Below, piece after piece: positions 1 through 38,120 of a stretch of DNA of 38,120 nt (position 1 is the first letter of the stretch; the number at the start of each line of letters is the position of its first letter). The notes beneath the pieces are model-generated. The model was not told where the DNA came from and made no database searches. It saw nothing but the letters and a program-made list of their open reading frames with translations. Location of the stretch: contig JAIDTI010000079.1 in NCBI GenBank assembly GCA_029060755.1, positions 1 through 38,120 on the forward strand. The letters run 5' to 3'. The stretch is from Ruminococcus sp. GTDB lineage: Bacteria; Bacillota; Clostridia; Oscillospirales; Ruminococcaceae. The position numbers were made by a program, and so were the translations under genes.

Positions 1-53
1 CTGTCTGTTCTGCTTCTAATATGCCAAAGGGCTTTTTATGCCTACTTGACTGA

Positions 54-284
54 TTTTTTCTGTCGAACTCACGTTGTACATATAGTTGGGAGTATCGTGG
101 CAGTAATTATAACATAGAAGATAAATTAGATTGGATATGTTCCAACAATTTAAAATCAGAACTTCGCAAGCGTTATCTGAACTACAAGAATTGTAATAAC
201 GACACTGAAAAACGTTCAAGAACGATTTTTGCAGAAGCGGTTAATGACTTATGTAATGAAAAAGGCTACAGATTCAGACGCTGA
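54..284 (+). pseudogene. possible C-terminal protein remnant
   Basis: An open stretch without a plausible start codon runs from just after a stop at 51-53 to a TGA at 282-284. Its end has protein-like, basic composition (EKRSRTIFAEAVNDLC, ending GYRFRR). No family is recognised. The upstream part of the frame is cysteine-rich and unconvincing. It may be the tail of a broken gene whose 5' part has decayed or is frameshifted near the window edge. No terminator follows it; the next element is the promoter at 326-354. This is a weak call. Confidence 0.25.
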
Positions 285-325
285 AATCAATTTTCAAAAT
301 ACGACCGTAATTAACAAAATTTATG

Positions 326-354
326 TTGACAAAACAAAAAATATATGATATAAT
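326..354 (+). promoter_or_regulatory. sigma-A promoter of the HIT-comEC-holA operon
   Basis: TTGACA at 326-331 and TATAAT at 349-354 with a 17-nt spacer match the vegetative consensus perfectly. The start of transcription should lie near 361, giving a leader of roughly 90 nt before the HIT gene. The leader contains a loose inverted repeat (GATTTATA at 394-401, TATAAATC at 421-428) of doubtful meaning. Confidence 0.85.
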
Positions 355-448
355 GTATAATATGAATATGAACTGATGTCATGTTTCATAACTGATTTAT
401 AAAGCGAAAACAATTTATCATATAAATCCAGACATAAGGAGAGTTTTT

Positions 449-802
449 ATGGATTGCTTATTTTGTAAAATCATCAACGGAGAAATTCCATCTGCAAAAG
501 TATATGAAGATGAATTTGTATACAGTTTCAAGGATATTGCCCCTATTGCACCTGTTCATTATCTTGTAATTCCTAAACAGCATATCTGTTGTGCAAATGA
601 AATTGATGAGAAAAATTCTGCTGTTGTGGCTAAAATTTTTGAGGCAGTTTCTAAAATTGCAAAAGCAGAGGGTATTGAAAGCTACAGAATCATCAACAAC
701 TGCGGAGATGATGCAGGACAAACAGTAAAACATCTGCATTTCCATATGCTTGCTGGTGTAAAAATGGGCTGGGGTGCTGAATCTCTCGGCAAAACTGAAT
801 AA
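449..802 (+). CDS. HIT family nucleotide hydrolase (HinT-like)
   Basis: A 117-residue histidine-triad protein. The N-terminus CLFCKIINGEIP and the C-terminal triad H95-L-H97-F-H99-M are the hallmarks of the HinT branch, which hydrolyses AMP-lysine and other purine nucleoside phosphoramidates. Length is normal for the family. The AAGGAG ribosome binding site at 435-440 sets the ATG at 449. It is the first gene after the perfect promoter at 326-354 and is followed 13 nt later by a phosphoribosyltransferase, so both first genes of the operon handle nucleotides. Cys4 and Cys7 of the N-terminal motif, where many HinT proteins carry a structural zinc site, are retained. The exact substrate cannot be told from sequence. 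Confidence 0.95.
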   Translation: MDCLFCKIINGEIPSAKVYEDEFVYSFKDIAPIAPVHYLVIPKQHICCANEIDEKNSAVVAKIFEAVSKIAKAEGIESYRIINNCGDDAGQTVKHLHFHMLAGVKMGWGAESLGKTE

Positions 803-815
803 CAGGAGCAGGAAA

Positions 816-1355
816 ATGGCAGATACATATAAAATGACTATAGCAGGGCTGGAGCGTGAACTTCCTTTGTGTCCGCTTAATGAAAAGCTTGATATTGCAG
901 CATTTGTAATGTTTTCAGATGTTGAAATAACTGTTGCATCAGCTACGAAACTACTAAAAAAATGCCCTGATTTTGATGTTATACTTACAGCTGAATCAAA
1001 AGGAATACCGCTTGCATACGAAATGGCACGTCAGAGTGGGAAACCTTATGTTGTTGCAAGAAAATCAGTAAAGCTGTATATGAGTAATCCTGTTTCGGTT
1101 ACTGTAAAATCAATTACTACAGCGAATGAACAGACTCTTTATCTTTCAGCCGAAAAAGCAGAGATGATTAATGGAAAGAATGTTCTGTTAGTTGATGATG
1201 TAATTAGTACAGGCGAATCCCTCAAAGCACTTGAAAAGTTCGTTGAAAGTGCAGGCGGAAATATTTCAGCAAAAACAGCTGTACTTGCTGAAGGTGATGC
1301 ATCAGAAAGAGATGATATAATATTCCTCGAAAAATTGCCATTATTCTTTAAATAA
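816..1355 (+). CDS. phosphoribosyltransferase family protein (adenine PRTase-like)
   Basis: A 179-residue type I phosphoribosyltransferase. The PRPP-binding signature VLLVDDVISTGES lies at residues 123-135, and an earlier conserved segment (AESKGIPLAYEMA, about 60-72) resembles Apt, which makes AMP from adenine and PRPP. The start is placed at the ATG at 816, preceded by an AGGAG-type site at 803-812. An ATG in the same frame at 774 would overlap the HIT gene by 29 nt and has no ribosome binding site. The protein is close to Apt in size, but the region between residues 80 and 120 differs from typical Apt, so xanthine/guanine PRTase or a regulatory paralogue is possible. Confidence 0.8.
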   Translation: MADTYKMTIAGLERELPLCPLNEKLDIAAFVMFSDVEITVASATKLLKKCPDFDVILTAESKGIPLAYEMARQSGKPYVVARKSVKLYMSNPVSVTVKSITTANEQTLYLSAEKAEMINGKNVLLVDDVISTGESLKALEKFVESAGGNISAKTAVLAEGDASERDDIIFLEKLPLFFK

Positions 1356-1361
1356 TCAGTT

Positions 1362-3401
1362 ATGAAGCGAAAAATGATTGGTATGGCAGCAGCATATTTG
1401 TCAGGATTATTTTTCGCTTCATTTTTTACTGACAAATCTGAAACAGCTATTCTTTTATTTGCTGTATCTGTATTATTTTTTGTAACAAAAATAAATCATT
1501 TCAGCAGATATGATTTATATACAATAGTTTTCTCTTTCCTGACAGCTTTTACAGCAAGTACAACATACACCTTACACTGCTATTATGATGTAACTGATTT
1601 TGCAGAACAGACAGGGAATTTTTCGGGAGTAGTTGTTGATTATGAAGTATACGACGGAGACAGAGCGTCATATACAATTAAAGGCAGGATAAATGGCTTA
1701 AAGAAAACAAAAATAAATCTTTATACAAATGAACTTGGTGCAGACTATGGCGATACAATAACGCTTACAGACTGCACCTTTAAAGAATTTGAAAGTGACT
1801 ATCTGTTTGATACGAAAACATGGTATAAATCACGTCATATTTTTCTATGTGTATATGAAGCAGAAGATATTGAAATCAAATACAATAATTCTGCACTTAT
1901 AAAAAAGTTGCTTGTGTCATTCCGTGAAAACACAATAAAAGATATGTGCAGATTAATCGGAAATGAAACAGGCGGATTTATTGCAGGAATGATTTTCGGT
2001 GAAAAACAATATCTTGACAATAATACAAAAATATCCCTTTACAGAATCGGAATAGGTCATATTTTCGCTGTATCAGGACTTCATGTTTCTATAATTGCTT
2101 CAATTGCCATGTTTATCATGCGGAAGTTAAGAGTAAATAAATTTGTCAGCTTTGGCATGATAAATTTACTTTTTCTTTTTATGGTTATAATTACTGATTA
2201 TCCAATATCAGCAATAAGAGCTGTTTTAATGCTTGATATTATGTATTCTGCACCGCTTTTTCTCCGTCAGAATGATTCTCTTAACTCTATTGCTGTTGTT
2301 GTAGTGATAATCAGTGTAGCCGACCCATATATAATCTATAACAGCGGATTTATCCTTTCGGTATGTGGTACATTCGGTATTGCAGTTTTCGGAAAATACA
2401 TGACAGAGGGTATAGAAAGAAAATCTGCATTAATATTTATAAGTGCAGTATGTACATCTTTAGCAGTTATGCCTGCAAGTATGTATTATTTTGACGAAAC
2501 ATCTGTTGTTTCGCCATTTTCCAATATTATTATTGTCCCTGTTTGTATCATTGCAATGATTTTCGGACTGATTTATATTATATCAGGCGGATTTCTGAAA
2601 CCTGCACTGTATATTTCAGATTTTATAATAAAAATCGTTCTGAAAATATCCGATAAGCTTGCATTAATTGATTTTACGCATATTTCATGTATAAATGATA
2701 TGATTCCGCTTATTCTTATTCTGTCAGGATTTGCAGTATTATACTTATATTATTTAACAGAAAGCAAACGTATAATTTCTGTTTCGATAGCTGTATCAGT
2801 TGTATTCTGTTCATTAGTTTTTGCAATATCTGATAAAATCAGAGATGACAGAATGACTGTTGCTGTACTTGGAAAAGGCAATAACTCTGTCATTGTTATA
2901 TCATATAAGGGACATTCAAATATAATCGATTTAAGTGGTCATTATCATTCTGCTGAATATGTCAGAAAATATCTTTCACAAAACGGTACAGAAATGATAA
3001 ATGCAGTTTTTCTTACAAATAAAACAGCTTCTCAAGATGTCATATATGATTATGAATTAAAATCATTCAGAATAGGAAAACGTTTTACAGTAAATGACAC
3101 GCAAATTTATAATAACAGGCTTGATTCTTTAAAAGGAACAGATTTTTATTTTGATGCTGATGGATATGGATTTGAATATATAAATAATGTCCTTAGTATT
3201 ACTTACAGCGATTGTAAAGTAACTTTTTCTTCTGCAAAGGATAACGAATATACAGGCGGTCTTGCTGTATACTATGGAAATATCACAAAAACTACAACCA
3301 TTTATGAAAACAGTATTTTTCTTGATGATATGAATAATTTTGAAATAATACTTTCTCATGACGGAGAATACAAAATAAGGAGACTTTCATGCCGAAATTA
3401 G
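1362..3401 (+). CDS. comEC: ComEC/Rec2-family DNA uptake channel protein
   Basis: A 679-residue polytopic membrane protein. The N-terminal third includes membrane segments and an extracytoplasmic OB-like/DUF4131 region (about residues 70-160). The competence domain follows, with GFIAGMIFGEK and the signature HIFAVSGLHVS near residues 230-240, then many hydrophobic helices to about residue 490. ComEC forms the inner-membrane channel that imports single-stranded DNA in natural transformation. The C-terminal part (about 500-679) is in the position of the metallo-beta-lactamase nuclease domain but lacks its metal motif: where LTHxDxDH is expected the sequence reads L551-T-N-K-T-A. No clear Shine-Dalgarno precedes the ATG at 1362, so translation may be coupled to the preceding gene, which ends 6 nt before. 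It overlaps holA by 13 nt, a common Firmicute arrangement. Confidence 0.9.
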   Translation: MKRKMIGMAAAYLSGLFFASFFTDKSETAILLFAVSVLFFVTKINHFSRYDLYTIVFSFLTAFTASTTYTLHCYYDVTDFAEQTGNFSGVVVDYEVYDGDRASYTIKGRINGLKKTKINLYTNELGADYGDTITLTDCTFKEFESDYLFDTKTWYKSRHIFLCVYEAEDIEIKYNNSALIKKLLVSFRENTIKDMCRLIGNETGGFIAGMIFGEKQYLDNNTKISLYRIGIGHIFAVSGLHVSIIASIAMFIMRKLRVNKFVSFGMINLLFLFMVIITDYPISAIRAVLMLDIMYSAPLFLRQNDSLNSIAVVVVIISVADPYIIYNSGFILSVCGTFGIAVFGKYMTEGIERKSALIFISAVCTSLAVMPASMYYFDETSVVSPFSNIIIVPVCIIAMIFGLIYIISGGFLKPALYISDFIIKIVLKISDKLALIDFTHISCINDMIPLILILSGFAVLYLYYLTESKRIISVSIAVSVVFCSLVFAISDKIRDDRMTVAVLGKGNNSVIVISYKGHSNIIDLSGHYHSAEYVRKYLSQNGTEMINAVFLTNKTASQDVIYDYELKSFRIGKRFTVNDTQIYNNRLDSLKGTDFYFDADGYGFEYINNVLSITYSDCKVTFSSAKDNEYTGGLAVYYGNITKTTTIYENSIFLDDMNNFEIILSHDGEYKIRRLSCRN

Positions 3402-4483
3402 ATTCAAAAACACTTGCTTCTGCACTTAAAAAAGGCGAATTAAACAGAATATACTATCTTTTTGGTGCTGATATTTTAGGTGTTGAAAAGATGACAAAAT
3501 ATATAATTAAAACGGCTGTCGGTGAAAATGAAGATTTTGCACTTACAAAAATAGACGGCAAAAAGCTTGATTTATCGGAGTTTTCTGATATTATACAGCA
3601 GTTTCCCATGATGTCAGAATATAACTGTATTCTTGTAAATGACTATAACTGCGAACGACCTTTTGATGATATGCGTGGCAGGAGTGCAGATGATGTTACA
3701 AAAAAACTTCTTGAAACACTGAAAAATATTCCGTCTCAAACTGTAATAATATTTAATGTTACAGGATTTGAAGTAAAAGTCCAGCGTGACTATAAGACTA
3801 ATCAGAATATCATCAAGGACAAAAATAAAAAGCTTGCTGATTTTGCAGCGAAAAACGGCGTATTATGTGAGTTTCCGATAAAAAAGCCGGCTGAACTTTC
3901 AAAAAGTATCGTTTCGGCAGTATCTGCAAACGGCGGAACGATTTCGCAGATTAATGCACGTCATCTTGCGGAAATATGTATGTGTGATGAACTTGTAATC
4001 AGCAATGAGATTGCAAAACTATGTGCATATGCAGACGGCAGGGAAATTGACGTGAATATGATTCATGAGCTTGTGCATATTCAGACGGAAACAACAATAT
4101 ATAATCTTGCCAATGCTATAGCATCTATGAACGCAAGAGACGCATTTGACGCAGTAAATCAGCTTGATATTGATAACGACAACAGAGTGCTTGTAATGTA
4201 TGCCATAACAGGAGCATTTGTTGATATGTACCGTGCATCTTGTGCGATAAAATCGGGTGTAGCACCTGAAAAAGTGGCATCTGATTTTGGTTATGGAAAA
4301 AGAACGTTTGTTGTGAAAAATGCTTTCCATGACAGCAGTCGCATGAGTATTGAAAGATTAAGGGAATGTATTGTTATATTGCGTGATACGACAATGAAAC
4401 TCAATTCAACAGCATCAAATCCAAGGACTGCAATTGAGCAGGCAATTACAAAGATGCTTATCCTGACAAAAAACAGAGGTTGA
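3389..4483 (+). CDS. holA: DNA polymerase III subunit delta
   Basis: A 364-residue protein with the HolA pattern: an N-terminal region starting YYLFGADILGVEKMT (family motif YlxyGxexyL), a degenerate AAA+ core without a Walker A motif, a middle lid domain, and a C-terminal helical collar ending in the usual TAIEQAITKML segment. Delta is the wrench of the clamp loader that opens the DnaN sliding clamp. The start ATG at 3389 overlaps the end of comEC and is preceded by AAGGAGA at 3377-3383. The comEC-holA order is typical of Firmicutes and supports both assignments. Confidence 0.93.
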   Translation: MPKLDSKTLASALKKGELNRIYYLFGADILGVEKMTKYIIKTAVGENEDFALTKIDGKKLDLSEFSDIIQQFPMMSEYNCILVNDYNCERPFDDMRGRSADDVTKKLLETLKNIPSQTVIIFNVTGFEVKVQRDYKTNQNIIKDKNKKLADFAAKNGVLCEFPIKKPAELSKSIVSAVSANGGTISQINARHLAEICMCDELVISNEIAKLCAYADGREIDVNMIHELVHIQTETTIYNLANAIASMNARDAFDAVNQLDIDNDNRVLVMYAITGAFVDMYRASCAIKSGVAPEKVASDFGYGKRTFVVKNAFHDSSRMSIERLRECIVILRDTTMKLNSTASNPRTAIEQAITKMLILTKNRG

Positions 4484-4485
4484 AC

Positions 4486-5085
4486 ATGATAAAAATAAAA
4501 GAAGCTGTTATAGTAGAGGGAAAATACGACAAAATAAAATTATCGTCAATAATTGATGCTGTAATTATAGTTACAAATGGTTTCGGCATTTTCAAAGATA
4601 CCGAAAAGCTGGAGCTTATCAGATATTATGCAAAAAAAAGCGGTATTATAATACTGACTGATTCAGACAGTGCAGGACGGAAAATACGTGGATATATAAA
4701 AGGTGCGGTAAAAGAGGGAAGCATAAGAAATGTGTATATTCCCGATATTTTCGGCAAGGAAAAACGCAAGCGAACAGCTTCCGCAGAGGGTAAACTCGGA
4801 GTTGAGGGTATAGACGTTCAGACAATTATCAGCGCATTTGCAAAGGCTGGTATTACATCATCAGAATCAGCATTACCACATGACATAACAAATATAACGC
4901 TGTATGAACTCGGATTAAGCGGAGGAAAAAACAGCAGTACGCTCCGGAAAAAGTTGCAGAGTTCGCTTGGTCTGCCGTCACTTCTTTCAACAGGTGCATT
5001 GATAGAAGTGCTTAACACTATGATGACAGCAGACGAACTGAAAGAAAAAGTTATGGAATCAGAGGGCAGGACAAATGATATATAG
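4486..5085 (+). CDS. rnmV: ribonuclease M5 (5S rRNA maturase)
   Basis: A 199-residue Toprim-domain protein. The Toprim signature is visible as EAVIVEGKYDK (catalytic Glu near residue 11) and TDSDSAG with D59 and D61. The family matures the 5S rRNA precursor in Gram-positive bacteria with help from L18. GAGG at 4476-4479 places the start at the ATG at 4486, two nucleotides after the holA stop; the in-frame TTG at 4480 overlaps holA and fits the site less well. The C-terminal half (SSLGLPS…NTMMTADEL) matches the RNase M5 C-terminal domain. The stop overlaps the next gene by 11 nt. Confidence 0.9.
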   Translation: MIKIKEAVIVEGKYDKIKLSSIIDAVIIVTNGFGIFKDTEKLELIRYYAKKSGIIILTDSDSAGRKIRGYIKGAVKEGSIRNVYIPDIFGKEKRKRTASAEGKLGVEGIDVQTIISAFAKAGITSSESALPHDITNITLYELGLSGGKNSSTLRKKLQSSLGLPSLLSTGALIEVLNTMMTADELKEKVMESEGRTNDI

Positions 5086-6466
5086 TAGTCTGCTGTTTAT
5101 ATATGCTTTTTTTCCAATATCTCTTGCAGTATATTTTTTCACACCAAAAAAATTCAAAGATATATCATTATTTTTTTTCAGTGTACTTTTCTGCGGATTT
5201 TTCAGTCTGAAATTTATGCTTTTCATGCTGATTTACACGACAGTAAACTATATTTCGGCAAGTATCACATATAAATTGAAGTGGAAAGAATCAAAATACA
5301 GGCACTTTAAAAGCATACCTTTTTCAATAGGAATTTTATTTGATGTGACAGCTGTTTTCATATTCAGGACAGATTTATTTTCCTCGACTTATGATTTATT
5401 CAATCTGCCTGACGGATTTTTTCCGATTGGCATATCGTTTTATACATTATCGGCTATGGGTTATCTTATTGACGTATACAAAGGCAGAATAAGAGCAGAA
5501 GTAAATTTTATCCGTTTCGGGTTATTTATAATGATGTTTCCACGTCTTATAATGTGTTCTGTTGTAAGTTATGATAAATTTATAGGTATATGGAAAAAGC
5601 GCAAGATAAGAATGAGTGAACTTGGAGCAGGTTTTGAAATTTTTATAAGAGGACTTGCAAAAAAAGTTATTATTTCTGATAATCTTTTTATGATGTGTTC
5701 TGCAATAAAAAGTCTTGATGTAAGACAGATTTCCGCCATGACTGCATGGCTTGGCATAACATCGTATATACTTTGTCTTTATTTCACAATTTCAGGAATT
5801 TCCGACATGGGAAACGGTATAGCCTGTTGTTTTGGATTCAGATTTCCGCAAAGCTTCAATTACCCTCTTTTCAGCAGTCGCATACGTCATTTTTGTGCAA
5901 AATGGCATATACAAATAATGCAATGGTTCAGAAAATATATTGTAAGTCAGTTTCAGTCTGTAGTCAACGAAAAATATATAAATGGATTCACGCACATAAG
6001 CGTTATGACTATGCTTGGTTTCTGGTATGGATTTAACCTGTGCAGTGCATTATGGGGATTTTTAATGGGATTTGCTGTTGTGGCAGAAAGCAGACTGAAA
6101 GATGTGAAAATGCTTAAATCAACAGGAATAATTTACACATTTCTGGCAACAACATTTTTATCAGTGTTTCTTTCGTGCGGAACAGTTTCAGAATCGCTTG
6201 ATTATCTGTGGGCTATGATTGGAGGAAACAAAGTTTTTGCCGATTCGCTTACTCTTTATCTTGTTAAATCATATATTTTAGTTCTGCTTATAGCCGTATA
6301 TTTTTCAACGGATTTATTCGTCAATACAATTTCAAGAATCAGGAAAACACGTTTCAGAATAATTATTTCTGTTTTTTCGCCTGTTATTGAGATTGTCATT
6401 TTTGCCGTTTGTACAGCACTTATTTCATACAACGGAAATTCCGATATAATCTTGTTGAAACTATAG
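5075..6466 (+). CDS. MBOAT family protein (AlgI/DltB-like), probable active-site variant
   Basis: A 463-residue polytopic membrane protein of the membrane-bound O-acyltransferase family, which moves acyl groups across the membrane to polysaccharides or teichoic acids. Recognisable blocks are FPIGISFYTLSAMGYLIDVYKG (near 115-136), FCAKWHIQIMQWFRKYI with H278 and GFWYGFNLCSALWG near 315-328. In AlgI-type proteins the last block normally reads GLWHG, and its histidine is the catalytic base; here the codon at 6026-6028 is TAT, giving Y318. The rest of the fold is intact, so this may be a non-catalytic or altered transporter-like homologue. It overlaps rnmV by 11 nt and is followed 8 nt later by a DHHW-like partner, the usual MBOAT pairing. 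Confidence 0.85.
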   Translation: MIYSSLLFIYAFFPISLAVYFFTPKKFKDISLFFFSVLFCGFFSLKFMLFMLIYTTVNYISASITYKLKWKESKYRHFKSIPFSIGILFDVTAVFIFRTDLFSSTYDLFNLPDGFFPIGISFYTLSAMGYLIDVYKGRIRAEVNFIRFGLFIMMFPRLIMCSVVSYDKFIGIWKKRKIRMSELGAGFEIFIRGLAKKVIISDNLFMMCSAIKSLDVRQISAMTAWLGITSYILCLYFTISGISDMGNGIACCFGFRFPQSFNYPLFSSRIRHFCAKWHIQIMQWFRKYIVSQFQSVVNEKYINGFTHISVMTMLGFWYGFNLCSALWGFLMGFAVVAESRLKDVKMLKSTGIIYTFLATTFLSVFLSCGTVSESLDYLWAMIGGNKVFADSLTLYLVKSYILVLLIAVYFSTDLFVNTISRIRKTRFRIIISVFSPVIEIVIFAVCTALISYNGNSDIILLKL

Positions 6467-6474
6467 GAGGGAGC

Positions 6475-7578
6475 ATGAAAAATTCAAATAAAGTTTCTGC
6501 GTTTTTGTTGATTATATTTATTTCAGCACTCTCATTTCTTACGTTTTTCAGACATGAAACAAATGAATCATTGACGGAATTTCCTGAAATAACATTGGAA
6601 AATCTTCTTGACGACAGTTACAGCAAGCAATTGAGCAGTTTTTTTGTGGATAATTTTGCGGGGCGTGACAAATGGGTTTCAGTAAGTGCAAAGATAAAAT
6701 CATGGTTAAGTGAGAGTATTGTAAATGATGTGTATATCTCAAAAAACAGGCTTCTTTCTGTTGATACTGTATCAATGGAAAGTACAGAAAATTCTGCAAA
6801 TATTATAAATGAATTTGTAAGAAATTATGACGGAACGCTGTATTTTGTAGCTGTTCCTACATCTTCGGGAGTTTACAGCGATATGTTGCCTTCATATCTG
6901 TTTTCGACAACCGAAAAACAGCAGATTGACACGCTTTATGAACAGCTTGATACAAGTATAAGAAAAATTGATGCATATAATATTCTGAAAATGCTTAGTG
7001 ATAACTACATCTACTACAGAAGCGATTCAAAATGGACAAGTTATGGTGCGTTCTGCGTATACAGAACAGTCATTCAGAAACTTGGATTTATGCCCGTTTC
7101 TTATGATAAGTATACTATTGAACATATTACAGATGATTACAAGGGAAATTTGTATGTTAGAACGCAGTATATGGAGTCGAAGCCTGATTTGCTTGATATA
7201 TGCACATATTCCGACAGTTCGGAAATAATCAGCTGTACAGGTTATGACAACAGCGGAATGACATACAAAAAAAATCTTTATGAAAGAGATGCTGTAGATT
7301 CAGATGATATGTACAGGTTGTATCTTGGTGAGAAACTGCCGTTTATAAGAATCAATACAAGTGTGAGCAATAACAAGAAACTGCTTGTAATCGGTGATGA
7401 CTACACATCATGCTTTGTGCCGTTTCTTACACAGCATTACAGTGAAATTGCTGTTGTTTTTCCTGAATGTATGGAAAAAAATCTGGAAAAATTTATCAAT
7501 CCTGACGATTATGAGCAGACTTTGTTTCTGTTCGGTATAGATTCACTTAATGATGATATATTTAACTATATGAGGTGA
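6475..7578 (+). CDS. DHHW/AlgJ-like extracytoplasmic partner of the MBOAT protein, catalytic motifs lost
   Basis: A 367-residue protein with one N-terminal membrane anchor (about residues 7-25) and an extracytoplasmic domain of the SGNH-like DHHW/AlgJ class, partners of MBOAT acyltransferases. Family landmarks are FAGRDKWV, the VPTSSGVYSDMLP strand, YYRSDSKWTSYGA and LLVIGDDYTSCFVPFL. The motif that names the family reads D184-S-K-W rather than DHHW, and the GDSY nucleophile block reads G307-D-D-Y, so both the histidine and the serine are missing. The start is the ATG at 6475 behind AGGAGGG; an ATG at 6409 in the same frame lies inside the MBOAT gene. It may bind a glycan or acyl group without turning it over. 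Confidence 0.8.
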   Translation: MKNSNKVSAFLLIIFISALSFLTFFRHETNESLTEFPEITLENLLDDSYSKQLSSFFVDNFAGRDKWVSVSAKIKSWLSESIVNDVYISKNRLLSVDTVSMESTENSANIINEFVRNYDGTLYFVAVPTSSGVYSDMLPSYLFSTTEKQQIDTLYEQLDTSIRKIDAYNILKMLSDNYIYYRSDSKWTSYGAFCVYRTVIQKLGFMPVSYDKYTIEHITDDYKGNLYVRTQYMESKPDLLDICTYSDSSEIISCTGYDNSGMTYKKNLYERDAVDSDDMYRLYLGEKLPFIRINTSVSNNKKLLVIGDDYTSCFVPFLTQHYSEIAVVFPECMEKNLEKFINPDDYEQTLFLFGIDSLNDDIFNYMR

Positions 7579-7583
7579 TTATT

Positions 7584-8354
7584 ATGATAGCACTGATAAC
7601 AGGTGCAACATCAGGCATAGGAAAGTGCATTGCAGAAAATCTCAGTAAAAAAGGCTGGCAACTTATTCTTACAGGCAGAAATGAGGATATGCTGAAACAA
7701 TTGCAGAAAAAACTGGGCAGAACTGAAATTATCAAGGCTGATTTATCAGACGAAAAAGAAGTTTTTGCTTTATATGAACATTGCAGGAACAAAAAAATTG
7801 ACTTGCTTGTGAATAATGCAGGTTACGGAATTTTCGGCAGATTCAGCGAAACAAATCTTGATGACGAACTTGACATGATAAACGTCAATATAAAAGCGGT
7901 GCATATTCTTACAAAGCTGTTTCTTCGTGATTTCAGAAAAATCAATCACGGCAGAATACTGAATGTAGCATCATCAGCAGGATTTCTGACAGGTCCTTTG
8001 CTTTCGTCGTATTATGCCTCAAAAAATTATGTTGTGAGACTTTCAATTGCAATTGCAGAGGAACTGCGCAGAGAAAATTCAAAAGTGAGAATATCGGTAC
8101 TTTGTCCCGGTCCTGTTGATACGAATTTCAATAACCGTGCCGGTGTTACTTTCAGCATGAAACCGCTTTCTCCTGAATACGTTGCAGACTATGCGATAAA
8201 AAAGACTTTTGCAGGACAGCTTGTTATAGTTCCCGGAATTATGGTTCAGGCAGGACTTCTTGCATCAAGATTTGTACCGCACAAACTGCTTTCCATGATG
8301 ACATATGAAATTCAGAAAAGCAAGGAAACAACAGACGGGAAAAAAGTAATATGA
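7584..8354 (+). CDS. SDR family NAD(P)-dependent oxidoreductase
   Basis: A 256-residue classical short-chain dehydrogenase/reductase. The cofactor loop TGATSGIG is at residues 5-12, NNAG near 77-80, the catalytic serine in NVASSAG and the catalytic Y-x-x-x-K in YYASKNY. The basic residues in TGRNEDML after the second strand suggest NADPH preference. ATG at 7584 is used because GAGGTGAT at 7572-7579 precedes it at good distance; the GTG at 7575 lies within that site. The substrate is unknown. It overlaps the next gene by four nucleotides (ATGA), so the two are translationally coupled. Confidence 0.92.
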   Translation: MIALITGATSGIGKCIAENLSKKGWQLILTGRNEDMLKQLQKKLGRTEIIKADLSDEKEVFALYEHCRNKKIDLLVNNAGYGIFGRFSETNLDDELDMINVNIKAVHILTKLFLRDFRKINHGRILNVASSAGFLTGPLLSSYYASKNYVVRLSIAIAEELRRENSKVRISVLCPGPVDTNFNNRAGVTFSMKPLSPEYVADYAIKKTFAGQLVIVPGIMVQAGLLASRFVPHKLLSMMTYEIQKSKETTDGKKVI

Positions 8355-8890
8355 GAGATATAAGTTATAAAGTTGCACTTGGCGGGATTGTCTCTGCACT
8401 TTGTCTGATGTGTATGTTTCTGGCAGGAATTATGCCCATGTTTTATCTTATTCTGCCTATGATTGCAGGAATACTTCTTATGATTATAGCAGAGGAAGTG
8501 AATAAAAGCTGGGCATGGCTTACATATATATCCGTCAGTATACTGTCAATTTTCATAACGGCTGATAAAGAATCCGCACTTGTTTTTATAATGCTTTTCG
8601 GTCATTTCCCAATATTGAGATTGTATATTGAAAAAATCAGACTTAAAATATTGAGATGGCTTATAAAGCTTGTGATATTCAATGTTTGTGCAGTATCATT
8701 CTTTTATACGACAGTTTTTATATTTGGTATAGACCAGATGCTTGAGGATATGAACGATTTAGGCAAATATGGTGCAGTAATAATGCTTGTACTATGCAAT
8801 ATTATATTTGTGCTGTATGATTTGAATATGCATATACTTTATTATTTGTATAAGATAAAGTTTATGCCTTTGCTTAAAAGAAAAAAATAA
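8351..8890 (+). CDS. small integral membrane protein, ECF S-component-like
   Basis: A 179-residue protein with about five hydrophobic segments. The N-terminal KVALGGIVSALCLMCMFLAG followed by MFYLILPMIAGILLMII resembles substrate-binding S components of ECF vitamin transporters and related clostridial membrane proteins, but I cannot assign a substrate and no ECF ATPase or T component is nearby. The C-terminus is basic (LLKRKK) and likely cytoplasmic. It starts inside the last codons of the SDR gene, which argues for stoichiometric expression with it. Treat as a membrane protein of unknown function. Confidence 0.7.
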   Translation: MRDISYKVALGGIVSALCLMCMFLAGIMPMFYLILPMIAGILLMIIAEEVNKSWAWLTYISVSILSIFITADKESALVFIMLFGHFPILRLYIEKIRLKILRWLIKLVIFNVCAVSFFYTTVFIFGIDQMLEDMNDLGKYGAVIMLVLCNIIFVLYDLNMHILYYLYKIKFMPLLKRKK

Positions 8891-8905
8891 ATGAGGTCTG
8901 ATATT

Positions 8906-9415
8906 ATGGAAGAAATCACAAATAAAAACGTACTTAAAATATTGGAAAATGATTATGAAGAATGTCAGCTTGATTATGTTATTTTAAGCAATGATGTTGA
9001 GTATGAGCATGAAATTTCACATAAAAAAGCAGTTATAGCTTTTTTTGATATAATAGCAAAAAGACATAGAGTTGGAAACAGGCTCGATTATGGCAGTTTT
9101 TCATTAGATGAAGATAAAATGATTTGCAGGTTGTACAGTGTTGAGGAATTTTTTTCAGAAAACGGCTCAAAATTCGGCGATATGACATATTGGTTTGCAT
9201 TTCACAATCCACCATACAGTACACCATATACTGTAGATGATTTCAGAAGAATTAACAATATGCTTTTTTCGGACAGTATCGAAATATATTTATGGAATGA
9301 TGATTTTTCAGACTATTTTGATGATGGAAAAGAATGGTGGGGGACAGCTTTGTGGAGTATTTACGATTATAAGAAAAACAGATTTGTTATTATTGGCGCA
9401 TCTCTTACAGATTAA
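8906..9415 (+). CDS. hypothetical acidic protein, last gene of the operon
   Basis: A 169-residue soluble, acidic, aromatic-rich protein with no signal peptide or membrane segment. No family is recognised. Visible features are a glutamate/aspartate-rich N-terminal half and a C-terminal stretch rich in Trp and Tyr (SIEIYLWNDDFSDYF, EWWGTALWSIYDY) ending in a hydrophobic strand FVIIGASLTD. The overall look recalls small immunity-like or SUKH-type proteins, but that is a guess. The start at 8906 is chosen for GAGG at 8893-8896; the ATG at 8891 abuts the previous gene and has no ribosome binding site. A strong terminator follows at 9421. Confidence 0.7.
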   Translation: MEEITNKNVLKILENDYEECQLDYVILSNDVEYEHEISHKKAVIAFFDIIAKRHRVGNRLDYGSFSLDEDKMICRLYSVEEFFSENGSKFGDMTYWFAFHNPPYSTPYTVDDFRRINNMLFSDSIEIYLWNDDFSDYFDDGKEWWGTALWSIYDYKKNRFVIIGASLTD

Positions 9416-9420
9416 TAATT

Positions 9421-9455
9421 AACCGTATGCAGTATAATCTGTATACGGTTTTTTT
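9421..9455 (+). terminator. intrinsic terminator of the comEC-holA operon
   Basis: AACCGTATGCAG and CTGTATACGGTT form a 12-nt stem with one G-U pair and a loop of about six bases, followed by a run of T. It ends the operon that began at 326. The core CCGTATGCAG/CTGTATACGG recurs in the terminator at 35561-35597. Confidence 0.88.
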
Positions 9456-9513
9456 GTCACCTAAAAATAAAACAGGAATATAATAAGTATCAGGAGTAAA
9501 GGGGGAATCTTCT

Positions 9514-10167
9514 ATGAAACGGCATCGCAGAAAAAGGCATGATTTACGTTTTTCAATCGGCTTTGCATTTGTTGCAACTATACTTATTATGGTTACTGTC
9601 ATTGTATGCAGTATTGAAAAATCCGTTAAACCTGTTGCAGAGTTGCAGGCGGAGCAGGTGGCGAAAAATACGGCAAACAGAATCATCACAGAAACAGTTT
9701 CCGAATATGTTGCAGAGAATGAATACACATACAGCGACTTTGCAACAGTGCTTTATGACGCAGACGGTCGGACGGTATCTGTCGAAGCACTTACAGCAAA
9801 TATAAACCGTGTGCAGTCGGAGCTTGCAAATCAGATAAACAAAAAATTTATGGACAACAAGCAGACATCTGCCAAAATAGCCATTGGTTCGTTAAGCGGT
9901 TCATATCTTCTTGCCGGACGTGGTTCGGAAGTAACCGTGCGTATCTGTCCTGTCGGAGATGCCGTTGTAACATTGAAAAGCACATTTGATTCAGCAGGAG
10001 TAAATCAGACAAGGCACAGAATATATGCCGATATTTCGGCGAAGCTTATATCATCAATACCACTGTACAGCTTTGAAACAAGTGAAAGTTTTGAATTTCT
10101 GATAGCTGAAACGGTAATTGTCGGAAGTGTACCTGATTATGCGGTCAAGGCGTGGAGCAGTCAATAA
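9514..10167 (+). CDS. yunB: sporulation protein YunB
   Basis: A 217-residue protein with a very basic N-terminus (KRHRRKRH), one membrane segment at about residues 14-34 and an extracytoplasmic domain with the YunB pattern: ANRIITETVSEYV, then GSLSGSYLLAGRGSEVTVRICPVG, a Q-TRH-RIY-DISAKL segment and a terminal PDYAV. In Bacillus subtilis yunB is expressed in the mother cell under sigma-E; the exact biochemical role is not known. A GGGGGA ribosome binding site lies about 10 nt upstream. Its presence hints at a spore-forming ancestry. No convincing vegetative promoter is seen between 9456 and 9513: a TATAAT-like box at 9479 has only a poor -35 partner. Confidence 0.85.
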   Translation: MKRHRRKRHDLRFSIGFAFVATILIMVTVIVCSIEKSVKPVAELQAEQVAKNTANRIITETVSEYVAENEYTYSDFATVLYDADGRTVSVEALTANINRVQSELANQINKKFMDNKQTSAKIAIGSLSGSYLLAGRGSEVTVRICPVGDAVVTLKSTFDSAGVNQTRHRIYADISAKLISSIPLYSFETSESFEFLIAETVIVGSVPDYAVKAWSSQ

Positions 10168-10173
10168 TAGCTA

Positions 10174-10202
10174 TTTACAAAAGCAGTTAATTATGCTATA
10201 AT
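10174..10202 (+). promoter_or_regulatory. promoter of the TetM-like/NYN fusion gene
   Basis: TTTACA at 10174-10179 and TATAAT at 10197-10202, spacer 17 nt. It lies in the short gap after yunB and gives the fusion gene a vegetative promoter of its own with a leader of only about 20 nt. Confidence 0.75.
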
Positions 10203-10229
10203 AAAGTAAAAATTACGGAAGTGATATAT

Positions 10230-12779
10230 ATGGGAAACAAAAATATAACTATCGGCATAACAGCTCATGTGGATTCGGGCAAGACTACACTTGCGGAGGC
10301 TATGCTGTATATAACAGGTGAAATCCGCAAGCTTGGACGGGTTGACAACGGCAGTTCATTTCTTGATACAGATTCAATTGAGCGTGACAGAGGTATCACT
10401 ATTTTTGCAAGTCAGGCAGAATTTACTACAGGTGGAACTCATGTGACATTGCTTGATACTCCTGGTCACGTTGACTTTTCGGCAGAAACTGAACGGACTA
10501 TGTGTGTCATTGATTATGCTGTACTTGTAATCAGCGGAACAGACGGAGTACAGAGCCATACTTCTACACTATGGAAACTGTTGAAAAAATATGAAGTGCC
10601 TGTTTTTATTTTCGTCAATAAAATGGATTTAGTCGGAGCGGAAAAAGATGCAGTTTTTGAAAAATTAAGAAATCAGCTTTCAGGGCATTGCATAGATTTT
10701 TCGGATTATGACAATATCTACGAAAATTCAGCGGCATGTGATGAAGAACTGATGAATCGTTTTTTTGACAGCGGATTATCGGATAATGACATAACAAAAG
10801 CAATATCACATCGGAAAATATTCCCTTGCTTTTTTGGTTCGGCACTGAAAATGCAGGGTATAGACGAATTTATCACACTTCTTGACAAATATACTGCTGA
10901 ATCTGATTACAACAGCGATTTCGGACTGAAAGTGTACAAAATATCGTACGATAGCAAGGGAACACGTCTCACACATCTTAGAGTAATGGGCGGTGAACTG
11001 AAAGTGCGCAGTGAACTGACGTATAAGACGGCAAACGGTGAGGAAATAACCGAAAAAATAAGTGCAATAAGATTTTATTCAGGTGAGAAATTTCACATAA
11101 ATGAAATTGCAGTTGCAGGGGAAATATGTGCAGTTGCAGGACTTAGTGGAACATATTCAGGGCAGGGCATAGGCAGTATAGAAAATTCGGGCAGAACTGT
11201 ATTAGAGCCTGTTATGACGTACAGAATCGAAGTTCCCGAAGATAAGAATATATATGAAGTGCTGAAAGATATGAAATGCCTTGAAGATACAGATCCACAG
11301 TTGCATATTGTATGGCATGAGCAGTTGAAAGAGATTCATATTCAGCTTATGGGAGCAGTGCAGATTGAAGTGCTTAGCCGTATAATTGACGAAAAATACG
11401 GCTATTCCGTTACTTTTTCAAATGGTACTGTCGCATACAAGGAGACTATAGTGGATATTGCAGAGGGTGTAGGGCATTATGAACCGCTTAAACATTATGC
11501 AGAAGTGCATCTTCTGCTTGAACCGTTACCACGAAACAGCGGATTACGCTTTGATACGGCTGTTTCAGAGGATAAGCTTGACCGCAACTGGCAGAGACTT
11601 ATTTTAACTCATTTAGAGGAAAAGACACATATCGGAGTGCTTACAGGTTCGCCGGTTACTGATATGAAGATAACACTTGTTGCAGGAAAAGCACATCTGA
11701 AACATACAGAGGGCGGAGACTTCCGACAAGCTACATACCGTGCAGTACGTCAGGGATTAAGGTGTGCGCAAAGTGTACTGTTAGAGCCTTATTATGACTA
11801 TGAGCTTGAAATACCGTCTGAATATGTCGGGCGTGCAATTTCAGACTTACAGCGAATGTCAGCTGATTTCAGTTCACCCGAAACAGTCGGGGAAATGACT
11901 GTTATAAAAGGTTCTGCACCTGTTTCGGAAATGAATGACTACCAGGCAGATATAATCAGCTATACACGTGGAAAAGGCAGAATTTCGTGTATAAACGGCG
12001 GTTATAGAGAATGTCACAACTCCGACGAAATAATCAGTACATTCAGTTATAATGCGGACAGTGATACAGATAACAGTGCAGATTCAATTTTTTGCAGTCA
12101 TGGAGCAGGCTATAATGTGAAATGGTATGATGTGCCTAATCATATGCACTTATCATCATATCTTCAACCCGAAAAGGAAGAACCTGAACAGAAAGCGTAT
12201 AGATTTGTAAACCGTGTTGTTTCGGATTCTGAACTTCTGGAAATCTTTGAACGCACATATGGCAAAATTAACAGTGAACCACGAAAAGCATTTAAATCAA
12301 CAAAAATAAAAGCCAACTACAGCAAGCCCGTAAGTATACCAAATTATGATGGTTCAGATTATCTCATAGTTGACGGATATAACATTATTTTTGCGTGGGA
12401 CGAACTGAAAAAAATTGCTGAAAAAAATCTTAATGATGCAAGAATGGAACTTGCAAAGATATTGTGCAATTATCAGGGCTATACAGGATATGAAATTATA
12501 CTTGTGTTTGATGCTTATAAGGTAAAGCGGAATCACCGTGATATTGAGAAATTCCACAATATAAACATAATCTACACAAAAGAGCGTGAAACAGCCGATA
12601 CATATATAGAGTGCATAAGCCATGAACTCACAAAAAAACATCGTGTACGTGTTGCAACATCTGACGGAGCAGAACAGCTTATAATTTTAGGCAACGGAGC
12701 TATGAGAATCTCCGCAAACGAATTGCATAAGCGTATACTTGATGCTGATAAGGCTATCCGTGATTTTATAGGAAACTGA
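10230..12779 (+). CDS. TetM/EF-G-like ribosomal GTPase fused to a C-terminal YacP/Rae1-type NYN nuclease domain
   Basis: An 849-residue two-part protein. Residues 1 to about 640 follow the TetM/TetO ribosomal-protection fold: G1 A12-H-V-D-S-G-K-T, switch I ERDRGITI (51-58), G3 D76-T-P-G-H, G4 N130-K-M-D, then EF-G-like domains II to V. TetM itself is about 640 residues. After a linker of about 60 residues with basic patches, residues 708-849 form an NYN/PIN-like domain very close to YacP, called Rae1 in Bacillus, which cleaves mRNA in the ribosomal A site: YLIVDGYNIIFAW, LVFDAYKV, ETADTYIE, ATSDGAEQ and ALRISANEL-like end, with acidic residues D715, D761, D790 and D812. The ATG at 10230 follows GGAAGTGAT; an upstream GTG at 10221 is inside that site. 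It has its own promoter. The likely role is ribosome-linked mRNA cleavage or rescue rather than tetracycline resistance; this is inference. Confidence 0.88.
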   Translation: MGNKNITIGITAHVDSGKTTLAEAMLYITGEIRKLGRVDNGSSFLDTDSIERDRGITIFASQAEFTTGGTHVTLLDTPGHVDFSAETERTMCVIDYAVLVISGTDGVQSHTSTLWKLLKKYEVPVFIFVNKMDLVGAEKDAVFEKLRNQLSGHCIDFSDYDNIYENSAACDEELMNRFFDSGLSDNDITKAISHRKIFPCFFGSALKMQGIDEFITLLDKYTAESDYNSDFGLKVYKISYDSKGTRLTHLRVMGGELKVRSELTYKTANGEEITEKISAIRFYSGEKFHINEIAVAGEICAVAGLSGTYSGQGIGSIENSGRTVLEPVMTYRIEVPEDKNIYEVLKDMKCLEDTDPQLHIVWHEQLKEIHIQLMGAVQIEVLSRIIDEKYGYSVTFSNGTVAYKETIVDIAEGVGHYEPLKHYAEVHLLLEPLPRNSGLRFDTAVSEDKLDRNWQRLILTHLEEKTHIGVLTGSPVTDMKITLVAGKAHLKHTEGGDFRQATYRAVRQGLRCAQSVLLEPYYDYELEIPSEYVGRAISDLQRMSADFSSPETVGEMTVIKGSAPVSEMNDYQADIISYTRGKGRISCINGGYRECHNSDEIISTFSYNADSDTDNSADSIFCSHGAGYNVKWYDVPNHMHLSSYLQPEKEEPEQKAYRFVNRVVSDSELLEIFERTYGKINSEPRKAFKSTKIKANYSKPVSIPNYDGSDYLIVDGYNIIFAWDELKKIAEKNLNDARMELAKILCNYQGYTGYEIILVFDAYKVKRNHRDIEKFHNINIIYTKERETADTYIECISHELTKKHRVRVATSDGAEQLIILGNGAMRISANELHKRILDADKAIRDFIGN

Positions 12780-12812
12780 TATATAATTAAAAGAAAAAAT
12801 TAATAAAAAGAC

Positions 12813-12841
12813 TGGAAATTTATTTAAAAGTATGTTATAAT
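12813..12841 (+). promoter_or_regulatory. putative promoter of the oxaloacetate decarboxylase operon
   Basis: A perfect TATAAT at 12836-12841 is paired with a weak -35 (TGGAAA at 12813-12818) at 17-nt spacing. The leader to the first ATG would be about 60 nt. The poor -35 suggests activator dependence or low basal use. Confidence 0.5.
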
Positions 12842-12907
12842 ATTTTTGATTGGTTTTTACAATGAAGTATTAACCTTGAATTTTTTACTTATTTAGGAGG
12901 TTTGTAC

Positions 12908-14305
12908 ATGAAAAAGGTACAATTGACAGAGACCGTTTTGCGTGACGCTAATCAGTCATTAATGGCAACCCGTCTCCCGTATTCCGATTATGAGGGAATC
13001 CTTGCCGATATGGATAAGGCAGGCTATTACTCAATCGAATGTTGGGGCGGTGCTACATTTGACTCTTGTCTGCGTTATCTCAATGAAGACCCTTGGGAGA
13101 GATTAAGAGGATTGAGAAAAAATCTTCCGAACACAAGACTTCAGATGCTTTTAAGAGGACAGAATCTTCTTGGTTACAAACATTATCATGATGATGTTGT
13201 CGAAAAGTTCATTGAACTTTCAATCAAGAATGGTATTGATGTAATCCGTATTTTTGATGCTCTCAACGATTTCAGAAATATTGAGACTGCGCTTAATTCT
13301 GTAAAGAAATATGCAAAGGAAAAGACAATTGCATCAGGCTGTATCTCATATACGCAAAGTCCTGTACATACAGTTGATAAGTATATTGAAATGTGCAAGG
13401 AACTCAAGAAAATGGGATTTGATACAATCTGCCTTAAAGATATGGCTGGTACAATGTCACCGTATGAAGCTGAACATCTCATAAAGGGAATCAAAGATGC
13501 TATCGGCGATATGACACTCATTCTCCATACTCACTGTACAACAGGTATGGCATATATGACTATCACAAAGGCTATTGAATCGGGTATTGATGTAATTGAT
13601 ACAGCTACATCATGTTTTTCAGGCGGAACTTCTCAACCTTCTACAGAAACAATGTTCTATGCTTTACAGCAGTATGGCATTGACTGCGGACTTGATGAGG
13701 AAATTATAAACAAAGTCAACGACTATTTCAAGCCAATCAAGCAGAAATATGTTGACAACGGACAGCTTAATCCAAAAAGTCTTGCAACAGATGCACAGGC
13801 ACTTGTCTATAAAGTTCCGGGCGGTATGCTTTCAAATATGATTGCAAATCTTACAGATATGCACGCTATGGACAAGTTTGATGATGCACTTGCTGAAATT
13901 CCGAAAGTCCGTGCAGATTTAGGCTATCCTCCGCTTGTAACACCGCTTTCACAAATGGTAGGAAATCAGGCTGTAACAAATGTTCTTGTCGGTGAGCGTT
14001 ACAAGAATATTTCCAAAGAAGTAAAGAACTACATCAAGGGCGAATATGGCATTGCACCAGCTCCGATTGACCCCGAACTTTCCAAAAAGGTGCTTGGTGA
14101 CAGTATTCCTGTTGACTGCCGTGACGAAGATAAAAAGCGTACAGGTGAGGACTTTGCAAATGCTAAAGAAGCACTTGGCGACCTTTGTCGTTGTGAGGAA
14201 GATATAATGAGTTATATATGCTATCCCGACCAGACGCTTAAATTTCTCCAGAACCGCAAGGCTCAGGAAGAAAATGAGGCTGTTTATACAATTGAGGAAA
14301 TGTAA
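12908..14305 (+). CDS. oadA: oxaloacetate decarboxylase alpha subunit, carboxyltransferase part
   Basis: A 465-residue carboxyltransferase of the pyruvate carboxylase/transcarboxylase 5S family. The N-terminus ETVLRDANQSLMATRLP carries the metal-binding Asp13, CLKDMAG the lysine that is carbamylated or near the metal, and LHTHCTTG the two metal-binding histidines. The protein stops before any biotin domain, which is instead a separate gene at 14713. It transfers the carboxyl group of oxaloacetate to carrier-bound biotin, releasing pyruvate. AGGAGG at 12896-12901 sets the ATG at 12908; the TTG at 12902 is too close to it. It heads a four-gene cluster with OadG, the carrier and OadB-like subunits. 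Confidence 0.92.
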   Translation: MKKVQLTETVLRDANQSLMATRLPYSDYEGILADMDKAGYYSIECWGGATFDSCLRYLNEDPWERLRGLRKNLPNTRLQMLLRGQNLLGYKHYHDDVVEKFIELSIKNGIDVIRIFDALNDFRNIETALNSVKKYAKEKTIASGCISYTQSPVHTVDKYIEMCKELKKMGFDTICLKDMAGTMSPYEAEHLIKGIKDAIGDMTLILHTHCTTGMAYMTITKAIESGIDVIDTATSCFSGGTSQPSTETMFYALQQYGIDCGLDEEIINKVNDYFKPIKQKYVDNGQLNPKSLATDAQALVYKVPGGMLSNMIANLTDMHAMDKFDDALAEIPKVRADLGYPPLVTPLSQMVGNQAVTNVLVGERYKNISKEVKNYIKGEYGIAPAPIDPELSKKVLGDSIPVDCRDEDKKRTGEDFANAKEALGDLCRCEEDIMSYICYPDQTLKFLQNRKAQEENEAVYTIEEM

Positions 14306-14317
14306 GGAGGTATCAGT

Positions 14318-14716
14318 ATGAATTTCTTTACACTTGCTGTTCAGACAGCTGACAGCGGTACTAAAATAAGCATAGGTGATGCCGCTGTTACTGCAATATT
14401 CGGCTATTGTGTTGTATTTTTCGGACTTGTGTTGCTTATGTGCGTACTTTATGCAACAGGTGCAATTTTTCAGAGCAGAGATGAAAAAGATAAAGCTGCT
14501 AAAAAGGCTGATGCAACAAAATCAGCTGAAACAAAACCTGCTGTTCCTGAAAAGAAGCCTGAACCCGTATTTGCAAAAGGCTCGGCAGGACACATAAAGC
14601 TCCACAATGTACCCGACAAGGAGGCTGCTATGATTATGGCTATTATTGCTGATAAAATGCAGACTCCTCTTAATGAACTGCACTTTATTTCTATTAAGGA
14701 GGTTTCTAAAAAATGA
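14318..14716 (+). CDS. OadG-family gamma subunit of the sodium pump decarboxylase
   Basis: A 132-residue protein with one membrane segment (about residues 28-50, FGYCVVFFGLVLLMCVLYAT), a charged Lys/Glu/Pro/Ala-rich linker and a small C-terminal domain. The arrangement matches OadG, which anchors the carboxyltransferase to the membrane beta subunit. The C-terminal part (AAMIMAIIADKMQTPLNELHFISI) resembles the end of longer clostridial OadG versions. AAGGAGG precedes the start. Its stop overlaps the biotin carrier start by four nucleotides. Confidence 0.85.
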   Translation: MNFFTLAVQTADSGTKISIGDAAVTAIFGYCVVFFGLVLLMCVLYATGAIFQSRDEKDKAAKKADATKSAETKPAVPEKKPEPVFAKGSAGHIKLHNVPDKEAAMIMAIIADKMQTPLNELHFISIKEVSKK

Positions 14717-15111
14717 AATATAAAGTTACTCTCAATGGCAAAACATACGAAGTTGAGGTAGAAAAAGGAAAAGCAATTCTCCTTGACGAATACGAAGCAC
14801 TTGCTCCCGCACCTGCTCAAACAACTGCACCTGCTGCCGCTCCTGTTGCTCCAGCTCCTGCACCGACTGCACCGGCAGCACCTGTAAATCTTGCAGAGGG
14901 CGAAACAGTATCAGCACCAATGCCAGGAAATATTATCCGTGTTGACGTTAAACAGGGTGATACAGTAAAAGAAGGACAGATTCTTGTAATCCTTGAAGCT
15001 ATGAAAATGGAGAATGAAATTGTTGCTCCGAAAGACGGTACTGTTGCACAGGTTGTAACAAGCAAGGGTGCTGTTGTAGATACAGGCTCACCGCTCGTTA
15101 TCATAGCATAA
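14713..15111 (+). CDS. biotin carrier protein of the decarboxylase
   Basis: A 132-residue biotinyl carrier. Residues 1-27 form the short N-terminal strand region (MKYKVTLNGKTYEVEVEKG), 30-58 a flexible Ala/Pro-rich linker (about 25 residues of A and P), and 60-132 the biotin/lipoyl barrel with the biotinylation site EAMKMEN, in which K98 receives biotin. It shuttles carboxybiotin from the alpha subunit to the membrane beta subunit. The overlapping ATGA start couples it to the gamma gene. This split layout corresponds to GcdC/MmdC-type carriers. Confidence 0.93.
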   Translation: MKYKVTLNGKTYEVEVEKGKAILLDEYEALAPAPAQTTAPAAAPVAPAPAPTAPAAPVNLAEGETVSAPMPGNIIRVDVKQGDTVKEGQILVILEAMKMENEIVAPKDGTVAQVVTSKGAVVDTGSPLVIIA

Positions 15112-15123
15112 GGAGGGTGAAAA

Positions 15124-16344
15124 ATGGATATTCTACAGACACTTACAGACTTGTGGGAGAGTTCAGGATTTCACAGCTTTTTAGTTAACGGCGGCTGGAA
15201 AAATCTTATCATGATAGCTATTGCGTGCGTATTGCTTTATTTGGGTATAAAGAAAAAGTTTGAACCGCTTCTGCTTGTTGGTATCGCATTTGGCTGTCTG
15301 CTTGTAAATCTTTCATATTTCGGTCCTGAATCGACAGACGCACTCTATCACCCTGATTTATGGACGAATTTTCTTGACCATGACAGCCCCTATTATCACA
15401 GTTACGGCTATATAATGGCAAACGGCGGACTTCTTGATATTCTCTACATAGGTGTAAAAGCGGGTATTTATCCCTCACTTATATTTATGGGTGTAGGTGC
15501 AATGACTGACTTCGGACCTATGATTTCAAATCCAAAGAGCCTTTTGCTTGGTGCAGCCGCACAGATGGGCGTATTTCTTGCATTTTTCGGTGCTGTACTT
15601 CTCGGATTCACTGGAAATCAGGCTGCCGCTATAGGAATTATCGGCGGTGCTGATGGTCCTACTGCTATATTCCTTACAACAAAACTCGCCCCCGAACTTC
15701 TCGGACCTATTGCAATCGCCGCATATTCTTACATGGCACTTATACCAATGATACAACCACCACTTATGCGACTTCTTACAACTGAAAAAGAACGTAAGGT
15801 AAAAATGGAACAGAACAGAGTTGTATCAAAGACAGAAAAAATTCTGTTCCCGATTATCGTTGCAATGTTCGTAATACTTCTCCTGCCGTCAACAGCTCCT
15901 CTTATTGGCTGTCTCATGCTCGGCAACCTTTGGAGAGAGTGCGGAGTTACAGAGAGACTTTCCGATACAGTTCAGAATGCACTTATGAATATTGTAACAG
16001 TATTTCTTGGTATTTCAGTAGGTGCAACAACTGCCGCAGACAGTTTCCTCAATTTGCAGACACTTTTTATTATTGTACTCGGACTCACTGCCTTCTGTTT
16101 CTCAACAATCGGCGGACTTCTTGTAGGAAAGCTTATGTATGCGCTTACAGGCGGTAAAATCAATCCGCTTATTGGTTCAGCAGGTGTTTCAGCTGTTCCA
16201 ATGGCTGCTCGTGTTTCACAAATGGAAGGACAGAAAGCAAATCCGTCCAACTTCCTGCTTATGCACGCTATGGGTCCTAACGTTGCAGGTGTTATTGGTT
16301 CTGCAATTGCCGCTGGTTTCCTCCTTGCTGTATTTGGTAATTAA
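15124..16344 (+). CDS. oadB: sodium-translocating decarboxylase beta subunit
   Basis: A 406-residue integral membrane protein with about nine to eleven helices. It has the family blocks FMGVGAMTDFGPMISNPK, GIIGGADGPTAIF (D177 corresponds to the conserved aspartate of the Na+ path), AAYSYMALIPMIQPP and the C-terminal MHAMGPNVAGVIGSA. The beta subunit decarboxylates carboxybiotin and pumps Na+ outward. AGGAGGG lies just before the ATG at 15124. The order alpha-gamma-carrier-beta with 5S-type alpha subunit points to oxaloacetate as substrate rather than methylmalonyl- or glutaconyl-CoA. Confidence 0.94.
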   Translation: MDILQTLTDLWESSGFHSFLVNGGWKNLIMIAIACVLLYLGIKKKFEPLLLVGIAFGCLLVNLSYFGPESTDALYHPDLWTNFLDHDSPYYHSYGYIMANGGLLDILYIGVKAGIYPSLIFMGVGAMTDFGPMISNPKSLLLGAAAQMGVFLAFFGAVLLGFTGNQAAAIGIIGGADGPTAIFLTTKLAPELLGPIAIAAYSYMALIPMIQPPLMRLLTTEKERKVKMEQNRVVSKTEKILFPIIVAMFVILLLPSTAPLIGCLMLGNLWRECGVTERLSDTVQNALMNIVTVFLGISVGATTAADSFLNLQTLFIIVLGLTAFCFSTIGGLLVGKLMYALTGGKINPLIGSAGVSAVPMAARVSQMEGQKANPSNFLLMHAMGPNVAGVIGSAIAAGFLLAVFGN

Positions 16345-16354
16345 AATAAAAATT

Positions 16355-16386
16355 GCTGTATGTTCTTTTGAGCATACAGCTTTTTT
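16355..16386 (+). terminator. terminator of the decarboxylase operon
   Basis: GCTGTATGTTC and GAGCATACAGC pair around a TTTT loop (one G-U pair) and are followed by TTTTTT. It lies 11 nt after the oadB stop. Confidence 0.88.
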
Positions 16387-16490
16387 AATGCCGAAAATGA
16401 CGAAATATCTTATAAATCCTGCATTTTCTACGCTAAAGTTACAAAATATTAAATTTCGTTGAAAATTTGTAAAAAAATTCATAAATCGAC

Positions 16491-16519
16491 TTGACAACAG
16501 AAAACGTTTATATTATAAT
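16491..16519 (+). promoter_or_regulatory. sigma-A promoter of the VanY-like gene
   Basis: TTGACA at 16491-16496 and TATAAT at 16514-16519 with a 17-nt spacer. The transcript would begin near 16526 and carry a leader of about 100 nt containing a perfect inverted repeat at 16573-16596. Confidence 0.83.
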
Positions 16520-16572
16520 AATAATTAGACATTTAGTAAAATACGAAAACAAAAGAACAAATGTTGCTTAAA

Positions 16573-16596
16573 AGAATTACAAAATATTGTAATTCT
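16573..16596 (+). promoter_or_regulatory. perfect 10-bp inverted repeat in the leader of the VanY-like gene
   Basis: AGAATTACAA at 16573-16582 and TTGTAATTCT at 16587-16596 are exact reverse complements separated by four bases. No T run follows, so it is not a terminator. Being palindromic it could be an operator downstream of the promoter; as RNA it forms a hairpin about 15 nt before the GGAGGG ribosome binding site. The half-sites ATTACA/TGTAAT recall BlaI/CopY-type operators but are more widely spaced. Confidence 0.6.
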
Positions 16597-16624
16597 GATA
16601 GCATTAAGAAATGGAGGGTTTAAT

Positions 16625-17593
16625 ATGAGCGAAAAAAAGAAAAAGCCGAAAGTACGCAAGAGTGCAGTGAGAATACTGTCAGGAATTGCAGTTATCGTTG
16701 GTATGATAATAGTCTCAAATAATATAATACGAGATACCTCAAAGGTAAGTACGGAAGGTATAACCGAATACATAGGAAACTTTGTTTCAAAAACGAATCC
16801 CCCGACCATACCAAATACAATTAAATATACTGACAAAGAAAATATGCTGTCAGAAGTTGAGGACTCAAGATTTTCAGGATATAAAGAGGGGAAAATCAGT
16901 TCAGACCAACTTTCAGAAGGACTGCTTGTTCTGGCAGATGAAACGCACCCCATTTCAATTGGCGACAATAAAACAATGGTTAAACTTTCTGATTTCAGAA
17001 ATGAATACTATACCGTAAACGGTGGCGAAATCATGCTGAATGAGGAAGCCGCTGAATCACTTAATCTGCTTATGGCTGATTATAAAGAGGAAACAAATCT
17101 TTGTGACTTTGTTGTATATGGTACTACTGATACATATACAGATGCAGGGTCATATTGTCCACGATATTTTCCCGAAAGAGCAACAGGAAACACGATTGAC
17201 CTTGCACTTATTGCATATGGTGAATATCTTGCTTTTGACGGTCTGGACGAGGAAAGCTGGATTATTGACAACTGCTCAAAATACGGATTTGTCCTTACCT
17301 GTCCGGAAGGCAGGGGTGATGATGCTGATTATTGTCCCTGGCATTTTCGCTATGTCGGAAAGCTGAATGCGTCAATAATGAGTGCAAAAAATATGGGTAT
17401 TGATGAGTATGTTGAGTTTCTGAAAACCTACACCGTCGATTCTCCGTACACTCACAAAATGAACGGCAGTACTTATCTGGTTTATACAGTAAAATCAGAG
17501 GGGGAAACAACTACCGCAAAACTGCCGGCAAATGGCAACTATGAAATATCAGGCGACAACAAAGACACATATATAATAAGCTTCAAAAGGTAA
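16625..17593 (+). CDS. M15 family (VanY-like) D,D-carboxypeptidase homologue, probably inactive
   Basis: A 322-residue protein with a basic cytoplasmic start (KKKKPKVRK), one membrane anchor at about 15-33 and an extracytoplasmic VanY-like domain (about 90-270), followed by an extra C-terminal beta-rich tail. VanY enzymes trim the terminal D-Ala of peptidoglycan stems and need a zinc site SxHxxGxAxD plus ExxH. Here the first motif reads P183-E-R-A-T-G-N-T-I-D192, with Arg185 in place of the zinc histidine, and the second reads C237-P-W-H240, with Cys in place of the catalytic glutamate. Only D192 and H240 remain. It may be a peptidoglycan-binding regulator or scaffold. A consensus promoter and a palindrome precede it and a terminator follows. 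Confidence 0.78.
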   Translation: MSEKKKKPKVRKSAVRILSGIAVIVGMIIVSNNIIRDTSKVSTEGITEYIGNFVSKTNPPTIPNTIKYTDKENMLSEVEDSRFSGYKEGKISSDQLSEGLLVLADETHPISIGDNKTMVKLSDFRNEYYTVNGGEIMLNEEAAESLNLLMADYKEETNLCDFVVYGTTDTYTDAGSYCPRYFPERATGNTIDLALIAYGEYLAFDGLDEESWIIDNCSKYGFVLTCPEGRGDDADYCPWHFRYVGKLNASIMSAKNMGIDEYVEFLKTYTVDSPYTHKMNGSTYLVYTVKSEGETTTAKLPANGNYEISGDNKDTYIISFKR

Positions 17594-17600
17594 TTTATGT

Positions 17601-17632
17601 CAGCTCCGTCAATATGATGGGGCTGTTTTTTT
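17601..17632 (+). terminator. terminator after the VanY-like gene
   Basis: CAGCTCCGTC and GATGGGGCTG form a ten-pair stem with two wobble pairs around a five-base loop, followed by a run of eight T. Confidence 0.83.
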
Positions 17633-17678
17633 GTATAATAAAGCAGTTATCAGCATAAAATAATGCAGGGTGATAAAG

Positions 17679-18809
17679 ATGAAAAAAATCTGTATTATTT
17701 TGTCAATTATTATAACTTGCTATATGATTATACCTGCTTATTCATTTGCAGAGGATTATGACGGTGTAAAGTCATATGTCCTGATTGAATCAAGCACGGG
17801 TACTGTTATTGACGAAAAAAATCCGTCTCAAAAGCTGAATGTAGGCTATCTTAGCAAGCTTATGTCACTTCTGCTTATTGCAGAAGATATTGAAACAGGA
17901 AAATACCGTCTTTCAACAGAACTTACAGCATCGCAGTCAGTAACAGATACAAAAGGTTCTGTAATATGGCTTGAATCGGGTGATACAATGACTGTTGAGG
18001 AACTTTTAAAGGCTGTAATTATAGGTAATGCAAATGATGCTATGACAGTTCTTGCGGAAAAATCGGAGCAGAGTATAGAAAATTTTGTAAACCGCATGAA
18101 TACAGAAGCTTTTGATATGGGACTGCGCAATACAGCTTTTTATTCTCCGTATGGTTACTATGATGAGCGTGAATATACTACTGCTTATGATATGGCTGTT
18201 ATATGTTCGCATCTTGTGAAATTTGAGTTTTTGCAGGAGTATTTCAAAACATGGCGTGATTTTGTAAAAGAGGGGAAAACAGAACTTGTCAACGAAAATA
18301 CACTGTCACGCACATATGAAAGGCATATCGGCTTTAAAGCGTGTCATTCTGAACAGTCGGGCTATTGTATTGCAGAGGCAGGCAGAAATGAAAGCGGTAT
18401 ATGTTATATTGCTGTTGTTCTTGGTGCGGAAAATGATGATATTATGCTGAAAAGTGCGAAAAAACTTGTCAATAAGGGATTCAGCGAATATAAGCTGACT
18501 GCAACAATGTTTCCTGATGAAATGCTTATGCCGATAAAGGTGAAAAATGGTACTGATTCAGCCGTTGAAATACACCTGAAAAATCAGTGCAATCTTGTTG
18601 TACCTCGTGGCGTTTCAGAACTTAGTACAGTTGTAGTTATTCCCGAATATCTGACAGCACCATGTAAAGAAGGACAGAAAATAGGCACAGCAGGCTTTTA
18701 CAGTGAGAAAAATCTTGTCTGTGAAATTGATATAGTTACAAGCGAAAGCATGAACGAACTCACATTTGGATTTGTATTCGAAAAAACATTGTTGAATATG
18801 CTGAAATAA
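17679..18809 (+). CDS. DacF/PBP5-like D,D-carboxypeptidase homologue with all three active-site motifs altered
   Basis: A 376-residue secreted protein with an N-terminal signal peptide (cleavage likely after SFA, residue 24) and the peptidase S11 fold, followed by a PBP5-like C-terminal beta domain (about 270-360). The fold is easy to follow: KSYVLIESSTGTVIDEKNP, TMTVEELLKAVI, AFDMGLRNTAFYSPYG, AYDMAVICSHL. Yet the three catalytic motifs are changed: S-x-x-K is Y57-L-S-K60, S-x-N is N117-A-N119, and K-T-G is K220-A-C222. It therefore should not form an acyl-enzyme with D-Ala-D-Ala or penicillin. AGGGTGAT at 17667-17674 favours the ATG at 17679 over an in-frame GTG at 17670. It lies next to a second carboxypeptidase homologue that also lacks its active site. 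Confidence 0.8.
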   Translation: MKKICIILSIIITCYMIIPAYSFAEDYDGVKSYVLIESSTGTVIDEKNPSQKLNVGYLSKLMSLLLIAEDIETGKYRLSTELTASQSVTDTKGSVIWLESGDTMTVEELLKAVIIGNANDAMTVLAEKSEQSIENFVNRMNTEAFDMGLRNTAFYSPYGYYDEREYTTAYDMAVICSHLVKFEFLQEYFKTWRDFVKEGKTELVNENTLSRTYERHIGFKACHSEQSGYCIAEAGRNESGICYIAVVLGAENDDIMLKSAKKLVNKGFSEYKLTATMFPDEMLMPIKVKNGTDSAVEIHLKNQCNLVVPRGVSELSTVVVIPEYLTAPCKEGQKIGTAGFYSEKNLVCEIDIVTSESMNELTFGFVFEKTLLNMLK

Positions 18810-18864
18810 TAGTGTTGATATTTGTTGTAGTCTTACAAAAAACATGATTACTTTATAAAGGTAC

Positions 18865-18893
18865 TTGAAAAATTTTTCATAATATGGTATTAT
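18865..18893 (+). promoter_or_regulatory. promoter of pgi
   Basis: TTGAAA at 18865-18870 and TATTAT at 18888-18893 with a 17-nt spacer, about 55 nt before the pgi start. Confidence 0.7.
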
Positions 18894-18946
18894 TATATAG
18901 ATAATAATGTGCAGATTTATCTGCTGTATTTATGGAGGTTTTTTTA

Positions 18947-20281
18947 ATGTCACTGAAACTTAATACAAAATATCTGAATGACTTTATTAATGCTGACGAA
19001 CTCGCTGGTATAAAACCGCAGGTTGAAGCAGCTGTAAAATCACTTCATGAAAAAACAGGTCTCGGAAATGATTTTCTCGGCTGGGTTAATCTTCCTACTG
19101 ATTACGACAAGGAAGAATTTGCAAGAATAAAAGCTGCTGCTGAAAAAATAAAGAAAAATTCTGATATTCTTATTGTTATCGGAATAGGCGGTTCATATCT
19201 TGGTGCAAGAGCTACAATTGAACTTCTTAAATCTACTCTTTATAACAATGTGAAAAAGGATACACCTGATATTTATTACGTCGGCAACAGCATCAACCCT
19301 ACATATCTTAATACTGTTATTGAACTTTGCAAGGACAAGGATTTTTCTGTAAATGTAATTTCAAAGTCAGGCACAACAACAGAGCCAGCACTTGCTTTCC
19401 GTATCTTTAAGAAAATGGTTGAAGATAAATACGGCAAGGAAGAAGCTAAAAACCGTATCTTTGCCACAACAGACAAGGCAAGAGGAACTCTCAAGAGTCT
19501 TTCAGATACAGAGGGCTATGAAACATTTGTTATCCCTGATGATGTAGGCGGACGTTTCTCCGTTCTTACAGCTGTAGGACTTCTTCCGATTGCTGTAGCT
19601 GGTTGTGATATTGATGCACTTATGAAAGGTGCTGCAAAGGCACAGGCTGATTATTGTGCAGATTTTGACAACAACGACTGCTATAAGTATGCTGCTATCA
19701 GAAATATCCTCTACAGAAAAGGCAAGTCAGTTGAAATGCTCGTTTCATATGACCCTAACTTTGTTATGATGTCTGAATGGTATAAACAGCTTTTCGGTGA
19801 AAGTGAGGGCAAGGACAACAAGGGCATTTTCCCGTCAGCAGCTACTTTCTCAACAGACTTACACTCAATGGGTCAGTATATTCAGGACGGCGCAAGAATT
19901 TTATTTGAAACTGTTGTTGACATAAAGAATCCGAAGACAGACCTTTTCCTTGAAACAGATGCAGAAAATCTTGACGGACTTAATTTCCTTACAAATCAGA
20001 ATATGTCCGTTGTAAACCGCAAGGCTTTTGAAGGAACTGTTCTTGCACATACAGAGGGCGGTGTTCCTAACATTATCCTTGAACTTGACGACACAACAGA
20101 AGAAAGCGTTGGTTATATGATTTACTTCTTTGAAAAGGCTTGTGCTGTTTCGGGCTATGTTCTTGGTGTAAACCCATTCAATCAGCCAGGTGTTGAGAGT
20201 TATAAGTCAAATATGTTTGCACTTCTCGGCAAGCCGGGTTATGAGGGTGCAAAGGCTGAACTTGAAGCAAAACTCGGTTAA
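18947..20281 (+). CDS. pgi: glucose-6-phosphate isomerase
   Basis: A 444-residue Pgi of the short bacterial type. Family signatures are [13 protein letters not shown] with the phosphate-binding loop (near residues 75-87), [16 protein letters not shown] (about 139-154), [14 protein letters not shown] and the C-terminal [12 protein letters not shown] with the catalytic lysine. It interconverts glucose 6-phosphate and fructose 6-phosphate in the cytoplasm. GGAGG at 18934-18938 sets the start at the ATG at 18947, not at an in-frame ATG at 18932. The gene has its own promoter and is followed by a small P-loop gene. Confidence 0.97.
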
Positions 20282-20311
20282 TCCGATTTGCAATAAATTT
20301 AACAAATAATA

Positions 20312-20330
20312 CTGTCTTTATCAAAGACAG
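20312..20330 (+). promoter_or_regulatory. perfect hairpin directly before a ribosome binding site
   Basis: CTGTCTTT and AAAGACAG pair perfectly around a three-base loop. The stem ends at 20330, and the AAAGGAG ribosome binding site of the next gene begins at 20331. There is no T run. It could mark an mRNA processing or stability boundary between pgi and the P-loop gene, or modulate translation start. Confidence 0.55.
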
Positions 20331-20343
20331 AAAGGAGAAAATA

Positions 20344-20751
20344 ATGATTAAGCTTATTCCAGGTAAAAAGGGTACAGGCAAAACAAAGATTCTTATTGAC
20401 CATATCAATGAGGCTTCAAAGTCCTCAAACGGTAGCGTTGTATGCGTTGAAAAAGGTTCAACTGTAAGATATTCTATCAGCCGTAAAGTAAGATGGTGCG
20501 ATACAGAGTATTATAAAGTTGAGGGATATGACGCATTTTATGGCTTTATTGCCGGACTTCTTGCAAGCAACTATGATATTACTGACATTTATGTTGACGG
20601 TATCTTCAAAATCGGTGGCAGAGATTATAATGCTTTCGGTGAAATGCTTGAAAAATTAGACAAGCTTACAGCAGACGACTCTACTGTTACATTCACTGTT
20701 TCTGCTGATGTCAGCGAACTTACAGAAAACGTAAAACAGTTTATCAAGTAA
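20344..20751 (+). CDS. small P-loop protein of unknown function
   Basis: A 135-residue soluble protein. A Walker A motif (PGKKGTGKTK, residues 6-15) stands right at the N-terminus and a hydrophobic strand with an acidic end (ITDIYVDGIFKI) may act as Walker B. It is much shorter than usual ATPases, so it looks like a minimal nucleotide-binding domain. Related clostridial proteins are often labelled as twitching-motility or PilT-like, which this sequence does not justify. AAAGGAG lies 6 nt before the ATG. It follows pgi by about 60 nt with a hairpin between them, so it is probably in the same transcript. Confidence 0.75.
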   Translation: MIKLIPGKKGTGKTKILIDHINEASKSSNGSVVCVEKGSTVRYSISRKVRWCDTEYYKVEGYDAFYGFIAGLLASNYDITDIYVDGIFKIGGRDYNAFGEMLEKLDKLTADDSTVTFTVSADVSELTENVKQFIK

Positions 20752-20777
20752 TTTTTTGAAAAATTCTCAATTAGCTA

Positions 20778-20806
20778 TTGACATATTAAGTCAATTGGTG
20801 TATAAT
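20778..20806 (+). promoter_or_regulatory. promoter of the DUF177-rpmF operon with embedded inverted repeat
   Basis: TTGACA at 20778-20783 and TATAAT at 20801-20806 with a 17-nt spacer. ATTGAC (20777-20782) and GTCAAT (20790-20795) form a 6-bp inverted repeat that covers the -35 box, a position suited to a repressor site. Confidence 0.85.
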
Positions 20807-20841
20807 TAGGATTGTAATGCTCTTAAAGGAAATTTTTTGTT

Positions 20842-21297
20842 ATGAAGATTAATTTAAAACAACTTTTCAGTATCACGGGAGAGTCTAAAGATATTGATTA
20901 TAAAATTGAAGTGGACGAGCTTTCAGAAATAAAAGGTTACACTTTCAGTACGCCTGTTTCTGTAAAAGGCAGAATCTATAACAAAGCGGACGTTGTATAC
21001 TTGAAATTTTCGCTTGATTTTGCTTTGCTTATAACCTGTGACAGATGCTTGAAAGAAATGGTGAGAGATTATCATTTTGACTGTGAGCATATTGTTGTTC
21101 CTTATGTCAGCGGTGATAATGATGAATATATCGTTGCAGACGGTGAGAGCATTGAACTGAATGAAATTGCAGTGACTGATTTGCTTTTACAGTTACCAAC
21201 AAAAAATCTCTGCAAAGATGATTGTAAGGGATTGTGTATGGTCTGTGGCTGTGATTTAAACGAATCAACCTGCGAACATCAAACATCTGAGTTGTGA
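20842..21297 (+). CDS. DUF177 (YceD-family) protein
   Basis: A 151-residue protein of the YceD/DUF177 family, almost always encoded next to rpmF and linked to 23S rRNA accumulation or ribosome assembly in bacteria and plants. Four cysteine positions near the end (CKDDCKGLCMVCGCDLN) and LITCDRCL in the middle suggest a metal site, as in many clostridial members. The gene starts at the ATG at 20842 with an AAGGAA site upstream and is followed after 26 nt by rpmF. Confidence 0.9.
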   Translation: MKINLKQLFSITGESKDIDYKIEVDELSEIKGYTFSTPVSVKGRIYNKADVVYLKFSLDFALLITCDRCLKEMVRDYHFDCEHIVVPYVSGDNDEYIVADGESIELNEIAVTDLLLQLPTKNLCKDDCKGLCMVCGCDLNESTCEHQTSEL

Positions 21298-21323
21298 AAC
21301 TCGTTAATTAAGGAGGTGCAAAA

Positions 21324-21509
21324 ATGGCTGTACCAAAGAGAAAAACTTCCAAAGCAAGACGTGACAAAAGACGTTCTTCTGTATGGAAGCTTGATACACC
21401 CGCAATGTCCAAATGCGATAACTGCGGTGCTTTCAAAGCTCCGCATAAGGTTTGCAAGAACTGCGGATTCTATAAGGGCGTAAAGGTTCTTAACCTCGAC
21501 GCTGAATAA
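21324..21509 (+). CDS. rpmF: 50S ribosomal protein L32
   Basis: A 61-residue L32. It begins MAVPKRKTSKARRDKRRS, and carries the zinc ribbon C31-D-N-C34 … C44-K-N-C47, so it is the zinc-binding C+ form. A strong AAGGAGGTG site lies just before the ATG at 21324. A terminator follows at 21534. Confidence 0.97.
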   Translation: MAVPKRKTSKARRDKRRSSVWKLDTPAMSKCDNCGAFKAPHKVCKNCGFYKGVKVLNLDAE

Positions 21510-21533
21510 TCGGCTGATTTCCGATACATGAGG

Positions 21534-21566
21534 AGGAGAGGAGGTTATAACTTTCTCTCCTTTTTA
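21534..21566 (+). terminator. terminator after rpmF, possibly leaky
   Basis: AGGAGAGGAGG and CTTTCTCTCCT pair over 11 positions (one wobble) around TTATAA, followed by five T. No promoter is visible between it and the next gene at 21585, so read-through may feed the downstream operon. Confidence 0.75.
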
Positions 21567-21584
21567 TTATTACAGGAGAAAGAT

Positions 21585-22883
21585 ATGATTAAAATAAAAA
21601 GTGTTGCTGTAGGCTCTCCTGCTTTTATAGTCGGAATCAGAGAGGGCGATTTGCTGGCAGAAATTAACGGACGTGAAATAAAAGACGTTATCGACTATAT
21701 GTACTATGCAAGTGAGGAAAATCTTATACTTGAAATTATCAGAAACAACGAAAAACTCACTTTCAGCATTGAAAAAGACGAATATGACGATTTAGGCATA
21801 GAATCAGATACTTTTCTTATGGATAAGAAACAGAGATGCAGTAATAAGTGCATTTTCTGTTTTATCGACCAGATGCCCCCTAATATGCGTGAAACACTTT
21901 ATTTCAAAGATGATGATACAAGACTTTCTTTCCTACAGGGAAATTATGTTACACTGACAAATCTTGAACAGGAAGATATTGACAGAATAATTGAAATGAA
22001 ACTGAATATCAATGTATCAGTTCATACAACAAATCCTGAACTTCGTGTGAAGATGATGAAAAATAAATTTGCAGGTGAAAAACTTAAATATCTTAAACAG
22101 ATGACAGACGGCGGAATCAGGCTTAATTGTCAGATAGTGTGCTGTCCTCACCTCAATGACAACGCTGAACTTGAACGCACACTCACTGATTTAGGAAATC
22201 TTATGCCGAATATCGACAGCATTGCTGTTGTCCCTGTCGGAGTTACAAAATACCGTGAGGGGCTTTATCCGCTGACTTGTTTTGACAAAGACGGCGCAGG
22301 GAAAACTATTGACATTATCGAATCATACCAGAATATTTTCCGTGAAAAGTATGGCAGACGTGTAGTATTTCCGTCGGACGAATTTTTTATTATTGCAAAA
22401 CGTGAATTGCCTGATGCTGAATATTATGAAGATTATCCGCAGTACGAAAACGGCGTGGGAATGATTCGTTCGCTTATTGATGAGTTTACAGATGCACTTG
22501 AATTGGCTGAATATACGGGCGGTGAACGTCATGTATCAATAGCAACAGGCTATATTGCCTATGAAACTATGTGCAGACTTGCAAAAATGGCAGAAGATAA
22601 ATTTTCGGAGCTTAAATGCGATGTATACTGTATACGCAATGATTTTTTCGGTGAGACTATTACTGTAACAGGACTTATAACAGCGCAGGATTTAATTGCA
22701 CAGCTTAAAGGAAAAAATATCGGCAGTGAGTTGCTTATATCCTCATCAATGCTTATGCGTGACAGTGAAATTTTTCTTGATGATTTGACAGTGGCAGACG
22801 TTGAAAATGAACTGAATGTAAAAATAATATGTACGGATAATGACGGATATGGACTTCTTGATGTTGTCATTGGAATGAATTAA
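21585..22883 (+). CDS. DUF512 protein with PDZ and radical-SAM-like domains
   Basis: A 432-residue protein of the clostridial DUF512 family. An N-terminal PDZ-like domain (residues 1-65, with GSPAFIVGIREGDLLAEING) is followed by a radical-SAM-like region with the cysteine triad C85-x3-C89-x2-C92 in CSNKCIFCF, then the DUF512 domain from about residue 270. It may be an Fe-S radical enzyme of unknown substrate. It usually sits next to der, as here. The start is the ATG at 21585 after AGGAGA; an ATG at 21528 in frame would place the rpmF terminator inside the coding region. Confidence 0.9.
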   Translation: MIKIKSVAVGSPAFIVGIREGDLLAEINGREIKDVIDYMYYASEENLILEIIRNNEKLTFSIEKDEYDDLGIESDTFLMDKKQRCSNKCIFCFIDQMPPNMRETLYFKDDDTRLSFLQGNYVTLTNLEQEDIDRIIEMKLNINVSVHTTNPELRVKMMKNKFAGEKLKYLKQMTDGGIRLNCQIVCCPHLNDNAELERTLTDLGNLMPNIDSIAVVPVGVTKYREGLYPLTCFDKDGAGKTIDIIESYQNIFREKYGRRVVFPSDEFFIIAKRELPDAEYYEDYPQYENGVGMIRSLIDEFTDALELAEYTGGERHVSIATGYIAYETMCRLAKMAEDKFSELKCDVYCIRNDFFGETITVTGLITAQDLIAQLKGKNIGSELLISSSMLMRDSEIFLDDLTVADVENELNVKIICTDNDGYGLLDVVIGMN

Positions 22884-22905
22884 AATAAAGAGAGGAGAAG
22901 ATAAA

Positions 22906-24234
22906 ATGGCATTACCAATAGTTGCGGTTGTGGGGCGTCCTAACGTGGGCAAATCCACACTTTTCAATAAGCTTATCGGACAAAGACTGTCTATTGTTGA
23001 AGATACACCGGGTGTTACAAGAGACAGAATCTATTCTAAATGCGAATGGCGTGGCAAAGAGTTTATGGTTGTCGATACAGGCGGAATTGAGCCTGAAAGT
23101 GATGATGTTATTCTTTCGCAGATGCGCAGACAGTCTGAACTTGCTATAGAAAAAGCTGATGTAATAATTCTTGTAACTGATATAAGATGCGGTGTTACTG
23201 CTGATGATTATGCGGTTGCGGATATGTTGCAGAAAAGCGGAAAACCAGTTATATTATGTGTAAATAAGGTTGACAGTCTGGGCGAACCGCCTCTTGAACT
23301 CTATGAGTTCTACAATCTCGGACTTGGCGACCCTTACCCTGTTTCATCTGTACACGGTCACGGCACTGGTGATATGCTTGACGAAGTTTACAAGTATCTC
23401 CCAAACGGTGAGGAGCAGAAATATGATGATGACTATATAAAAGTTGCTGTAATCGGCAAGCCAAATGCGGGCAAATCGTCGCTTATCAATAAAATTGCAG
23501 GCGAGGAGCGTGTGATTGTCTCTGATATTGCAGGAACTACGAGAGATTCAACAGATACTGTAATTGAAAATGAATACGGAAAATTTGTATTTATAGATAC
23601 GGCAGGCATACGCAAAAAATCAAAAGTTACCGAAAAAGTAGAGCATTTCAGCGTACTCCGTGCATATATGGCGGTTGACCGTGCAGACGTATGTGTGATA
23701 ATGCTTGATGCTACAGAGGGATTCACTGAACAGGATTCAAAAGTTGCAGGATATGCACATGAACAGGGAAAAGCCTGTGTTGTTGCAGTTAATAAGTGGG
23801 ATTTAGTTGAAAAAAATGACAGGACTATGCAGGAGTTCCGCACAAAGCTTGAAAATGATTTCAGCTTTATGTCATATGTTCCGTTTGTATTTATTTCCGC
23901 AAAAACAGGACAGAGAATTGACAAACTGTATGAGTTGATTAAATATACAAACGAACAGAACAGTATGAGAATATCAACAGGAATGTTAAATGATGTTCTT
24001 GCATATGCTACTACAAGAGTACAGCCACCGTCCGACAAAGGCAGACGACTTAAAATTTACTATATGACACAACCGTCAACAAAACCGCCTACTTTTGTAA
24101 CTTTTGTAAATAAAGCTGATTTATTCCATTTCTCTTACAAAAGATATATCGAAAATCAGATTCGCTCAACATTCGGACTTGAGGGAACATCTGTCCGCTT
24201 TATTGTACGTGAAAGAGGAGGAAATGAAAAATAA
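22906..24234 (+). CDS. der: ribosome biogenesis GTPase Der (EngA)
   Basis: A 442-residue protein with two tandem GTPase domains and a C-terminal KH-like domain. G1 motifs are GRPNVGKST (residues 9-17) and GKPNAGKSS (about 184-192); G3 motifs DTGG and DTAG and G4 motifs NKVD and NKWD are present. Der is essential for 50S subunit assembly. Length is normal. The stop overlaps the plsY start by one base (TAATG), coupling translation. Confidence 0.97.
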   Translation: MALPIVAVVGRPNVGKSTLFNKLIGQRLSIVEDTPGVTRDRIYSKCEWRGKEFMVVDTGGIEPESDDVILSQMRRQSELAIEKADVIILVTDIRCGVTADDYAVADMLQKSGKPVILCVNKVDSLGEPPLELYEFYNLGLGDPYPVSSVHGHGTGDMLDEVYKYLPNGEEQKYDDDYIKVAVIGKPNAGKSSLINKIAGEERVIVSDIAGTTRDSTDTVIENEYGKFVFIDTAGIRKKSKVTEKVEHFSVLRAYMAVDRADVCVIMLDATEGFTEQDSKVAGYAHEQGKACVVAVNKWDLVEKNDRTMQEFRTKLENDFSFMSYVPFVFISAKTGQRIDKLYELIKYTNEQNSMRISTGMLNDVLAYATTRVQPPSDKGRRLKIYYMTQPSTKPPTFVTFVNKADLFHFSYKRYIENQIRSTFGLEGTSVRFIVRERGGNEK

Positions 24235-24905
24235 TGAAAGTTTTACTTGCAATTTTACTTGCGGTTTTATTCGGCTATTTTCTGGGAAGTCTCAATTTTG
24301 CTATAATTGTTGTCAAGCTTATGAAAGGCAAGGACATTCGCACAATGGGAAGCAAAAATGCAGGACTTACAAATACATTTCGCTGTTGTGGAAAATCATG
24401 TGCCTTACTTACGCTCATAGGCGATTTGGGAAAAGGTGTTCTTGCTGTATGGCTTTCAAGACTTATTGCACTTAAACTTGAAGCGGGCATACAGCCTGAC
24501 AATGACGTGCTTTATATAGGATTTATTGCTGGATTCTTTGCAATTATCGGTCACATTTATCCGATATATTATAATTTCAAAGGCGGAAAAGGTGTTCTTG
24601 TCGGAGTTTCGGCATTTCTTATAATTGAGCCACGGGTTTTTCTTGCATTGATTATTATTTTTGCTGTTATGCTTGCATTGTCAAAATATGTTTCGCTTGC
24701 ATCAATTATAGCAACCGCTTATTGTCCGCTTGCAATATTCCTCATGTCGCTTATTGTTGACAATAATACATTTATAAGAAGTATTATCTATACACTTATG
24801 AGTATTCCAATGGCAATAGTTATAATATATATGCACCGCAGTAATATTGAACGTCTCAAAAATGGAACAGAATCAAAGTTTACATTTAAATCAAAAGCAA
24901 AATAG
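24234..24905 (+). CDS. plsY: glycerol-3-phosphate acyltransferase PlsY
   Basis: A 223-residue membrane protein with about five helices. Conserved PlsY loops are visible: GSLNFAIIV, MGSKNAGLTNTFR (usually GSGNxGAxNxxR), GHIYPIYYNFKGGKGV and the C-terminal HRSNIERL. It acylates glycerol 3-phosphate with acyl-phosphate, the first step of phospholipid synthesis. The next gene, gpsA, makes its substrate, so the pair forms a lipid module inside the operon. Confidence 0.95.
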   Translation: MKVLLAILLAVLFGYFLGSLNFAIIVVKLMKGKDIRTMGSKNAGLTNTFRCCGKSCALLTLIGDLGKGVLAVWLSRLIALKLEAGIQPDNDVLYIGFIAGFFAIIGHIYPIYYNFKGGKGVLVGVSAFLIIEPRVFLALIIIFAVMLALSKYVSLASIIATAYCPLAIFLMSLIVDNNTFIRSIIYTLMSIPMAIVIIYMHRSNIERLKNGTESKFTFKSKAK

Positions 24906-24926
24906 TGACATAAGGAGGGGTATTCA

Positions 24927-25928
24927 ATGGCTGATATTGTTATTCTTGGTTCAGGCGGTTTCGGATTGAGTCTTGCAGTTTCCGCATCAAAAAAAGGCAG
25001 ACACAATATAACAGTATGGTCTAAATTTCAGCAGGAAATTGACGATATAAAGGCAAACGGCGAACATATACAAAAACTTCCGGGAGTAAAAATACCGGCT
25101 GAAATCAATCTTACAAGTGATATTTCATGTGTAAAGGGCTGTGATATTCTTATTCTTGGTATTCCGTCAAGCTTTGCACGTTCGGTTGCTCAACTTGCAA
25201 AGCCTTATGTTGATGATAATATGGTTATTGTCAATACTGGCAAAGGAATAGAGGAGGGCAGTTTAAAACTGTTAAGCGAAGTTATAACAGAGGAACTCAA
25301 TACAAAAAAACTTGTTGTACTTTCTGGTCCGTCTCATGCGGAAGAAGTTGCAAGGGGTATTCCTACTACAATGGTAGCAGCTTCATATAACAGGGAATCA
25401 GCAAAATATATTCAGGAACAGCTTGGAAGCAGTACATTGAGAATTTACCTTAATGATGATGTAAAGGGCTGTGAAATTGGAGGAGCATTGAAAAATATCA
25501 TTGCACTTTGCTGCGGAATATGTGACGGCATGGGCGGAGGTGATAACACAAAGGCTGCACTCATGACAAGAGGAATACATGAAATTGCACGTCTTGGAAT
25601 AGCGGCAGGCGCAAGGCATCTCACATTCACCGGACTTACAGGCATAGGCGATTTGATAGTGACCTGCACAAGTGTTCACAGCAGAAATGCAAGAGCGGGA
25701 AAGTTAATCGGTCAGGGCATGAAGCCTGTAGATGCAGTAAAAAAAGTCGGAACGGTTGAGGGTTATTGCTGTTGCAGTGCAACTTATGAACTTGCAAAAA
25801 AACTGGGAGTTGAAATGCCTATTACGGAACAGCTCAATAAAGTGCTTTTTCATGACGGAGATGCTCAGGAGGCACTTACATCACTTATGAGCCGTCCTAT
25901 GATTTATGAGCAAGAGGAACTTAACTAA
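24927..25928 (+). CDS. gpsA: NAD(P)-dependent glycerol-3-phosphate dehydrogenase
   Basis: A 333-residue cytoplasmic enzyme. The Rossmann loop GSGGFGLSLA lies at residues 8-17; SGPSHAEEV and KNIIALCCGICDG (catalytic lysine) and TGIGDLIVTC mark the family. It reduces dihydroxyacetone phosphate to glycerol 3-phosphate for phospholipid synthesis. AGGAGGGG precedes the ATG at 24927. It sits directly after plsY. Confidence 0.97.
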   Translation: MADIVILGSGGFGLSLAVSASKKGRHNITVWSKFQQEIDDIKANGEHIQKLPGVKIPAEINLTSDISCVKGCDILILGIPSSFARSVAQLAKPYVDDNMVIVNTGKGIEEGSLKLLSEVITEELNTKKLVVLSGPSHAEEVARGIPTTMVAASYNRESAKYIQEQLGSSTLRIYLNDDVKGCEIGGALKNIIALCCGICDGMGGGDNTKAALMTRGIHEIARLGIAAGARHLTFTGLTGIGDLIVTCTSVHSRNARAGKLIGQGMKPVDAVKKVGTVEGYCCCSATYELAKKLGVEMPITEQLNKVLFHDGDAQEALTSLMSRPMIYEQEELN

Positions 25929-25949
25929 TTTTATGAGGTGATTTTTATT

Positions 25950-27476
25950 ATGCCGACAATTCTTAACTATCAGGGGCATATCCGCAACTGGAAAAATCTT
26001 TGTGATGAACTTGGAATTGATAAATCTCTCTCACGTGAACAGAGAGAACTTGAAATTATTGAAAATGGCTATGCAAAGTGGGGAAAATCAATTGCAGACC
26101 ATTTATATGGAATGTTTGCATTTGCTGTCAGGGAAAATGACAGGATTTTTGCAGTCCGTGACCATTTCGGAACAGTGCCTTTTTACTATTATGTTACAGC
26201 TGATAAAAAGCTGTTGTGTAGTCCGTCTATACGTGATATTATGGAGCAGGACGGCTTTGTCAAGGAACTGAATGTTGATATGCTTCAGATTTACATGACG
26301 CTGACTTATGTTGCAGGTGAGGACACTTTTTTCAAGGGTGTAAAAAAACTTATGCCCGGACATCTGCTTGAATTTGCAGACGGCAGACTTGAAATTGAAC
26401 GTTACTGGAAACCTGATTTCAAGCCCGATTACAGTAAATCGCTTGATGAATGGGCAGACGAAATACACACAACTTTACAGCAGATTATACCAGAAGTTTT
26501 GGAAGATGACGAAAAAGCAGAATCATTTTTATCAGGCGGTGTTGATTCGTCGTATGTACTTGCAATGACAAGGGCAGAGCGTGCCGATTCATGCGGATAT
26601 GAAGATGAAAGATTTGATGAGTCTCCGCTTGCTGAAAAGACAGCAGAACTTCTTGGCGTAAAATTTGCACGTTCAATTATTCAGCCTGAAGACTATTTTT
26701 CAATCGTGCCATATGTAATGTACAATATGGAACAGCCTTTGGGTGACGCTTCTGCAATTGTTTTTGCACTTGGCTGTAAAGCGGTAGATGAAAAAATATG
26801 CTTTTCGGGTGAGGGTTCAGATGAATTTTTCGGCGGTTATAATATGTACAGAAATGCAGAAAGATACGGCGATAACCTGAAAACTTTTTATGTGGGCAAT
26901 ACCAACATAATGAAAGAGGACGAAAAACAGCGTATACTCAAACATTATAACTCTGATATTCTGCCGATAAATCTTGTCAAGTATATTTATGATGAAACAG
27001 AGGGACTTGACCCACTGACAAAGATGTCTGATGTTGATATTCAAATATGGCTTGAGGGCGATATTTATTTGAATGTCAATAAAATGAGCCGTGCCGCAGG
27101 TATTGAAATCCGTATGCCGTTGACTGACAGACGTATTTTTGATATTGCTTCACGTATGCCGTCCGAATATAAGGTAAATGATGTTACAAATAAAGTCGCA
27201 TTCAGAACAGCCGCAAGAAAAATTTTGCCAGAGGAAATTGCTTTCCGCAAAAAGCTCGGATTTATTGTGCCGATAAGAATATGGCTTGCTGATGAGCGTT
27301 ATAATGCAGATGTGAGAGCTAAATTTTCAGGAGAAACAGCAGAAAAATTCTTTAATGTTGATGAAATACAGAATATTTTTGCTGATTATATCGGCGGTAA
27401 CTCTGATAACTGGCGAAAAATATGGACTATTTATACATTCCTTGTATGGTATGAGGAATATTTTGTTAAAAGATAA
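25950..27476 (+). CDS. asparagine synthase-like protein with truncated glutaminase domain
   Basis: A 508-residue protein. The C-terminal synthetase domain is intact: ATP-pyrophosphatase loop S195-G-G-V-D-S-S, FSGEGSDEFFGGY, KMSRAAGIEIRMPLTD. The N-terminal class II glutaminase domain is incomplete. Asparagine synthetases begin Met-Cys-Gly and need that cysteine as nucleophile; this one begins MPTILNYQGHIRNWKNLCDEL, which aligns with the later NGEIYNYxELRxEL segment, so the first about 60 residues and the catalytic cysteine are absent. The ATG at 25950 is fixed by GAGGTGAT at 25935-25942. It may use free ammonia or adenylate another carboxylate. It lies between gpsA and gltX. Confidence 0.85.
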   Translation: MPTILNYQGHIRNWKNLCDELGIDKSLSREQRELEIIENGYAKWGKSIADHLYGMFAFAVRENDRIFAVRDHFGTVPFYYYVTADKKLLCSPSIRDIMEQDGFVKELNVDMLQIYMTLTYVAGEDTFFKGVKKLMPGHLLEFADGRLEIERYWKPDFKPDYSKSLDEWADEIHTTLQQIIPEVLEDDEKAESFLSGGVDSSYVLAMTRAERADSCGYEDERFDESPLAEKTAELLGVKFARSIIQPEDYFSIVPYVMYNMEQPLGDASAIVFALGCKAVDEKICFSGEGSDEFFGGYNMYRNAERYGDNLKTFYVGNTNIMKEDEKQRILKHYNSDILPINLVKYIYDETEGLDPLTKMSDVDIQIWLEGDIYLNVNKMSRAAGIEIRMPLTDRRIFDIASRMPSEYKVNDVTNKVAFRTAARKILPEEIAFRKKLGFIVPIRIWLADERYNADVRAKFSGETAEKFFNVDEIQNIFADYIGGNSDNWRKIWTIYTFLVWYEEYFVKR

Positions 27477-27489
27477 GAGGTAAGATATT

Positions 27490-28914
27490 ATGTCAAATGT
27501 TGTTACAAGATTTGCACCGTCTCCGACAGGATTCATGCACATAGGAAATCTGCGTACTGCACTTTATTCCTATCTGGTATCAAAATCACAAGAGGGAAAG
27601 TTTATCCTCCGTATTGAAGATACCGACCAGGTGAGACTTGTTGAGGGTGCTACAGATGTTATACTTGATACCCTGAAAATGACGGGTATTGAATACGACG
27701 GCGAGCCTTATGTACAGAGTGAACGCTTGTCAATTTACAAGGAGTATGCAGAAAAACTTATTGCAAGTGGTAATGCTTATTACTGTTTCTGCACTCAGCA
27801 GAGACTTGATTCTTTGAAAGACGAAAACGGAATAGGCGGTTATGACGGTCACTGCCGTAATCTTTCAGAAGATGAAATCAAAAAGAATCTTGCTAATGGT
27901 GTACCGTATGTAATTCGTCAGAAAATGCCTGATGAGGGCAAGACTTCATATACTGATGTTGTTTATGGTGAGGTTGAAATTGACAACTCTGAACTCCGTG
28001 ACCAGATACTTATAAAAGCAGACGGTTTTCCAACTTACAACTTCTGCCATGTTGTTGACGATTATTTAATGGGTGTAACTCATGTTGTACGTGGAAATGA
28101 GTATCTCACTTCAACACCGAAATATTGTCTGCTTTATGATGCTTTCGGCTGGGAGCGTCCGACTTATGTACATCTTCCATTGCTTATGGGCAAGGACGAA
28201 AACGGCAATGTTTCAAAACTTTCAAAGCGTCATGGTGCAGTAAGTTTTCAGGATTTAGTAAATGATGGTTATCTTCCTGAAGCTATTGTGAATTATATTG
28301 CATTGCTTGGCTGGTGTCCTAAAGACTCAAATCAGGAATTTTTCACAATGGACGAATTGAAATCCGCATTTTCAATTGACGGACTTAGCAAGTCGCCTGC
28401 TGTATTTGACTATGAAAAACTGAAGTGGTTTAATGCAGAGTATATCAAAAAAATGCCTGATGATAAGTATGAGGAAAAGGCACTTCCGATTATTGAGGAA
28501 CTTTGTGAGGACTACATCAACACAAAGAAACTTGCATCACTTCTTCATACAAGAATTTCATATTTTGGTGAAATAAGACAGTCCATAGGTTTTGTTACAT
28601 CACGTCTTGAAATGGATTCGTCATTCTATACAAACAAGAAAAACAAGACAACTCCCGAAAATTGTAAAGAAGTTCTTGTTGACTGTCTTCCGATTTTAGA
28701 GGCTGTAGAAAGCTGGGATAATGATACGCTTTTTGCTGTTCTGAAAGAGTATTCCACATCTAAAGAGAAAAAGGCAGGAGCTGTAATGTGGGCTGTAAGA
28801 ATTGCGGTTGGCAGACAGGTTATAACACCCGGTGGTGCAACTGAACTTATGGAAGTATTCGGCAAGGCTGAATCCATAGCACGTATAAAACAGGCTGTTG
28901 AGGAGCTTGAATAA
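27490..28914 (+). CDS. gltX: glutamate--tRNA ligase
   Basis: A 474-residue class I synthetase. The HIGH motif is HIGN in FAPSPTGFMHIGNLRTA (residues 8-24), KLSKRHG carries the KMSKS-like loop, and the FCTQQRLD/CR region corresponds to the GluRS insertion domain. It charges tRNA-Glu, and in organisms lacking GlnRS also tRNA-Gln. GAGGTAAG precedes the ATG at 27490. It is the last gene of the operon and is followed by a long bidirectional terminator. Confidence 0.97.
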   Translation: MSNVVTRFAPSPTGFMHIGNLRTALYSYLVSKSQEGKFILRIEDTDQVRLVEGATDVILDTLKMTGIEYDGEPYVQSERLSIYKEYAEKLIASGNAYYCFCTQQRLDSLKDENGIGGYDGHCRNLSEDEIKKNLANGVPYVIRQKMPDEGKTSYTDVVYGEVEIDNSELRDQILIKADGFPTYNFCHVVDDYLMGVTHVVRGNEYLTSTPKYCLLYDAFGWERPTYVHLPLLMGKDENGNVSKLSKRHGAVSFQDLVNDGYLPEAIVNYIALLGWCPKDSNQEFFTMDELKSAFSIDGLSKSPAVFDYEKLKWFNAEYIKKMPDDKYEEKALPIIEELCEDYINTKKLASLLHTRISYFGEIRQSIGFVTSRLEMDSSFYTNKKNKTTPENCKEVLVDCLPILEAVESWDNDTLFAVLKEYSTSKEKKAGAVMWAVRIAVGRQVITPGGATELMEVFGKAESIARIKQAVEELE

Positions 28915-28916
28915 AT

Positions 28917-28957
28917 AAAAAAATCCTGTTGAATCAGAACTTCAACAGGATTTTATT
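28917..28957. terminator. bidirectional terminator between gltX and the GGDEF gene
   Basis: AAATCCTGTTGAA (28921-28933) and TTCAACAGGATTT (28941-28953) are perfect complements around a seven-base loop. Flanking A and T tracts give a U run in either direction, fitting its position between convergent genes. Confidence 0.92.
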
Positions 28958-28959
28958 TA

Positions 28960-30207
28960 TTATACAACGCATACACGGTTTTTACCTTGTTTTTTGGCTT
29001 TATATAAGCCGTCGTCAACTCTTATGCACAATGAATCTGCTGTATCATCTGCCCTTAACTGCGTTACACCCAGACTTATAGTCTGCGGTCTTATATCAGG
29101 AAATGTTGTATTTGCAAAGCATTGGCGGATAAGTTCGGCTATGTATGTTGCGGTTGAAATCTCTGTATCGTGGAGCAGGAGCATGAACTCCTCACCGCCC
29201 CATCGTCCAGCTGAAAATTTTCCGCTTGTTGTCTGATTATTTTTCAGAATGTCAGCAAGTCCGATAATAACAATATCGCCCTGTTTGTGACCATAGAAAT
29301 CATTTACTTGCTTGAAATTGTCAATGTCAAGCATTATTACAGAACAAGTACTTCCTTTTTTTCTTGATTCGCAGATAGTTTTTTCTATTTGAGATTGAAT
29401 TTCCTTGCGGTTATAAAGTCCTGTAAGTCCGTCAATTATAGCAGCCGATTTCAGCTTGCGTTTCATAACTTCATGTTCGGTTACGTTGTTAAGCAGTCCT
29501 ATAATGCCGTTGATATTGCCTTTTTCATCAGTTACAGGCTCTTTGTAAACCTGAAAGTATTCCAGTATACCGTCAGCATTTATTTCGATTATATATGAAT
29601 CGCCCTTGCCAGTACGGATAACTTCCATATCCTTTTCCATAGCCATTTTTGCATTTTCTGTATCTTTGCGTATATCAACATCAGTTTTGCCACGGATAGT
29701 CCAGTCAGGGTCGTCGGAATGGTCAAGATGATGCCAGTAATGAGTTGCAAAAATATATCTTCCTTCAGCATCTTTAAGATATATATTTGAGGGCAGTGCC
29801 TTTAACATACGCTCAATTTCATAGAATGATGCTGAATCCCTGATTTTTATTGCATTTTCAATACGGTTTTTTATTACAGTTTTCTGAAACGGTTCAGCAA
29901 TAAAGTCAACTACACCATAAGACAGACAAGACAACTGTTTTTCATCTTGTGGGAAGTTTGAAATCATCAGCAGAGGCAGAAAAGCAAATCTGCCATCATG
30001 TTGTGATTTTATCAGAAATTCAGAATTATTTCTTACTGCTTCGGGATAATCAATTACAGCAGCATTTATATTTTTAAAAATGTTTTCATAATTTTCAATA
30101 AGTTCATCTGTTGAATTTACACGGATAACATTGTAGTCTTCCAGTAAAATCGGATAAAGACTGTCAACAGACCAGCTGTTTCCAATTAATATTATATTTT
30201 TTTTCAT
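28960..30207 (-). CDS. diguanylate cyclase with receiver-like, PAS and GGDEF domains
   Basis: A 415-residue soluble protein. Residues 1-120 resemble a response-regulator receiver domain, with D53 at the phosphorylation position but Glu instead of the usual Lys in AEPF. A PAS domain spans about 125-245 (PSNIYLKDAEGRYIFATH … IIGLLNNVTEHE). The GGDEF domain is 250-415, with GGEEF at 337-341, an active variant, so it should make cyclic di-GMP from GTP. The inhibitory RxxD site is absent, so product feedback is unlikely. Its ATG overlaps the stop codon of metG by one base (TAATG), so it is co-translated with a tRNA synthetase. Confidence 0.9.
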   Translation of the reverse strand: MKKNIILIGNSWSVDSLYPILLEDYNVIRVNSTDELIENYENIFKNINAAVIDYPEAVRNNSEFLIKSQHDGRFAFLPLLMISNFPQDEKQLSCLSYGVVDFIAEPFQKTVIKNRIENAIKIRDSASFYEIERMLKALPSNIYLKDAEGRYIFATHYWHHLDHSDDPDWTIRGKTDVDIRKDTENAKMAMEKDMEVIRTGKGDSYIIEINADGILEYFQVYKEPVTDEKGNINGIIGLLNNVTEHEVMKRKLKSAAIIDGLTGLYNRKEIQSQIEKTICESRKKGSTCSVIMLDIDNFKQVNDFYGHKQGDIVIIGLADILKNNQTTSGKFSAGRWGGEEFMLLLHDTEISTATYIAELIRQCFANTTFPDIRPQTISLGVTQLRADDTADSLCIRVDDGLYKAKKQGKNRVCVV

Positions 30208-32201
30208 TATTGCTTTTCAAACTGCGATTCATGACGTGTAAAGAAGTCTTCACGTGGAGGGAGAAATTTAAGTTTATGATTTTTTTCCGTGAAATATGTA
30301 AGCGGTTCAAAAATTGTGTCCCATGACCATATTTTTTCGTCAACCTGCAAATATTCACGAAGTTTCTCTGTGCCGAATGGTGCAAGAGGGTGAAGGAGTA
30401 TAGCAGTTGTACGGATAATATGGAATAAGTTTGCAAGAGTCTGCTTTTTGTCGGCGGATTCATCATTGAGAGCCTTTGACATATACTTACTTCCGTTTCT
30501 GATGTAGCTGTCAAGAACATATGTGCATTGGTGGAAAGAGAATTTTGCCATATATCGTTCAAATTCCAGTACAGCTTTTTTAGCGTCCTCCAAAAATTTT
30601 TCTTCAGGGGGATTTTCGGGAAGTATGCCGTCAAATTCGTTCTGTGTTGTATAAAATGCAGTACGAATCATACGGTTATATACATTTGAGAGAAGCAGAC
30701 CATCTTTTACAACGGGGTCTGTATCTTCGGATTTTGCATCAGGATTGAACGGTTTAGGCATGAAACTTACAGAACGCTGACCTAAACCAAGTCCGAGCCA
30801 GTGCATACGGAGCTGTTCGGGTGTGTAGTAGTCAAGCAGTTCATCAGCCATTGGTGGTTTTACCTTGCCTGAACTTGATGCTTTTTTATCAAGGAAAAGA
30901 ATGTGATGATTTGCGACAATAATCGGCATCTGTAATTCGCCGTCAGGTGGATTTGCTGTTTTTTCATCTGCTTTCTGCTGTGCAATCCACATAGCAGGTT
31001 CAGCAATTCCATAGAAATATATGTTGTCCTGTCCGATAAACTGATATACTGTTGATTTTTTACTGCACCAGTAGTCTTTCCATTCCTCACGGTTTCTGCC
31101 ACAATTTTCAAGATAAGTTTCTGTAAATGAAATAGGAGCCCATAAGGATTCAGGCCATACCCATGCAGTTAAACCCTCTGCACCGTCCATTACGGGAGCA
31201 GGTACACCCCATTCAATATTTCCTGTAAGTCTGAACGGAACAAGTGTTTTTCCTGTTCGGTAGCGGATTCCGTTTTCTGTGAGAATACGGCAAGCATCAT
31301 CACAATCAGAAAGCTGTGAAAATTCTATAGTAAATGATGGCTTTTTCTTTTCCTCAATATAATTATGTTCGGGCATTGAATCTTTGAGAGAAAAATATTT
31401 CTCCTCAAATTCACGCTTTATATAAATTACAGGCGGTTTAAGAAATTCGTCAATCGTTTTCCATACAACAGGGCGAATGTCCTTGCGTTTTTTGAGTTCC
31501 TCAATCCAGTCTTTCATAAGCTGTTCATAGTCACGCAACTTGAAATACCAGTTTGTAACAGGTTTCATAGTCGGAGTTTTTCCAGTGAGTGTGCTTATGG
31601 GATTAAGAAGATTTTGAGGCATATACTGATGACCTAAATCACATTCATCTGCATAGCCTTTTTCAGAGTTACAGCCCTCAACAGGACATTTTCCGATAAC
31701 CTGACGACCATTCAGGAAACAGCCTGCATCTTCATCATAGAACTGCATTGTTGTAATCTTGTCAAGCTGACCTTTTTTGTAGAGTGAACTGATAAACCAG
31801 TCTGTTACTTCTGCGTGGATTTCTTTCGAACGTCCAAGACCTGATGCAGCAAAAAGATTTGGAGAAATGCCGTATTTTTTGAGAGTTTCTTCTTGTTTGT
31901 CGTGATTATTCTGTACAAAATTTTCCAGAGAGCCATTAAACTCACCTTTTTCGACTTTAACTCTCCAGCCCTCCGCAATCGGAGAGCCGTAACAGTCTGT
32001 ACCAGTCACAAAAATAACATTGTCCTTGCCGATTCTGTCACGCAGAAAACGTGCATAAGTATCAGCAAAAACCATCATACCGCCGACATGACCGAAGTGG
32101 AGTTCTTTGTTTCCGTAGGGCATACCAGCAGTTACAACGGCACGTTCAGGAAATTCAGGACGTGGGATTTCAAAATTTTTCTTATCTTTTTTTTCAGACA
32201 T
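30207..32201 (-). CDS. metG: divergent methionyl-tRNA synthetase
   Basis: A 664-residue class I synthetase of the MetRS type. The HIGH motif is H35-F-G-H38 in ELHFGHVGG, a knuckle with CPVEGC and CDLGH stands near 180-200, and WVWPESLWAPISF and YQFIGQDNIYFYG are typical of MetRS. Several key places are unusual: TGTDCYGSP instead of TGTDEHG-like sequence, a last zinc ligand position reading GH rather than CG, and K440-A-S-S-S-G-K in place of KMSKS. There is also an insertion of about 50 residues before NIEWGVPAP. An AAAGGAA site precedes the start. It could be a second MetRS paralogue. It lies 17 nt after the TerD-like gene. Confidence 0.83.
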   Translation of the reverse strand: MSEKKDKKNFEIPRPEFPERAVVTAGMPYGNKELHFGHVGGMMVFADTYARFLRDRIGKDNVIFVTGTDCYGSPIAEGWRVKVEKGEFNGSLENFVQNNHDKQEETLKKYGISPNLFAASGLGRSKEIHAEVTDWFISSLYKKGQLDKITTMQFYDEDAGCFLNGRQVIGKCPVEGCNSEKGYADECDLGHQYMPQNLLNPISTLTGKTPTMKPVTNWYFKLRDYEQLMKDWIEELKKRKDIRPVVWKTIDEFLKPPVIYIKREFEEKYFSLKDSMPEHNYIEEKKKPSFTIEFSQLSDCDDACRILTENGIRYRTGKTLVPFRLTGNIEWGVPAPVMDGAEGLTAWVWPESLWAPISFTETYLENCGRNREEWKDYWCSKKSTVYQFIGQDNIYFYGIAEPAMWIAQQKADEKTANPPDGELQMPIIVANHHILFLDKKASSSGKVKPPMADELLDYYTPEQLRMHWLGLGLGQRSVSFMPKPFNPDAKSEDTDPVVKDGLLLSNVYNRMIRTAFYTTQNEFDGILPENPPEEKFLEDAKKAVLEFERYMAKFSFHQCTYVLDSYIRNGSKYMSKALNDESADKKQTLANLFHIIRTTAILLHPLAPFGTEKLREYLQVDEKIWSWDTIFEPLTYFTEKNHKLKFLPPREDFFTRHESQFEKQ

Positions 32202-32218
32202 ATAAAATTATTCCTTTC

Positions 32219-34420
32219 TTAATTCATAAAGAAATTGTTGTCAATAATACTAAGTTCATTTTTCTTTGACGGTTTTTCCATTACAAGTACTATTTCAGCA
32301 TCTTCACGTTTTTCAACTACTTCAATTTCCTTTGCATCAATGAGCAAGTTAAGATAGTCGCCAAGAGAAAACATGGGTATATCGTGATTTACAGTGCCAT
32401 AATAATTGTATGGTGTTTCTTCTCTGCCGTCAAATATAAGAACTCTGTTTTCGACATCTATATAGCCATAATTTATAGTTCTGTAATTACCAGTGAGATA
32501 GTGTGTAAAGAAACAGTTTTCACTTGAATAGAGTTTTACATCTTGTCCGAGCTTGTCAACAGCCATTATACCGACAAAAACTTCTTCCAGTTCTTTGAAA
32601 GTAGGAACACCGTAATATATATTGATATTAGCGGAGATTGTTTTGATATTTCTGTTTAATTCAAAGTCAACATATTCTGCGGCATCACTATGTGTCATGT
32701 CACCGCTGAATATAATTGAGGCATTTTTTGTGCGGAAATCACTGTTCCAGCCTATGTTGATTCTGTTTCCGCTTAAATCCATTGCAGATGCGTGTAAATC
32801 AAGGTCAACACGTGTAGGGTGATTCCAGTATACAAAGAAACGCATTCTGTCTATATTATCAGGCAGTTTTATTGCAAGTCCGCTTCTGATATATCCGCCC
32901 TCATCTGATTTGTTGTTGCAGTTGACAACTGACATACGTTCATCATAGTTATGGAAGTCAATATAAACTTTCTTGCCCTCCATACCTGTTGTGACATATT
33001 TCAGTCTTTCAGCAAGAACAGCTTCGCAAATATCAAAAAGAATATTCGTTCTGTCAAGCAGTTCTGTTATTTCAGCTTTCTTTGCTTCAAATTCAGCACG
33101 GTTTTTTCTATTGAGTTCATTTGTGGACTCAATTTCCGATTTTATCTGATTTCTGTATATGTTAAATTCTTCTGCTGTATAGTCGTCCTCATATTCAAAT
33201 GTATCATCAAATCTGACAGTCTTTTCAGAGTATTCTGCATCATAGTCAAAATTCTTGTATTTGTTTAACAATTCTCCAAATGTATTAAGATTTGTTACAA
33301 GTGTCTGTATGCTGAGACTTTCAGCGTTGGCAATAAGTGTGTTTTCAAGTTTTTCTTCGGAACAGCCTCTTTTAAGCAGATGATTCATTCGTCTTAGGAG
33401 TTCACCTGGTCTTTTTGCGAAATAGTCAATAGCTTTGTCTGCATCTTGCTCAATAAGTGCAGTACCTGTTCCGACCCATGAATGAAGTCTGCCGTTTCTG
33501 AGGTCGTCTACAGCTGACTTATGTTCTGCACTTCTTGAAAGATTGTCATAGCTGATAAACGGAAGCAGGACTTTTATTCTTTCAGCTTTTTTATTTGAAA
33601 TGATAAGATTTTCCCTGAAATCTCTTGCTGAGAATGATTCAAGAAGTTTCACAAGCACTTTCTTTTCAGATGTGCGGAGATGATAATGTTTTCTTGTGAT
33701 TGTATAGTCAATACATTTCCACGCATCACCTGAGTGCTGACAGATTGCACGGAGAGCAGATATTTTTTTTGTACTTTCATTTTCGCTGTCAAAAATGCAG
33801 TAAAAAATTGCAAGAAGATTCTGCTTGAATGGTACAGTAAGACCTGCAAGCTGTTCTGTTGAACACTCTCCGACAGCTGATTTTACAATAAGAAGTTCTT
33901 TATCTGTGAGACGTTCTCTTTTGTTTGTAACTTTTGAAATTGCTGTTATATATTTTTCTGATTCAGATACAAGACCAATTGTTTTTGCTTCAAGAAGTCG
34001 TGTATCTTTTTCAGTTTTCTGAGGTGCATCAGGATAAGGAGTCCAGCCTTTTTCTACAGGTGTACCCATTATAAGTTCCATTCCGTATGTAGACATATAG
34101 TGCAGTATCTGGTGAAAACGAAATTGAGCTTCTGTAAGTTCCATTACCTGAGTCGGAAAATTCGGATACATCGGCAGAGCTTTAACTTCTCCGACAAGAC
34201 TTTTTACATGATTGAAAAATCCGTCAAGACTTTTGCTTTTGCTGAGAAGTATAATATCTTTCGGAGAGAGTGAATAGCCGATATTAATGAGTTCTTCGTT
34301 GACTGTCATAGCCTTTACAAGTGAATTTTCGTCGATTTCTGAATCACTCTGTTTAAAGCTTACAAGTCTGAGTTCTGAAAAAAGAAGTTCGTCAAAGCTT
34401 GTTCCTACTTTATTTTCCAT
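32219..34420 (-). CDS. large protein with C-terminal TerD-like domain
   Basis: A 733-residue soluble protein. Residues 1 to about 390 are helical and unrecognised in detail (blocks FRFHQILHYMSTYGMEL and RPGELLRRMNHLLKRG). An acidic Asp/Glu/Tyr stretch near 395-420 leads into a coiled-coil-like segment (about 415-455). Residues about 500-690 resemble TerD: RVDLDLHASAMDLSGN, then SIIFSGDMT and AEYVDFEL, in which the DLD acidic residues suggest calcium binding as in TerD. TerD proteins belong to stress and phage-defence associated ter systems, mostly of unclear mechanism. GGAGGTGC sets the ATG at 34420; the longer frame up to 34495 would enter the RNA array. It is the first gene after the pseudoknot array and heads the operon with metG. 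Confidence 0.75.
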   Translation of the reverse strand: MENKVGTSFDELLFSELRLVSFKQSDSEIDENSLVKAMTVNEELINIGYSLSPKDIILLSKSKSLDGFFNHVKSLVGEVKALPMYPNFPTQVMELTEAQFRFHQILHYMSTYGMELIMGTPVEKGWTPYPDAPQKTEKDTRLLEAKTIGLVSESEKYITAISKVTNKRERLTDKELLIVKSAVGECSTEQLAGLTVPFKQNLLAIFYCIFDSENESTKKISALRAICQHSGDAWKCIDYTITRKHYHLRTSEKKVLVKLLESFSARDFRENLIISNKKAERIKVLLPFISYDNLSRSAEHKSAVDDLRNGRLHSWVGTGTALIEQDADKAIDYFAKRPGELLRRMNHLLKRGCSEEKLENTLIANAESLSIQTLVTNLNTFGELLNKYKNFDYDAEYSEKTVRFDDTFEYEDDYTAEEFNIYRNQIKSEIESTNELNRKNRAEFEAKKAEITELLDRTNILFDICEAVLAERLKYVTTGMEGKKVYIDFHNYDERMSVVNCNNKSDEGGYIRSGLAIKLPDNIDRMRFFVYWNHPTRVDLDLHASAMDLSGNRINIGWNSDFRTKNASIIFSGDMTHSDAAEYVDFELNRNIKTISANINIYYGVPTFKELEEVFVGIMAVDKLGQDVKLYSSENCFFTHYLTGNYRTINYGYIDVENRVLIFDGREETPYNYYGTVNHDIPMFSLGDYLNLLIDAKEIEVVEKREDAEIVLVMEKPSKKNELSIIDNNFFMN

Positions 34421-34461
34421 AAGTATGCACCTCCGCATGATAATTAAGATAAAAAAACAGG

Positions 34462-34565
34462 GGCAAGCTATCTGATAACATACAATCCAGTTCAACTATG
34501 CTTTTTTCATAAATGACAATTCTAAAAGGAAGTTATCTGATAAGTTGAAACGGGGTACGCTTGCC
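34462..34565 (-). repeat. pseudoknot element, copy A (last, terminator-proximal)
   Basis: 104 nt. P1 GGCAAGC/GCTTGCC; Y GATAAC/GTTATC; X is TTCAAC/GTTGAA plus partial extension. The constant block reads CTTCCTTTT, one change from the other copies. P1 is extended by CAG/CTG and followed directly by TTTTTTT on the minus strand. Confidence 0.75.
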
Positions 34566-34590
34566 ACTGTTATAGTTTTTTTGAATTTAC

Positions 34591-34683
34591 GGCAAGCCGA
34601 TTGATAATAGGCAGTCTGTACAGTATTATTTGCGTGACAGGCAATAAAAGTAAGCTATCATAAAATGTACAGACACGCTTGCC
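34591..34683 (-). repeat. pseudoknot element, copy B
   Basis: 93 nt, the most compact copy. P1 GGCAAGC/GCTTGCC; X GTCTGTACA/TGTACAGAC, nine perfect pairs; Y TGATAG/TTATCA with one G-U pair, the weakest Y of the set. Confidence 0.75.
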
Positions 34684-34697
34684 GAATTTTTAATTAA

Positions 34698-34792
34698 GAC
34701 AAGCAGTTTCATAACATACAGCCTATACAAAAATGATATAGTTTCATCTTATGTAAAAGTAAGTTATAATGATTTGTATAAGCACGCTTGCC
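34698..34792 (-). repeat. pseudoknot element, copy C
   Basis: 95 nt. P1 GGCAAGC/GCTTGTC with one G-U; X GCTTATACAAA/TTTGTATAGGC, eleven pairs with one U-G; Y TTATAAC/GTTATGA with one U-G. All three wobble pairs exist only in minus-strand RNA. Confidence 0.78.
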
Positions 34793-34813
34793 TTGAGATG
34801 TTGCTTTATACAG

Positions 34814-34936
34814 CAGACTGATTGATAACATACAGCCCATGCAACGAAACACATAATCGGCGGTCTGTAAAGACCACTCCGATTCCCTATTTGTATCATA
34901 AAAGTAAGTTATCATCAAATTGCACGGGTACGCCTG
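34814..34936 (-). repeat. pseudoknot element, copy D (first, promoter-proximal)
   Basis: 123 nt. P1 is CAGGC/GTCTG, a different sequence from the other copies that still pairs (one G-U); X CCCGTGCAA/TTGCATGGG with one G-U; Y TGATAAC/GTTATCA perfect. The variable loop holds an extra hairpin (AATCGG … GGTCT/AGACC … CCGATT) absent from the other copies. Confidence 0.78.
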
Positions 34937-34958
34937 ATATATTATATGCAACATTGTT

Positions 34959-34987
34959 ATTATATCATATTTTCTGTACAATGTCAA
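34959..34987 (-). promoter_or_regulatory. sigma-A promoter of the pseudoknot array and TerD-metG-GGDEF operon
   Basis: On the minus strand TTGACA (34987-34982) and TATAAT (34964-34959) have a 17-nt spacer and an A-rich upstream stretch. The first pseudoknot element begins about 16 nt after the expected start site. Confidence 0.87.
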
Positions 34988-35031
34988 TAGTTTTTCTGAA
35001 AAAATATTCGTGATTTGTATTTTTTATTTTG

Positions 35032-35060
35032 TTGACAGGTTATTGATGATGTGATATAAT
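35032..35060 (+). promoter_or_regulatory. promoter of the lipoprotein gene
   Basis: TTGACA at 35032-35037 and TATAAT at 35055-35060, 17-nt spacer. It is divergent from the promoter at 34959-34987; the two -35 boxes are 44 nt apart. Confidence 0.83.
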
Positions 35061-35095
35061 TATTATACATCTGAAAAGAAAGTGAGAGTTAATAT

Positions 35096-35557
35096 ATGTT
35101 ATTGAAAAGAAGTTTTATTGTTTCCATTATGTTGGTTATCTGCGTATGCCTGTTCAGCTGTAATGATAAGCCAAAGACAAAAAAATCTGCATCAGATTCA
35201 AAATACACCCTTACAGAATTAGTTTCTGCTGGTGATTACGTCAATGAAGATGACAAAAAAGCGGACTATATCAAAGTATCGGAAGATGATACAATTCAGC
35301 TTATGGGATTCAATGAAGCTGAATTTGTGGATTTTTACAGCAGTGCCATGAAAGAAAATGAGGTTACAGAGGAAGATTTCCTGAATTGGTTTCATAATCC
35401 GTATAATGTTGAGGTAGATGACGGCTATACCGAAAACACCTATAAAATTGGTTTACCGCTTATGGGTGAGGAGAAGAGTGTAAGATATATGGTCATATAT
35501 GACCCTGCCGAAAAGATTATGACATATCGTGGCAATAAATATAAGTTTAAGGAATAA
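35096..35557 (+). CDS. small lipoprotein of unknown function
   Basis: A 153-residue protein with a type II signal peptide: basic MLLKRS, a hydrophobic stretch and the lipobox LFSC with Cys23 as the lipidated residue. A Lys/Ser-rich tether follows, then an acidic globular part (about residues 40-153) with no recognised family. It should be anchored on the outer face of the membrane. It has its own promoter and shares a bidirectional terminator with the symporter gene. Confidence 0.8.
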   Translation: MLLKRSFIVSIMLVICVCLFSCNDKPKTKKSASDSKYTLTELVSAGDYVNEDDKKADYIKVSEDDTIQLMGFNEAEFVDFYSSAMKENEVTEEDFLNWFHNPYNVEVDDGYTENTYKIGLPLMGEEKSVRYMVIYDPAEKIMTYRGNKYKFKE

Positions 35558-35597
35558 AAAAATCCGTATGCAGTTTTTACGCTGTATACGGATTTTT
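35556..35597. terminator. bidirectional terminator between lipoprotein and symporter genes
   Basis: AATCCGTATGCAG (35561-35573) and CTGTATACGGATT (35582-35594) pair with one wobble, flanked by A and T tracts on both sides. The stem core repeats that of the terminator at 9421-9455. Confidence 0.88.
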
Positions 35598-35600
35598 GTA

Positions 35601-37181
35601 TCAGTTAAGACTGCTGAAAGCGTTTTCAACAACTTCTTTTTTCGGTGATTTTGTGAAACTGCTGACAAGCGGAACGATAATAATTGAGATTATCATTGCA
35701 AATGCTCCCGCATTGATTGGTGAAAGAAGATTAAGCGGACAGTTCAAATCAATGACAGCTTGTCTTATACCTGAAAATGCACTTATATTCATGCTGAAAA
35801 GCATCATATGTATAACAGTTATGCCGATACCTGTACAAAGACTTGCCCATACAGATGCAACAGATGCTTTTTTAAGGAAAAGTCCATACATGAAAGGTCC
35901 TAAAAATGCACCTGATAATGCGCCCCATGAATACGACATGAGAGTTGATATTGAGGCATTTTTGTTGCAGGCAATTATTACAGAAATAACAAGGAATACT
36001 GCGATAAATATACGGATTGTGAGCATCTGTTTCTTGTCATCGAAATTCTTTACACGGGGTTTGATTAAATCATTTGTGAGGGTTGAACTTGATGTAAGAA
36101 CAAGTGACGAAAGAGTTGAAAGAGATGCAGAAAGTACAAGCACAACAATAAGTCCAATGAGCATATTCGGGAGTGCTTCCTGAATGAGAGCAGGTACCAT
36201 TGTATCAAAAACAGGTTTTCCGTTGACTGTTTCAATAAATGCCTTGCCTGTTTCATTTTCATTGAGAGTACAGTATAAGCGGACAAATCCACCCATAAAA
36301 TACGAACCTCCGGCAACGACGATAGCGAATAAAGTTGAAATTACAGCACCTTTTTTTATTGCGTTCTCATCTTTGATTGCATAGAATTTCTGCACCATTT
36401 GAGGAAGTCCCCATGTGCCAAGGGAAGTGAGGAGTACAACACCGAAAAGGTTAATCGGGTCAGGACCAAAGAGTGAACCAAGCGTATTGGCAGGGGTGCT
36501 GTTGTCTGAAATAAGATTAAGACCGTCAATGGCAGATGCAAGACCATTTTTCTTGTTTACAGTAAGAAATACTACTGTGGCAATTCCGATAAGCATTATA
36601 ATTCCCTGAAAGAAGTCGTTTAATGCTGTAGCTTTGTAACCTCCGAGAGTTACATATATAGCCGAAAGAACAGCCATGAGAATTATTATGATAGTACCGC
36701 CGTTTTCACCTAAATCAAACACCATGCCGAAAAGACGGGATAATCCGTTGTAAACAGATGCTGTATACGGTATCAGGAATATGAATACGATAAGAGCAGA
36801 TGCTGTTTTGAGTGACTGCGAATCGAAACGATGTTCAAAATATTCGGGCATTGTTTTAGCTCCGAGATGATTCGTCATAAGACGAGTACGTCTGCCAAGC
36901 AGAAAGAACGGAATAAGACTGCCGATTATAGCGTTTCCTATGCCGACCCATGTTGCAGATACACCATAACTCCAGCCGAACTGTCCTGCATATCCGATAA
37001 ATACAACGGCTGAAAAATACGTTGTACCATAGGAAAATGCCGTAAGCCATGAGCCTACACTTCTCCCGCCAAGCATAAAGTCATTTGTTGATTTTGTGCG
37101 TTTAGAGGTATAAAAACCGATTCCGACCATCATAGCAACATATATTGCCAATATGACAAATGTTGCGGTTTTTGAACCCAT
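35601..37181 (-). CDS. sodium:solute symporter family transporter
   Basis: A 526-residue integral membrane protein with about 13 helices of the SSS/PutP family. Landmarks are STNDFMLGGRSVGSWLTAFSYGTTYFSAVVFIGYAGQFG in the first helices, YVTLGGYKATALNDFFQG (family motif GGxxAVxxTDxxQ), and SASLSTLSSLVLTSSSTLTNDL, which contains residues of the second Na+ site. It takes up an organic solute with Na+; the substrate could be proline, pantothenate or a monocarboxylate and cannot be decided here. Na+ coupling fits the Na+-exporting decarboxylase encoded at 12908-16344. The promoter lies at 37241-37269. Confidence 0.92.
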   Translation of the reverse strand: MGSKTATFVILAIYVAMMVGIGFYTSKRTKSTNDFMLGGRSVGSWLTAFSYGTTYFSAVVFIGYAGQFGWSYGVSATWVGIGNAIIGSLIPFFLLGRRTRLMTNHLGAKTMPEYFEHRFDSQSLKTASALIVFIFLIPYTASVYNGLSRLFGMVFDLGENGGTIIIILMAVLSAIYVTLGGYKATALNDFFQGIIMLIGIATVVFLTVNKKNGLASAIDGLNLISDNSTPANTLGSLFGPDPINLFGVVLLTSLGTWGLPQMVQKFYAIKDENAIKKGAVISTLFAIVVAGGSYFMGGFVRLYCTLNENETGKAFIETVNGKPVFDTMVPALIQEALPNMLIGLIVVLVLSASLSTLSSLVLTSSSTLTNDLIKPRVKNFDDKKQMLTIRIFIAVFLVISVIIACNKNASISTLMSYSWGALSGAFLGPFMYGLFLKKASVASVWASLCTGIGITVIHMMLFSMNISAFSGIRQAVIDLNCPLNLLSPINAGAFAMIISIIIVPLVSSFTKSPKKEVVENAFSSLN

Positions 37182-37219
37182 AAATAACCACTTCCTTTTT
37201 TATTTTTTTGCTTTAAATG

Positions 37220-37235
37220 AGTAAAGCTGTTTACT
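37220..37235 (-). promoter_or_regulatory. short inverted repeat at the symporter transcription start
   Basis: AGTAAA and TTTACT are perfect complements around GCTG, placed about 6 to 21 nt after the -10 box of the symporter promoter. It could be a repressor site; the arms are short. Confidence 0.35.
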
Positions 37236-37240
37236 GTAAC

Positions 37241-37269
37241 ATTATAATATAATTCTGCCTGTTTGTCAA
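37241..37269 (-). promoter_or_regulatory. promoter of the sodium:solute symporter gene
   Basis: On the minus strand TTGACA (37269-37264) and TATAAT (37246-37241) with a 17-nt spacer and an A-tract upstream. Confidence 0.85.
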
Positions 37270-37317
37270 TAGTTTTTTTACAAATAAAAGTTAAATATGT
37301 AAAATATATTTTTTCTA

Positions 37318-37346
37318 TTGACAAATTGAAATTTATGGTGTATAAT
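37318..37346 (+). promoter_or_regulatory. promoter of tRNA-Pro
   Basis: TTGACA at 37318-37323 and TATAAT at 37341-37346 with a 17-nt spacer, starting 13 nt before the mature tRNA. It runs opposite to the symporter promoter. Confidence 0.87.
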
Positions 37347-37358
37347 GTTATATGTTAT

Positions 37359-37435
37359 CGAGGTGTGGCTCAGTTTGGTAGAGCGCTACGTTCGGGACGT
37401 AGAAGCCGCAGGTTCGAATCCTGTCACCTCGACCA
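37359..37435 (+). tRNA. tRNA-Pro, anticodon CGG
   Basis: A full cloverleaf with CCA encoded. Acceptor stem CGAGGTG/CACCTCG, D arm GGCTCAG…GAGC, anticodon stem CTACG/CGTAG around the loop TTCGGGA with anticodon CGG at 37393-37395, and T arm with GGTTCGAATCC. It reads the rare proline codon CCG. It is a single-gene unit with its own promoter and terminator. Confidence 0.95.
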
Positions 37436-37436
37436 T

Positions 37437-37476
37437 AAAACCTGTATTTCGTGAATTTTTGAAATACAGGTTTTTG
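37437..37476 (+). terminator. terminator of the tRNA-Pro gene
   Basis: AAAACCTGTATTTC and GAAATACAGGTTTTT pair perfectly around a loop of about ten bases, followed by T. It stands directly after the CCA end. No separate promoter is clear before the next gene at 37508. Confidence 0.87.
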
Positions 37477-37507
37477 ATATTATATAAAATTTCAGGAGGT
37501 ATAAAAA

Positions 37508-38065
37508 ATGAAAAAAGAATTTTCATTTAAAGCTTTGGCAGAATATGGTGGTAGTATCAGGAGTGCAAATGAAAGTGGGTCAATAAATTCCAGTAGCAAG
37601 CCCGATATGAATTATCCTGTGGCGGAATATGAGAGTGAGGGCAATATTTGGAGTACAAATGAAATTTTGTCAATAAATTCCAGTGACAAGCCTTATATGA
37701 ATCATCCAGATGTTAAGAATACTCTTGAATATCTTTGTAAAATTAATGGGTATCTTGATAAGCAGATTCAGAAAGGGCGTGAAAAAGATACGGCAAGCAC
37801 AGGAATCCCTATGGAAAAACTTAAAGGAGGAGCATATGACCAAGCCAGCGATGCTAACGTTGGTGACGGTTCCAAAGAGCATGGAGGCAAAGGAACCAAA
37901 GGAGGACGTGAGATTTTGCGAGCAAAAGCATTTACAGAAGGAGAAATTATTGGTTATATAAAAGGGCTTAAGGAAGGTTACGAGATTGGTTGCAACAAAC
38001 AGGATTTATCTAATGAAAATTGTAGTAATGGTCTATTTGTCTACAATCCCGATGAACCTTTGTAA
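37508..38065 (+). CDS. hypothetical protein with internal duplication
   Basis: A 185-residue soluble protein of no recognised family. The N-terminal 70 residues hold two imperfect copies of about 28 residues (AEYGGSIRSANESGSINSSS… and AEYESEGNIWSTNEILSINSS…), each ending in a KP-x-MN-x-P segment. A Gly/Lys-rich low-complexity stretch (about 105-135) follows, and a helical C-terminal part with GEIIGYIKGLKEGYEIGCN. AGGAGG at 37494-37499 supports the ATG at 37508. No promoter is evident between the tRNA terminator and this gene, so expression may rely on read-through. It could be a lineage-specific protein. Confidence 0.65.
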   Translation: MKKEFSFKALAEYGGSIRSANESGSINSSSKPDMNYPVAEYESEGNIWSTNEILSINSSDKPYMNHPDVKNTLEYLCKINGYLDKQIQKGREKDTASTGIPMEKLKGGAYDQASDANVGDGSKEHGGKGTKGGREILRAKAFTEGEIIGYIKGLKEGYEIGCNKQDLSNENCSNGLFVYNPDEPL

Positions 38066-38120
38066 TTATTGAAAATAAATTTAAAATGATTCTGTCATTT
38101 CCTCAGTATTGATAAAATGC

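What the first reader, a model, noticed from the sequence alone, without database searches (positions are those of the whole stretch)
34462..34936. Four tandem copies of a covarying pseudoknot RNA element with no recognised family
Copies of 93-123 nt share P1 ends (GGCAAGC/GCTTGCC), a GATAAC/GTTATC pair and the block CTTACTTTT, while the middle stem X has a different sequence in every copy yet remains paired: GTCTGTACA in B, GCTTATACAAA in C, CCCGTGCAA in D, TTCAAC in A, each with its complement downstream. P1 in copy D also changed on both sides (CAGGC/GTCTG). X and Y interleave, so the fold is a pseudoknot enclosed by P1. Compensatory change in two stems across four copies is strong evidence for selected RNA structure. 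I know of no riboswitch, ribozyme or antitoxin RNA with this layout.
Basis: partly seen in the sequence, partly recalled or inferred. Interest (0 to 1): 0.93.

Follow-up and report, generated by a model that had tools for sequence, protein, structure and literature searches.

The report
Pseudoknot RNA partner of Ro-like protein
Four back-to-back copies of a knotted RNA that matches no catalogued RNA family sit in front of a gene for a protein predicted to be shaped like the RNA-quality-control ring Ro60, and the same RNA recurs beside relatives of that gene in several families of gut bacteria, so the two likely form a new kind of RNA-protein particle.

Summary
On the minus strand, 34462-34937 carries four units (126, 94, 92, 103 nt) with a closing stem P1, interleaved stems X and Y (a pseudoknot) and a conserved CTT(A/C)CTTTTA strand. 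No Rfam family matches. Models built from it find it in 5 of 125 genus genomes and 11 of 396 family genomes. In 98 distinct copies 93% of pair cells pair; 17 of 23 pairs covary beyond a tree-based null, against 1 of 3,982 other column pairs. Y covaries although it was never fitted as pairs. Of 79 loci found through the downstream gene's protein alone, 63 have units beside the gene, all on its strand: 32 upstream, 31 downstream. Of the downstream arrays 22 of 31 have a strong promoter and 24 of 31 a strong terminator; several genomes have a further array on another contig. So it is largely a free-standing noncoding RNA tied to one protein: a predicted Ro60/TROVE-like helical ring fused to a TerD domain. 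Best reading: a particle that works like Ro60 with Y RNA, a member of neither family. Binding and function are untested, and the Ro relation rests on predicted fold only.

The parts
34982..34987 (-). -35 hexamer TTGACA of the array promoter
   Evidence: sequence read directly; 17-nt spacer to the -10
34959..34964 (-). -10 hexamer TATAAT; 21 nt before unit D
   Evidence: sequence
34812..34937 (-). RNA unit D (126 nt)
   Evidence: R2/R3 match 81.7/63.9 bits; P1, X and Y pairs
34698..34791 (-). RNA unit C (94 nt)
   Evidence: R2/R3 match 81.7/69.8 bits
34591..34682 (-). RNA unit B (92 nt)
   Evidence: R2/R3 match 79.1/70.0 bits
34462..34564 (-). RNA unit A (103 nt), last unit before the gene
   Evidence: R2/R3 match 80.3/71.1 bits
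34559..34571 (-). 5' strand of the extended P1 of unit A (AACAGTGGCAAGC)
   Evidence: sequence; pairs with 34456-34468 at 12 of 13 positions; the extension is kept by different bases in G125 and G146
34451..34468 (-). 3' strand of the extended P1 running into a 7-U tract (terminator-like; two of the U pair in the stem)
   Evidence: sequence; T-run of 4 or more after the last upstream unit in 22 of 32 loci against 9 of 65 inner units
34430..34434 (-). Shine-Dalgarno GGAGG of the partner gene
   Evidence: sequence
32219..34420 (-). partner gene, 733 aa: predicted Ro60/TROVE-like helical ring (about 150-475) plus TerD-fold domain (about 519-679)
   Evidence: AlphaFold2 pLDDT 90.6; VIA-align; NCBIfam NF041916 partial match

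Best explanation
The window carries a four-unit tandem array of an uncatalogued pseudoknotted noncoding RNA that co-occurs with, and usually lies beside, the gene for one protein, predicted to be a Ro60-like helical ring fused to a TerD domain, and the two likely assemble into a ribonucleoprotein that would work like Ro60 with its Y RNAs. Shown by sequence and calls: the structure and its covariation, the co-occurrence with the gene, the gene-strand orientation on either side of the gene, promoter and terminator sequences at most of the downstream arrays, and further arrays on other contigs. Predicted: the ring fold and the TerD domain. Inferred: that each unit docks on the ring; that the array supplies several RNA copies per protein, the last unit's P1 plus U-tract ending most transcripts before the gene; and that the particle selects structured or damaged RNAs, with TerD (a putative ligand sensor in Ter stress systems) in the place of Ro60's vWA domain.
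Confidence: 0.6

Rival explanations
1. The units are a cis-acting leader (attenuator, autoregulatory protein-binding site or riboswitch) controlling the gene, with the last P1 plus U-tract as conditional terminator.
For: In this window and in 32 of 63 loci the units lie upstream of the gene, and few of those loci show a strong promoter of their own (7 of 31); last upstream units carry a U-tract, 22 of 32 with 4 or more T in a row.
Against: 31 of 63 loci have the array after the stop codon, mostly with a promoter and terminator, and in 5 of 6 such loci examined the next gene is convergent; arrays on other contigs, in G467 with none found beside the gene. Autoregulation in addition to an RNP role is not excluded.
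Confidence: 0.17
2. A type III toxin-antitoxin-like pair: tandem pseudoknot RNA restrains a toxic protein.
For: Promoter, tandem structured RNA repeats, terminator, gene is the layout of ToxIN-type loci (recalled).
Against: No PADLOC or Pfam match; the protein is a 733-aa ring plus TerD fold, unlike the small ToxN-type nucleases (recalled); the array is downstream in about half of the loci; units are 84-227 nt, median 104, rather than about 35-50 (recalled).
Confidence: 0.1
3. A noncoding RNA with its own function (for example regulator or ribozyme) that merely co-inherits with the gene without binding its product.
For: Arrays on other contigs; the protein's RNA binding is only inferred.
Against: Co-occurrence across families and adjacency on either side of the gene are hard to explain without a shared function.
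Confidence: 0.1
4. A repetitive palindromic element (REP/MITE-like DNA repeat).
For: Tandem, multicopy, inverted-repeat ends.
Against: Only 6 matches in this genome, at two loci; gene-strand units beside one gene family; covariation in a pseudoknot; promoters and terminators.
Confidence: 0.02

Closest known systems
Ro60/Rsr (TROVE) with Y RNA
   Different: No sequence-level TROVE homology; TerD domain instead of vWA; the RNA is a pseudoknot in which ARAGORN finds no tRNA-like gene and which matches no Rfam family.
MXAN_6230/SCO0854 family RING domain protein (NF041916)
   Same: Residues 516-661 match this NCBIfam model at E 4.5e-21.
   Different: 74.8 bits against a cut-off of 600; the best stretch covers only the TerD-like part; searches for the two names found no paper, so no associated RNA is known to me.
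Type III toxin-antitoxin RNAs (ToxI, CptI, TenpI; recalled)
   Same: Tandem pseudoknot RNA units before a terminator and a gene.
   Different: Unit size, closing P1, partner protein, and arrays downstream of the gene or on other contigs.
TerD proteins of Ter stress systems
   Same: TerD fold (3ibz, 2qng, 2qz7, 2kxt).
   Different: Fused to a Ro-like ring and paired with an RNA; no Ter family among the Pfam matches of the few neighbours tested (3 here, 10 at relatives' loci).

Membership tests
TROVE/Ro60 protein | match to the TROVE profile PF05731 | tested here: not met
   no Pfam family at E<=10; no TROVE match in this genome
TROVE/Ro60 protein | sequence-profile homology to TROVE proteins | tested here: not met
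   hhalign probability 0.3% and 3%
TROVE/Ro60 protein | closed ring of HEAT-like helical repeats | tested here: inconclusive
TROVE/Ro60 protein | C-terminal vWA domain | tested here: not met
Y RNA | match to an Rfam family | tested here: not met
Y RNA | 5' and 3' ends paired into a stem | tested here: met
   P1, 98.6% of cells paired, 5 of 6 pairs with two-sided changes
Y RNA | tRNA-like module of bacterial Y RNAs | tested here: inconclusive
   ARAGORN finds none in 34400-35000; ARAGORN is not built for degenerate mimics
Y RNA | bound by the Ro-like protein | not testable with these tools
   no binding data
riboswitch or cis-regulatory leader | lies in the 5' leader of the gene it controls | tested here: not met
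   met in 32 and not in 31 of 63 loci; arrays on other contigs
type III toxin-antitoxin | partner is a ToxN/CptN/TenpN-type nuclease | tested here: not met
   no Pfam or PADLOC match; ring plus TerD fold
known Rfam family | score above a curated gathering threshold | tested here: not met
   window and 13 relative loci

The most novel reading that the evidence does not exclude
A new kind of Ro-type machine: an independently derived or deeply diverged Ro60-fold ring, carrying a TerD ligand sensor instead of vWA, loaded with a pseudoknotted Y-RNA analogue made as tandem arrays, serving RNA surveillance under stress in gut Clostridia and Erysipelotrichia.
Probability: 0.5. Interest if true: 0.95.

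Novelty: categorically new. Interest (0 to 1): 0.9.

Why it matters
This uncatalogued RNA has strong covariation in a pseudoknot, a clear candidate protein partner, and a carrier listed as a named strain rather than a metagenome bin (Sarcina sp. DSM 11001, L141). If the ring does bind it, Ro-type RNA rings would extend beyond the TROVE family, the poorly understood TerD stress domain would be linked to RNA biology, and there would be a tractable system for asking what such rings do.

Tried and rejected
Rfam at relaxed E-values on the array gave four sub-threshold hits of unrelated kinds. Of the own-genome pattern hits, those at C8 and C17 were read and dropped because the flanking stems are missing by eye; the one at C77:12825 was not looked at. 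Model R1 came from a MAFFT alignment in which X was out of register for several copies; R2 replaced it. Foldseek with either protein model gave nothing at E<=0.001; Pfam, TROVE profile-profile comparison and a PDB sequence search gave no homology. Riboswitch, ribozyme, toxin-antitoxin and DNA-repeat readings were considered; see rivals. The 10 neighbouring proteins tested, from 7 relatives' loci, show no family shared across loci except sigma-factor regions at two of them, so no third partner is evident. Literature: SCO0854 (0 papers), MXAN_6230 (0), tandem/pseudoknot/Ruminococcus/riboswitch candidates (0), TROVE/TerD/Y RNA (listing), Ro60/Y RNA/bacterial/TROVE (listing), TerD with noncoding-RNA terms (listing of 15 of 26,701), TerD domain/RING/tellurium (listing of 12 of 127), 224 candidate structured RNAs/Ruminococcus (listing of 5 of 21,353), bacterial Y RNA/Rsr (listing), and word searches inside PMC11109978 and PMC8632094. 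None of these showed this RNA; the lists are capped and the library lacks most subscription papers, so this is not proof that it is undescribed. The resemblance of the conserved CCTCCTTTTA strand of some copies to the 16S rRNA 3' end (recalled) was noted and not tested.

Limits on the counts: R3 was run over whole genomes only on the 19 protein-bearing genomes and on the 236 class genomes, not on the protein-free family genomes, so the 19 of 19 has no matched R3 control in the family set; in the class set R3 (E<=0.001) and the protein both rang only in this genome. R3 was trained on units from loci that were found through the protein; R2 was not, apart from the five genus genomes. R2 at E<=0.05 hits 59 of 79 loci (counted from its table); four of the 79 (L073, L074, L075, L108) hold units that R2 was built from, so 55 of 75 are free of that. 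The other 16 of 79 loci have no R3 unit at E<=0.013: 13 show a diverged or compact form upstream by eye; a scripted P1/Y/motif test finds it in 11 of these 13 against 68 of 1300 shuffled regions, and also in 1 of 9 motif occurrences elsewhere in the same loci (L106 and L118 fail the script). L081, L109 and L148 show none beside the gene; L081 and L148 are taken to be contigs of G426 and G467 from equal contig lengths, which have the RNA on other contigs. Of the 23 pairs, the six that miss E<0.05 are three nearly invariant ones and three at E 0.083, 0.15 and 0.7. The promoter test left out one of 63 loci (L073, too near a contig end).

Full report
OBSERVATION. The minus strand of 34462-34937 holds four units: D (126 nt), C (94), B (92) and A (103), in transcript order. 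Each has P1 at its ends, then GT, the 5' strand of X, the 5' strand of Y (GATAAC or close to it), the strand CTT(A/C)CTTTTA, a variable region, the 3' strand of X, the 3' strand of Y (GTTATC or close to it) and P1'. X and Y interleave. A TTGACA-17-TATAAT promoter lies 21 nt before D, and the gene 34420-32219 (733 aa) follows A with a GGAGG ribosome site. The P1 of A is extended to 12 of 13 pairs and runs into a seven-U tract. Rfam matches nothing in the window but a tRNA.

ELSEWHERE. The own genome has a second, two-unit array between a malK/ugpC-like ABC ATPase gene and an M20-type peptidase gene (L010; gene names by eye). A covariance model of these six copies (R1) finds the RNA in 5 of 125 genomes of the genus: before the same gene in all five (3-5 units) and at the second locus in four of them (1-2 units; not found in G146). 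A model of 17 units from these five genomes (R2) finds it in 11 of 396 family genomes, in 6 of 126 genera. The protein, searched in the same 396 genomes, is in 15; 10 genomes have both, 1 has only a weak RNA hit (G535), and 5 have the protein without an R2 hit (p 1.4e-15). R3, trained more widely, finds the RNA in 18 of the 19 protein-bearing genomes at hand, and the nineteenth (G255) has a unit beside the gene. In the genus, the same 5 of 125 genomes have both. In 236 class genomes neither is found except here. The pair is rare and patchy, and its two parts occur together.

FROM THE PROTEIN SIDE. Seventy-nine loci (the best of 245 matches) were fetched from named genomes through the protein alignment only, titled Ruminococcus, Oscillospiraceae, Lachnospiraceae, Solobacterium, Erysipelotrichaceae, Mogibacterium, Christensenellaceae, Sarcina sp. 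DSM 11001 and others. R3 finds 128 units at E<=0.013 in 63 of the 79. All are on the gene strand and none inside the gene: in 32 loci upstream (27 with one unit), in 31 downstream (28 with two to five units). Flanks within 1 kb on the gene strand, where all of them lie, make up 8% of the searched strand space. Of the other 16 loci, 13 show a diverged or compact unit upstream by eye, 11 of these by a scripted test that rings in 68 of 1300 shuffled regions. Three show none beside the gene; two of those genomes have the RNA on another contig, and the third (L109) was not searched further.

STRUCTURE. On 98 distinct units, 93.1% of pair cells are standard pairs (70.2% after shuffling, 28-41% with partners slid), and 21 of 23 pairs have two-sided changes. 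Y is the independent test, because R2 models only P1 and X as pairs: Y cells pair in 98.3%, with two-sided changes at 5 of 6 pairs, for example GATAAC/GTTATC to GGCAGC/GCTGCC in L071. A tree-based null (FastTree, simulated substitutions, 60 alignments; an R-scape-like script of my own) leaves 17 of 23 structure pairs at E<0.05 (P1 3 of 6, X 10 of 11, Y 4 of 6) and 1 of the remaining 3,982 column pairs. Of the six that fail, three are nearly invariant and three have E 0.083, 0.15 and 0.7. Orthologues show the compensation directly: X of unit D reads ACCCGTGCAA/TTGCATGGGC here and GCCAGTGCAA/TTGCATTGGC in G136.

A LARGELY FREE-STANDING RNA. In 29 of 62 testable loci the 60 nt before the first unit hold a promoter scoring 10 or more of 12, against 0.8% of control positions; 22 of the 29 are among the 31 downstream arrays, and in 21 of these the -10 box ends 7-10 nt before P1, so that the transcript would start at P1. 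Upstream loci show such a promoter in only 7 of 31. After 24 of 31 downstream arrays a strong intrinsic terminator follows, against 59 of 620 control positions (at a looser threshold 25 of 31 against 161 of 620). In 5 of 6 downstream loci examined the next gene is convergent. Arrays on a contig other than the gene's occur in this genome and in G527, G394, G518, G504, G467 and G426; in G426 both contigs end nearby, so that array may be adjacent. This argues against a purely cis-acting leader. Where the array is upstream, the last unit tends to carry a U-tract after P1 (22 of 32, against 9 of 65 inner units), so the unit could end its own transcript and let only some polymerases reach the gene. 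That step is inferred.

READING. In Deinococcus, Y RNA regulates the access of the Ro orthologue Rsr to RNA substrates and tethers it to PNPase (PMC4726728 and PMC8058203, passages). TerD is described as a component that might sense a signal in Ter stress systems (PMC7824862, passages). A ring with a dedicated RNA and a TerD sensor suggests an RNA-surveillance particle responding to a small signal. Binding, stoichiometry and function are untested. The few neighbours tested point to no third partner, so the module looks two-part.

NOVELTY. No Rfam family, no PADLOC model and none of the papers seen in the searches describes the RNA or its link to this protein (lists are capped and the library is partial). 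Of the TROVE and Y RNA features tested, most are not met, so I call it categorically new while holding that it likely works like Ro60 with Y RNA.

Noticed in passing
L010:5217-5491 (minus), same genome, contig C16: Second, two-unit array between a malK/ugpC-like ATPase gene and an M20-type peptidase gene (names by eye); the same locus holds 1-2 units in G136, G125 and G062; no clear promoter of its own by eye.
   Followed up: partly
RNA units, strand after the 5' side of Y: The conserved strand (CCTCCTTTTA in some copies) resembles the 3' end of 16S rRNA, the anti-Shine-Dalgarno region (recalled).
   Followed up: no
L041:5685-5911: One unit is 227 nt long because its variable region is filled with short G+C-rich repeats (by eye).
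   Followed up: no
window 28960-32201 (minus): The partner gene is followed by a methionyl-tRNA synthetase gene (Pfam) and a GGDEF-like gene (by eye); a like synthetase gene also follows it in G136, G146 and G062 (by eye).
   Followed up: partly
window 37359-37432 (plus): tRNA gene (Rfam RF00005).
   Followed up: no
L106:3524-3660 (plus): FMN riboswitch upstream in a relative's locus, unrelated to the unit.
   Followed up: no
L099, L100, L101, L106, L117, L143 (upstream of the gene): Compact units that seem by eye to have lost X and keep P1, Y and the CTTTTA strand, mostly with P1 running straight into a U-tract.
   Followed up: partly
L131, L133, L135-L138, L140, L141, L144, L147: Partner proteins of 850-945 aa; in 9 of these 10 loci the unit reads CTTCTA or CTTCTG where others read CTTTTA (L136 is the exception, and L097 with a 657-aa match also has CTTCTA), hinting at RNA-protein co-variation.
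   Followed up: partly
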